Positions 1 to 37,203 of a stretch of 37,203 bases of DNA are shown one piece after another (position 1 is the first letter of the stretch; the number at the start of each line of letters is the position of its first letter). The notes beneath the pieces were generated by a model. The model searched no databases, was not told the origin of the DNA, and saw only the letters and a program-made list of their open reading frames with translations. Origin of the DNA: a virus; the IMG/VR virus record IMGVR_UViG_3300033571_030147, positions 1-37,203 of that record; one strand, 5' to 3'. A program made the position numbers and the translations under genes.

Positions 1-57
1 CCACCTCCAGCGCCACCGCCACCTCCAGCGCCACCGCCACCGGCACCACCCGCCACC
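1..57. repeat. Short GC-rich tandem repeat encoding Gly/Ala
   Basis: An 18-base unit is present twice exactly (1-18 and 19-36), followed by a degenerate third copy to about 57. It lies inside the partial gene at the left edge and encodes a Gly-Gly-Ala-Gly-Gly-Gly type tract on the minus strand. It probably continues beyond the window and could vary in length by slippage. Confidence 0.75.
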
Positions 58-1343
58 CAAGCATTCAGCATGTCAACAAGCGAGCCGCTCCCGCCACCAC
101 CCGGGCCGCCGGGACCACCACCACCAGATCCGCCGTTGCCAGAACCTCCGCCCGCCTGTTGCTGCTGGCGCGCAGCGCGATTAGCAGCCTCGTGCGCAAG
201 TTGCTCTGCCTTCATCCGGTCGAATGCGTCCTCAGCCATTATTTCGTTCAGATGCACCCAAATTGGGTTGCCGCGCTTTCTGTCCGGCATAACCAGGCGA
301 AATTCTGCCGGATCACCCGGCGGCGGGCGGCGCTGTACAAAAGACGCGTGCGCCGCTGGGTCGACCTCGACACCTTTATTACCGAGTCGCGGCGCGCCCT
401 CTTGTCCTTTACGCGGCGGATCGACCAGGCCGTAGCGATCGCCCGCGGCCATGGCGTTCTTCAACTCCAGCGGTTCGGCGACCGGGTCGTACAGAATGCT
501 CCCGGTGACGACCGCTGGTTCAGCTTTTTTTGACGAGGCCTGCTTCGCCACAGGCACCCGCGCCTGCGCCTCGTTGTAAGCCTCGATCGCGCTGAGCACG
601 GTCTCGGCCAGCTTGCAGGGCTGGCACTCGCCCATGAACACGTCACCGGTGGCGGCCTGCTTCGTCAAATGCGGATAGACGGCGGCGAGCTTGTTCAGCA
701 CGTTAACGCCGTCTTCGCCGTAGCGCAGCTCGGTCTCGCGCACGGCGTCCTGGAAACTCATATTGCCCGGATGACGGAAATACTCGTGAAGCTCTTCCAT
801 CGCCGCAGCAGCCTTTGTGTAGGCAACCGTGGCCTGGCGTCGCAGCTCCTGCTGGGCCAACTCTGCGGCGCGCTTCTCCGAGGCAGCCCGGCGGGCAGCA
901 GCCTCTTCGTCACGGGGCGGAGGGGTCCACGTCTTCTCGGGCAAAGATATCTTTGCGGCCGCCTCCTTGGACTGAGTCGCCTTGCGGCGCGCCAGCATTC
1001 CGGCGGGGCTCACAGCGTATTCAGCAGAAACCACATGAGCGCGTGAAATCTCAGCGGAGGTCTTCACGGCCTTGGGATAAAGCGCGTCGAGCACAGTCTG
1101 CGCGTCAGCGAGCGGAAAGTCGGCCGCCTTTTCCAGGGTGTCGCTGCCCTGTTCGCGCTGCTTGGTGGTCCGGCCCGTGTTGTAGGCGTGGACCATGAGG
1201 TTGATATGCCCCGCCGGAATATCGGACTCGGCGGCGCTCTTCACGATGGCGTCGTTGGGCGCCAGTCCGCCGTTCACATAAGCCGCGGCGCGCTCGATGG
1301 CGCCGATTAGCTTGGTTTCCGCGGCCTTGGAAAGTGGCTGCAT
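1..1343 (-). CDS. Hypothetical phage protein, Ala/Glu helical with Gly-rich C-terminus (3' end cut by window)
   Basis: The frame is open from an ATG at 1343 to the window edge, at least 447 residues, with no stop seen. GGGAG lies 7 bases before the ATG, and the previous gene ends 2 bases upstream. Residues about 1-100 are helical (APNDAIVKSAAESDIP, FPLADAQTVLDALYP). Residues about 120-175 are a charged Ala/Glu/Arg stretch likely to form a coiled coil. One C-x-x-C (GECQPCKL) sits near residue 245. The last ~50 visible residues are almost pure Gly/Ser/Ala and encode a short DNA tandem repeat at the window edge. I do not recognise a family. Its place at the end of a run of probable virion genes suggests a structural or accessory virion role, which is inference. 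Confidence 0.8.
   Translation of the reverse strand, partial: MQPLSKAAETKLIGAIERAAAYVNGGLAPNDAIVKSAAESDIPAGHINLMVHAYNTGRTTKQREQGSDTLEKAADFPLADAQTVLDALYPKAVKTSAEISRAHVVSAEYAVSPAGMLARRKATQSKEAAAKISLPEKTWTPPPRDEEAAARRAASEKRAAELAQQELRRQATVAYTKAAAAMEELHEYFRHPGNMSFQDAVRETELRYGEDGVNVLNKLAAVYPHLTKQAATGDVFMGECQPCKLAETVLSAIEAYNEAQARVPVAKQASSKKAEPAVVTGSILYDPVAEPLELKNAMAAGDRYGLVDPPRKGQEGAPRLGNKGVEVDPAAHASFVQRRPPPGDPAEFRLVMPDRKRGNPIWVHLNEIMAEDAFDRMKAEQLAHEAANRAARQQQQAGGGSGNGGSGGGGPGGPGGGGSGSLVDMLNAWVAGGAGGGGAGGGGGAGG
941..956. repeat. GCAAAGATATCTTTGC, 16-base perfect palindrome
   Basis: Longest exact copy of the dispersed AAAGATATCTTT palindrome. It lies inside the left-edge gene, encoding AKISL on the minus strand. 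Confidence 0.7.
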
Positions 1344-1345
1344 GG

Positions 1346-2275
1346 TTATTCTCCCGGGAACCGCAGGTTTTCGATGGTTTGCTGGGTAGATAGTTTACCA
1401 CCCGCAGCCACGATCATGAGTTCGTCGTTGCGCAGCTCCGCCGCGCCATTGTCATACGGTAACATTTTGTCGGCTGCCGAATCCAGTTTTGTGCCGATTT
1501 TGAAGGGCAACGCGCCGAGCATGGCACCGATATTTTCGACGATCGTGGCGTGAGCCTTTCCGGCGTTCTCGCTGGTTTTCTCGATCTGCGAGTACTGCAC
1601 GAAGCTGTCGATGATCGCCAGCTGGGTGTGGGTGTTAATGGGCACGGTCAAGGTGGCGATGGCCGCCTTGTGCTTCACGGTATTCACGGCAAAGTCCTGG
1701 AAGAACTGGCCAACGTCGTCCGCCCGCTCCGGCTTGGCGATCGGAGAAACCTTGGAAATCACAGCGTCCAGGACGTGGGGCCCGCCGTGATAACCGAAAA
1801 GCTTCCAAAGCAGGTCGTACTGGCGTTCGGAAACGCCGCGAACCACGGCGTCGGCCATGACCACGTTCACGATGTAAAGCTTCTCGGCAAGACGGTCTCG
1901 AACGTCGAAAAACACCTTCTCGTATGCCTCGATGATCGCCGGATTGGTTCCCAGGCGCTCAGCGATCTTCGTGGTTTCCTCACCCGCCAGAATGCAGGCT
2001 TCGACGGCCCACCGCGTGGGTTGCTTTTCGTCGAGCCACATCGAGTGCGCCCAGAACATGTCCCGGTCATACTGGATCAGCCGGTACAGCGCGTCGGGGC
2101 GGTTGCCTGCTTTTTCGTAACGCCGCTTCATTCGCGACGCTCGGCGGATCCAGGCAAAACCCTCTTCGCCGTCCATGGCGCGAGTCGCCTTGGGGCCGCC
2201 GCCGTCGATCTGAACAGCCCGCAGCCAGCGCCAGTTCGGTGCGCGGCGCGGGTTATCGCGGAGTGCTTGAAGCAT
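1346..2275 (-). CDS. Hypothetical phage protein, 309 aa, with possible helix-turn-helix
   Basis: The ATG at 2275 overlaps the stop of the upstream gene in a TAATG junction, indicating translational coupling. The N-terminal ~60 residues are rich in Trp and Arg (RRAPNWRWLRAVQ, FAWIRRASRMKRR). Residues about 95-120 (ILAGEETTKIAERLGTNPAI) look like a helix-turn-helix of the kind that selects a template or binds DNA. The rest is mixed helical, with a poorly charged segment near residues 190-235. No enzyme motif is visible. It could be a DNA-binding virion or packaging protein, but the family is unknown to me. Coding is well supported by length and tight spacing. Confidence 0.85.
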   Translation of the reverse strand: MLQALRDNPRRAPNWRWLRAVQIDGGGPKATRAMDGEEGFAWIRRASRMKRRYEKAGNRPDALYRLIQYDRDMFWAHSMWLDEKQPTRWAVEACILAGEETTKIAERLGTNPAIIEAYEKVFFDVRDRLAEKLYIVNVVMADAVVRGVSERQYDLLWKLFGYHGGPHVLDAVISKVSPIAKPERADDVGQFFQDFAVNTVKHKAAIATLTVPINTHTQLAIIDSFVQYSQIEKTSENAGKAHATIVENIGAMLGALPFKIGTKLDSAADKMLPYDNGAAELRNDELMIVAAGGKLSTQQTIENLRFPGE

Positions 2276-2670
2276 TAGCCCATCTTCGGGACTTCAATCG
2301 TCACCGAGAACACAAAGTTCTTGGCGCCCGACCCCGCCGGAGTGATCTTCAAGTAAAGATATCTTTGCGGGTTCGTGGGCGTGCCATCTCGGTTGATGTA
2401 CGCAACTTCGGCGCTGTGGTCGTCGACCTTGGCCGCCGTGGGTAGCGTGATGTCGAGAATGTGAAACGCCTCGGCGGGAAGCGTGTTGTTTGGCGCGGTG
2501 TCCTGCTTGCTGGTGTACAAAGCCGCGGCGGCACCGGCGTTGGCGCCGCTGGTCTGCGTGAGGCTGTAGCCGCGGAGAATACCGCGGTGCGGCACCCGAA
2601 TCGGGACTACAGTCTGTGAACCGCTGGTTGCTTCAAACGTCGTCTCGCCGGACCAAATCGTACTTGCCAT
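2275..2670 (-). CDS. Small beta-rich protein, probable virion component
   Basis: 131 residues, starting at an ATG preceded by AAAGGTGA. The sequence is rich in Thr, Ser, Gly, Val and alternating hydrophobics (TVVPIRVPHRGILRGYSL, NFVFSVTIEVPKMG), typical of a small beta-sandwich, and has no Cys. It lies between large probable structural genes and overlaps the next gene by one base. A decoration or minor capsid/tail protein is a reasonable inference, but I do not recognise a family. An AAAGATATCTTT palindrome lies in its 3' third. Confidence 0.8.
   Translation of the reverse strand: MASTIWSGETTFEATSGSQTVVPIRVPHRGILRGYSLTQTSGANAGAAAALYTSKQDTAPNNTLPAEAFHILDITLPTAAKVDDHSAEVAYINRDGTPTNPQRYLYLKITPAGSGAKNFVFSVTIEVPKMG
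2355..2366. repeat. AAAGATATCTTT dispersed palindrome
   Basis: Exact copy inside the small beta-rich gene, 80 bases before the start of the 309-residue gene. It is read in a different codon phase (RYLY) from the other copies, so protein conservation does not explain it. Confidence 0.7.
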
Positions 2671-2679
2671 GTTTCACCT

Positions 2680-5055
2680 TTAAGCGCTTGCGACATTAGA
2701 GAGATCGGCGTCTGAGCCAACCTCTTCCGGATACGGCTCGATAGTCTTCTGCTTGAGGAAGAGAATCACGTCGCCGAGCATCTCGAAGGCGTTGCGCAGC
2801 GAGTCCTCCAGCTCCGGCATGTCAGACTTGCCGTACCGATCAGCAAACCGGTCGCCGTGCCAGTAGAACATGAACAGGATGCGGCCGAGCTTGTCGAGCC
2901 CGTTGGTCAGGTCGCCCATGTAGCGATCAACCATCGAGTCGTCGCGGACGGCGCGGAGCATGCTGCCGATCATCGCCGTGTCGAACACTTCCTTCTGGCC
3001 GGACTGGGCCGCCTGCAGCACGCTGCGGACGTCCTTCTTGTCGAGCCGCGTGTTCGGGTTGTAGATCTGCCGGTCCGTGAGACTGGCCGACATGTCCGCC
3101 ACCGGCATGCCGATGTCGATGCCCATCTGGGTCGGCACGTCGGCGCCCATGATCGTCTCGCCGCCCATCACCGGGCCCGGATCGCTCGGGGCGGTCGGGC
3201 CTTGGTTGACCATCATCGGCGCGCCATAAGGGTTGGCGTACTTCACATGGCAGGAGAACTTCCGCTTGGCGGCCGCCTGCTTGAGAATCTCGCGCGCGGC
3301 GTCCTCGCGCAGGCCGTGATGCTCGACGAGCGTCACCAGCGCGGCGATCGGGCTGCGGGCCGCCTCCTTGTTGATCGTGACCTCGGTGCCGTTGTGGTAG
3401 ACCTCAAGGCTGGCCGTTTTGCCCATCAGTTCGAGCTGGGCATCCGCCAGGTTGCCCGGCATCAGCGGCGGCATCTCGCTTTGACCGCAGCCGCAGGCGC
3501 CCTGGTCCTCGGCTGTCTCGGCGTCGTCCTCGCCAGGGGCGCACTTGAGAAGCTTGAAGCCCTCGGGCACGAAGATGTCGCCCATGCTCGCGCGGAGCTG
3601 GCTGCCCTTCTTGCCGTTGAGGTGCAGCCGCACGCCGTCGCGGTACTTGTCGTAATTCAGCGGGTCGATGTAGCCGCACGGGCCGATTGATCCCTTGGGC
3701 GGGAACTTCGAGTGGTCCTCCATGTGGACCTCGTAGCTCGTCGTGCCGTACGCGCTCTCGCCGTACTCGCGGATCACGCGGACCGGGACGGTGGCGTCAC
3801 CGCGCTTGCTGATGAGCATGTACCGGCCCCCAGAAGGCAGGCTATCGGCGTCGGGCAAGCCGTCAAACCACGCTTCCTCCTCTTTCTGAGAAGGGCACGC
3901 GATGCAGAAGACCTGGTCGCTACGAGTGTTGATCCACTCGGGCTTGCCCTCGGTCCGAACAATCGTGCAGAAGTTTGAACGCTTTGCGGCGCCCATCGGG
4001 AACATGGCGATGTAAACCCGTTCGATGTTGCCCGGCTTAACGAGGATGTCGTACAGCCCGCTCTTTGTCGGGTTCCAAAGCTTCTTTTCAACCTGGATGT
4101 GGTAGGGAATCGAGACGTTGTCACGGTCGCGCTGGTCGAGGATAAGCACGCCGTCGCGCAGCAGCTTCTCCTGGTCTTCCTCAGTCGTTTCCGGCGGCAG
4201 CATCGTCTGCACGGTCTTCGAGTAGGAAATGATCTTGAGCCCGGCGACAGCCGGGCTCTTTTCCGGGGCTTCCGACAGCACGCTGGCGATCTTCGGGCGG
4301 CTTTCGCGGTCCTTTGCGACCGCGATGGCCTCCTTGATCACGTCCAGGCCGTGAAAGTCGTTAAACGCCTTGGCGAGCGCCGGGGCGTCCTGAAACGTCT
4401 TGACGAGCATGTCGATCGTCGTGACGCGAGCTTCCTTGAGAAACTTCGGCAGATCGAGCACGCGGCCAATTTCTTGGAACGCCAGCGCCGTGTTCATCGT
4501 GGCCGTCTTGGCCAGGGTCGGCATAACGGCCGTCATCATCTCCTTGAGCGTCGGCCGCGCGGAGCCGAACTTGGCCGGGCTGCGCGAGAGCTGCGTGAAG
4601 TCGGGCTGCCGCATGCCCAGCTGGGACATGTTGCGGTCCACCGAATTGCCCAGGATGTTGGGCTTGCGGTTGACAAGGTAGTTAATCCAGTTTTCCTTGA
4701 GCGGCACGAACATGTCCTGGTTCTTGATGTACAGGAGTTCGTGGCCCTTGAGGTCGCCGTTCAGGAAAAAAACCGGGGCGTACAGCCAGTTAGAGCCGAC
4801 TTTGAAAGCAAAAACGCCAATCGCCTTGGTGTTTTCGCGGTCCCGGTCGAGCAGCTGAAAGCCGATCTCGTGATCAAGCAGCTTCGGCGCCGAGTCGCGG
4901 AGGTAGGCGTGCGCCAGATTGCTAAAGGCCTGCTCGAACGAGGCCGAGTCGCCCTTCCCGCCGAAATTGGCCTGCTTGGTCTGGGTCCGACTATGCGAAC
5001 GGACCACATTCAGCCAGTGCGCCGTCGACGACGCAGTCTTCTTCCGGTTGTACAC
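2680..5055 (-). CDS. Large phage protein, 791 aa, probable virion structural protein
   Basis: I chose the GTG at 5055 because GGAGGT lies 7 bases upstream. The open frame extends about 16 codons further, but without a good ribosome binding site. The protein is mixed alpha/beta. It has a Cys/Asp/Gly-rich segment near the middle (EDQGACGCGQSEMPP) and a Gly/Met/Pro-rich segment (GPVMGGETIMGADVPTQMG). The C-terminal ~130 residues are helical. No catalytic motif is visible. It follows the polymerase beta-prime C-terminal gene after an 81-base gap containing a hairpin. Size and position fit a structural protein, perhaps co-packaged with the polymerase. That role is inference. Confidence 0.85.
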   Translation of the reverse strand: MYNRKKTASSTAHWLNVVRSHSRTQTKQANFGGKGDSASFEQAFSNLAHAYLRDSAPKLLDHEIGFQLLDRDRENTKAIGVFAFKVGSNWLYAPVFFLNGDLKGHELLYIKNQDMFVPLKENWINYLVNRKPNILGNSVDRNMSQLGMRQPDFTQLSRSPAKFGSARPTLKEMMTAVMPTLAKTATMNTALAFQEIGRVLDLPKFLKEARVTTIDMLVKTFQDAPALAKAFNDFHGLDVIKEAIAVAKDRESRPKIASVLSEAPEKSPAVAGLKIISYSKTVQTMLPPETTEEDQEKLLRDGVLILDQRDRDNVSIPYHIQVEKKLWNPTKSGLYDILVKPGNIERVYIAMFPMGAAKRSNFCTIVRTEGKPEWINTRSDQVFCIACPSQKEEEAWFDGLPDADSLPSGGRYMLISKRGDATVPVRVIREYGESAYGTTSYEVHMEDHSKFPPKGSIGPCGYIDPLNYDKYRDGVRLHLNGKKGSQLRASMGDIFVPEGFKLLKCAPGEDDAETAEDQGACGCGQSEMPPLMPGNLADAQLELMGKTASLEVYHNGTEVTINKEAARSPIAALVTLVEHHGLREDAAREILKQAAAKRKFSCHVKYANPYGAPMMVNQGPTAPSDPGPVMGGETIMGADVPTQMGIDIGMPVADMSASLTDRQIYNPNTRLDKKDVRSVLQAAQSGQKEVFDTAMIGSMLRAVRDDSMVDRYMGDLTNGLDKLGRILFMFYWHGDRFADRYGKSDMPELEDSLRNAFEMLGDVILFLKQKTIEPYPEEVGSDADLSNVASA

Positions 5056-5085
5056 AGTAGCCACCTCCGTGCGGCACAATCTTAA

Positions 5086-5114
5086 GACACGTGTAAGCAA
5101 CAATTTACCGTGTC
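5086..5114 (-). terminator. Intergenic hairpin (attenuator, processing site or weak terminator)
   Basis: In the 81-base gap between the beta-prime C-terminal gene and the next gene, GACACG (5086-5091) pairs with CGTGTC (5109-5114) and GTAA (5093-5096) pairs with TTAC (5105-5108). This gives a 10-pair stem with one bulged base and an 8-base loop. On the transcribed strand it is followed by TTAAGATTGTG, not a full U tract, so strong intrinsic termination is doubtful. Confidence 0.5.
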
Positions 5115-5136
5115 GCAGCTCTTACATCCTACAGAA

Positions 5137-7017
5137 TCACGTTTGCGGGCGCCATCCGCTCGTCGCGCCGGTCACGCCGAACGTTTCGCCGCGGGCCAGC
5201 GCGGGAACGAAGCTGCTTCCAGCCGCGTCGCTGGTCGAACCGCGGTGCACGCTGCTGAGCAGGCCCTTTTGCTGGTAAGAACCGAGCATTCGGGTCATCC
5301 AGTCTGGGTCGTTCGAGATGTTCGACATGCCGCGCACCATTTCAGGCTGGAAGGGCGGCGGTTCCCGGTGCGCTTCGACATTGTTAATGCCGTACTTTTG
5401 AAGCGTGCTGGCGACATTCTTGCCGATCTTCGTGCCGACCGAGTAGTGGAGCACGGGCCGCTCCAGGTAATGCCCCTGCAGGCTTTTGGGCACGCCCGTC
5501 ACGCTTCCTTGACGCGGCTGCCAAGCACGCTCGAGCATCGAGTACGGCACCACGTCGTCGGGGTTGTAATCACCGTATTCGTCGGTCATGCGAACGTGGT
5601 TGACCAGCCCGCGCGAGAGCAGTTCAATGTTACGGCGGTGAGGCGACACGCCGGAGTTCTGGAGAACCTGGCGCATGGCCTGCACAAAGTACCTGCGCCC
5701 CTCGCCGATGCCCTTGTGCCGGACGACTTCGGCCGGATTGGGCATGCCATTGGTGATCGAGTCGCCCGCCTCGACCTCTTGCCCCTTCTTGACCGTCAGC
5801 TCCTGGTCGACCGGCACGTAATGATCTTCGCCGCCGATTTGAACGTAATGGCCGCCCTGGGGCGCTTCGCGGATTTCCTGCACGAATCCGTCAAGCTGAG
5901 AATGCGCGGCGCCGCCGGGATACTTTTTCGGGACCTGGACTAGCGCGTTAATCGCCTTGAAGCCCGAGATTGAGGCCGCGCCGCCCACGCCGCCGGAGTG
6001 CTTCGAGCTGATCTGCGCCTGAGTCACCGGCTCGGAGAGGGCCTGGGCGGCGGCGATACCGACATAGTCGCCGATTGGAGGCAGCTTGCCCTTCTCGCGG
6101 TAGCCGACGTCTTTGGCGTAGACGCCGCCGTCGTCCGGGCCGCCGGTGAGCGGGCTGCGCACCAGGATGTCCTGAATGCCCATCTCCTTGATGTCTTTAA
6201 GAATCTTTGGCGTCAGGACGGTGTTGCGCTTGTACGGCCCCACCGGTCGCGCCAGAAGCGCGCCCTCGTTGTCGACGTCGTCCACGTCGGTCGGAAAGCC
6301 GCGGTCTTGCGCAGTGGCATTGCGCTCTTGATCGTCGTCATCGTCGGCCGTGACGAGCAGCCGGTGCGTCATCTGGGCGAGCTGTTTGCCGAAAAAGCCC
6401 GCGTCGGCCGTCGCCGTTTTTAGGTCCATCAACCCCTTGCGGGTGCCGAAGGCGCCCGCAAAATATTCCACGGGTCGAAGCCCCTGGCCGTAACTCCGCA
6501 TCACCGGAATCGGAATTGGGTCGTTCTTGTGGTCGACATACTGCATGTCGGCGCCGATCAGCGAATTCAGGCTGAACTTGTTGCCGACGGCAGACCCGGT
6601 TACCTGATGCGCGAGCGGGTTGTCGTTGCCGCGCGCCTCATCGTAAACGCGCTCGACAAGCTCTTTCTGCGCGCCAGCGGCCAGCTTGAGAATGGCCAGC
6701 GAGCGGGTCTTATCGTCCAGGTCGCGGTTTGCCAGAATGCCGCGGAGCTGCCGCTGCACCCGCAGTTGTACGTCGCGGGCGGCCACCGTCGGTTTGATAT
6801 CTTTCAGCCCAAACGACAGGCCGTTCGTGGTGTACGCAGCGTCGCGGCCCACGTCGTGCAGGCGCTTCATGACGTCCCGGTATTTGTCCGGGTACTTCTG
6901 CGCCAGCTCCGTGGCCAGCTTGCCCATTTCCTTTTTGGTCAGGACGCGCTCGTAGTTGCGCATGTCCTCGGGCAGCGCCTCGTTTACGAGAATTTGACCG
7001 AGCGTCGTCTTGAGCAT
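5137..7017 (-). CDS. RNA polymerase beta-prime subunit, C-terminal part (bridge helix and trigger loop)
   Basis: 626 residues matching the C-terminal half of bacterial beta-prime. It opens with LGQILVNEALPED, equivalent to the segment just after the catalytic barrel. The bridge helix is at about 178-215 (GLRPVEYFAGAFGTRKGLMD). The trigger loop begins near 318 (GIAAAQALSEPVTQAQ) and keeps the catalytic His as H340 in KHSGG, although the Met-Arg of the bacterial TMRTFH motif are Ile-Ser. The downstream GDSITNGMPNPAEVVRHKG block also matches. The four zinc-binding Cys of bacterial beta-prime are replaced (SPLTGGPDDGGVYAKD against SPLTCxxxxGVCAKC), and an Asp-rich run sits where the first Cys would be. 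It must combine with the beta/beta-prime fusion encoded at 7999-12414 to form a working enzyme. Start 7017 follows the upstream stop by one base. Confidence 0.95.
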   Translation of the reverse strand: MLKTTLGQILVNEALPEDMRNYERVLTKKEMGKLATELAQKYPDKYRDVMKRLHDVGRDAAYTTNGLSFGLKDIKPTVAARDVQLRVQRQLRGILANRDLDDKTRSLAILKLAAGAQKELVERVYDEARGNDNPLAHQVTGSAVGNKFSLNSLIGADMQYVDHKNDPIPIPVMRSYGQGLRPVEYFAGAFGTRKGLMDLKTATADAGFFGKQLAQMTHRLLVTADDDDDQERNATAQDRGFPTDVDDVDNEGALLARPVGPYKRNTVLTPKILKDIKEMGIQDILVRSPLTGGPDDGGVYAKDVGYREKGKLPPIGDYVGIAAAQALSEPVTQAQISSKHSGGVGGAASISGFKAINALVQVPKKYPGGAAHSQLDGFVQEIREAPQGGHYVQIGGEDHYVPVDQELTVKKGQEVEAGDSITNGMPNPAEVVRHKGIGEGRRYFVQAMRQVLQNSGVSPHRRNIELLSRGLVNHVRMTDEYGDYNPDDVVPYSMLERAWQPRQGSVTGVPKSLQGHYLERPVLHYSVGTKIGKNVASTLQKYGINNVEAHREPPPFQPEMVRGMSNISNDPDWMTRMLGSYQQKGLLSSVHRGSTSDAAGSSFVPALARGETFGVTGATSGWRPQT

Positions 7018-7018
7018 G

Positions 7019-7261
7019 TTACGGCGTCCAGATCACGTTCTTGTTCAGCGGTTTAGGCGCGACCTCGTTAACGGAAACCACTTTGTCGATGCCGAGCTGG
7101 CGTATAAGCGCGTGAAAATCTGCATCCCGCGCATCAGCAAAAATGATCGAGTCGGTGAGCTGAGACGCCACGAAGAGCGGGTTTCCCAGGTCGTCCTCGA
7201 TCACCACGCTGTCCGCGGGTGCGACGGTCGGCTGCAACTTGCTCTGAAATCTAACGCGCAC
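7019..7261 (-). CDS. Small hypothetical protein between the polymerase genes
   Basis: 80 residues. The start overlaps the end of the upstream Pro/Met-rich gene by 11 bases and the stop lies one base before the beta-prime C-terminal start. The composition is ordinary and probably globular (VVIEDDLGNPLFVASQL, FHALIRQLGIDKVVSVNEV). I do not recognise it. Its position inside the split polymerase operon suggests a polymerase-associated role, but nothing in the sequence proves this. Confidence 0.7.
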   Translation of the reverse strand: MRVRFQSKLQPTVAPADSVVIEDDLGNPLFVASQLTDSIIFADARDADFHALIRQLGIDKVVSVNEVAPKPLNKNVIWTP

Positions 7262-7985
7262 GCCCCATGTTCCTCAGCAGGATGCCCGCCGCCGCCGCCA
7301 GATTCTGGATCGACGTCGGCTCGTCAGGTTGTTCTTCAGCAAACTTCGCCAACGGCTTATCCCACCAGTTCGCCTGCTTGGCAGCGGCGGGGTCCATCGG
7401 AGGCTGGCTGGGATCCATCGGGCCGCCCGGGGGCACCGGGCCGCCTGGAGGCATCGGACCACCAGCGGCGTTAGGGTCCTGGGGCGGCGGAGCCATCGGT
7501 CCGCCGGGCAGCGCGGTCTCGGCTGGAGGCGCGCCGGTCGTGCCGGGCGGCAGGACGAGCGACTCGGGGGGAACCTGAACGCCCATGGCGTTCATGATCG
7601 CCGTGAGCTGCTGCTGCATGTTGTAAAGCCGGTAGTCGAGCATCTGCATCATCTGCTCGGGCTTGAGCTTCTGCTGGCCAGGTGCGCCGCCAGTCGGCGT
7701 GGCCGGTGGCATCGGAGCCGGGGCCGCCGCGGCAGGGGGCGCCGCAGCGGTGGCCGCGCCAGTCGGGTCAGCGCCCGGAGGCGGCGCGGCGCCCATGGCA
7801 GCAGTCGCTGGGTCAACCGGTTGGGCGGCGCCCTGAACGCCAAGCATGGAAGGATCGGGCGGTTCGCCGCCCATTGGGGGCGCGCCGCCTGCCGCCATCA
7901 TCGCCGCGTCGGATGGCACCACCGCCGACTTTTCGAGGGCATGGCGCGCCATCTTCAGCAGTTCGGGATTGACCGTGAAACTCAT
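7251..7985 (-). CDS. Pro/Ala/Met-rich low-complexity protein in the polymerase operon
   Basis: I chose the ATG at 7985 because GGAGG lies 5 bases upstream and the start is 13 bases from the end of the beta/beta-prime gene. The 244-residue product has a short helical N-terminus (MSFTVNPELLKMARHALEK). About 130 residues of Pro, Ala, Gly and Met follow, then a helical Gln/Met stretch (LNYRLYNMQQQLTAIM-like, near 125-145), another Pro/Gly tract, and a globular tail (WWDKPLAKFAEEQPDEP). It appears largely disordered, like a scaffold, linker or virion-assembly protein. The function is unknown. Confidence 0.8.
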   Translation of the reverse strand: MSFTVNPELLKMARHALEKSAVVPSDAAMMAAGGAPPMGGEPPDPSMLGVQGAAQPVDPATAAMGAAPPPGADPTGAATAAAPPAAAAPAPMPPATPTGGAPGQQKLKPEQMMQMLDYRLYNMQQQLTAIMNAMGVQVPPESLVLPPGTTGAPPAETALPGGPMAPPPQDPNAAGGPMPPGGPVPPGGPMDPSQPPMDPAAAKQANWWDKPLAKFAEEQPDEPTSIQNLAAAAGILLRNMGRAR

Positions 7986-7998
7986 GGAAACCTCCGTG

Positions 7999-10900
7999 TT
8001 AACTCTCGACGATATGCACCGGGGTGTCGACGTCAATCTCCCCGCGGCGATAGGCGTTCATGGCGTCCTGCCGTGACTTGTATACCCTCGGCTTCTGTTT
8101 CTTGTCGACCCGGCTCGAAGCCAGGTAAACCCCGGTCTGATAGTCCCTGTTCGGAACAAAGTGGGCCTTGAAGCTTGCCGTCGAAAAGAGATTTTTGCTT
8201 GGAAGCATTTTTTCGACGGCTTCCTTGGCGGCGTCCTCGGTGCTGGGAACGTGATACTGCATCGCGTCCCCGTCAAAGTCGGCGCCAAAACCCTTGGTAA
8301 TGACCGGGTTAACCTCCATAACCTTGTTCTTGGTGAGCTTCGGATAAAACGCCATCATACCGTATCGATGGAGCACCGGCGCACGGTTAATGACGATCGG
8401 CCGGGACGACATCTGCGTGTTCAGCTCGTCGTACGCCGCCTTGTTGCGGTTTTCGACGGCGTCCAGCGCATTCATCCGGGGCATTCCGCGGCGCACCAGG
8501 CCCCGCACCACGAACGGCTTGTAGACCTCCCAGGCCTTGTCCTCGGGAAGCGCGACCTGGTCCATGTCGAGGTCCGGGTTCGGCGTAATAACTGCCCGCC
8601 CCACCAAGTCGACCGTGGTCGAGAGAAGCTTGCGCTGCACGGTGCCGTACTTGGGCGAACTGCCGAAGACGTGCTGCAAAAAGCCCTTCACACGGCGTTC
8701 CTGATTCTTGGGCTGCGTCGGATCGCCCAACCCGGAGACGGCCTTCATGGCGTCGTACAGGCCCAGCCGTTCGTCGCTGTATTCGCTCAGGGCGCCGGAG
8801 GCTTCCTTGAGCGTGTCGTTCGCGTCGAGCAGTTCCTTGTAGAGGTAATTCGCGTCGGCCACGAGCGGTAACTTTTTGGCGCCCATCGTGGAGACGGGCC
8901 GAAAAATCGGCGGGAGCACGCCGACCTTGCTCATCATCCAGTCCTTGGGATGGACGCCGGTCGATTCAGCGTTCTTGAGGTATCCCAGCTTCCGCACGGC
9001 GGCGTCGCGCAAAGTCTTGCGTCCCGATTTGATATCTAACCTGGCCTGCTCGATCGCCTTGGGCAGGTTGATCCGCCCCAGGGCGCCCTGGATGGCCTCC
9101 GGGCCGGTCTTGTCGAACAGCTGCACCTGCCCGGCGAGCACTCCGCGGAACTCTTTCTCGGTAAGCCCGAGCACCCGGCGGATTGGCTCCTCCATGACCG
9201 GGTTGGGCATCGGTTCGTGAAGCGTGATCTTGCTCCAGCGGTTGCCGCCGTGGCCGCCGGTGAGCGTTTCATCGAACAGGCCGCCCTTGATCGGCTTGAG
9301 CCGCCCCTTCCAGTCGACTGTCTCGGAGTTGGTGACCTCGCGGGCCCCGGCCAGCTCATCGATGTCGCGGTCGGTCACCGCCATGATGTGCGTCTTTGTC
9401 CCTTCGCGCACGGTGTTAATTCCAGCGCCCTTGAGCTGGTTAACAAACTTCTCGTAGACGTGCGGCACCTTGGGCAGCGGCGGAGTGTAGCCCGCCATGA
9501 ACTGCGACCAGTACTCGGGGTTCGCCTGCCCGCGGACCATCTTGGCGTCACGAATGACTTTGCCCGCGCCGTGGGAGAGCAGCGCGCCCAGGTCCAGCAT
9601 GCCGACGCGCTTGGCGCCCTCGCTGCCGCCCTTGGCCGGAGTGCCCTCCGCCGTGTAGCTGCTCATCGCGCGGCCTTGGCCCTTGGACTCCGCGGTGTGA
9701 TGGAGCTTCATGAAGAACCGGTTGCCGGTCAGCACGCTTTTGATCTTACGACCGGTTTCCGGATCCGTGACGTCCTCAGTATCGGAGAGGCCGTGCTTCC
9801 CAAGCTCGTTCTGGGCAAACTCTACGAGGTCCTGCGCGCTGTCGAAGTCTTTGAGTTTGAACGGCTGCCCGGTCTTCGCCGCAATCTTGCCGAGCGCCGC
9901 TTCGACGACCTGCGCCGGGTTCACGCGGGAGATCAGACCCAGCGGCGAAACAAGCACCTCGTACGGACTGCCGTCCTTGTCTTGTGGCATGCGGTGGTCT
10001 GGAACAATGTCGGCTACCACGCCCTTGTCGCCGTAGCGCCCCGTAAGTTTGTCGCCCACCTGCATTTCGGCCTGGCTCTTCACAACGACCGAGACGCCCT
10101 TGTCGGTGTGCTCAACGTCGGTAACCACGCCCGGCGAGTGGTGCTCCCAAGTCAGCGTCTCGTTCATGAAGTTTCCCGCCCGGCCGCGATGCACCTTGCC
10201 GTAGGTTGTCTCCTTGGCCTTGGCCTGGAGGATCAGCGGGTCGCCGTAGTTCACGACCGTGCCCTTCTTGATCGCGCCCTTGTCGTCGAAGTTCTCGAGC
10301 TGCTTCTTGTCGTACTCGCCCGGAAACAGCGCAACGAACGCCTTCTTCCCGACGTGGCTGTTCTCGGTCCACTCAGCCTCGTGCTGGTACATGTGCTCGC
10401 TGGTGAGCTTCTTGGCCGCCGATTCCGAGATCACCACGGCGTCTTCGTAGTTTTTCCCCTGGTACGGCAAATAGGCGACACGTAAGTTCTTGCCCATCGC
10501 CGCTGTGCCGCTAGGGTCCGTGAAGTTCGAGTGGGCCAGAAGCTGCCCCGGCTTAATCACGTCGCCTGGCTTCACGACCGGCGTCTGGTGCCAGAATGTC
10601 TTCCGGTTAAAGGGCATGTCGTTGTACAGGTCGATCTCGTGCTTCTTGCCCTCACGATCGCGCAGCACGATCATGCCCGGCTCGGCCGAAACGACCTGGC
10701 CGTGAAACTGGGCCTTCACGGCGCCGAGCTTCTCGCCCATCTCGTCCTCGTGGGACACGCCGTCCTTGTCGACGACGGCCGACTGCACGAGCGGCGCCTC
10801 GGCTCCCGAGAGCGGCAGCGCCTGGGTAAACATGCGGCTGGCCATCACCGCGCGCTGGCCCTTCATCATGCTCTTCAGCGGAACCATGTTCGAAAGCGCG

Positions 10901-12414
10901 GAGAACGTGCTGTCCATGTTGGGCAGCGAGAACTGGACTTCCTCACGCGGCACGTACTGCATCTTGCCGCCAACGAGTGCCGCGACCATCGGCATGTCGG
11001 TCTTTTCCTCGCCCGGAAAAGCGAGCGGCGTCTCGGCCAGCTCGCCTGGCGTCTTCATCTCTGTCTCGCCGGTCTGTATGTTCACGACCGGCGTGTAGAT
11101 CTTGCCGTCGGTGCCCTTCATGGCGCCGCGGGCAAAACGCATGTCGACGCCCACCTTGCCAGACTCTGGCGTGCGCAGGAAGTCCACAAAGCCCAGGTGG
11201 CTGGGCTGCACAGAGCGCGACTCTTGGGGCACGGCGTCAAGCGAGCCGATGCCGCCCTCGCCCATGCGAGTCACGCGGCCCTGGTGGTCGAAAATCTCGG
11301 CCGGGTTGATTTCCTCGAGCGAACTGCCCAACCCAGAGCCAATCAGCGCGGCCTGGATGGCCTTGTTGAACACGCCGGTCGGGACGTGGTCAAGGTTCTT
11401 CTTAGCCGTCGCCTTCCAGAGCAACTTGCGCAGCGCCTGCTTGTCTTTGGTGAACCGTTCGGAGATCAGATCCTCGGGCCCAACGATGCTTTGATACGCC
11501 ATTGCGTCACGGTCATCGGGGTCGGCCTCTTTGCGATTGAGGGCGATGAGCTTTTTCGTAATGTCGAGAATTGCTTCGGGGGTAAGGTTCTTGTATTCCT
11601 TGCCAAGAGTGCGCCGCGTAACGTCGGGGTCGAGTTCCATGCGGGCAAACTCGTCCGCAATTGCCTTTTGCTTGGCAGCTGCGTCGATGCCGGGAGTCTG
11701 CCGGTAGACCAAACGCTGGTAGAGCTTGTCGAGCGTTCCCGCATCGCCCTTCTCCATGTTGACGGCGGTGATCTCGTTGCCCCAAGCGGCGCGGATGTCG
11801 GAGTCCTTGGCGCCCATCGCCTTGAGCAGCGGCATCAGCGGAATCTTCGCCTGGCCGATGTTGATGTTCATCACGCCGGTCTTCGGGTCGAGGAAGTACC
11901 GGTGCATGCGCCCCTTGCCGGGCAGCACGTTGACGTGGGCCTCCAGCTCGCCGTTGTCCTTCTCGCGGGTGTAGACGCCCGCCTTGAGCCGCATCTGGTG
12001 GGCCAGGGTGTACTCGACACCCCGGTTCACGAACGTGCCAGAGTCGGTGAGATACGGCACGTGGGCGATCGTCTGCTGCCGGGTGGCGATCGGCGCACCG
12101 GTGGTGTTGTCGATCAGGTTCCAGGTGCCCGTGAGCCGCCGATGGAGCGAGTTGCCCGTGAGCACGGCCTTCTTTTGATCGGCCTTGGTGAACCTTTCCG
12201 GCCCGGTGTATGCGACGTTCGCAAGCTGCAGCGTGTAGAGGTCGTTCTTGATCGGCTCGAGAGAAGAAGCGCTCTGCAGCGCCCGATCAAAGATGTTGGT
12301 GCGCAGCGCGCCGATGTCACCGAACGAGCGCGTCTGCAGCGGCGCTTGTGGTTGCGGCGTCGGCGTGATGGGCGCAGGCGGACCGGAGAGGATCGAGTCT
12401 GGCATTGCGCTCAC
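7999..12414 (-). CDS. RNA polymerase beta subunit fused to N-terminal half of beta-prime
   Basis: 1471 residues. The beta part spans about 1-975. GTFVNRGVEYTLAHQ (126-140) matches the bacterial fork-region block. AYLPYQGKNYEDAVVISES (647-665) and VGDKLTGRYGDKGVV (786-800) carry the two active-site lysines (K789, K797). KLHHTAESKGQGR (903-915) is the beta clamp motif. The beta-prime part runs from about 1015: GLFDETLTGG, LPPIFRPV (1167-1174), INRAPVLHRYG (1342-1352), and the Mg-binding catalytic loop GADFDGDAM (1377-1385; D1379, D1381, D1383). The chain ends about 85 residues later, and beta-prime continues in the gene at 5137-7017. I see no Cys in the whole chain, so the N-terminal zinc ribbon of beta-prime is missing. 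The first ~30 residues are Pro-rich. GTG start 12414 overlaps the upstream stop as GTGA; ATG 12405 is an alternative. Confidence 0.96.
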   Translation of the reverse strand: MSAMPDSILSGPPAPITPTPQPQAPLQTRSFGDIGALRTNIFDRALQSASSLEPIKNDLYTLQLANVAYTGPERFTKADQKKAVLTGNSLHRRLTGTWNLIDNTTGAPIATRQQTIAHVPYLTDSGTFVNRGVEYTLAHQMRLKAGVYTREKDNGELEAHVNVLPGKGRMHRYFLDPKTGVMNINIGQAKIPLMPLLKAMGAKDSDIRAAWGNEITAVNMEKGDAGTLDKLYQRLVYRQTPGIDAAAKQKAIADEFARMELDPDVTRRTLGKEYKNLTPEAILDITKKLIALNRKEADPDDRDAMAYQSIVGPEDLISERFTKDKQALRKLLWKATAKKNLDHVPTGVFNKAIQAALIGSGLGSSLEEINPAEIFDHQGRVTRMGEGGIGSLDAVPQESRSVQPSHLGFVDFLRTPESGKVGVDMRFARGAMKGTDGKIYTPVVNIQTGETEMKTPGELAETPLAFPGEEKTDMPMVAALVGGKMQYVPREEVQFSLPNMDSTFSALSNMVPLKSMMKGQRAVMASRMFTQALPLSGAEAPLVQSAVVDKDGVSHEDEMGEKLGAVKAQFHGQVVSAEPGMIVLRDREGKKHEIDLYNDMPFNRKTFWHQTPVVKPGDVIKPGQLLAHSNFTDPSGTAAMGKNLRVAYLPYQGKNYEDAVVISESAAKKLTSEHMYQHEAEWTENSHVGKKAFVALFPGEYDKKQLENFDDKGAIKKGTVVNYGDPLILQAKAKETTYGKVHRGRAGNFMNETLTWEHHSPGVVTDVEHTDKGVSVVVKSQAEMQVGDKLTGRYGDKGVVADIVPDHRMPQDKDGSPYEVLVSPLGLISRVNPAQVVEAALGKIAAKTGQPFKLKDFDSAQDLVEFAQNELGKHGLSDTEDVTDPETGRKIKSVLTGNRFFMKLHHTAESKGQGRAMSSYTAEGTPAKGGSEGAKRVGMLDLGALLSHGAGKVIRDAKMVRGQANPEYWSQFMAGYTPPLPKVPHVYEKFVNQLKGAGINTVREGTKTHIMAVTDRDIDELAGAREVTNSETVDWKGRLKPIKGGLFDETLTGGHGGNRWSKITLHEPMPNPVMEEPIRRVLGLTEKEFRGVLAGQVQLFDKTGPEAIQGALGRINLPKAIEQARLDIKSGRKTLRDAAVRKLGYLKNAESTGVHPKDWMMSKVGVLPPIFRPVSTMGAKKLPLVADANYLYKELLDANDTLKEASGALSEYSDERLGLYDAMKAVSGLGDPTQPKNQERRVKGFLQHVFGSSPKYGTVQRKLLSTTVDLVGRAVITPNPDLDMDQVALPEDKAWEVYKPFVVRGLVRRGMPRMNALDAVENRNKAAYDELNTQMSSRPIVINRAPVLHRYGMMAFYPKLTKNKVMEVNPVITKGFGADFDGDAMQYHVPSTEDAAKEAVEKMLPSKNLFSTASFKAHFVPNRDYQTGVYLASSRVDKKQKPRVYKSRQDAMNAYRRGEIDVDTPVHIVES

Positions 12415-13328
12415 TCATCGCTGCTTTGTTCTGCCAGCTGCTTAACCTTCACAAGTTCTTCCGGGTCAACCCACATCGTCGGCAGGCCCTTCATGCGCGC
12501 GCGCGATGCCTGGGCCTTGGCCAGGTTTTCGCCGCGGGTCTTCGCTGCCGTCTGGTCGTACATGTACTTCGCGCCAATGCCGCCCGCGCCGAGTCCGGCC
12601 AGCAGCATGGACGTCAAAGCCACGCGGGGCGCCGAATCCGTGCCAATTTCCAACAAACCGTCCAGCCAGCCCTCGGCGCGCTTTTCCTGATAACGGGCAT
12701 ACAGCTTGTCGAGCGCGGCGGCTTCCTTGCCCGCGAGAATGGCGTGATACCGGGCGCGGGCCTCTTCGACTTCGTCGGTCGCGTCGTCCTTCTGCTTCTT
12801 TGCCATGATCGAGTTGATCAGCTTGCCGCCGCCGTACAGGGCGCCCAGGCCCAGGCCGGTGCCGAGCGTCGTGGCGACCGCACCGCGCAGCATGTTGGGA
12901 TCTTTGGGCGCGGCGCCAGCTTCACCCAGCGACTTGAACAGCCTGGGGAAAGAGTCAACAATCGCGCCCGGCACGGATCCGACACCGCTGACGATTTGGT
13001 CGAGAACAGCCGCCTTCTCCTGCGGCGCCTCAAGCGGCGACTTGGCCATGACCGGCGAACCCGCGGCAATGTTTTGGTACTTCCGCTCCTTCTTGCCGGT
13101 CGGCTTCAGGCCGCGGAGCAGGTGGTAGAGCGCCAGGCCGCCCATGCCGACGCCGCCCGTGAGCGCCATCGTGTTGAGCAGGGTCTGGCCGTGCTGCTGA
13201 TTCCACTTGGCTGTATCCGCAGCGGTTACAGCCTCCCGCGCCTTGTTAAACATCTGCGTGGCCGGGCTGGTGGACTCGCCGAGAAAATAGCTGGTCCAGT
13301 TCGAAGCGCTTTGTTTGGTTTCTGCCAT
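12411..13328 (-). CDS. Membrane-type protein with Gly-rich hydrophobic segments, probable virion protein
   Basis: 305 residues, ATG at 13328. Three Gly/Ala/Leu-rich hydrophobic segments are visible: about 55-72 (MALTGGVGMGGLALYHLL), about 148-170 (AVATTLGTGLGLGALYGG) and about 240-258 (LTSMLLAGLGAGGIGAKYMY). They are separated by charged helical regions. Such glycine-zipper segments are common in phage proteins that enter the host membrane on genome delivery. No enzymatic motif is visible. It sits directly upstream of, and overlaps by 4 bases, the polymerase fusion gene. A virion ejection or membrane-anchoring role is inference. Confidence 0.8.
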   Translation of the reverse strand: MAETKQSASNWTSYFLGESTSPATQMFNKAREAVTAADTAKWNQQHGQTLLNTMALTGGVGMGGLALYHLLRGLKPTGKKERKYQNIAAGSPVMAKSPLEAPQEKAAVLDQIVSGVGSVPGAIVDSFPRLFKSLGEAGAAPKDPNMLRGAVATTLGTGLGLGALYGGGKLINSIMAKKQKDDATDEVEEARARYHAILAGKEAAALDKLYARYQEKRAEGWLDGLLEIGTDSAPRVALTSMLLAGLGAGGIGAKYMYDQTAAKTRGENLAKAQASRARMKGLPTMWVDPEELVKVKQLAEQSSDE

Positions 13329-13331
13329 GGT

Positions 13332-13682
13332 TTACTGCCTCGGTGGAATCATTCCGTAAACCTGGAACCATTCCATCCACACGCGAAAGTGTTTTTTCTC
13401 GTCGTCCCAGTTGTCGGACCGTTTCACGAGCCGGTACCAACCGTTCACTATCTTATCATTTACGTCGTCAAAATCGGCCTTCTGATCCGGCTCCCACAGC
13501 TCAAACATCCGCGATTTGAAGTCGAATCGGAGATCGAGGTTGTCGAGCTCTTCTTTCTTGAGATCGTTGACCTGGCCGCGCGGCCCAAGCACCGGAAAGC
13601 CGTCCATCGTGCCCGGCCAGTTAAGCACGGAATCTCCGTGCTGCGGCCCAGCCATTTCGCCGTGATACTTGCGCATGCTCAC
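13332..13682 (-). CDS. Small hypothetical protein rich in Trp and Asp
   Basis: 116 residues from a GTG at 13682, with GAGGA 7 bases upstream. An ATG two codons later is an alternative. Features are a Trp/Asp/Lys-rich C-terminal half (FELWEPDQKADFDDVNDK, RVWMEWFQVYGM) and no hydrophobic segment, so it is probably a soluble globular protein. It ends 3 bases before the next gene. I do not recognise a family. Confidence 0.75.
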   Translation of the reverse strand: MSMRKYHGEMAGPQHGDSVLNWPGTMDGFPVLGPRGQVNDLKKEELDNLDLRFDFKSRMFELWEPDQKADFDDVNDKIVNGWYRLVKRSDNWDDEKKHFRVWMEWFQVYGMIPPRQ

Positions 13683-13692
13683 GCAACAATCC

Positions 13693-14025
13693 TCACATGC
13701 CGGGGCGATATTGCTTCATCCGTCGACGCGCCTTTAACCGATCGCCCATCACGCGATAGGTGTGGGCGAGTTCCTGCGCCTTGATTTCGTCATCGGAGAG
13801 TTTCGGCTCCATCAGCTTGGCCGTGCCGTAACCGAGCGCGCCGCCGCCAAGAAGTCCAAGGCCGATCGGCACGCCGTACAGCGCAGTCAGTGCGCCCGTA
13901 AGTTTGCCCTCAGCGGCTTTTTCAGCCAGGTCGAGCCGCGAGGCGAGCTTTTCGCCCGTCAGGCCCTCTTCGGCGCAACGGGTCAAAAAGCCGAGTTTGA
14001 ACGCGTCCTTGTTTTCGTCGGACAT
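13693..14025 (-). CDS. Small single-span membrane protein with N-terminal FLTRCAEEGL motif
   Basis: 110 residues. I chose the ATG at 14025 because AGGAGA lies just upstream and the start overlaps the preceding stop by one base. The open frame extends further but without a ribosome binding site. The N-terminus DAFKLGFLTRCAEEGLT resembles a short helix I associate with small virion-linked proteins of large phages. A Gly-rich hydrophobic segment (ALYGVPIGLGLLGGGALGYG) spans residues about 47-66, followed by a basic tail (KARRRMKQYRPGM). A virion or membrane role is inference. Confidence 0.75.
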   Translation of the reverse strand: MSDENKDAFKLGFLTRCAEEGLTGEKLASRLDLAEKAAEGKLTGALTALYGVPIGLGLLGGGALGYGTAKLMEPKLSDDEIKAQELAHTYRVMGDRLKARRRMKQYRPGM

Positions 14026-14516
14026 CAGAAATCTCCTGGCAAGATCAGTTTCTTGGGGTTGGTCTGCCCGGCCGAGAAGTCTGGTGTGACGTACTTTCCG
14101 GTGTCTTTGCCCAGCGGCAAAGCGCCCGGCAGCGCCGTGGTGAAATTCGCCGCGGTTGCCATCGACACCCGACCTCGCTTGTGCGGCCGGTGACGCGAAA
14201 ACCAGGCGGCGACCTCCGGATCGTTCCGGTCGCCCTGCTCCTTCGCATCCTTGCAACACTCCACCATGTTCTCAATTGCCTGCTGTAACTCCAAACGATC
14301 GGCCAGGATCCAGGCCTTTCCAGGGTTTTTTACGGCTTGCTCGCGAAGCCGCTTGGTTTCGTCCGAGAGCGCCTGGGCGCGCTGGAGAAACTCCTTGCGG
14401 GTGAGGACGATGAACGAGCCGTCTTCCTCGTCGTGAAGGCAGATAAAGCCGTTTTTGGCGTAAAACTTCAGGTCGCGCCAGGAGTAGCACTTACCGACTG
14501 TGTTCTCGACAGGCAT
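14025..14516 (-). CDS. Hypothetical protein, 163 aa
   Basis: The ATG at 14516 is 3 bases from the upstream stop. The N-terminal half is globular, with four Cys across the protein (GKCYSWRDLKFYAKNGFICL; ENMVECCKDAKEQ) and a charged helical middle (RKEFLQRAQALSDETKRLRE). The C-terminal ~45 residues are Gly/Pro/Thr-rich and look extended. I recognise no domain. It belongs to the tightly packed run leading into the polymerase genes. Confidence 0.75.
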   Translation of the reverse strand: MPVENTVGKCYSWRDLKFYAKNGFICLHDEEDGSFIVLTRKEFLQRAQALSDETKRLREQAVKNPGKAWILADRLELQQAIENMVECCKDAKEQGDRNDPEVAAWFSRHRPHKRGRVSMATAANFTTALPGALPLGKDTGKYVTPDFSAGQTNPKKLILPGDF

Positions 14517-14519
14517 TAC

Positions 14520-15020
14520 TTACCTTCTCCGAAAGACGCGCCTAGACGGCACTGGCGCCGTGACGAACGGAACTCCCATGAGCGGCGCCGCAGGCGCCGC
14601 TTTTTCTACGGGACAGGCTCCAGTCGCGCAAGGCGCGTGCGGCACAATAACTGGCGCGGCTGCAGCAGTCTTAGGCGCTGGCGCAGGCGGAACAACCGAC
14701 GTTTGTTGCGGCTTAGCAAACGGGCCCGGCGGCAACGTCGACTTCGCGCGGGGCAGCGCGGCAGGCGCCGCTAGCGGCTGACAGGTCGGGCACTTCGTCC
14801 ACTCGTGGCCGTCGCCGGAGCGGACTCGGCCGGTGCCTTTGCAGGTCGGACAATTCGGATCAATGGGCTGCGGTTCGGGCTTGTCGGGCTGGGGCGCCGC
14901 AGGAAGCAGAGCAGCATAAGCAGCCTCTGCAGCGACCATGCCGATATAGTCGGGGGTTGGTGCGGGGTCGGCATAGGACACCACCGGCGCGAACAGCATG
15001 ATGTAAAGCCACTCGATCAT
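14520..15020 (-). CDS. Exported Pro/Ala-rich protein with DnaJ-like zinc ribbon motif
   Basis: 166 residues starting with a short hydrophobic leader (MIEWLYIMLFAPVVSYA, possible signal peptide with cleavage near residue 17). Residues about 57-80 contain CPTCKGTGRVRSGDG followed by KCPTC, which is the C-x-x-C-x-G-x-G plus C-x-x-C arrangement of one DnaJ-type zinc-binding unit. The rest is Pro/Ala-rich and likely disordered, with another Cys pair (ATGACPV) near the C-terminus. The role is unknown. The zinc-ribbon call rests on the visible cysteines, and partner or substrate binding is only inferred. Confidence 0.75.
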   Translation of the reverse strand: MIEWLYIMLFAPVVSYADPAPTPDYIGMVAAEAAYAALLPAAPQPDKPEPQPIDPNCPTCKGTGRVRSGDGHEWTKCPTCQPLAAPAALPRAKSTLPPGPFAKPQQTSVVPPAPAPKTAAAAPVIVPHAPCATGACPVEKAAPAAPLMGVPFVTAPVPSRRVFRRR

Positions 15021-15043
15021 GTTACCGTCTCCCGTGCGAGGAG

Positions 15044-16069
15044 TTAAATGTTGCCCAGCGCGCCCCAGTTGCGCAGCGGTTTGCGCTTCCAGCCGTTAAA
15101 GCTCGAGAAGGCGATCGCGTCGCGGTTCTTCAGGTCGCTCCAGCGCGCCCAGAAGGCGCCGATGGGGATCAGGAGGTTCGTATCCATGATCTTGCGACTT
15201 CCGTCATTCCAATTTCCCCAACTGTTTTGGACGCAAATCAGGGGCTCTTTGTAAACCTCGATAATCTCGGGGCGCTCATCAACCGCAATGTAGGCCATCG
15301 CGTGCGCCCAGCCCTTTGCCGTGCGTCGCGACACGCCATTTGCGTCACGCTCCGACGAGAACGACTCGCCGCCGCAGGAGCTAATTCCGTAACCGTTCGC
15401 GAGCATGTCGCGAACCTCTTCGTAACTCTCGAGCACCGTGGTCGAGCGGATCAGGTGCTGCTGACCGATCTTGAGCCAGGACTCCGGCGGCGTGCGCGAA
15501 CCGTAAAGCCCGGCGTTGCGCGAAGAGTACGTTTCGAAGTCGACGTTAATCTCGGGATACGCCCTGCGAATCCAGAGACCCGATTCCTTCATGACGACCC
15601 GAGCGGCGTCCGAGCAGAACCAGCCGTCCCCGCCATGACGGCGCCAGTTGTAAATCGCCTCGGTGCTGAGCACGCCGTTCAGTCGGGCCTTGTCGGAGAT
15701 CTCCGGCGCGCCTTCGACGTTACCAGTCTCCTCGTCGGCCAGTCCGCTGGTAATGTCGGTGCACATCGTGACCAGCCCGGCGTTGCGGGTCGACCACGAA
15801 ACGCAGTCGCCGCGTCCCTGGGCGCCACCCGGGAGGCAGTCCGGGTAGAGCGACAGAACGTCCAGGAACGGGGCGCTGAGCTTTCCCTTGCCGGTTTCCT
15901 GAAGACCGTAGGCCGCGCAGGCCATCGCGCCTTCAGGAAGGCCGCCTGCCTCCGCAATGGCGGCCTTGAGCATGTCCGTATGCTCAGGGTCGCACATCGC
16001 GCCGACGAAACCCTCTTCGTAGGCCTTCTGTACGTCGAAAACCGATTCAAAGAAAACTTCGCCGTCCAT
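15044..16069 (-). CDS. Papain-like cysteine protease (C1-type)
   Basis: 341 residues, ATG at 16069. All parts of a papain-type active site are visible in the right order: oxyanion Gln and nucleophile in QGRGDCVSW (Q84, C89), catalytic His in WAHAMAY (H256) and Asn in VQNSWGNW (N282). The C-terminal ~30 residues resemble the usual closing strands. I see no signal peptide and no long inhibitory propeptide: about 80 residues precede the Cys, mostly helical. Papain-fold enzymes cleave peptide bonds, and in phages could mature virion proteins or attack host envelope protein. The matrixin protease is two genes upstream in the same run. The catalytic fold is well supported; the substrate is unknown. 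Confidence 0.9.
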   Translation of the reverse strand: MDGEVFFESVFDVQKAYEEGFVGAMCDPEHTDMLKAAIAEAGGLPEGAMACAAYGLQETGKGKLSAPFLDVLSLYPDCLPGGAQGRGDCVSWSTRNAGLVTMCTDITSGLADEETGNVEGAPEISDKARLNGVLSTEAIYNWRRHGGDGWFCSDAARVVMKESGLWIRRAYPEINVDFETYSSRNAGLYGSRTPPESWLKIGQQHLIRSTTVLESYEEVRDMLANGYGISSCGGESFSSERDANGVSRRTAKGWAHAMAYIAVDERPEIIEVYKEPLICVQNSWGNWNDGSRKIMDTNLLIPIGAFWARWSDLKNRDAIAFSSFNGWKRKPLRNWGALGNI

Positions 16070-16090
16070 GGCAACCTCCGGTTACTTCGT

Positions 16091-16585
16091 TCAGGCGTTG
16101 TCCGACGGAGTCTCAGGTTCTTCGCCCTCGTCCTCCTCGACCTCAACCTCTTCCTCCTCGGCCACGAGCGTCACACCGAACGCGCCGGGCTGCGCCGGGG
16201 GCAGCGTGTCGCTGGCCACGAACTCAAGCACCGCGGGCTCCGAGCGGTTGCCCGCGTCGTCGACGTCGACGAGCGTGAGAAGGACCTTGTCGTTCTGCTT
16301 CGCCCGGATTTCACCGAGATCCGTGGAATCAGCCGAGAAGACCACGAATTCGTCCGGCGAGCCGACGCCATTCACGGCGACGACCAGCTGGCGCTCCACC
16401 ACGTCCTTGTCGACCACCGGGCCGACGGAAACCTTGTACACAAGCACATCTGCCATAACATCTCTCCCGATTTGACTGGTTTTCAACTCTACCGGCGTTG
16501 GAACAGTTTTAACGTCTGTTAACCACCACGCGATGATTAACGCCAACGCGTAAACAACAAGTATGGTGACAAACGCTGTGTTCAT
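16091..16585 (-). CDS. Membrane-anchored beta-domain protein with acidic tail and possible internal start
   Basis: 164 residues from ATG 16585 (AGGGG shortly upstream). Residues 5-22 form a membrane segment (FVTILVVYALALIIAWWL). A beta-rich domain follows (VDDAGNRSEPAVLEF; DTLPPAQPGAFGVTLV), resembling a single fibronectin-III or Ig-like module, then an acidic Glu-rich tail. A second in-frame ATG at 16456 has its own strong GGGAGA 6 bases upstream and would give a 121-residue soluble form lacking the membrane segment. Ig-like modules are common on phage virions. Which start is used, or both, cannot be told from sequence. Confidence 0.78.
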   Translation of the reverse strand: MNTAFVTILVVYALALIIAWWLTDVKTVPTPVELKTSQIGRDVMADVLVYKVSVGPVVDKDVVERQLVVAVNGVGSPDEFVVFSADSTDLGEIRAKQNDKVLLTLVDVDDAGNRSEPAVLEFVASDTLPPAQPGAFGVTLVAEEEEVEVEEDEGEEPETPSDNA

Positions 16586-16594
16586 CGGGGCCCC

Positions 16595-17098
16595 TTAACG
16601 GGCCGAATCCGCGATCAGCGTACAGGCCTCGATCAACTTGGCGCGCACCGCGTCGTCGACCGACTGCACGTCCTTGGGGTCGCGCTTTCCTTCGGGATCC
16701 AGCTCGCGCATCTTCTTGTCAAAGACCGCCTCGATGGCGACGTCGAGTCCGGGGTACTTGCCCCGCATCGAGTCGTCCACGGCGGCCTTGAGCGTGTTCG
16801 CCTGCCACAGCGCCGCCTGCTCCGTCGTCTTGATGAGCCCCGTCTTGCTGTCGCGCTGCAAGACCGTCGCCATGGCCGAGTAAATGCCTCGGATGCGCCC
16901 CTTGTCCGCGGGCGACGCGCTGGCGAGCAGCTCCGCGGTCTTGGCGTCCTTGACCACCGGCTCCGGCACCACGGGCGTGACCGGGTTCACCGGCGCCACG
17001 GGCGTCACGGGGCCGCTGGGCAGCTTGATAGAGATGCCGTTGGGAAACAGCATGGCAACGGCGAGCAGGATCCCGGCAGGCCAAATGAGCTTCTTCAT
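16595..17098 (-). CDS. Exported or membrane-anchored hypothetical protein, 167 aa
   Basis: I chose the ATG at 17098, with GGGGTGA upstream. It opens with MKKLIWPAGILLAVAMLFPNG, a classic signal sequence or N-terminal anchor. A Pro/Val tract follows (about 24-52), with repeated V-x-P-V-x-P, then a helical domain of about 110 residues (ASPADKGRIRGIYSAMATVL, VDDAVRAKLIEACTLIADSA). The Pro/Val linker plus helical periplasmic domain would suit an envelope-spanning protein, possibly lysis related. No family is recognised. Confidence 0.78.
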   Translation of the reverse strand: MKKLIWPAGILLAVAMLFPNGISIKLPSGPVTPVAPVNPVTPVVPEPVVKDAKTAELLASASPADKGRIRGIYSAMATVLQRDSKTGLIKTTEQAALWQANTLKAAVDDSMRGKYPGLDVAIEAVFDKKMRELDPEGKRDPKDVQSVDDAVRAKLIEACTLIADSAR

Positions 17099-17103
17099 GA
17101 TAT

Positions 17104-17409
17104 TCACCCCGCGTGCGGATGCTTGTGGTCGATCAGGATCTTGAGCAGGAGCGAACAGGCCTCGACACCCTCGGCGCAACCCTCGGCCTCGAAGCGGTCG
17201 CGCATCGCAGCGACGTCGAGCAGGTCGTCAACGAGCAGGTCGCCCGTGGGGACGTCCGGGGCGCCTGGCGTGACCGGCGCGGCGGGGTTTACCACCGGCT
17301 CGGGAAGCTTGGGCAGGCGGGCCTTGACCCAGCCATAGATATCTTTGCCGTAGGCCGCGAGGACCACACCGGCAAACAGAAGCAGGGCGAGGAGCTGAAA
17401 CGTGGTCAT
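17104..17409 (-). CDS. Small N-terminally anchored membrane protein
   Basis: 101 residues, ATG at 17409, preceded by GGAGGTACC. Residues 4-19 (FQLLALLLFAGVVLAA) are a membrane segment. A Pro/Val-rich linker (about 33-55) and a helical C-terminal part with two Cys (EAEGCAEGVEACSLLLKIL) follow. It shares its layout (anchor, Pro/Val linker, helical domain) with the next gene downstream, so the two may be partners or related. An ATAGATATCTTT palindrome variant lies over codons 22-25. The function is unknown. Confidence 0.75.
   Translation of the reverse strand: MTTFQLLALLLFAGVVLAAYGKDIYGWVKARLPKLPEPVVNPAAPVTPGAPDVPTGDLLVDDLLDVAAMRDRFEAEGCAEGVEACSLLLKILIDHKHPHAG
17335..17346. repeat. ATAGATATCTTT, one-mismatch dispersed palindrome
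   Basis: Within the small anchored-protein gene (KDIYG codons). One base differs from the exact palindrome; the core AGATATCT is intact. Confidence 0.6.
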
Positions 17410-17458
17410 GGTACCTCCGTGCGCAAAACTGGCATAACCTGACAGAGTCTAGCAGAAC

Positions 17459-18268
17459 TCAAGTTTTTGGGACGAGGACGTAAGGCTTGCCGTTGATGAT
17501 GATCGTGCCGCCCAGCTCGATCGACGCGTCCTTGAGCTTGGAGTACGGCACCTTGCGCTTGCCGTACAGGTCCTGGATCTCACGGATGTCGCCTTCCTGG
17601 GGCTCGGTGACGTTCGGGTCGTAGTAGGGCGCCATCAGGTTGCCGTTGGCCAGGTGGGGCAGGCCCAGGGCGTGCCCCAGCTCGTGGCACATCACGGCGA
17701 CGGCCATGTTAAAGCTCCAGGCCTCCGCCTCGTCGTACATCTGGTCGAGCTGGATGTTCTCGTGAACGCCGCAGGGCAGCTCACTCCAGGCCAGTGTTCC
17801 GCCGCGGGCGTCCAGGCCGCTCTTCTTGCCCTTGCCCGAACGCGCCAGGATGTTGGCTTTTTTCGGATCCTCCACGTACTCCGGCTCAATGTTGCAAACA
17901 CGAGCCCACTGACTGAAAGCGATGTCGAACGCCTGCTTGGCCTGCTCGGCGTTGATGCCTGGCAGCACAAGCTTGGGGTGGTAGGTGATCGCCTTGTGCG
18001 GCCACTTGCACTCCGTGTCGCCCGCCGAAAAGTTGAAGTCGGGCAGCCCGCAGCGGCGCCGTTCAAGTACGTGCGCCGTGGTTTCGTCGACGCGGCCATC
18101 CGGATCCAGGCCGTGAAAACGCTGGTACTCGCGGATGGCGCGCGTCAGCTCTGCGCCTTTGATCTGCCGAACCTTGGCCCAGGTCTTTGAGCCAAAGTAT
18201 CCGAACGCAAAAAGCTTGCGCAGGATTTCTCCGGTCGGCAGAACGTGATTTGATGGCGTCCTTGCCAT
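17459..18268 (-). CDS. Matrixin (metzincin) metalloprotease with peptidoglycan-binding domain and cysteine switch
   Basis: 269 residues, ATG at 18268. Domain order is that of a matrix metalloprotease precursor. A PG_binding_1-type helical domain lies at about 30-70 (LTRAIREYQRFHGLDPDGRV). The cysteine-switch peptide RRCGLPD (C73) follows; in the eukaryotic family this Cys occupies the active-site zinc until activation. The catalytic domain carries the zinc motif HELGHALGLPH (H195, H199, H205; catalytic E196) and the Met-turn Met in LMAPYY (M212). DLYG near 233-236 matches the usual end of the catalytic domain. No signal peptide is seen. It could act at lysis, on virion proteins, or on envelope proteins; the peptidoglycan-binding domain favours an envelope target (inference). 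Confidence 0.93.
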   Translation of the reverse strand: MARTPSNHVLPTGEILRKLFAFGYFGSKTWAKVRQIKGAELTRAIREYQRFHGLDPDGRVDETTAHVLERRRCGLPDFNFSAGDTECKWPHKAITYHPKLVLPGINAEQAKQAFDIAFSQWARVCNIEPEYVEDPKKANILARSGKGKKSGLDARGGTLAWSELPCGVHENIQLDQMYDEAEAWSFNMAVAVMCHELGHALGLPHLANGNLMAPYYDPNVTEPQEGDIREIQDLYGKRKVPYSKLKDASIELGGTIIINGKPYVLVPKT

Positions 18269-18297
18269 GATAAGTCGCGTCCCTGCGAGAAATACGG

Positions 18298-18711
18298 TTA
18301 TTCGCCGGGCGGCTTATACCTGTCTCCCAGCCACAGCAACTCGTCGAGCGCCTCGTCGTCGGCGCTGTCGCTGAGGTCGTAAACAGCCTCCAGCAGTGGA
18401 TTCTCTGATTGTAACAAGTCAGGCGGGCAATGGTCTTGCCACAGCCGGTTCAACTTGCGCTGCAGCCGCACAGTCTGAATGGGACCCAGGTTTCGCAGGT
18501 CGCGCATGTCGAGGCGCACGTCGCTGGCGGTGCGCTTCTCACGGCAGTGGATCACGATCTGGACGATGATCGAGATGACCGAGATCACCAGGAGCGGACT
18601 GAACTCGTAGCCCTGCGGAGAGCGAAACGCGATTTCATCCTGAAGTCGGTTGCGCAGCTTCTTCAGTGCCGGGGAGTTCTCGATCCGCTCCTGGAGATCA
18701 TCGGGAGTCAT
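18298..18711 (-). CDS. Small single-span membrane protein
   Basis: 137 residues. I chose the ATG at 18711 because AAGGA is upstream and it starts one base after the previous stop. One strong membrane segment lies at about 48-66 (EFSPLLVISVISIIVQIVIH), flanked by an N-terminal charged helix and a long C-terminal charged region ending in an acidic stretch (DSADDEALDELLWLGD). The family is not recognised. It is one of several small membrane proteins here that could form a lysis or envelope module. Confidence 0.75.
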   Translation of the reverse strand: MTPDDLQERIENSPALKKLRNRLQDEIAFRSPQGYEFSPLLVISVISIIVQIVIHCREKRTASDVRLDMRDLRNLGPIQTVRLQRKLNRLWQDHCPPDLLQSENPLLEAVYDLSDSADDEALDELLWLGDRYKPPGE

Positions 18712-18712
18712 G

Positions 18713-19081
18713 TCATTCCTTCTCGGCGCGAATGCGCTCGACAGCAATGGCTTCCATGTAACGGTACCGGGCGTCGATCATGGCTTCCTTCACGGCCACG
18801 CGGGCCGAGATGTACTTCCAGACGATCGCCGCGTTGACGATGATCACCTGCGCAGCGCCGAGCAGCGCCGCAAGGCTCTTGTTGATCGTCTCGGCGTCGC
18901 TGCCGCTGATCCAACCCAGCACCACGCCCACCGCGACTAGGTTGGTGATGGCCGAAACGACCATCGTCCAAAACTCGGGGGTGAACCAATCATTCGAGCC
19001 GGACGGCGCCACTTCATCAGCGGCTTCTCCCAGCTCACGCAACTCAGCACGAATCGTCGAAATCGGCTTCTTAGTCGCCAT
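18713..19081 (-). CDS. Small two-span membrane protein, holin-like
   Basis: 122 residues. I chose the ATG at 19081 because AGGAGA lies 8 bases upstream. Two hydrophobic segments are visible at about 40-57 (MVVSAITNLVAVGVVLGW) and about 75-92 (AALLGAAQVIIVNAAIVW), with a charged N-terminus and a basic/acidic C-terminus (AVERIRAEKE). Size, two spans and charged tail fit many phage holins, which permeabilise the inner membrane at lysis. The assignment is by architecture only. The matrixin two genes downstream could be the effector it releases. Confidence 0.75.
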   Translation of the reverse strand: MATKKPISTIRAELRELGEAADEVAPSGSNDWFTPEFWTMVVSAITNLVAVGVVLGWISGSDAETINKSLAALLGAAQVIIVNAAIVWKYISARVAVKEAMIDARYRYMEAIAVERIRAEKE

Positions 19082-19147
19082 AGCGGTTTTTCTCCTTTTG
19101 CTACAAGGCGCGGCTATTCTGCCAAGACAGGCCACTTTGCGCAACTC

Positions 19148-20152
19148 CTAGCGCCGCCCAAAAAGGGGAGGAACTACCGCGTGCATCATTCCGGCCCAAA
19201 GTCCCATATCCTGCAGTTTGTTTTGGGCCTCGGGGGTTAACCCGGCCAGGGCGGCCAAGGTTTTCCCGGCAATATTGGCCGTCGCCAGCCCCACGCCCGC
19301 CGAGACGAAGCCCTTGACCACGTCGGAGGGGCGGATGATCGGCGAGTTCATTCCCGCGCTGATTCCGCTCATCATGCCAGTGGTCACGGCGGCGAACTGC
19401 GGCGGGCTGTGCATCCCCATGGGGTTGTAGAACCCTTTGTTGACGTCGTTCCAGGCCGCCTGGTTGAACTGGGGAACGTTGATTCCCTGGTAGTAAAAGC
19501 CCGGCCCGGCGGGCGTGTAATACGACTTCTTCTCTTCCAGATAGGGCGGAATCGCGCGATTGTCGGTGACCAGGCCTTTGAGAAAGCCGGTGTTCATCGC
19601 ACGACTGTTGGCGTAGGCGTTCATGGCGCCCAGGCCCAGGCCGGAAAGCGCGCCCACGGTTCCGAGCGACCGGCGCAGTTTCCCGCGCTCGAGGTATCGC
19701 TCAGGAAACAGGTTCTCGGCCAGGGCGCCGCCACCGTAACCCAGGCCGCCCAACAGCAACGCCGAGACGATGCCGTTGGACAGGGGCGTAGGTCCGCCCA
19801 AAGCCTTGTTACCGTACTGCCAGACCTTATCAAGGCCCGGAATTAAAACTGCGCTGCCACACTTGATAAGAATCTCATCAGCGGGCAACTCTGCAGTCAG
19901 AATGCGGCGCGTGCAGCCGTAATCGCCCAGGTGCTCGCGATACGCGGCGGCCTGTTTCTCGGCGAGCGGCTTGTGCGACCAAAGAGTGACGACGTTTGCC
20001 TCGGGCATCCACGTCGCCACGGCAAGCGGCAAGATGTGCGACGCCAGAGCGGCCTTCTCGTGGGCTACGCGGATCTTCGCCGCCTCGGGAAGCAATGCTG
20101 CCACCCGCTCGGGAACCCGCTGCCACTCAAAGATATCTTTGGCTGTCGTCAT
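19148..20152 (-). CDS. Hydrophobic Gly-rich protein, probable virion or membrane protein
   Basis: 334 residues, ATG at 20152. The N-terminal ~110 residues are soluble. Gly/Ala/Leu-rich hydrophobic segments follow at about 130-146 (IVSALLLGGLGYGGGALA) and about 168-182 (LGTVGALSGLGLGAMNAY), and near 257-272 and 290-310. An aromatic/Gly region (SYYTPAGPGFYYQGINVP) lies in between. It resembles the other glycine-zipper proteins of this window (12411-13328, 34098 onward). An exact AAAGATATCTTT palindrome overlaps codons 5-8. The function is unknown; a membrane-entering virion protein is inferred. Confidence 0.78.
   Translation of the reverse strand: MTTAKDIFEWQRVPERVAALLPEAAKIRVAHEKAALASHILPLAVATWMPEANVVTLWSHKPLAEKQAAAYREHLGDYGCTRRILTAELPADEILIKCGSAVLIPGLDKVWQYGNKALGGPTPLSNGIVSALLLGGLGYGGGALAENLFPERYLERGKLRRSLGTVGALSGLGLGAMNAYANSRAMNTGFLKGLVTDNRAIPPYLEEKKSYYTPAGPGFYYQGINVPQFNQAAWNDVNKGFYNPMGMHSPPQFAAVTTGMMSGISAGMNSPIIRPSDVVKGFVSAGVGLATANIAGKTLAALAGLTPEAQNKLQDMGLWAGMMHAVVPPLFGRR
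20129..20140. repeat. AAAGATATCTTT dispersed palindrome
   Basis: Exact copy 12 bases inside the 334-residue gene, overlapping codons 5-8 (KDIF), close to its ribosome start. Confidence 0.7.
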
Positions 20153-20157
20153 CGCTG

Positions 20158-20265
20158 TTACTGTCGGATAAATACCACTAAGCCCCCTGCGAGAAGCGCA
20201 GCCAGGGCGATCATGGTGTAGATGAATCGCGCGATCGGGTCGGCGGGTCGCTTACGGATCTTCAT
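20158..20265 (-). CDS. Tiny single-span membrane protein, 35 aa
   Basis: The ATG at 20265 overlaps the upstream stop as ATGA. The product is a basic N-terminus (MKIRKRPADPIARF) followed by one membrane segment (IYTMIALAALLAGGLVVFI) and RQ. The size is typical of small phage lysis or regulatory peptides. The ribosome binding site is weak, so expression would rely on coupling to the upstream gene. It is too short for family assignment. Confidence 0.55.
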   Translation of the reverse strand: MKIRKRPADPIARFIYTMIALAALLAGGLVVFIRQ

Positions 20266-20537
20266 CGGAAGGCGGCCCTTACCAGGCGAACCAGGCCGCG
20301 AATTGCGACATAGCCCCAGAGTACCACGCCCGACAGGGCCAGGAACACCATTACGGGAACGGTGAACACCGCCGCGCCGAGCTTCTGCTTGTCGATCTGC
20401 CGCAGGAGCAGCCAGGCTTTTAACCAGGCAGCGCGGGCCGGATTGGCCACGTCGTCCGGGTTGACCGGCGCGGGGGCCGGTTCCGGCGGCGGTTCTGGAT
20501 TGTCGGGCTTCTTGGGTTTCCACGGAAAGATTGGCAT
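20262..20537 (-). CDS. Small membrane protein with Pro-rich N-terminus
   Basis: 91 residues, ATG at 20537 with GGGAG upstream. The N-terminal ~30 residues are Pro/Glu/Lys-rich (PKKPDNPEPPPEPAPAP). An amphipathic helix, then one membrane segment at about 56-77 (AAVFTVPVMVFLALSGVVLW), and a basic end (RGLVRLVRAAFR) follow. No family is recognised. It lies between the 2H-type protein and the 35-residue membrane peptide. Confidence 0.75.
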   Translation of the reverse strand: MPIFPWKPKKPDNPEPPPEPAPAPVNPDDVANPARAAWLKAWLLLRQIDKQKLGAAVFTVPVMVFLALSGVVLWGYVAIRGLVRLVRAAFR

Positions 20538-20539
20538 AG

Positions 20540-22165
20540 TTATCTCCCAAGTCCGGTACGAGCTAGCGCCTGGTCGCCGTACATCTCGATGAGCTGGTCA
20601 GTGACGCTCGGCTGGGGCATCTCGCCGCGGATCGCCTGCATCGCCAGCTGGTAACGGTACTGCGGGTCGAGCGCCGATTGCCAAGCCCGTTGGTTGCGCT
20701 GCGTCTGCAGAATGAAGTCGCCGCGGCGCTTGGCCTCGCCGAGCTGATTCCTGAGATTCTCAAAAACTGGCTTGTTGGGATCGTACGCAATCGGCGCGTT
20801 GATCGCGGCGGGATTAAACGCCTGCAGCGCCTGGTTGAAGTAAACGCTGTTTGACAGCTTCTCTAGGATTTCGGCTTTTTCGTAGTAGGCCGGGTCTTCG
20901 GACAGGTGATCCTTGGCAATTTCTTTGGCGACTTCTGCATTGTCTGTGTGCTCGCGCTCATGCTTCTTGCCTTCTGCCAAGGCCTCCTGGGGAAACTCGC
21001 TATCGGGCTTGTGGTCCGCCTCGCCGCCGGACAACAGTTCTTGGGCGTCTTTTGTGCCGTTCCAGCCGGGCGTCAGCTGATAGTTGTAAACCGGCTCGCC
21101 GCTAAAGAGCTGTTTGTGCGCCAGATCAGGCACGGCGCCGCGAAGATTGCCGCGGGCGTCAGGTTGCAGACGGTAACGCTCGCCGAGCCACTGCTTCTGA
21201 TAGTCCTCGTTCTCCGCTGCCAGCTGGTTGAAACCTTGCGCGCGGACGAACTTCTGCACATCGGCGGGGCGCATGGTAACTTTGCGCAGCTTCTCTTTTT
21301 CCTGGGGCAGCGGCGTGATCTTGTAGTCCACGCCTTCCTGAAGCGGCCCTTTGCGGCCGCTGCGCGTCGACAGATAGAAACGCAACAGATCTAACACCTC
21401 TTCGCGCTGCATCTTAGAACCTGGAATCACCGCGCGGGCCTCACTGGTTCGCGCGTTGTTGTACATCACGCCGGGGCGATTCAAATCGTCGAGCACCCGG
21501 TGCAAGGTTTTGCGGAGGCTGACGCCCTGGACGTCGCCTTCAAAGTTGTAGACTGCTGCCGCCTTCAGCTCGCCGCGGCTGCCGTCGACTTTGGCAACCT
21601 CGTTGGCGCCCAGGACGTTCTTCCTGCGTACAGCCACCGTGATGTGGAACGGGTGGTCGCCGTTGGGCAGGGCCGACAGGCCGTAGCTCTTGCGCAGGGC
21701 GGCCAGCTCGGGGCTGGCGACCTGGATCGCCCAGACGCGGCTGATGCCGTCAATGTTCTTGGGCGTGATCTCTTTGACTGGGCCCAAAGCGTAGTGAAAG
21801 TTGTGCCCTCGCTCGTTGATTTTGTCGCCGCCGATTTTGCTGACCTCCTCGGCGGTCATCACCGAGATGTGGGCGTTGAGCAGGTCGGGTTTAACGTCCG
21901 GAACGTTAAGCGCGCCCGCGAGCGGTAATTCGGCGCCCGGAGCGGTCATGGCGTCGAATACGCCGCGCACCAGGGCGTTGGGCACCGACAAGAGCAGCCA
22001 GCCGCTCTTGGAGACGTACAGCCGCCCGGCCAGATAGTGGTTAGTGCCGTTGGCGGCGCCGGTCTTCGACAGGCAAGCCGCCGTGTTGCCAGCGACGTAG
22101 GCGGGGTGCAGCTTGATAGCCGCCGGGTCCCACGCCAAAGGATCGAGAATAGAAAAGCCGTCCAT
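20540..22165 (-). CDS. 2H phosphoesterase-like protein with DUF5661-like C-terminal motif
   Basis: 541 residues, ATG at 22165. Two H-x-[ST]-hydrophobic motifs, HISV (99-102) and HITV (174-177), sit about 75 residues apart, the signature of the 2H phosphoesterase (LigT/CPDase) superfamily. These enzymes cleave cyclic phosphodiesters in RNA ends or cyclic nucleotides. Phage members include tRNA-repair enzymes and Acb1, which destroys CBASS signals. After a charged middle region, KHEREHTDNAEVAKEIAKDH followed by LSEDPAYYEKAEIL (about 401-434) matches the EHT, IA-x-DHL, EDP-x-YY pattern I associate with DUF5661. The rest is helical. Substrate and role are unknown; anti-defence or RNA processing is inference. 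An extended 2H-like architecture of this length is unusual. Confidence 0.75.
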   Translation of the reverse strand: MDGFSILDPLAWDPAAIKLHPAYVAGNTAACLSKTGAANGTNHYLAGRLYVSKSGWLLLSVPNALVRGVFDAMTAPGAELPLAGALNVPDVKPDLLNAHISVMTAEEVSKIGGDKINERGHNFHYALGPVKEITPKNIDGISRVWAIQVASPELAALRKSYGLSALPNGDHPFHITVAVRRKNVLGANEVAKVDGSRGELKAAAVYNFEGDVQGVSLRKTLHRVLDDLNRPGVMYNNARTSEARAVIPGSKMQREEVLDLLRFYLSTRSGRKGPLQEGVDYKITPLPQEKEKLRKVTMRPADVQKFVRAQGFNQLAAENEDYQKQWLGERYRLQPDARGNLRGAVPDLAHKQLFSGEPVYNYQLTPGWNGTKDAQELLSGGEADHKPDSEFPQEALAEGKKHEREHTDNAEVAKEIAKDHLSEDPAYYEKAEILEKLSNSVYFNQALQAFNPAAINAPIAYDPNKPVFENLRNQLGEAKRRGDFILQTQRNQRAWQSALDPQYRYQLAMQAIRGEMPQPSVTDQLIEMYGDQALARTGLGR

Positions 22166-22175
22166 GGCCAGCGCC

Positions 22176-22742
22176 TCAATTCAGATCCGAGGGCGGAATG
22201 ACTGACAGATCAGCCGAGTTTGCGGGCTTTTTTTCTTCTTCTTCCGGCAGGTTGGCGATCGGCGTGATAAACGCAAAAAACTGCGGCCCGCCGAAATGAA
22301 GCACGCTGCCTACGCTTACCAGGCACATGACTGGGGAACCTTGCTTGCGCAGCACCGGATAGACGGCGCGGTAATGAATGCCTTCAACGCCGCGGTCGCT
22401 TTTCGTCCTGGCGCGATCCAGGCCCTGGAGATGCCGGTCGCGCAGGTAATCTGGAATGAGTTGTGATAAGCCGTGGTCTACCAAATCCCGCTCGGTATAG
22501 CCGGTGATCGCCCAAACGGCGTCATTGGCGAACAACACTTTGCCGGAGCGGTCGCAGACGATCACGGCGTCCGCTGAGTAGTTAATGATCTTGACCAGCT
22601 CGCTCTCGCGAGCGTTCAGGGCGGCGGCGTACCGCCAGAGCAGGAGGGCGCAAAGAATCGACGCGGCTACGGCCCACCAGGCCGCAAAGCTGCGCCGCTT
22701 TCCAGAAGGCGATTCAAGCATCATGGCGGCAAAAAAAGTCAT
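22176..22742 (-). CDS. Membrane-anchored PAS domain protein
   Basis: 188 residues. I chose the ATG at 22742 because it overlaps the stop of the small upstream gene as ATGA. A GTG at 22832 in frame is less likely. One membrane segment lies at about 20-37 (AWWAVAASILCALLLWRY). It is followed by a PAS fold at about 48-158 (INYSADAVIVCDRSGKVLFA; FANDAVWAITGYTERDLVDH; YRAVYPVLRKQGSPVMC), with the N-x-x-[FW/V]-x-x-x-x-GY signature. The tail is acidic. No kinase or cyclase domain is attached, so this is a stand-alone sensory or dimerisation module. PAS proteins bind small ligands or haem and normally signal. Here the partner is unknown. Confidence 0.85.
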   Translation of the reverse strand: MTFFAAMMLESPSGKRRSFAAWWAVAASILCALLLWRYAAALNARESELVKIINYSADAVIVCDRSGKVLFANDAVWAITGYTERDLVDHGLSQLIPDYLRDRHLQGLDRARTKSDRGVEGIHYRAVYPVLRKQGSPVMCLVSVGSVLHFGGPQFFAFITPIANLPEEEEKKPANSADLSVIPPSDLN

Positions 22743-22891
22743 GGTTGCGGTCGTGTTTCGGTCTGCGCGCCCGCAATCGCCCGCGCGTGGCTCGAAACAG
22801 CCATGGCAGACGACAGCAGAGCAAGCGACCACAACAGCGTGCAGGCCCAGGCAGCGGCGGAGAGCGTGTGTCGAAGTTTACGGTCAGTCAT
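22739..22891 (-). CDS. Small exported or membrane peptide, 50 aa
   Basis: The ATG at 22891 overlaps the upstream stop region and its TGA overlaps the start of the PAS gene. Its coupling at both ends argues that it is real. The product begins MTDRKLRHTLSAAAWACT and continues with a hydrophobic core (LLWSLALLSSAMAVSSHA) that looks like a signal peptide or signal anchor, with a short polar tail. Possible roles are a lysis peptide or a small spanin-like protein, but the sequence is too short to decide. Confidence 0.55.
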   Translation of the reverse strand: MTDRKLRHTLSAAAWACTLLWSLALLSSAMAVSSHARAIAGAQTETRPQP

Positions 22892-23222
22892 CTTCGTTAC
22901 TCCTGTTGTGCTCGTGCGTGATTTTTACCTTGATTCCGGCGCCCGACAAAATCGACCACAGAACGTCGGTCACCGCTGAGCCGCTCATTCCAGCGAACAC
23001 GCAGATGCCGATCAGTCCGTAAATGTTCTCCGAATCCCGGTAGTGTTCATACCAGAACAGCGCAATGGCCAGGCCCAGGCAGCCCGCGTTTAACATGGCG
23101 CTAAATAACCCAAGCCGCGTCATTTTACGCGAAAAGCGCAAGTACGTGGCCAGACCCGCAAAAGACGACACTCCAAAGGCGCTGAGAAATACCCAGATTG
23201 GATGAGTCAGGTCCATAAACAT
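22884..23222 (-). CDS. Three-span membrane protein, holin-like
   Basis: 112 residues. I chose the ATG at 23222 because GGGAG lies 8 bases upstream; the open frame continues to 23357 through hairpin-rich sequence that does not look coding. Hydrophobic segments lie at about 8-24 (PIWVFLSAFGVSSFAGL), about 40-56 (FSAMLNAGCLGLAIALFW) and about 68-90 (IYGLIGICVFAGMSGSAVTD). The tail is charged (HEHNRSNEDD). It is the first gene after a 395-base non-coding stretch. The three-span architecture and charged end fit a holin or a phage anti-holin, by analogy only. Confidence 0.78.
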   Translation of the reverse strand: MFMDLTHPIWVFLSAFGVSSFAGLATYLRFSRKMTRLGLFSAMLNAGCLGLAIALFWYEHYRDSENIYGLIGICVFAGMSGSAVTDVLWSILSGAGIKVKITHEHNRSNEDD

Positions 23223-23617
23223 CCCGCTGGCTCCCGGCGCGATAAGAGTGCTGTTGGTATACCGCAAGCTCCTGGGATCCCCTACCCACAGGTCCGACCC
23301 CGGCGAACCGGGGTTAAGCGGTGACTTACAAAGGCATATTTTCGCCCCGTGTGGCATTCACCGCGCCTCCGACCGTGTTCACGTCATGCTCTGACCACGG
23401 ATCCAGCTACCCCGGGTGCATCCATGCAGCCCGAAATAGCACCTAACCAGTCGGCCACCACGACCAACTCGCGGTATTTACGGACTTTCGCCCGTAAACA
23501 CCAATTTATCACGTCTTAACAGACGAGCGCAAAACCAGGTTGTCAAAGGACGCAGCGAGCGGGCAGCATTACAAATAGCGCAAGATGCTGCGCGTGCCTA
23601 GCCCCATAAGGATTGTT
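23223..23617. other. Non-coding stretch rich in hairpins (possible leader RNA, ncRNA or terminator region)
   Basis: No convincing gene lies here on either strand. The minus strand, transcribed toward the holin-like gene, shows several inverted repeats. ACCCCGG (23297-23303) pairs with CCGGGGT (23308-23314) around a TTCG tetraloop. GCGGTGA (23318-23324) pairs with TCACCGC (23358-23364). TTTACGG (23477-23483) pairs with CCGTAAA (23492-23498). A perfect TTGACA -35-like hexamer lies at 23541-23546, but no good -10 follows at 16-18 bases. I looked for tRNA arms and found none that fold. It separates the glycan cluster from the membrane/protease module, so a promoter, leader or terminator is plausible. 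Confidence 0.55.
23297..23314 (-). other. Perfect 7-pair hairpin with TTCG tetraloop
   Basis: ACCCCGG-TTCG-CCGGGGT on the minus strand. It lies about 75 bases upstream of the holin-like start, not followed by a U tract, so it is more likely a structural element in a leader RNA than a terminator. Confidence 0.6.
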
Positions 23618-24241
23618 TCAACGACAAAATCGTTGACGCTGTTCGCGCCAAAACTCAAGCTGCGCCGTACGGGGAATGTCGGAGTCGTCTCCCTGTTGAA
23701 ACGCGAGGGCATGTTCTTGCCGGGTGGCGTACACCTGCCCGCCCCGCTGATCCAGGTATTCACTCAAGCGGTAGTCCGCCGGTACGTCGTCAGGCAGCGC
23801 TAGCGCCCTTTCGCAGCCGCGGCGGCGGATTAGATAGCCGTGCGTGCCCCAAAGCTTGTTGCGCGCGCGCACGAGGTACTTGCCTGCGCCCGACTGCGGC
23901 ACTTTTGACGAGTGGAGGTGCCAAACGTCCCAATCTTCCGGTAGTTCGGCCGCGGCCAGTGGAAACACGGCGGCAAAATCACTTGAAAAGACGACGTCGT
24001 CCTCAAAAACAGCAATCATATCTAGGTTTTCATTGAGACAATGCCGCCAGAGCGCCTTGTGGCTGTCTAGACACCCGGCGGCGCCAGTAGAAAGACCCGG
24101 ATAAGGCGACTGCGCATAATGCGCCGCAAACCACCGCGTAACCGGATACGCAATACGCGCAAATTCGATTTGTGCTTGACTCCAGCGGTCAGCGCGCGCC
24201 GCCAAATTGACACAAAACGCCGGAATCTGACTGTAGTCCAC
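23618..24241 (-). CDS. GT25-type glycosyltransferase (LPS/galactosyltransferase-like)
   Basis: I chose GTG 24241, which has AAAGGA 6 bases upstream. A TTG at 24247 overlapping the upstream stop is an alternative. The 207-residue product has the family order: opening strand FCVNLAARADRW, the GAAGCLDSHKALWRHCL block (near 53-69) and the metal-binding acidic motif FEDDV (E80, D81, D82). GT25 enzymes transfer a sugar, usually galactose, from a nucleotide donor. It is the last gene of the glycan cluster and is noticeably AT-richer than the polymerase region. It could modify virion glycans or host lipopolysaccharide. Confidence 0.88.
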   Translation of the reverse strand: MDYSQIPAFCVNLAARADRWSQAQIEFARIAYPVTRWFAAHYAQSPYPGLSTGAAGCLDSHKALWRHCLNENLDMIAVFEDDVVFSSDFAAVFPLAAAELPEDWDVWHLHSSKVPQSGAGKYLVRARNKLWGTHGYLIRRRGCERALALPDDVPADYRLSEYLDQRGGQVYATRQEHALAFQQGDDSDIPRTAQLEFWREQRQRFCR

Positions 24242-24243
24242 AC

Positions 24244-25539
24244 TCAATCCTTTGATTGAATAAATGGATGATGCGCCTGGTGTTGTTTAAGCAACTCTCG
24301 CGGCGCATGACGGCGGACATGCCGGAACAACATGTCCATTAACTCATTGCTTGGCGCTCCGGGCGAACGAAAAATGTGCTTCAAAAGGCAGTCCACTGCG
24401 GCGTGGCTTGCCTGCACTATTTTCTTATCGTATTCCAGCGCCGCACGCACAGGCTGCCCATCAAACACGTCAATTACCCGCCCTTGAACATCGTAATTGA
24501 AGACTTCTAACTCAGTGCCGATAAAGTTCAATCGATACAATGCTGGCGTAAAAGCGGCCAGCGTGCTGGGTATGGCGCAAAACAGGTACGGCAAGGCAAT
24601 TTGGGTTTTGTTGATAAATTCAGCCGCGCTTTTGCCGGTGCCCTGAAGGTCTACAAACAACGGGCGTGGTTTGTTGATTGCGGCGCGCGCATAGGTAATA
24701 AAAGATTCCGACGAGTGCGTATACGTCTGGCGACTAGCGTAGAACGTCTCCGCGGGAACCTCGGGGTACAGCGCCATAAAAACGCGCTGCAGCAGGCATG
24801 TATCGCGCGACAAAAACCAAACATGCTGGTGATTGTTATCGGCAACATATTGCCGTAATTTTGCTGCGCACAACAACAGGAACGGAATATTGTACTGCGC
24901 CTGTTTGTTCCACGCGCCCCACAACAAGCTTGGAGACCGGTGCGGGTTTTGGAGTCGCACGGCTCTCGCTAAGCCTGCAACGTCCCAATGCCCCGCCATA
25001 ATCAAAGTTTTTTCAAGCCCCGTAAAACTACCTGCGCGATAGTTTATTGCCGTAAAACCGTGTTTGCGCGCTTGGTCATAGTCTGCGTGGCGATTATCGC
25101 CTGTGTGTGTTGCAATTTTGCGCGACGACCGGCGCAAATTTTTCCAAACTGTGCCGTGATGTTTTCCGCCGTACGTTGCAATGATGTCTACAGCGGGCAA
25201 CTGAATGCAGTCTGCCAACTCGCGAACCTGCTGCGCGTCAAAATAAGTGTCAGTGATGATCAAATCACCCGATTTGACGTCGCGTACATTTTCAAAGATC
25301 GGAAAGGAAAGCCGCCGCTCCCACTCCCACTCTTCTGCCTGCAGTGTGTCTACGCGCTCCCGCGGCCAATTTGTAATTTGCCGAAGTTCCCGATAAATCC
25401 CCGCAAACGTCTTGTCGCTTTTTTGCTCAGCCTGTTGGCGAAAATGCTTAAACTCTTCGCCGCCCATGAGCTCAAACACGCGCCACGGCTCGCCGCAAGC
25501 CCGCCCAAAAAGCGTGTCAAAAAAATCCCAGCTGCGCAT
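24244..25539 (-). CDS. HAD-like hydrolase/transferase-associated protein of glycan cluster
   Basis: 431 residues, ATG at 25539. The N-terminus WDFFDTLFGR carries the HAD motif I D-x-x-D-T-L (D5, D8). Motif II-like ITDTYF and the late HTGDNRHADYDQARKHG block (GDN plus Asp) follow, as in HAD proteins of polysaccharide clusters. The C-terminal ~220 residues form a second domain (HVWFLSRDTCLLQRVFMALY; PLFVDLQGTGKSAAEF) that I cannot name. Base composition is well below that of the polymerase genes (28 of 60 G+C at 24601-24660, against 43 of 60 at 9061-9120), a sign of recent acquisition. A role in making or moving a sugar phosphate is inferred. Confidence 0.78.
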   Translation of the reverse strand: MRSWDFFDTLFGRACGEPWRVFELMGGEEFKHFRQQAEQKSDKTFAGIYRELRQITNWPRERVDTLQAEEWEWERRLSFPIFENVRDVKSGDLIITDTYFDAQQVRELADCIQLPAVDIIATYGGKHHGTVWKNLRRSSRKIATHTGDNRHADYDQARKHGFTAINYRAGSFTGLEKTLIMAGHWDVAGLARAVRLQNPHRSPSLLWGAWNKQAQYNIPFLLLCAAKLRQYVADNNHQHVWFLSRDTCLLQRVFMALYPEVPAETFYASRQTYTHSSESFITYARAAINKPRPLFVDLQGTGKSAAEFINKTQIALPYLFCAIPSTLAAFTPALYRLNFIGTELEVFNYDVQGRVIDVFDGQPVRAALEYDKKIVQASHAAVDCLLKHIFRSPGAPSNELMDMLFRHVRRHAPRELLKQHQAHHPFIQSKD

Positions 25540-25566
25540 AAAAAACCCTGCGTTGACCGCGGCAGG
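25540..25566 (-). terminator. Weak terminator-like hairpin before the HAD-like gene
   Basis: CCTGC (25547-25551) and GCAGG (25562-25566) form a 5-pair stem with a 10-base loop. On the transcribed strand this is followed by a run of six T that abuts the ATG at 25539. The stem is short, so it may be attenuation rather than a real terminator. An AT-rich TTAAAATA patch lies just upstream at 25569-25576. Confidence 0.35.
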
Positions 25567-25588
25567 CCTATTTTAACATACGCAACCG

Positions 25589-26623
25589 TTACGACGACGC
25601 ACCGGGCCGCAAAACACGTTGAACGTCAGCCAGGCGGACCTCGGCCAGCCAGCTGGACGTGTCATGGTGCCCGAAGGAAACAATCAGTTTGCCGTCTTTG
25701 TAGGCGAGACCTGCGGCAAACTCGGTGCTGCACTGCGTCAAAAAATGGAAGGGCGGAGAGAGCGCCGCAACGCAAAACGGCTCGCGCCGATACAGAACAA
25801 ACCGGTGTACGTAGGCGCGCCGCCACCCGTGCTCGCGCGTCTCGGCATCCGGGACGTTCATAATCGTTTCATGAATAATGCCGATCAAGTAGTCCTGATT
25901 AATGGCGACGATCTGTGTTCCGCCTCGGGCGAACTGCAAGTCGGGCGGGGTGGCAAGCGGCGGCGAGTAGACCAGTTTTTGATCTTCGTGTTGAACGCGA
26001 CACTTTAACGTATTAAACGGACTGTAGAGCCACGATAACTCGCCCTCAATCGGCATCCAGTTCTTTTCAGATTGCGGTACGCGGCCTGGAAGAATCGAAA
26101 GCTGAGTCCAATTAAAGTTATTGTCAAAAGACATCAACCCCATGCAGTAGTAGAACTGCGGCGTTGCGGCACACTCCGGCACGTCACGAAACGAGGCCGT
26201 AGCAAACCAGCGGTCGTACACCCGAAACAACCGCGCGTCTTCTGGTCCGAAAGCCGCAAAAACAGGCACTATAGTTTCGCGCGCGAGCGGGTAAACGTAC
26301 TGAACGCTGGTAAGCTCTAACAAATCATTCAGCGTCGCCACCGCCAACTCGGAGTGTGACGCAAAGCCGCGAATCAGCGGCCACGACGAGTACCGGAGCG
26401 CACAGTAGTAGCCGCCCGCCGGATTCCGTGCAATGCTCGGATTTTTGAACGTCCAACCCGGATGGCGCGGCGGAATCACGAGCGGCGCGAAATTGCAGCC
26501 GACCAGCCTGTCCAGACTGTCTGCATTTTGCGCCAACGCCAAATGCAGCTCACCGGTTTCAGGCGCGCCGTACGGAAGCGCGCGCAACCGCTGTTCAATA
26601 TCGTCGACAGCCGGGTTGCTCAT
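25589..26623 (-). CDS. GH130-like five-bladed beta-propeller protein of glycan cluster
   Basis: 344 residues, ATG at 26623. The order of conserved blocks fits the GH130/GH43-type propeller: NPSIARNPAGGYYCALRY, GPEDARLF, KNWMPIEGELSWLYSPF, RGGTQ, GIIHE and FHFLTQCSTEFAAGLAYKDG followed by LIVSFGHHD. GH130 enzymes phosphorolyse or hydrolyse beta-mannosides. Viral and glycan-cluster relatives of this type are often next to glycosyltransferases and may have other activities. The acid in GPED is the residue that binds substrate in these families. It is grouped with the HAD-like and GT25 genes. The exact activity cannot be told. Confidence 0.75.
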   Translation of the reverse strand: MSNPAVDDIEQRLRALPYGAPETGELHLALAQNADSLDRLVGCNFAPLVIPPRHPGWTFKNPSIARNPAGGYYCALRYSSWPLIRGFASHSELAVATLNDLLELTSVQYVYPLARETIVPVFAAFGPEDARLFRVYDRWFATASFRDVPECAATPQFYYCMGLMSFDNNFNWTQLSILPGRVPQSEKNWMPIEGELSWLYSPFNTLKCRVQHEDQKLVYSPPLATPPDLQFARGGTQIVAINQDYLIGIIHETIMNVPDAETREHGWRRAYVHRFVLYRREPFCVAALSPPFHFLTQCSTEFAAGLAYKDGKLIVSFGHHDTSSWLAEVRLADVQRVLRPGASS

Positions 26624-26626
26624 TGC

Positions 26627-27631
26627 TCACAGGATTTTGGCGGCTACCAGGCACCCGCGGGCTACCGCGTGCAGCGGATCCTTGGCGTGTCGTACTTCCT
26701 TCAGCGCCAGCGGAAAGCCGTTCTCCGCGAGCTTTTCGTGAAACCGCGGCACAAAACCGTTCGCCTGGCTGGTTCCGCCTGCGATAACAACCGGCAGCGG
26801 ATTCTTGAACTTGGGAAGCAGCCTGTGCCCAGTCATAGCGGCAGCGAGCTGCTTGGTCGTGTAGTCGATAAGTCGCTCATAGTAGCTCGAAACGGCCGCC
26901 AGGATCGGGTTCTCGTTGGGCTGGCCGATCGTGAACTCCCCGTGCTCCTTCTCGGCCTGAACAACCGAGTCGGGCTCACCGGTGGCCACGGCGGTCATCC
27001 GGTCGATCCAGTCGCCGCTTTTGGTGGTGCTGAACATGACCGTGGGCTCGCCGTTGAGCATCACGCAGCAGTTCACCATCCCGGCGCCGCAAGACAAAGC
27101 CACGCCGGTGTAGTCGTCGTTTTCGAGCTCCGAGTAGCACAAGGCCTCGGCTTCGTTGATCGCCCGGGCCTCGTAGCCGCACTCGGCGAGGATGGTTTTG
27201 ACAACGTCCTCGTGGTAGCCGACGTCGAAATCCTCGTCCTCCTGGTCCACCGGCTGGGCGGGAATGCAAAACACCAGCTTCTCGCCCGGCTCGCTGGCCT
27301 GGCCCGCGACTTCCTTCAGGATGTAGGCCAGGATCCGCTTGGCGTCCTTCTCCTTGGCGGAGACCACGCCGCGGTGCATGGGTCGTTTGGCCGAGTCGTT
27401 GCGCTCGACGGCCTTCTCGATGGCGTCCTGACCGAGCAGGATAAACGTCCCGTCGGCGTCCTTGACGAACACCCGCCCGGCGAGGCCCTTCTCAATCATC
27501 TTCAGCGCCACGGGACTCGAGGGCTTGATCGTGTAGAACGCGTCCCGAAAATCCTTGTAAACCACCGCGCCGTCAGCGGCGTCGCTGGCCAGGACCACGA
27601 AAGAAGTACCGACGTCGAGCCCCTTGGCCAT
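26627..27631 (-). CDS. Actin/Hsp70-superfamily ATPase (MreB- or ParM-like)
   Basis: 334 residues, ATG at 27631. The three nucleotide-binding signatures of the actin fold are visible: phosphate-1 GLDVGTS (4-10), phosphate-2 ALSCGAGMVNCCVM (near 177-190) and the adenosine loop VVIAGGTSQANGF (near 286-298). Polymerising relatives segregate DNA or organise the cell interior. Phage actins and tubulins can centre or move phage DNA. It is clearly GC-rich, unlike parts of the flanking glycan genes. The upstream gene encodes a small membrane-anchored protein that could be its partner. Whether it forms filaments is unknown. Confidence 0.85.
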   Translation of the reverse strand: MAKGLDVGTSFVVLASDAADGAVVYKDFRDAFYTIKPSSPVALKMIEKGLAGRVFVKDADGTFILLGQDAIEKAVERNDSAKRPMHRGVVSAKEKDAKRILAYILKEVAGQASEPGEKLVFCIPAQPVDQEDEDFDVGYHEDVVKTILAECGYEARAINEAEALCYSELENDDYTGVALSCGAGMVNCCVMLNGEPTVMFSTTKSGDWIDRMTAVATGEPDSVVQAEKEHGEFTIGQPNENPILAAVSSYYERLIDYTTKQLAAAMTGHRLLPKFKNPLPVVIAGGTSQANGFVPRFHEKLAENGFPLALKEVRHAKDPLHAVARGCLVAAKIL

Positions 27632-27633
27632 GA

Positions 27634-27963
27634 TTATCTCCCTTTGAGTTGCGCCAGCTTGCTCACCGACGCGTCGATGTTATCAGACTGTACCGTTTTC
27701 GTCCCAAGCTCGCTGGCGGCGGCGTCGGACTTGGCGATGCCCGCCGTGCTGATCTCTGAGACGACCTTGCGCTCGTCAATAGATATCTTTGGCGCGGGCT
27801 GGCCATTGTGCTGCGGCCGCGGCGGTTGAGTCTGCTCGGCGAAGAACCCGGTTTTCGGCGAAGAGCCAAACTTGTCCCACAGCGCGCGGTACAGGGAATC
27901 CGCCCGGCCGGTCAGGTAGCCCAGCGCAAAGGCCAGCAGGAGATAAACAGTTTCACTCTGCAT
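27634..27963 (-). CDS. Small membrane-anchored protein upstream of the actin-like gene
   Basis: 109 residues. I chose the ATG at 27963, which overlaps the upstream HAD gene by 11 bases. Residues 5-18 (TVYLLLAFALGYLTG) form a membrane segment. A Pro/Gln-rich linker and a helical Ser/Ala/Lys-rich tail follow (ASELGTKTVQSDNIDASV). It stops 2 bases before the actin-like gene, so the two are probably cotranslated. An anchor or adaptor for the actin-like filament is a testable guess. An ATAGATATCTTT variant lies inside. Confidence 0.7.
   Translation of the reverse strand: MQSETVYLLLAFALGYLTGRADSLYRALWDKFGSSPKTGFFAEQTQPPRPQHNGQPAPKISIDERKVVSEISTAGIAKSDAAASELGTKTVQSDNIDASVSKLAQLKGR
27779..27790. repeat. 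ATAGATATCTTT, one-mismatch dispersed palindrome
   Basis: Inside the small membrane-anchored gene, about 148 bases before the start of the actin-like ATPase. Same variant as at 17335. Confidence 0.6.
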
Positions 27964-28372
27964 CGGGCTGCCACACTGCGTCAGGGTCAACGGCGCCGAT
28001 CTGCACCACGGGCAGCGTTTCGTGGATGGACTGCTGGCTCTTGATCACCTCCAGCAGTTCCAGGCTGGCGTTACCAACAAACTCGGGCAAGTCGTCGATC
28101 CAGATATCAATTTGAAATCCGCGCTCAGTCGCATGCGGCCGCTTGGGTCCGCGGCTCGTAAACACCACGCCCGCCAGCTGCAAGAGCGTCGGCCCCCCAA
28201 TCACATCGCGCACCAATGCGTGATTCTCGGGCGTGTCGTGTCGCGCCGTAACAAGCACGACCTGGTGCCCGCGTTTGACGCAAAGTTGCACGAATAGCCG
28301 CCAGAACTCGATGTCTGAGGTAAACGTGCAGTCAAAATCCAACCCAATTGTCGTCGAGCGGCGCGGCGTCAT
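27953..28372 (-). CDS. Small HAD-superfamily phosphatase
   Basis: 139 residues. I chose the ATG at 28372 because it overlaps the upstream stop as ATGA. HAD motif I is LDFDCTFT (D-x-D-x-T near residues 11-15), motif II is VLVTARHD (near 48-55) and the acidic pair is IWIDDLPEF (motif IV). Without a visible cap domain it resembles phage and bacterial HAD phosphatases of the 5'-nucleotidase type that act on small phosphates. The substrate is unknown, and the glycan genes on both sides are compatible with a sugar phosphate. Confidence 0.82.
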   Translation of the reverse strand: MTPRRSTTIGLDFDCTFTSDIEFWRLFVQLCVKRGHQVVLVTARHDTPENHALVRDVIGGPTLLQLAGVVFTSRGPKRPHATERGFQIDIWIDDLPEFVGNASLELLEVIKSQQSIHETLPVVQIGAVDPDAVWQPDAE

Positions 28373-28629
28373 GCGTGCAGGTCTCCCATGTACTTCACGG
28401 CAACGTACGTGCCTAGGAAAGCGCCGCACGCAAGAGGAATCAGGTACCAGGGGTTATGCAGGTAGTTCATTACCCCGTAGGCGCCGAGGCTGTACAGCAC
28501 AGAGCTGATCAAGCTAGCAGACATCGCTTGTTTGCGGCTGACGCACAAAACGTAAAGAGCGTAGAGGATGTCAAAGAACACGTACACGACGAACACCGTC
28601 AGGGCGGTCGTCCAGCTGAAATCATTCAC
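28369..28629 (-). CDS. Small three-span membrane protein
   Basis: 86 residues, ATG at 28629, overlapping the upstream glycosyltransferase by 4 bases. Hydrophobic segments lie at about 8-29 (TALTVFVVYVFFDILYALYV), about 38-53 (SASLISSVLYSLGAYGV) and about 59-77 (PWYLIPLACGAFLGTYVAV). Similar small membrane proteins occur in large phages with unknown function. No further assignment. Confidence 0.72.
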   Translation of the reverse strand: MNDFSWTTALTVFVVYVFFDILYALYVLCVSRKQAMSASLISSVLYSLGAYGVMNYLHNPWYLIPLACGAFLGTYVAVKYMGDLHA

Positions 28630-29612
28630 GATATTGGTTCGTACTCGAGGTTGGTCATGTACTTCTCAATAACCCGGGCCACGTCATCCACGCTAATCAT
28701 TTCCATGCAACGACCAATCCACTGGCCGCTGCCAAGCATCACCGGCGATACGCACAGACTGTTGTCTTTCCCGTCGCCGTCGCCAAGCGGCACCACGCGA
28801 CTCTTCCAACAACCGCCCATGTCGCAGCAGGGCAGCATACCGCAGGTGTGCAGATAGTGGTGGTTCGGGCCCTCCTCCCAGTGTGCAGGCTCACGACCCC
28901 CGGCGATCGTGATATTGGCGCGGCTTTTGCGATTAAAACGCGGATGCGGCGGCACAGCATAGGCGAGGTGCATCGGGAAGCTGACGCCAGAAATAACGCC
29001 GAAGGAGTGCCACACGAGCCGAATGAGCTGTCGCGTGTCGGTTTTCCCCACGAAGTTAAGTACGTTAGGGCCTGTCAGCGGCGGATGCGTGTGCTCCGGC
29101 GAACCAACCTGCACAAACCAGATCTCAGGAAAGCGGTCGACGAGCGCCTGGTAGCGCTCGAAGTCCCAGGCCTTCGCCGTGAAATCGCTTTTGTGCCCCG
29201 CGTTGATGATCCAGTACGGCACGTCGCGCTTGAGAACCTCATGCACCGCGGAAACCCAGCGTTCTTCTTCTGCCGTAATGTGCACCACGCTATGAAACGG
29301 CCCCGGTCGAATTCGCACGCCGAGGCGCTGTTCCATGTGCTCGGCAAAGGCGGTAACGAAGCGCACCGGGTGCGTGTTGCTACGGTGAATTGAGGGGTAC
29401 TCGGCCTTGATGACCATTACGCCCTCTTCGTTATCGTCAAGCGGCGTAATAAATGGACTGCCGTGGAAGATCTCGCGCGCCGTGCAGCGCACGTCGGTGA
29501 TAAACACATCCGGATAGCTACGATGCAGGCTGTCGAGCGCGAACAGCAGCATCACGATGTCGCCCGGGCTTTGCCAGTTTTGAAAAATGATTTTGCGGGG
29601 CGCCACGGTCAT
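28626..29612 (-). CDS. GT9-type (heptosyltransferase-like) glycosyltransferase
   Basis: 328 residues. I chose the ATG at 29612 because it overlaps the upstream stop as ATGA. GT-B fold features typical of GT9 are visible: IIFQNWQSPGDIVMLLFALD near the start, IINAGHKSDFTAKAWDFERY in the donor domain, and FVGKTDTRQLIRLVWHSFGV then ISGVSFPMHLAYA, the acceptor/donor cleft block. In bacteria these enzymes add heptose to lipopolysaccharide or to autotransporters. In a phage it may modify virion protein or the host surface. A Cys-rich stretch near 250-275 (HTCGMLPCCDMGGCWKS) is a feature I cannot explain. Confidence 0.82.
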   Translation of the reverse strand: MTVAPRKIIFQNWQSPGDIVMLLFALDSLHRSYPDVFITDVRCTAREIFHGSPFITPLDDNEEGVMVIKAEYPSIHRSNTHPVRFVTAFAEHMEQRLGVRIRPGPFHSVVHITAEEERWVSAVHEVLKRDVPYWIINAGHKSDFTAKAWDFERYQALVDRFPEIWFVQVGSPEHTHPPLTGPNVLNFVGKTDTRQLIRLVWHSFGVISGVSFPMHLAYAVPPHPRFNRKSRANITIAGGREPAHWEEGPNHHYLHTCGMLPCCDMGGCWKSRVVPLGDGDGKDNSLCVSPVMLGSGQWIGRCMEMISVDDVARVIEKYMTNLEYEPIS

Positions 29613-31189
29613 TTTTTCACCCACCACACCGAGTGCTTATTTGACGCGTGCGGAAACCGTTCTTTGACTGCAGCCGCTACTGTACGCCAACTGTAATCAT
29701 CGCCAGCCAGCACGCCCCCGAGCGCAACTTTTGGCCACCACACTGCAATATCGCGCAGGACGGCAGCCGTTGAGTGGTCACCGTCAATAAATACCATGTC
29801 CAAAGAATTGTCTTCGAACATGTCGGCCGCTAATTGCCCCGGCAGAGCTACCGTATCAATGTTTAGGTACGGCCATACCTGCTTTACATTGCGCACATAT
29901 TCTGTAATTGCGGGAAGCGGTAACCCATCTACAGTATTGTCAAGATTGCCCGTGAACGATTCGACCGAGATGACACGCACGTTGTTATGACGCGTGGCAG
30001 CGGCAACTGTTACTGCAGAGCCGCCGTAAAAAGAACCCACTTCAACTAACGTGCCGCCAGCCGAAAGCTCACGCGCCAACTCTACATAGACGTTCATCGA
30101 ACCATTTCCGTCGGCGTGCAAAGACATGGCGCGCCGAACCTTTTCGGAAGAAATGGCGCGATCTAGCCACTGCGAGCTCAATGCGGCCCACTTCTTCCGC
30201 ACGTCGGGCGCCATAGCAAAAATCAACTGATGGTAGTTTAAAACGTCTGAAAAAAGATGCAGATGCTCGGCAGGAATCACCATCAACGGATCGATGTCCC
30301 ATACCGACAACGGGCCAAAGTGGAAGAAACGTAAAAAGTGCGCGTAGCTCCACCGCTGACTTTGTCCGCCGTTTAGTCGGCGCGCCGAATGCGCTGGTGT
30401 CCAAAATTTATCACTGCCGCCGCAATGCAACGCTCGCATTGGCTGTTTGCTTGCCGTGTAGTTAACAAGATGCTGCCCGTCCCATTCAACAACATCTGTT
30501 TCGTAGCGCCAGTGCTGACTCCACAGCGCATTTGGTAAAAGCACGACATTAACGGCGCGCGTGTGTGCCGCAATTACGGCATTCAGCACGCCCTGATCAC
30601 CGTGCCCGGCATAGACCTTAGTTGTTTGCGGCCCATATTTTGCCGTATTCGTTTTTTCCGCCCACTCGTGCAGGATGTGTTTATTGGTATCGGTGAGCGG
30701 ACAAAAGTAGCACGACGTCGACATGTACGGAGCAGACAACCCAGCCGGAATTCCGTACGCGGCGTATTCTGCGGTGTAAGTCGCGCCTTTTCCGTCTTCG
30801 CCGCCACAAAAGTTGCCGTCCGCGTGACACTGAGTCACAACGTCGCGCACGTCTGATGCGAACAAAAGATCCGAATCAAACCCGATAATAACGGCGTGTT
30901 GATTGCGTTGCGCGAGATCATTTGCTGCGTACGCTTTTAGCTGCCAGGCGCCTAGAACGCGGCCAGGCGCTGTAAAGTCCGTGTGTTTGTAGACCTGCAC
31001 GCCGCCGCGAGTCAGCATGTTTATTTGCGGCGCGGTCAGCGCTTCGTTGTATTCGCCACTTGAAACAACAGCGATATCCAACACCCAATCAGCAGGCCAG
31101 TTCGCAGAATAGTGCAACAGCGAGTTAACTGCGGCCAGCGTGCCGGAAAAGAAAACGCGATCCGACACTGTTAAAGCAAGCACGCGCAT
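29609..31189 (-). CDS. Fusion of GT8-like glycosyltransferase and class I methyltransferase
   Basis: 526 residues. I chose the ATG at 31189 because GAGGGAG is 6 bases upstream. The N-terminal domain (about 1-300) has the D-x-D of a GT-A transferase in IIGFDSDLLF (D105, D107) and a late AGHGDQGVLNAVIAA-type motif. The C-terminal domain (about 370-526) is a Rossmann methyltransferase with TLVEVGSFYGGSAVTVA (SAM loop), VISVESF, and MVFIDGDHSTAAVLRDIAVW. It would transfer a sugar and methylate it or the acceptor. It is AT-richer than the rest of the window and opens the glycan cluster. Confidence 0.85.
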   Translation of the reverse strand: MRVLALTVSDRVFFSGTLAAVNSLLHYSANWPADWVLDIAVVSSGEYNEALTAPQINMLTRGGVQVYKHTDFTAPGRVLGAWQLKAYAANDLAQRNQHAVIIGFDSDLLFASDVRDVVTQCHADGNFCGGEDGKGATYTAEYAAYGIPAGLSAPYMSTSCYFCPLTDTNKHILHEWAEKTNTAKYGPQTTKVYAGHGDQGVLNAVIAAHTRAVNVVLLPNALWSQHWRYETDVVEWDGQHLVNYTASKQPMRALHCGGSDKFWTPAHSARRLNGGQSQRWSYAHFLRFFHFGPLSVWDIDPLMVIPAEHLHLFSDVLNYHQLIFAMAPDVRKKWAALSSQWLDRAISSEKVRRAMSLHADGNGSMNVYVELARELSAGGTLVEVGSFYGGSAVTVAAATRHNNVRVISVESFTGNLDNTVDGLPLPAITEYVRNVKQVWPYLNIDTVALPGQLAADMFEDNSLDMVFIDGDHSTAAVLRDIAVWWPKVALGGVLAGDDYSWRTVAAAVKERFPHASNKHSVWWVKK

Positions 31190-31213
31190 GTGCGCTCCCT
31201 CTATCAGCAACAT

Positions 31214-31690
31214 TTAGTCTTTGGGAATATACCGATACTGGCGGATATGCGCCTCGCCAACCTCGCCGTTGAGCATGCGCAGAATGCGTTCGCAATCCTC
31301 GAAGCTGTCCTGGAGATGATCCTCGTAAAACACCTTCAGGTACGCCGCCGCAGGATGCTCGAGCAGTTCGAGCTGTTTGAGCCGCTCGGTGTAGTTCACG
31401 ACGACTTCGTTTTCCAGCTTGGCCGCGTATGCCAGGATGTCGGCGGGCAGGAGGAGCCGCGGAAAATCGTGCGAGCTCTGCGCTGGGCGCTGATAGCTCA
31501 AGCCAAACAGCCGGTCCAGAAACTGTTGAACGTGCTCCAGCTCGCCCTTGGCTGCGCTGGTGAGCCACTCGCGAAACTCAACGGCATGCAGGCCGGTCAC
31601 GGCGCTGGCGTGGTAAAGATAAAACTTCAGATGCGTCCACTCGCGCATCAGGTCTTCGTTCATCAATTCCAGAAACTGTTCAATCTTCAT
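31214..31690 (-). CDS. Ferritin-like (bacterioferritin/Dps-type) four-helix protein
   Basis: 158 residues, ATG at 31690 with GGAG upstream. Helical throughout, with candidate metal ligands in the expected order: E17 in MREWTHLKFYLYHAS, E50 and H53 in GELEHVQQF, E95 in ENEVVVNY, and E123 with H125 in YEDHLQD. The last site is spaced one residue closer than the usual E-x-x-H, so the diiron centre may be altered. Ferritin-like proteins store iron or protect DNA. In phage, iron or oxidative-stress roles or a structural use are possible. Function is inferred. Confidence 0.78.
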   Translation of the reverse strand: MKIEQFLELMNEDLMREWTHLKFYLYHASAVTGLHAVEFREWLTSAAKGELEHVQQFLDRLFGLSYQRPAQSSHDFPRLLLPADILAYAAKLENEVVVNYTERLKQLELLEHPAAAYLKVFYEDHLQDSFEDCERILRMLNGEVGEAHIRQYRYIPKD

Positions 31691-31983
31691 TGCGTGACTC
31701 CAAGAAAACGGGCTGGGCGCTGGCAGCAGGACCGCTCGCGTCCTGCTTGTGCTCGTGTGTCGTTGGGGCGAAGGAGGCGCTCGGACGGCGTTGGAAACCC
31801 AGCAACCAGCGTTAAGCGCGAAAAGATATCTTTCCGCAGCATCCCGGCACCCCGGCTGCCCGATGGGGTACAGACACGGCCCGGTTCGGAAGGCCGCTCC
31901 CGCAAGTACTCTTTCCGTCGCGGCGCGATCGCTTGTGACGACCGCGGCCAGCTCGGGACCGCCTCCCTGCGCCTCTCCCGCAT
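31687..31983 (-). CDS. Small Arg/Pro-rich basic protein
   Basis: 98 residues from ATG 31983. Support comes from a GGAGG 4 bases upstream and a 4-base ATGA overlap with the ferritin-like start. The product is very basic (MRERRREAVPSWPRSSQ; RRKEYLRERPSEPGR), with few hydrophobic residues and no known domain; it may bind nucleic acid. The composition is unusual, so it could also be a chance frame. An AAAGATATCTTT site falls inside it. Confidence 0.5.
   Translation of the reverse strand: MRERRREAVPSWPRSSQAIAPRRKEYLRERPSEPGRVCTPSGSRGAGMLRKDIFSRLTLVAGFPTPSERLLRPNDTRAQAGRERSCCQRPARFLGVTQ
31822..31833. repeat. AAAGATATCTTT dispersed palindrome
   Basis: Exact copy in the doubtful basic ORF, about 132 bases before the ferritin-like start. 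Confidence 0.7.
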
Positions 31984-32019
31984 ATGTCCTCCGTGTGGGG
32001 CAGAACCGTCACGAAAAGT

Positions 32020-32691
32020 CTATGCCGTCTCGATAACGGGCGCAACGGGCAGCTTGGCCTGCAAACAGCCCTGCAGCGTGTGCATCTTGCGGAGCGAACG
32101 CCCCTCGGCCGACCACCCTTTAAGAAACGCGCGGTCCTCCCGACCATGCAGCTCGTGGCCGTAAAGCCAGCCCACCAGGAGCACGACGTAGGGCGCCAGG
32201 CACTCTTCGCCGTGGGCCCGCTCGGTCAGACCAAACACGTAGACGATGTCGCGCATCTTTTCGAGCGGCATGTCGCGCTCGTGGGTCAGGCACAGCTTCA
32301 TCGCCGTGTCCTCGTCAAAGACCCAGCCCTTGGGCGGCTCGGAGCCCTTGGTGTCGACCGGAACCTTGCCGTCGAGCAGATAACAGTCCACGCCGTTGTC
32401 ACCGGCGAACTTGTTCTGGTTGCGCAGCTCGCGACGCGTTACGAAAGCGTTGAAACCGCCCGCGCCCAGGAAGTCGCCCCACTTCGAAAGCGCCGCCTCG
32501 ACGCCCATGCCGACGTACTGGTTTTCGCCGCGCTCCTGCTCGCGCAGGGCAAGCTGGTCGGGGCTGCCTGTGAAGATCTTCGAGCGACCCACGGGCAGCC
32601 TGGCCTGCTCTGCGTGATGCGCCACCAGCTTTCGTTCTTCCTGCGTAAACTCAACCGCAATTGTCTCGTACCGGCACGCCGTTGCCGACAT
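32020..32691 (-). CDS. Hypothetical protein, possible PD-(D/E)XK nuclease-like fold
   Basis: 223 residues, ATG at 32691 with AGGAGG 5 bases upstream. The segment E-x-A-L-S-K-W-G-D near 71-79, NGVDCYLLDGKVPVDTKGS near 97-117, and a helical region after it resemble the E, D, D-x-K order of restriction-endonuclease-like folds. The DTK triplet would hold the metal-binding Asp and Lys. The assignment is tentative because many unrelated proteins fit this pattern. It is the first gene after a sigma70-like promoter. Confidence 0.6.
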   Translation of the reverse strand: MSATACRYETIAVEFTQEERKLVAHHAEQARLPVGRSKIFTGSPDQLALREQERGENQYVGMGVEAALSKWGDFLGAGGFNAFVTRRELRNQNKFAGDNGVDCYLLDGKVPVDTKGSEPPKGWVFDEDTAMKLCLTHERDMPLEKMRDIVYVFGLTERAHGEECLAPYVVLLVGWLYGHELHGREDRAFLKGWSAEGRSLRKMHTLQGCLQAKLPVAPVIETA

Positions 32692-32733
32692 AACGCCTCC
32701 TGCGGCCGCGCGACGAATTCACGCGGTGGCACG

Positions 32734-32761
32734 AGTGTAGCGCGACCCGTGTATAGGTCAA
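32734..32761 (-). promoter_or_regulatory. Sigma70-like promoter upstream of the nuclease-like gene
   Basis: On the minus strand TTGACC (32756-32761; 5 of 6 to the -35 consensus) is followed after 16 bases by TACACT (32734-32739; 4 of 6 to the -10). It lies in one of the few intergenic gaps (76 bases), 43 bases upstream of the ATG at 32691. It would let host RNA polymerase read the nuclease-like, basic and ferritin-like genes. Confidence 0.5.
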
Positions 32762-32767
32762 GCGAAA

Positions 32768-33484
32768 CTACAACCGTTCCAGAATGGTCGAGACGATCGG
32801 ATGCCGTACGACGTCGCTGTTGGCAAACTGTATCGCCGTAATGTTCTTGGCCTTCTCCAGCTTACCAACGACTTCTTTGAGCGGAGGCGGTGAGAACGGC
32901 AGGTCGGACTGCTGCGGGTCGCCTGTGATAATCATCTTGCTGCTCTCGCCGAAGCGCGACAGAAACAGCTTGAGCTGGCCGTAGGTCGCGTTCTGGGCCT
33001 CGTCAAAGACGCAGATGGCGTTGTTGAACGTGCGACCCCGCATGTAGCACAAGGGCGCCAGCACCACGGCCTTGTTGATCAGCTCCCGCTTGGCCGACTG
33101 CTTGCCGACCAGGGCGTCCATGGCGTCGTACAGCGGCTGCATGTACGGGTTGACCTTCTCGCCAAAGGTGCCCGGGAGATAGCCCAGCTTCTCGCCCGCC
33201 TCGACGATCGGCCGGGTGAGCACGATCTTTTCGACCTGGTTGGTCAGTACGGCATTCAGCGCGTACGCCATTGCGAGAAACGTCTTGCCGGAACCGGCAG
33301 AGCCGAGAAGAAACGTGACGAGGTTATTTTCCAACGCTTCCCAGGCCGACTTCTGGGCTGGCGTGCGCCAGGTGATTTCAAGCGGCTGGCGCACCTGCTG
33401 TTCGCGGGTTTGCTGGCGCTCTTGTCGGCGGCGGGCTTTCTCAGCGGTTTTCTTTTCCGCGGCCCGCGCTGGTTGTTTCCGCAT
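32768..33484 (-). CDS. phoH: PhoH-family ATPase
   Basis: 238 residues, ATG at 33484 with AAGGA upstream. The N-terminal ~35 residues are charged. The P-loop GSAGSGKT (61-68) and Walker B ICVFDEAQN (157-165) are both present, with the following LSRFGESSKMIITGDPQQSD (176-194) block that is diagnostic for PhoH. PhoH proteins bind and hydrolyse ATP and are widespread in phages, particularly aquatic ones. Their role is unsettled, and RNA-related or phosphate-stress functions have been proposed. An AT-rich palindrome variant lies 32 bases before the start. Confidence 0.93.
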   Translation of the reverse strand: MRKQPARAAEKKTAEKARRRQERQQTREQQVRQPLEITWRTPAQKSAWEALENNLVTFLLGSAGSGKTFLAMAYALNAVLTNQVEKIVLTRPIVEAGEKLGYLPGTFGEKVNPYMQPLYDAMDALVGKQSAKRELINKAVVLAPLCYMRGRTFNNAICVFDEAQNATYGQLKLFLSRFGESSKMIITGDPQQSDLPFSPPPLKEVVGKLEKAKNITAIQFANSDVVRHPIVSTILERL

Positions 33485-33515
33485 GACGCCAGGATTCCTT
33501 TCCGTGGCAGGCGGG

Positions 33516-33527
33516 AAAGATATCTAT
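33516..33527. repeat. AAAGATATCTAT, one-mismatch form of the dispersed palindrome
   Basis: It overlaps the double stop (TAATAG) of the upstream gene and sits 32 bases before the PhoH ATG. It is the only dispersed-palindrome copy in an intergenic gap, so it is the best candidate for a regulatory site. Confidence 0.6.
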
Positions 33528-34096
33528 TACGACTTGCTCGGCTGCACTTCCTCGGGCCGAAGGTCTTCGCTTTTGCTGGGCTCGGGGCGCTTCACCTCGA
33601 CCTGCTTCGAGCACTCGTGCGACGGCTTCGCGCCGTTAACCACGGGCTCATCTTTCTTCTCGGTGAGCTTGTAGACGGTCGTGGCCGCCCACTTCACGGC
33701 GGCGCGCACCGACGAACCTTTGACCACCGTGTTGACCGGAGCGGGCATATTCTGCCCGCGCTTCTTTGCGGCAGCGTCCGCTGCCGCTTGGCCTTCCGAG
33801 TGGTACTTGTAGTTCGTGGGGAAAACACGCTTGGCTACCGGCGCACCGGCAGGCTTCGGCGCCATCTGCGTCATCGTCGGGCGACCGGAGGCCGGGAAAG
33901 CCGAGTTGGCGGCCTTCTTTTCTTTAGTCTTTTCCTTCTTCTTCTTGCTGCCGACCGGGCGGCAGGAGTCTTCGCTGTAAGGCGCCTTACCCGGCACCGG
34001 CTCGTAACCGGACCAGCAGCGCGCAGCCTTCATGGCGAGCTCAACGGCCGCCTGCTTCTCAGCCCACTGCGTGTAAAGTTCGCGAAAGTTCGACAT
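33527..34096 (-). CDS. Small Lys/Pro-rich protein with C-W-x-G-Y-x-P-V-P-G motif
   Basis: 189 residues. I chose the ATG at 34096 because GGAGG is 5 bases upstream. Residues about 26-45 contain RCWSGYEPVPGKAPYSEDSC, a compact Cys/Trp motif I recall in small proteins of aquatic phages and algal viruses, normally of unknown function. A basic Lys-rich region follows (GSKKKKEKTKEKKAA), then a disordered Pro/Ala tail ending in a double stop. Only the motif is likely to fold, perhaps around a metal or disulfide. I treat the function as unknown. Confidence 0.78.
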   Translation of the reverse strand: MSNFRELYTQWAEKQAAVELAMKAARCWSGYEPVPGKAPYSEDSCRPVGSKKKKEKTKEKKAANSAFPASGRPTMTQMAPKPAGAPVAKRVFPTNYKYHSEGQAAADAAAKKRGQNMPAPVNTVVKGSSVRAAVKWAATTVYKLTEKKDEPVVNGAKPSHECSKQVEVKRPEPSKSEDLRPEEVQPSKS

Positions 34097-34097
34097 G

Positions 34098-37000
34098 TTA
34101 TCCTCCAAATGCGCCTACAACCTTGTTCCAACCATCGCTGGCCCAGCTTTTGGCCTTGTCGACACCGGCGGCGAGTTGCTTCTTAGAGTCTACCAGTTGC
34201 CGCCCCTGATTAATCATCTGCGCCAGTTGCGATTTCGGGTCGTCGAGCTGCTGACGAAGTTTCATGGCGTTGTTGTACGCCAGCTGCGCCTGCTCGGCCG
34301 TCTGGATGTTTTTGGGGTCGAGCGAGCGCAACATCGGAATGGCAATGAAGCTCGGCAGACTGGTGAGCTGCTTGAGCTGATCGACCTGCTTCAGCTTGCC
34401 CTCGACGTCGGCGTTGCCCGAGGCCAGGTTCCAGAGAGCGTTAAGTTTGCCGCCGACGCCGCCTCCGCCTGCCTGCGCGGTGATGTCCCCCACGACGTCC
34501 TTGGACAGAAGCGCCGAGAGGTCCACGCCGTCCTTGGGAATGTTCGCGCCAAAAAGCTTGGCCAGGCCGCCGATTCCGCTGCCGACCATTTGCTGTGCGC
34601 CGTCGCCAAGCATGCCTGAACCGGCAGCGCCCAAACCGGCAGCGCCCAGGCCGAGGACCGTAAATAACATGCCGTCCAGCCCGCCGCCCTCGCCGGAAGC
34701 ATTCATGAGCATTCCCACCAGCGCCAGCGGCAGGCCGATGCCGATCGCCGCCTTGGCCTCAGTGGGCAGATTGTTGAACTGGTCCATGATCCCGCCCATG
34801 TACTGACCGAACGCGTTGGGATCATTTTGCGCTGCACCTGCAGCAGGCGCGGCCTTCGCCGCCTGCGCAGCAAAGCTCTTGCGGGCGGCCTCATCGGTGG
34901 CCACGGCCGCAGGATTATCGACCGGCTCGCCGCGTTGCTGCGCATCGAGCCACTGGGTGTACTGCTTAACCTGCTCCGCGTTTTGCGGGTCAGAGCGCAC
35001 CAGATGCTGCATCGTCTTCTGCGCCTGCGTCTGAATCTGCTCGGGCGGTGCGTTGTCGCCAAACAGCTTCTCAAGCTGCTGCGCGCTGGTCTCATACTGC
35101 GCGGACTGATCTTTGCGATACGCGCCGGTGTACGTCTGCGCGTAAGCCACCTGCTGCGCCTCGAGCGCCTGTTGCTTGCTGCCTGTCTTCTGGAAAACGT
35201 CGTTGTACGCTGCCTGGCCCGCGCCAAGCGCCTGCGTCTCGATCGCGCCCGGCTTGCCGTCAGGCGTGCGATAAGCGTCGCTGCTCTGCATCCAGTTGTA
35301 AAAATCCGAATCTTCTTCGGTCCGAACGACGCCCTGCTGCCCAAGATCAGGTCGCCCCATCACCGGCGTTCCGACCTGGCCAGTTCCCTTACCTGCATTG
35401 ACCCTGGAAGCAGCGCCCGCAAACGCAGGCGAAATGCGATCCATGTCCAGAGTGCTGGCTGCGCCTGGCTGTTGCTGCTGCTCGGCAATCGCTTGCGCGT
35501 TAGGCTCTACCTCGCTCGCCTGGTCGTCGGCCTGCATTTGCGCGTCTCTGCGCGCGCCGTCGGCATACCCGGCCGCCGCACCCACGGCAACAGGCGGCGC
35601 GGCCGTGGCAACCGCCCGATTCAGCAGGCTGCTCGCGGGCGCCGCTGCGGTAGTCGCCTGCGTCGCGGCCGCGGTGGCAGGATAGACGCGATTAGCAAGC
35701 GCGGCGGGCGCGAGCGACCCGGCGGCGGTCCCCAAAAATCCGCCTGTCAAGCTATTGTTAAACAGTCCCGCGCCTGCATCCATTTGTTGCTGCGCGTCGT
35801 TCGAGCCAAAGGCTTCCGCAAGACCAGGCGCCGCGGTTGCCCCGCCAATCATCGCGCCGCCGTACCCCAACGCGCCAGGCAGCGTTGTGACGTTCAACGG
35901 ATTCAACGTCACCGCCGGGTTGAACATGTTGGCGCTGTTTGCAGCCGTATTCAGTCCGGCCATGGCGCCACCTGCCCGCGCAGCATTGAGCGCTCTGACC
36001 GTGTTAGCTGCAGTGCCCACACCACTGAGCGCCATCATGCCCGGCGCCGCTTGCGAGGCCGCGTCGCCTACGCCATACGTGACGTTGCTGAGCGCGCCCA
36101 GCGTCGAGGGCGACTCGTTGTAGCCCGCCTGCTCGTTCAGCCGCTGCTTCTCCCGGAGAATCGGGTCTACGGGAACAGTGGCGACCTGTTGCTGGCCGCC
36201 TGGACTCTTGACGATCTCGGCCTTGACGCCGTCGAAGCTGTCGCCCCGATCGAGCATATCGGTGACTTCTTTCGCCGTAGCAAACGCCTTGTCGGAATCG
36301 TTCACAGCCTGCGTCGAATAGGTATCCCAGTAGTCCTGGCGAACTCTTTCCTGATTCAACGCGCGTTGCCGCTCATCGTAGGCCGACGCCCGCGACAACT
36401 CTTCAGGCGTCATCCGGCGTTCGCCCAGCGTATTCGCCGCCTGCAGCGCGCGGTAATCCTTGAGCTCGGCGTCTGTAAACGGCTTGGGCGCGCTCCACGG
36501 CGACGTGAGCCACTTGCCCCACTGGCCAATGCCAGAGTTGATCGTGTTGCTAAGACCGGCGCCGCGAACGCCCTGGTTTTTCAAAGTCTGAGAAACAGCG
36601 CCCACGCCCTGCCCAACCGCCTGCCGCGCGGGATACGCCACGTTCTCGCCAAAGGAACGCGCACCACCGTCCGTCAGGTAGTCGGTGGCGGATAGCTGGT
36701 TGGCCCACCAGTCGCCCGATTCGGCGCGGGCCGCCGCTTCACTTCGCGCGCGGGCTTCCGCGAGCGCTGTCTGCCGAGCGCGCAGCTCCTGCTGAATCGG
36801 CGTAGGCGGCGCCGCGGGTGGCGGCGGCGCTGTTGCCTGCGCAAGCGCCTGGTTCTCCAGGTCGCGACCTGCCGCGCCATACGTGTTGTACGCATTCAAG
36901 GCGCTGGTTTGCGGATTGATGGGCGGCCTCGGAATCAAAGGCCGCGGGTCCGCCAGTCGCCGAGCCAAATCTACGGCGCGAGTCGCGTTCGCCGGTGGCT

Positions 37001-37203
37001 TGGGCGCACTAGGCGCGGCCTGCGCAAGCGCCTGGTTCTCCAGGTCGCGACCTGCCGCGCCATACGTGTTGTACGCTGTTAGCGCGTTGGTCCGCGGCTG
37101 CGGTTTTGGACTGCTTGCCGGACCTGGAATCAACGGCGTAGGGTCGGCCAGTCGCCGCGCGAAATTTACAGCGGGCGTTCTCGCGGGCGGCGCAGGAGGC
37201 GGA
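34098..37203 (-). CDS. Very large Ala/Gln-rich protein with N-terminal tandem repeats (5' end outside window)
   Basis: The frame is open from the right edge to a TAA at 34098-34100, at least 1035 residues. A TTG at 37133 is not a convincing start because coding sequence of the repeat type continues upstream to the window edge. The N-terminal part has a 61-residue repeat (ARRLADPRPLIP, AYNTYGAAGRDLENQALAQA). The middle is Ala/Gly/Gln-rich, with hydrophobic Gly-rich segments at about 370-480 and near the C-terminal third (IGIGLPLALVGMLMNAS, FTVLGLGAAGLGAAGSGML). A coiled coil-like charged tail ends it. It resembles phage internal virion or ejection proteins. I see no lytic transglycosylase motif in the part available. 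The role is inferred. Confidence 0.82.
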   Translation of the reverse strand, partial: PPPAPPARTPAVNFARRLADPTPLIPGPASSPKPQPRTNALTAYNTYGAAGRDLENQALAQAAPSAPKPPANATRAVDLARRLADPRPLIPRPPINPQTSALNAYNTYGAAGRDLENQALAQATAPPPPAAPPTPIQQELRARQTALAEARARSEAAARAESGDWWANQLSATDYLTDGGARSFGENVAYPARQAVGQGVGAVSQTLKNQGVRGAGLSNTINSGIGQWGKWLTSPWSAPKPFTDAELKDYRALQAANTLGERRMTPEELSRASAYDERQRALNQERVRQDYWDTYSTQAVNDSDKAFATAKEVTDMLDRGDSFDGVKAEIVKSPGGQQQVATVPVDPILREKQRLNEQAGYNESPSTLGALSNVTYGVGDAASQAAPGMMALSGVGTAANTVRALNAARAGGAMAGLNTAANSANMFNPAVTLNPLNVTTLPGALGYGGAMIGGATAAPGLAEAFGSNDAQQQMDAGAGLFNNSLTGGFLGTAAGSLAPAALANRVYPATAAATQATTAAAPASSLLNRAVATAAPPVAVGAAAGYADGARRDAQMQADDQASEVEPNAQAIAEQQQQPGAASTLDMDRISPAFAGAASRVNAGKGTGQVGTPVMGRPDLGQQGVVRTEEDSDFYNWMQSSDAYRTPDGKPGAIETQALGAGQAAYNDVFQKTGSKQQALEAQQVAYAQTYTGAYRKDQSAQYETSAQQLEKLFGDNAPPEQIQTQAQKTMQHLVRSDPQNAEQVKQYTQWLDAQQRGEPVDNPAAVATDEAARKSFAAQAAKAAPAAGAAQNDPNAFGQYMGGIMDQFNNLPTEAKAAIGIGLPLALVGMLMNASGEGGGLDGMLFTVLGLGAAGLGAAGSGMLGDGAQQMVGSGIGGLAKLFGANIPKDGVDLSALLSKDVVGDITAQAGGGGVGGKLNALWNLASGNADVEGKLKQVDQLKQLTSLPSFIAIPMLRSLDPKNIQTAEQAQLAYNNAMKLRQQLDDPKSQLAQMINQGRQLVDSKKQLAAGVDKAKSWASDGWNKVVGAFGG
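36835..36893 (-). repeat. 59-base direct repeat, copy 1, inside the large Ala/Gln-rich gene
   Basis: Identical to 37018-37076, 183 bases (61 codons) away and in the same reading frame. It encodes the NTYGAAGRDLENQALAQA segment. Identity at DNA level suggests recent duplication or gene conversion. Confidence 0.85.
37018..37076 (-). repeat. 59-base direct repeat, copy 2, inside the large Ala/Gln-rich gene
   Basis: Second exact copy of 36835-36893. A further partial unit (ARRLADPTPLIPG) follows toward the window edge, so the array probably continues outside. Confidence 0.85.

Follow-up and report, generated by a model that had tools for sequence, protein, structure and literature searches.

Cysteine-switch matrixins have been studied as animal tissue enzymes, and insect viruses (iridovirus, nudivirus, granulovirus) encode matrixins of the M10 fold that serve animal hosts. 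Among bacteria, cysteine switches have been published in other metzincins (PMC6949598). Karilysin of Tannerella forsythia, a characterised matrixin, has a propeptide of 14 residues in which the switch residue is an aspartate instead of a cysteine (PMC6949598). In Listeria, the metzincin pair Mtz-Tim is of phage origin, is often found downstream of the holin-lysin genes in prophages and increases sensitivity to phage lysis (PMC8235301); the term "cysteine switch" is absent from that paper. A literature search, with subscription journals mostly outside its reach, returned no paper on cysteine-switch matrixins in phages.

We analyzed a virus record of 37,203 bases (the whole stretch is called the window below) that bears a pro-matrixin gene. 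The gene lies on the minus strand, with its ATG at 18268 and its stop at 17459-17461; the plus strand at 17459-18268 encodes no such protein. An earlier sequence-only reading of the gene gave no strand. The gene and its parts are as follows.

17459-18268, minus strand: pro-matrixin gene; 269 aa, leaderless, without a hydrophobic N-terminal segment by hydropathy
18071-18220, minus strand: prodomain helices, residues 17-66; PF01471 PG_binding_1, E=3.4e-9; aligns to the MMP prodomain
18038-18058, minus strand: cysteine switch RRCGLPD, residues 71-77, with C73 at 18050-18052
18008-18010, minus strand: C87, candidate disulfide partner of C166, suggested by co-distribution
17771-17773, minus strand: C166, candidate disulfide partner of C87, suggested by co-distribution
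17561-18007, minus strand: matrixin catalytic domain, residues 88-236; PF00413, E=1.6e-18
17654-17686, minus strand: zinc-binding HELGHALGLPH, residues 195-205; E196 is the putative general base by homology
17627-17641, minus strand: Met-turn NLMAP, residues 210-214; M212 is conserved
17468-17512, minus strand: C-terminal hairpin GGTIIINGKPYVLVP, residues 253-267, conserved in the lineage

Judged by its motifs, the 269-aa ORF is a complete pro-matrixin, with prodomain, cysteine switch, HELGHALGLPH and Met-turn. The sequence-only reading had already named the switch, the zinc-binding motif and the Met-turn, and all three are where the feature list places them; its numbering of C73 and E196 was likewise correct. 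The Pfam matrixin model PF00413 was matched over its full length (1-159 of 159) with 67.5 bits, against a cut-off of 24 bits. Thus, an HExxHxxGxxH motif, a Met-turn, a full-length catalytic domain and a predicted matrixin fold place the protein in M10. An RCGxPD switch lies between prodomain and catalytic domain, and the prodomain adopts the zymogen arrangement in the predicted model, as in a cysteine-switch zymogen. Hydropathy predicted neither a signal peptide nor a membrane segment in the protein.

The phage protein shares prodomain, RCGxPD, HExxHxxGxxH, Met-turn and zymogen fold with the vertebrate pro-MMPs (MMP-1, -3, -9 and -10; PDB 1su3, 1slm, 8k5v and 9csx), at about 25-28% identity. 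In a phmmer search of the PDB, pro-MMP-1 (1su3) aligned in one piece to residues 39-243, switch over switch, with E=1.6e-17, a similarity far beyond chance. A profile search extended the pro-MMP homology to profile positions 18-254 (E=7e-53), and sequence, profile and fold searches alike found human pro-MMPs across both domains. Unlike the vertebrate enzymes, the phage matrixin has no hemopexin domain and carries the candidate disulfide C87-C166. Furthermore, in the phmmer alignment with 1su3, other residues stand where MMPs have the histidines of their structural zinc site. We therefore rejected the label of MMP in the strict vertebrate sense, since these zinc ligands and the signal peptide are both missing.

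An AlphaFold model built from 42 close sequences reached a pLDDT of 70.8; with distant relatives added (57 sequences), the pLDDT rose to 88.6 and the pTM was 0.86. The prodomain of this model contains helices at 12-21, 30-33, 38-51 and 62-68, and residues 81-90 have a mean pLDDT of 74. The strands of the C-terminal hairpin were predicted at 255-258 and 261-264 with low confidence; all other parts of the protein are assigned. Foldseek matched the model to MMPs with E values down to 1.3e-16, and the best 19 PDB folds were pro-MMP entries throughout, with TMt of 0.79-0.85 except for 1su3, whose TMt is only 0.45 because the full-length structure has an extra domain. A whole-model match was also obtained with A0A6J5RTD2, an uncharacterised metagenomic phage protein (TMq 0.73, 17% identity). 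The predicted model contains no metal, and we infer that C73 may ligate the catalytic zinc. We regard the zymogen reading as strong.

The sequence-only reading had named a peptidoglycan-binding domain, here the PF01471 stretch, and suggested that together with it the protease could serve lysis or entry. Both phmmer and profile alignments match this stretch with the MMP propeptide, and PF01471 also scores the MMP prodomain itself, so one feature had been counted twice and a second, wall-targeting module is not supported. As an ordinary MMP prodomain, the stretch gives no separate evidence for wall targeting or peptidoglycan binding. Pfam found only M10 and PF01471 above cut-off in the protein, and no recognised peptidoglycan hydrolase catalytic domain; a PHROG endolysin match had E=0.094 and covered residues 15-71 only.

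Switch-bearing matrixins had been considered best known from animals and plants, a view that the bacterial pro-MMPs with PRCGxPD-type switches do not bear out. Pro-matrixins with a PF01471-like prodomain, an M10 domain and no obvious leader occur in Paenibacillus sonchi, P. amylolyticus, Streptomyces globosus, Arthrobacter castelli and a Chlorobiaceae MAG, with PRCG/DRCG switches (RCGLPD, RCGQPD, RCGVPD, RCGVAD and RCGFPD). They are 26-30% identical to the phage matrixin but are cellular and stand outside the phage gene cassette described below. The Paenibacillus and Chlorobiaceae proteins have long C-terminal regions, and that of P. sonchi retains the MMP-type His-rich loop, in both respects unlike the phage enzyme. 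Karilysin has the M10 catalytic domain in common with it (profile E about 4e-44), and Listeria Mtz-Tim differs from it by a signal peptide and a TIMP-like lipoprotein partner (PMC8235301). When the enzymes were placed in a metzincin tree, as had been proposed, to weigh a possible eukaryotic origin, the phage group did stand apart from the bacterial matrixins and human MMPs, although support for the separation was weak (58/99).

In order to evaluate conservation, we relied on searches of viral contigs with several seeds. The proposed search of metagenomic phages was productive: the matrixin itself recovered 58 loci with 60-100% identity on contigs of up to 205 kb. A seed from the Met-turn region gave further loci, in which the switch was retained in 6/6 new full-length matches that cover it, and a seed from the neighbouring papain-like gene led to a matrixin with RCGLPDF in 55/55 loci at ≥62% identity. 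Conservation of the switch as a seed artefact was rejected, since the switch is found again with seeds that leave it out. C73 is invariant in 42/42 sequences of alignment A2, and H195, E196, H199 and H205 are invariant in alignment A9 (57 sequences); M212 is invariant in A2 and nearly so in A9. The dN/dS of the gene is about 0.06-0.09, indicating strong purifying selection. A host contaminant or a pseudogene, either of which would have undone the earlier reading, was rejected on the strength of the 55 loci reached through the neighbouring gene, the conserved cassette and the dN/dS. These results support a genuine gene for a latent-type matrixin, its cysteine switch intact, that belongs to the core of a tailed-phage lineage; the members of this lineage are large, uncultured phages of ∼200 kb. 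Relatives of the matrixin were absent from 50,697 phage records, where a lax limit yielded only short, chance-level pieces, and no cellular copy emerged when genome contigs were scanned with the phage family as seed. Host assignment by plasmid match gave no match.

Scans that made no use of the switch also reached distant phage members. Their switches read PRFCNHPD (L245), PRICALPD (L297), PRFCAYPD (L298), PRCGHPDF (L314) and PRCGCPDH (L418). The cysteine is kept without a helical prodomain in L195 (LPFCGISG) and L309 (RFCALPE), and in L335, where the helical prodomain is gone, YFCGDRP follows a predicted membrane anchor; such retention argues that the cysteine is functional. The switch cysteine is absent from L337. 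For other viral metzincins, CGx[PA][DE] did not occur among the matches listed (∼fifty sampled). C87 and C166 are both present in 41 sequences and both absent in 96; in P0002, C87 is present and another cysteine lies at a slightly displaced position, as judged by eye. From this co-distribution a C87-C166 disulfide is probable, the independent events being few. In smaller phages (L195, L245, L297, L298, L309 and L335), the next gene after M10 encodes a CXXCH (haem-c type) protein. One such companion, in L195, matches Planctomycete cytochrome C (PSCyt1), a hint that the hosts may be planctomycetes. An M10 gene followed by a haem-c type gene is also found on a contig of a bacterial MAG (L160, 795-3167) that may represent a prophage. 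In another phage, a HEIGHALGLPH metzincin motif lies within a long tape-measure-like protein (L338, 1-3126; L339, 4467-8660).

The matrixin gene is embedded in a cassette of small membrane or secreted proteins and a papain-like protease.

18713-19081, minus strand: protein with two predicted membrane segments by hydropathy, holin-like by size and topology only; in 48/48 divergent loci
18298-18711, minus strand: protein with one predicted membrane segment by hydropathy; conserved locus
17104-17409, minus strand: small protein with an N-terminal hydrophobic segment by hydropathy (anchored or secreted); conserved locus
16595-17098, minus strand: small protein with an N-terminal hydrophobic segment by hydropathy (anchored or secreted); conserved locus
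16091-16585, minus strand: protein with an N-terminal hydrophobic segment by hydropathy and an acidic tail; conserved locus
15044-16069, minus strand: papain-like protease by motif (Q84, C89, H256, NSWG), with C89 and H256 invariant

In divergent loci the order is two-segment protein, one-segment protein, matrixin, two or three N-hydrophobic proteins and papain-like protease, towards a fused RNA polymerase. The membrane-protein and papain-like genes are kept in 37-48 of 48 divergent loci, some of which stop before the farther genes. The two-segment protein has no Pfam or PHROG match. The papain-like protein has no Pfam, PHROG or PDB match, and its relatives occupy at least 582 viral-contig stretches and are absent from 50,697 phage and 72,556 plasmid records. 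A syntenic relative of 192,194 bp (L414) contains the cassette and has an M10 gene nowhere in its record. The cassette can thus dispense with the matrixin, which is either an addition fixed in its lineage or a loss in L414.

Elsewhere in the window, a fused beta-beta' RNA polymerase and a separate beta' C-terminal protein are encoded at 5137-12405 (minus); the fused polymerase shares 32% identity with its counterparts in Salmonella phage Arash and Vibrio phages D69, D148 and D181. An actin homologue at 26627-27631 (minus), present in 47/48 divergent loci, is scored by the model of Volactin (PF25216, E=1.1e-62), a family whose name comes from haloarchaea. A matrixin-bearing relative of 203,910 bp has a tmRNA gene (L071, 4302-4661, minus; tag GAPLALAA) adjoining Lys and Thr tRNAs, and encodes collagen-repeat and trypsin-like (GDSGG) proteins (L070, 5435-6571, minus; L074, 8050-8811, minus).

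We then considered conventional lysis enzymes in 11 related records (153,669-205,188 bp, mostly near 200 kb). SLT, Phage_lysozyme, Amidase_2, Amidase_3 and M15_4 had no match in any of them, and M15_3 was negative in 3 of the 11. M23 gave weak matches only, under the cut-off and about 12 kb from the matrixin, a distance that points to the RNA-polymerase C-terminal gene; they were rejected as peptidoglycan hydrolases. In the 203,910-bp genome, no endolysin family was among the matches listed (Pfam, predicted proteins of ≥100 aa), with 7 families beyond those listed. The lack of recognised peptidoglycan hydrolases suggests that lysis in this lineage is unconventional, although a diverged one could have been overlooked by the Pfam searches.

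A plausible account, which we hold as just short of probable, is that a latent M10 zymogen is released late, digests an envelope or surface protein of the host and aids the release of progeny. We infer its latency, activation, timing, place and substrate as follows. The zinc endopeptidase would be produced in the infected cell in latent form, without a signal peptide. The prodomain would cover the cleft, with the C73 thiol as fourth ligand of a zinc held by H195, H199 and H205, an arrangement proposed to keep the enzyme from doing harm in the cytoplasm. An opening of the membrane late in infection, for which the adjoining membrane proteins are candidates, would let the matrixin exit. Removal of the prodomain by the matrixin itself, the papain-like neighbour or a host protease would then free the enzyme; alternatively, oxidation of C73 might activate it. 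The freed matrixin would digest its protein target and thereby help progeny release. The membrane-protein cassette and the lack of a recognised peptidoglycan hydrolase are compatible with a lysis role, which remains a tentative guess from gene context. Against it stand L414, with its cassette and no M10 gene, and the holin-like label, which reflects topology only.

Other roles were weighed as well. A virion-borne enzyme, packaged latent and activated as it touches or crosses the envelope, could cut surface or periplasmic proteins for DNA entry. Latency fits a packaged enzyme, the RNA polymerase is encoded downstream of the matrixin gene, which shares its strand with a head-tail block that follows within some tens of kilobases, and in L418 the M10 gene directly follows a gene of a structural-looking block, as judged by eye. 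The neighbours in the lineage, however, are small membrane proteins and not tail genes, and the matrixin has no tail domain or fusion, its sole unassigned part being the C-terminal hairpin; we consider an entry role unlikely. A protease that works after lysis, on surface proteins, on biofilm matrix or on the debris of neighbouring cells, would suit the typically extracellular place of matrixins, a candidate disulfide expected to form outside the cytoplasm, and the secreted-looking haem-c type proteins that accompany the M10 gene in the smaller phages. The lineage enzyme lacks a signal peptide, though, and such a role seems quite improbable.

The lack of a recognised peptidoglycan hydrolase in the 11 related records, in each of which the matrixin is the sole PG_binding_1 match, could also point to an endolysin proper that binds peptidoglycan through its PF01471 stretch and cuts peptidoglycan peptides with its M10 domain. 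That stretch aligns to MMP prodomains, however; matrixins are protein endopeptidases, and we know of none that cuts peptidoglycan. The gene is also missing from one 192-kb relative, and the papain-like neighbour is just as good a candidate, so that this role appears very unlikely. We are equally doubtful of an intracellular protease whose C73 senses redox state and whose targets are proteins of the host or the phage, for example structural ones such as the collagen-repeat protein. It would agree with the leaderless matrixin and with the collagen-repeat and trypsin-like proteins of the 203,910-bp genome, but phage fibres commonly contain collagen-like repeats, the matrixin and collagen-repeat genes show no link, and the candidate disulfide favours an oxidising place.

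Returning to the late-released zymogen, its most far-reaching form, that a thiol-latched metalloprotease replaces or precedes a conventional peptidoglycan hydrolase by digesting envelope protein, as a timed, protease-based lysis system with its own chemical safety catch, strikes us as distinctly improbable. If the matrixin does act at lysis, envelope proteolysis would join the known means of phage release. Independently of its role, a phage family that keeps the cysteine despite loss of the helical prodomain provides a natural series for defining the minimum prodomain of a cysteine switch.
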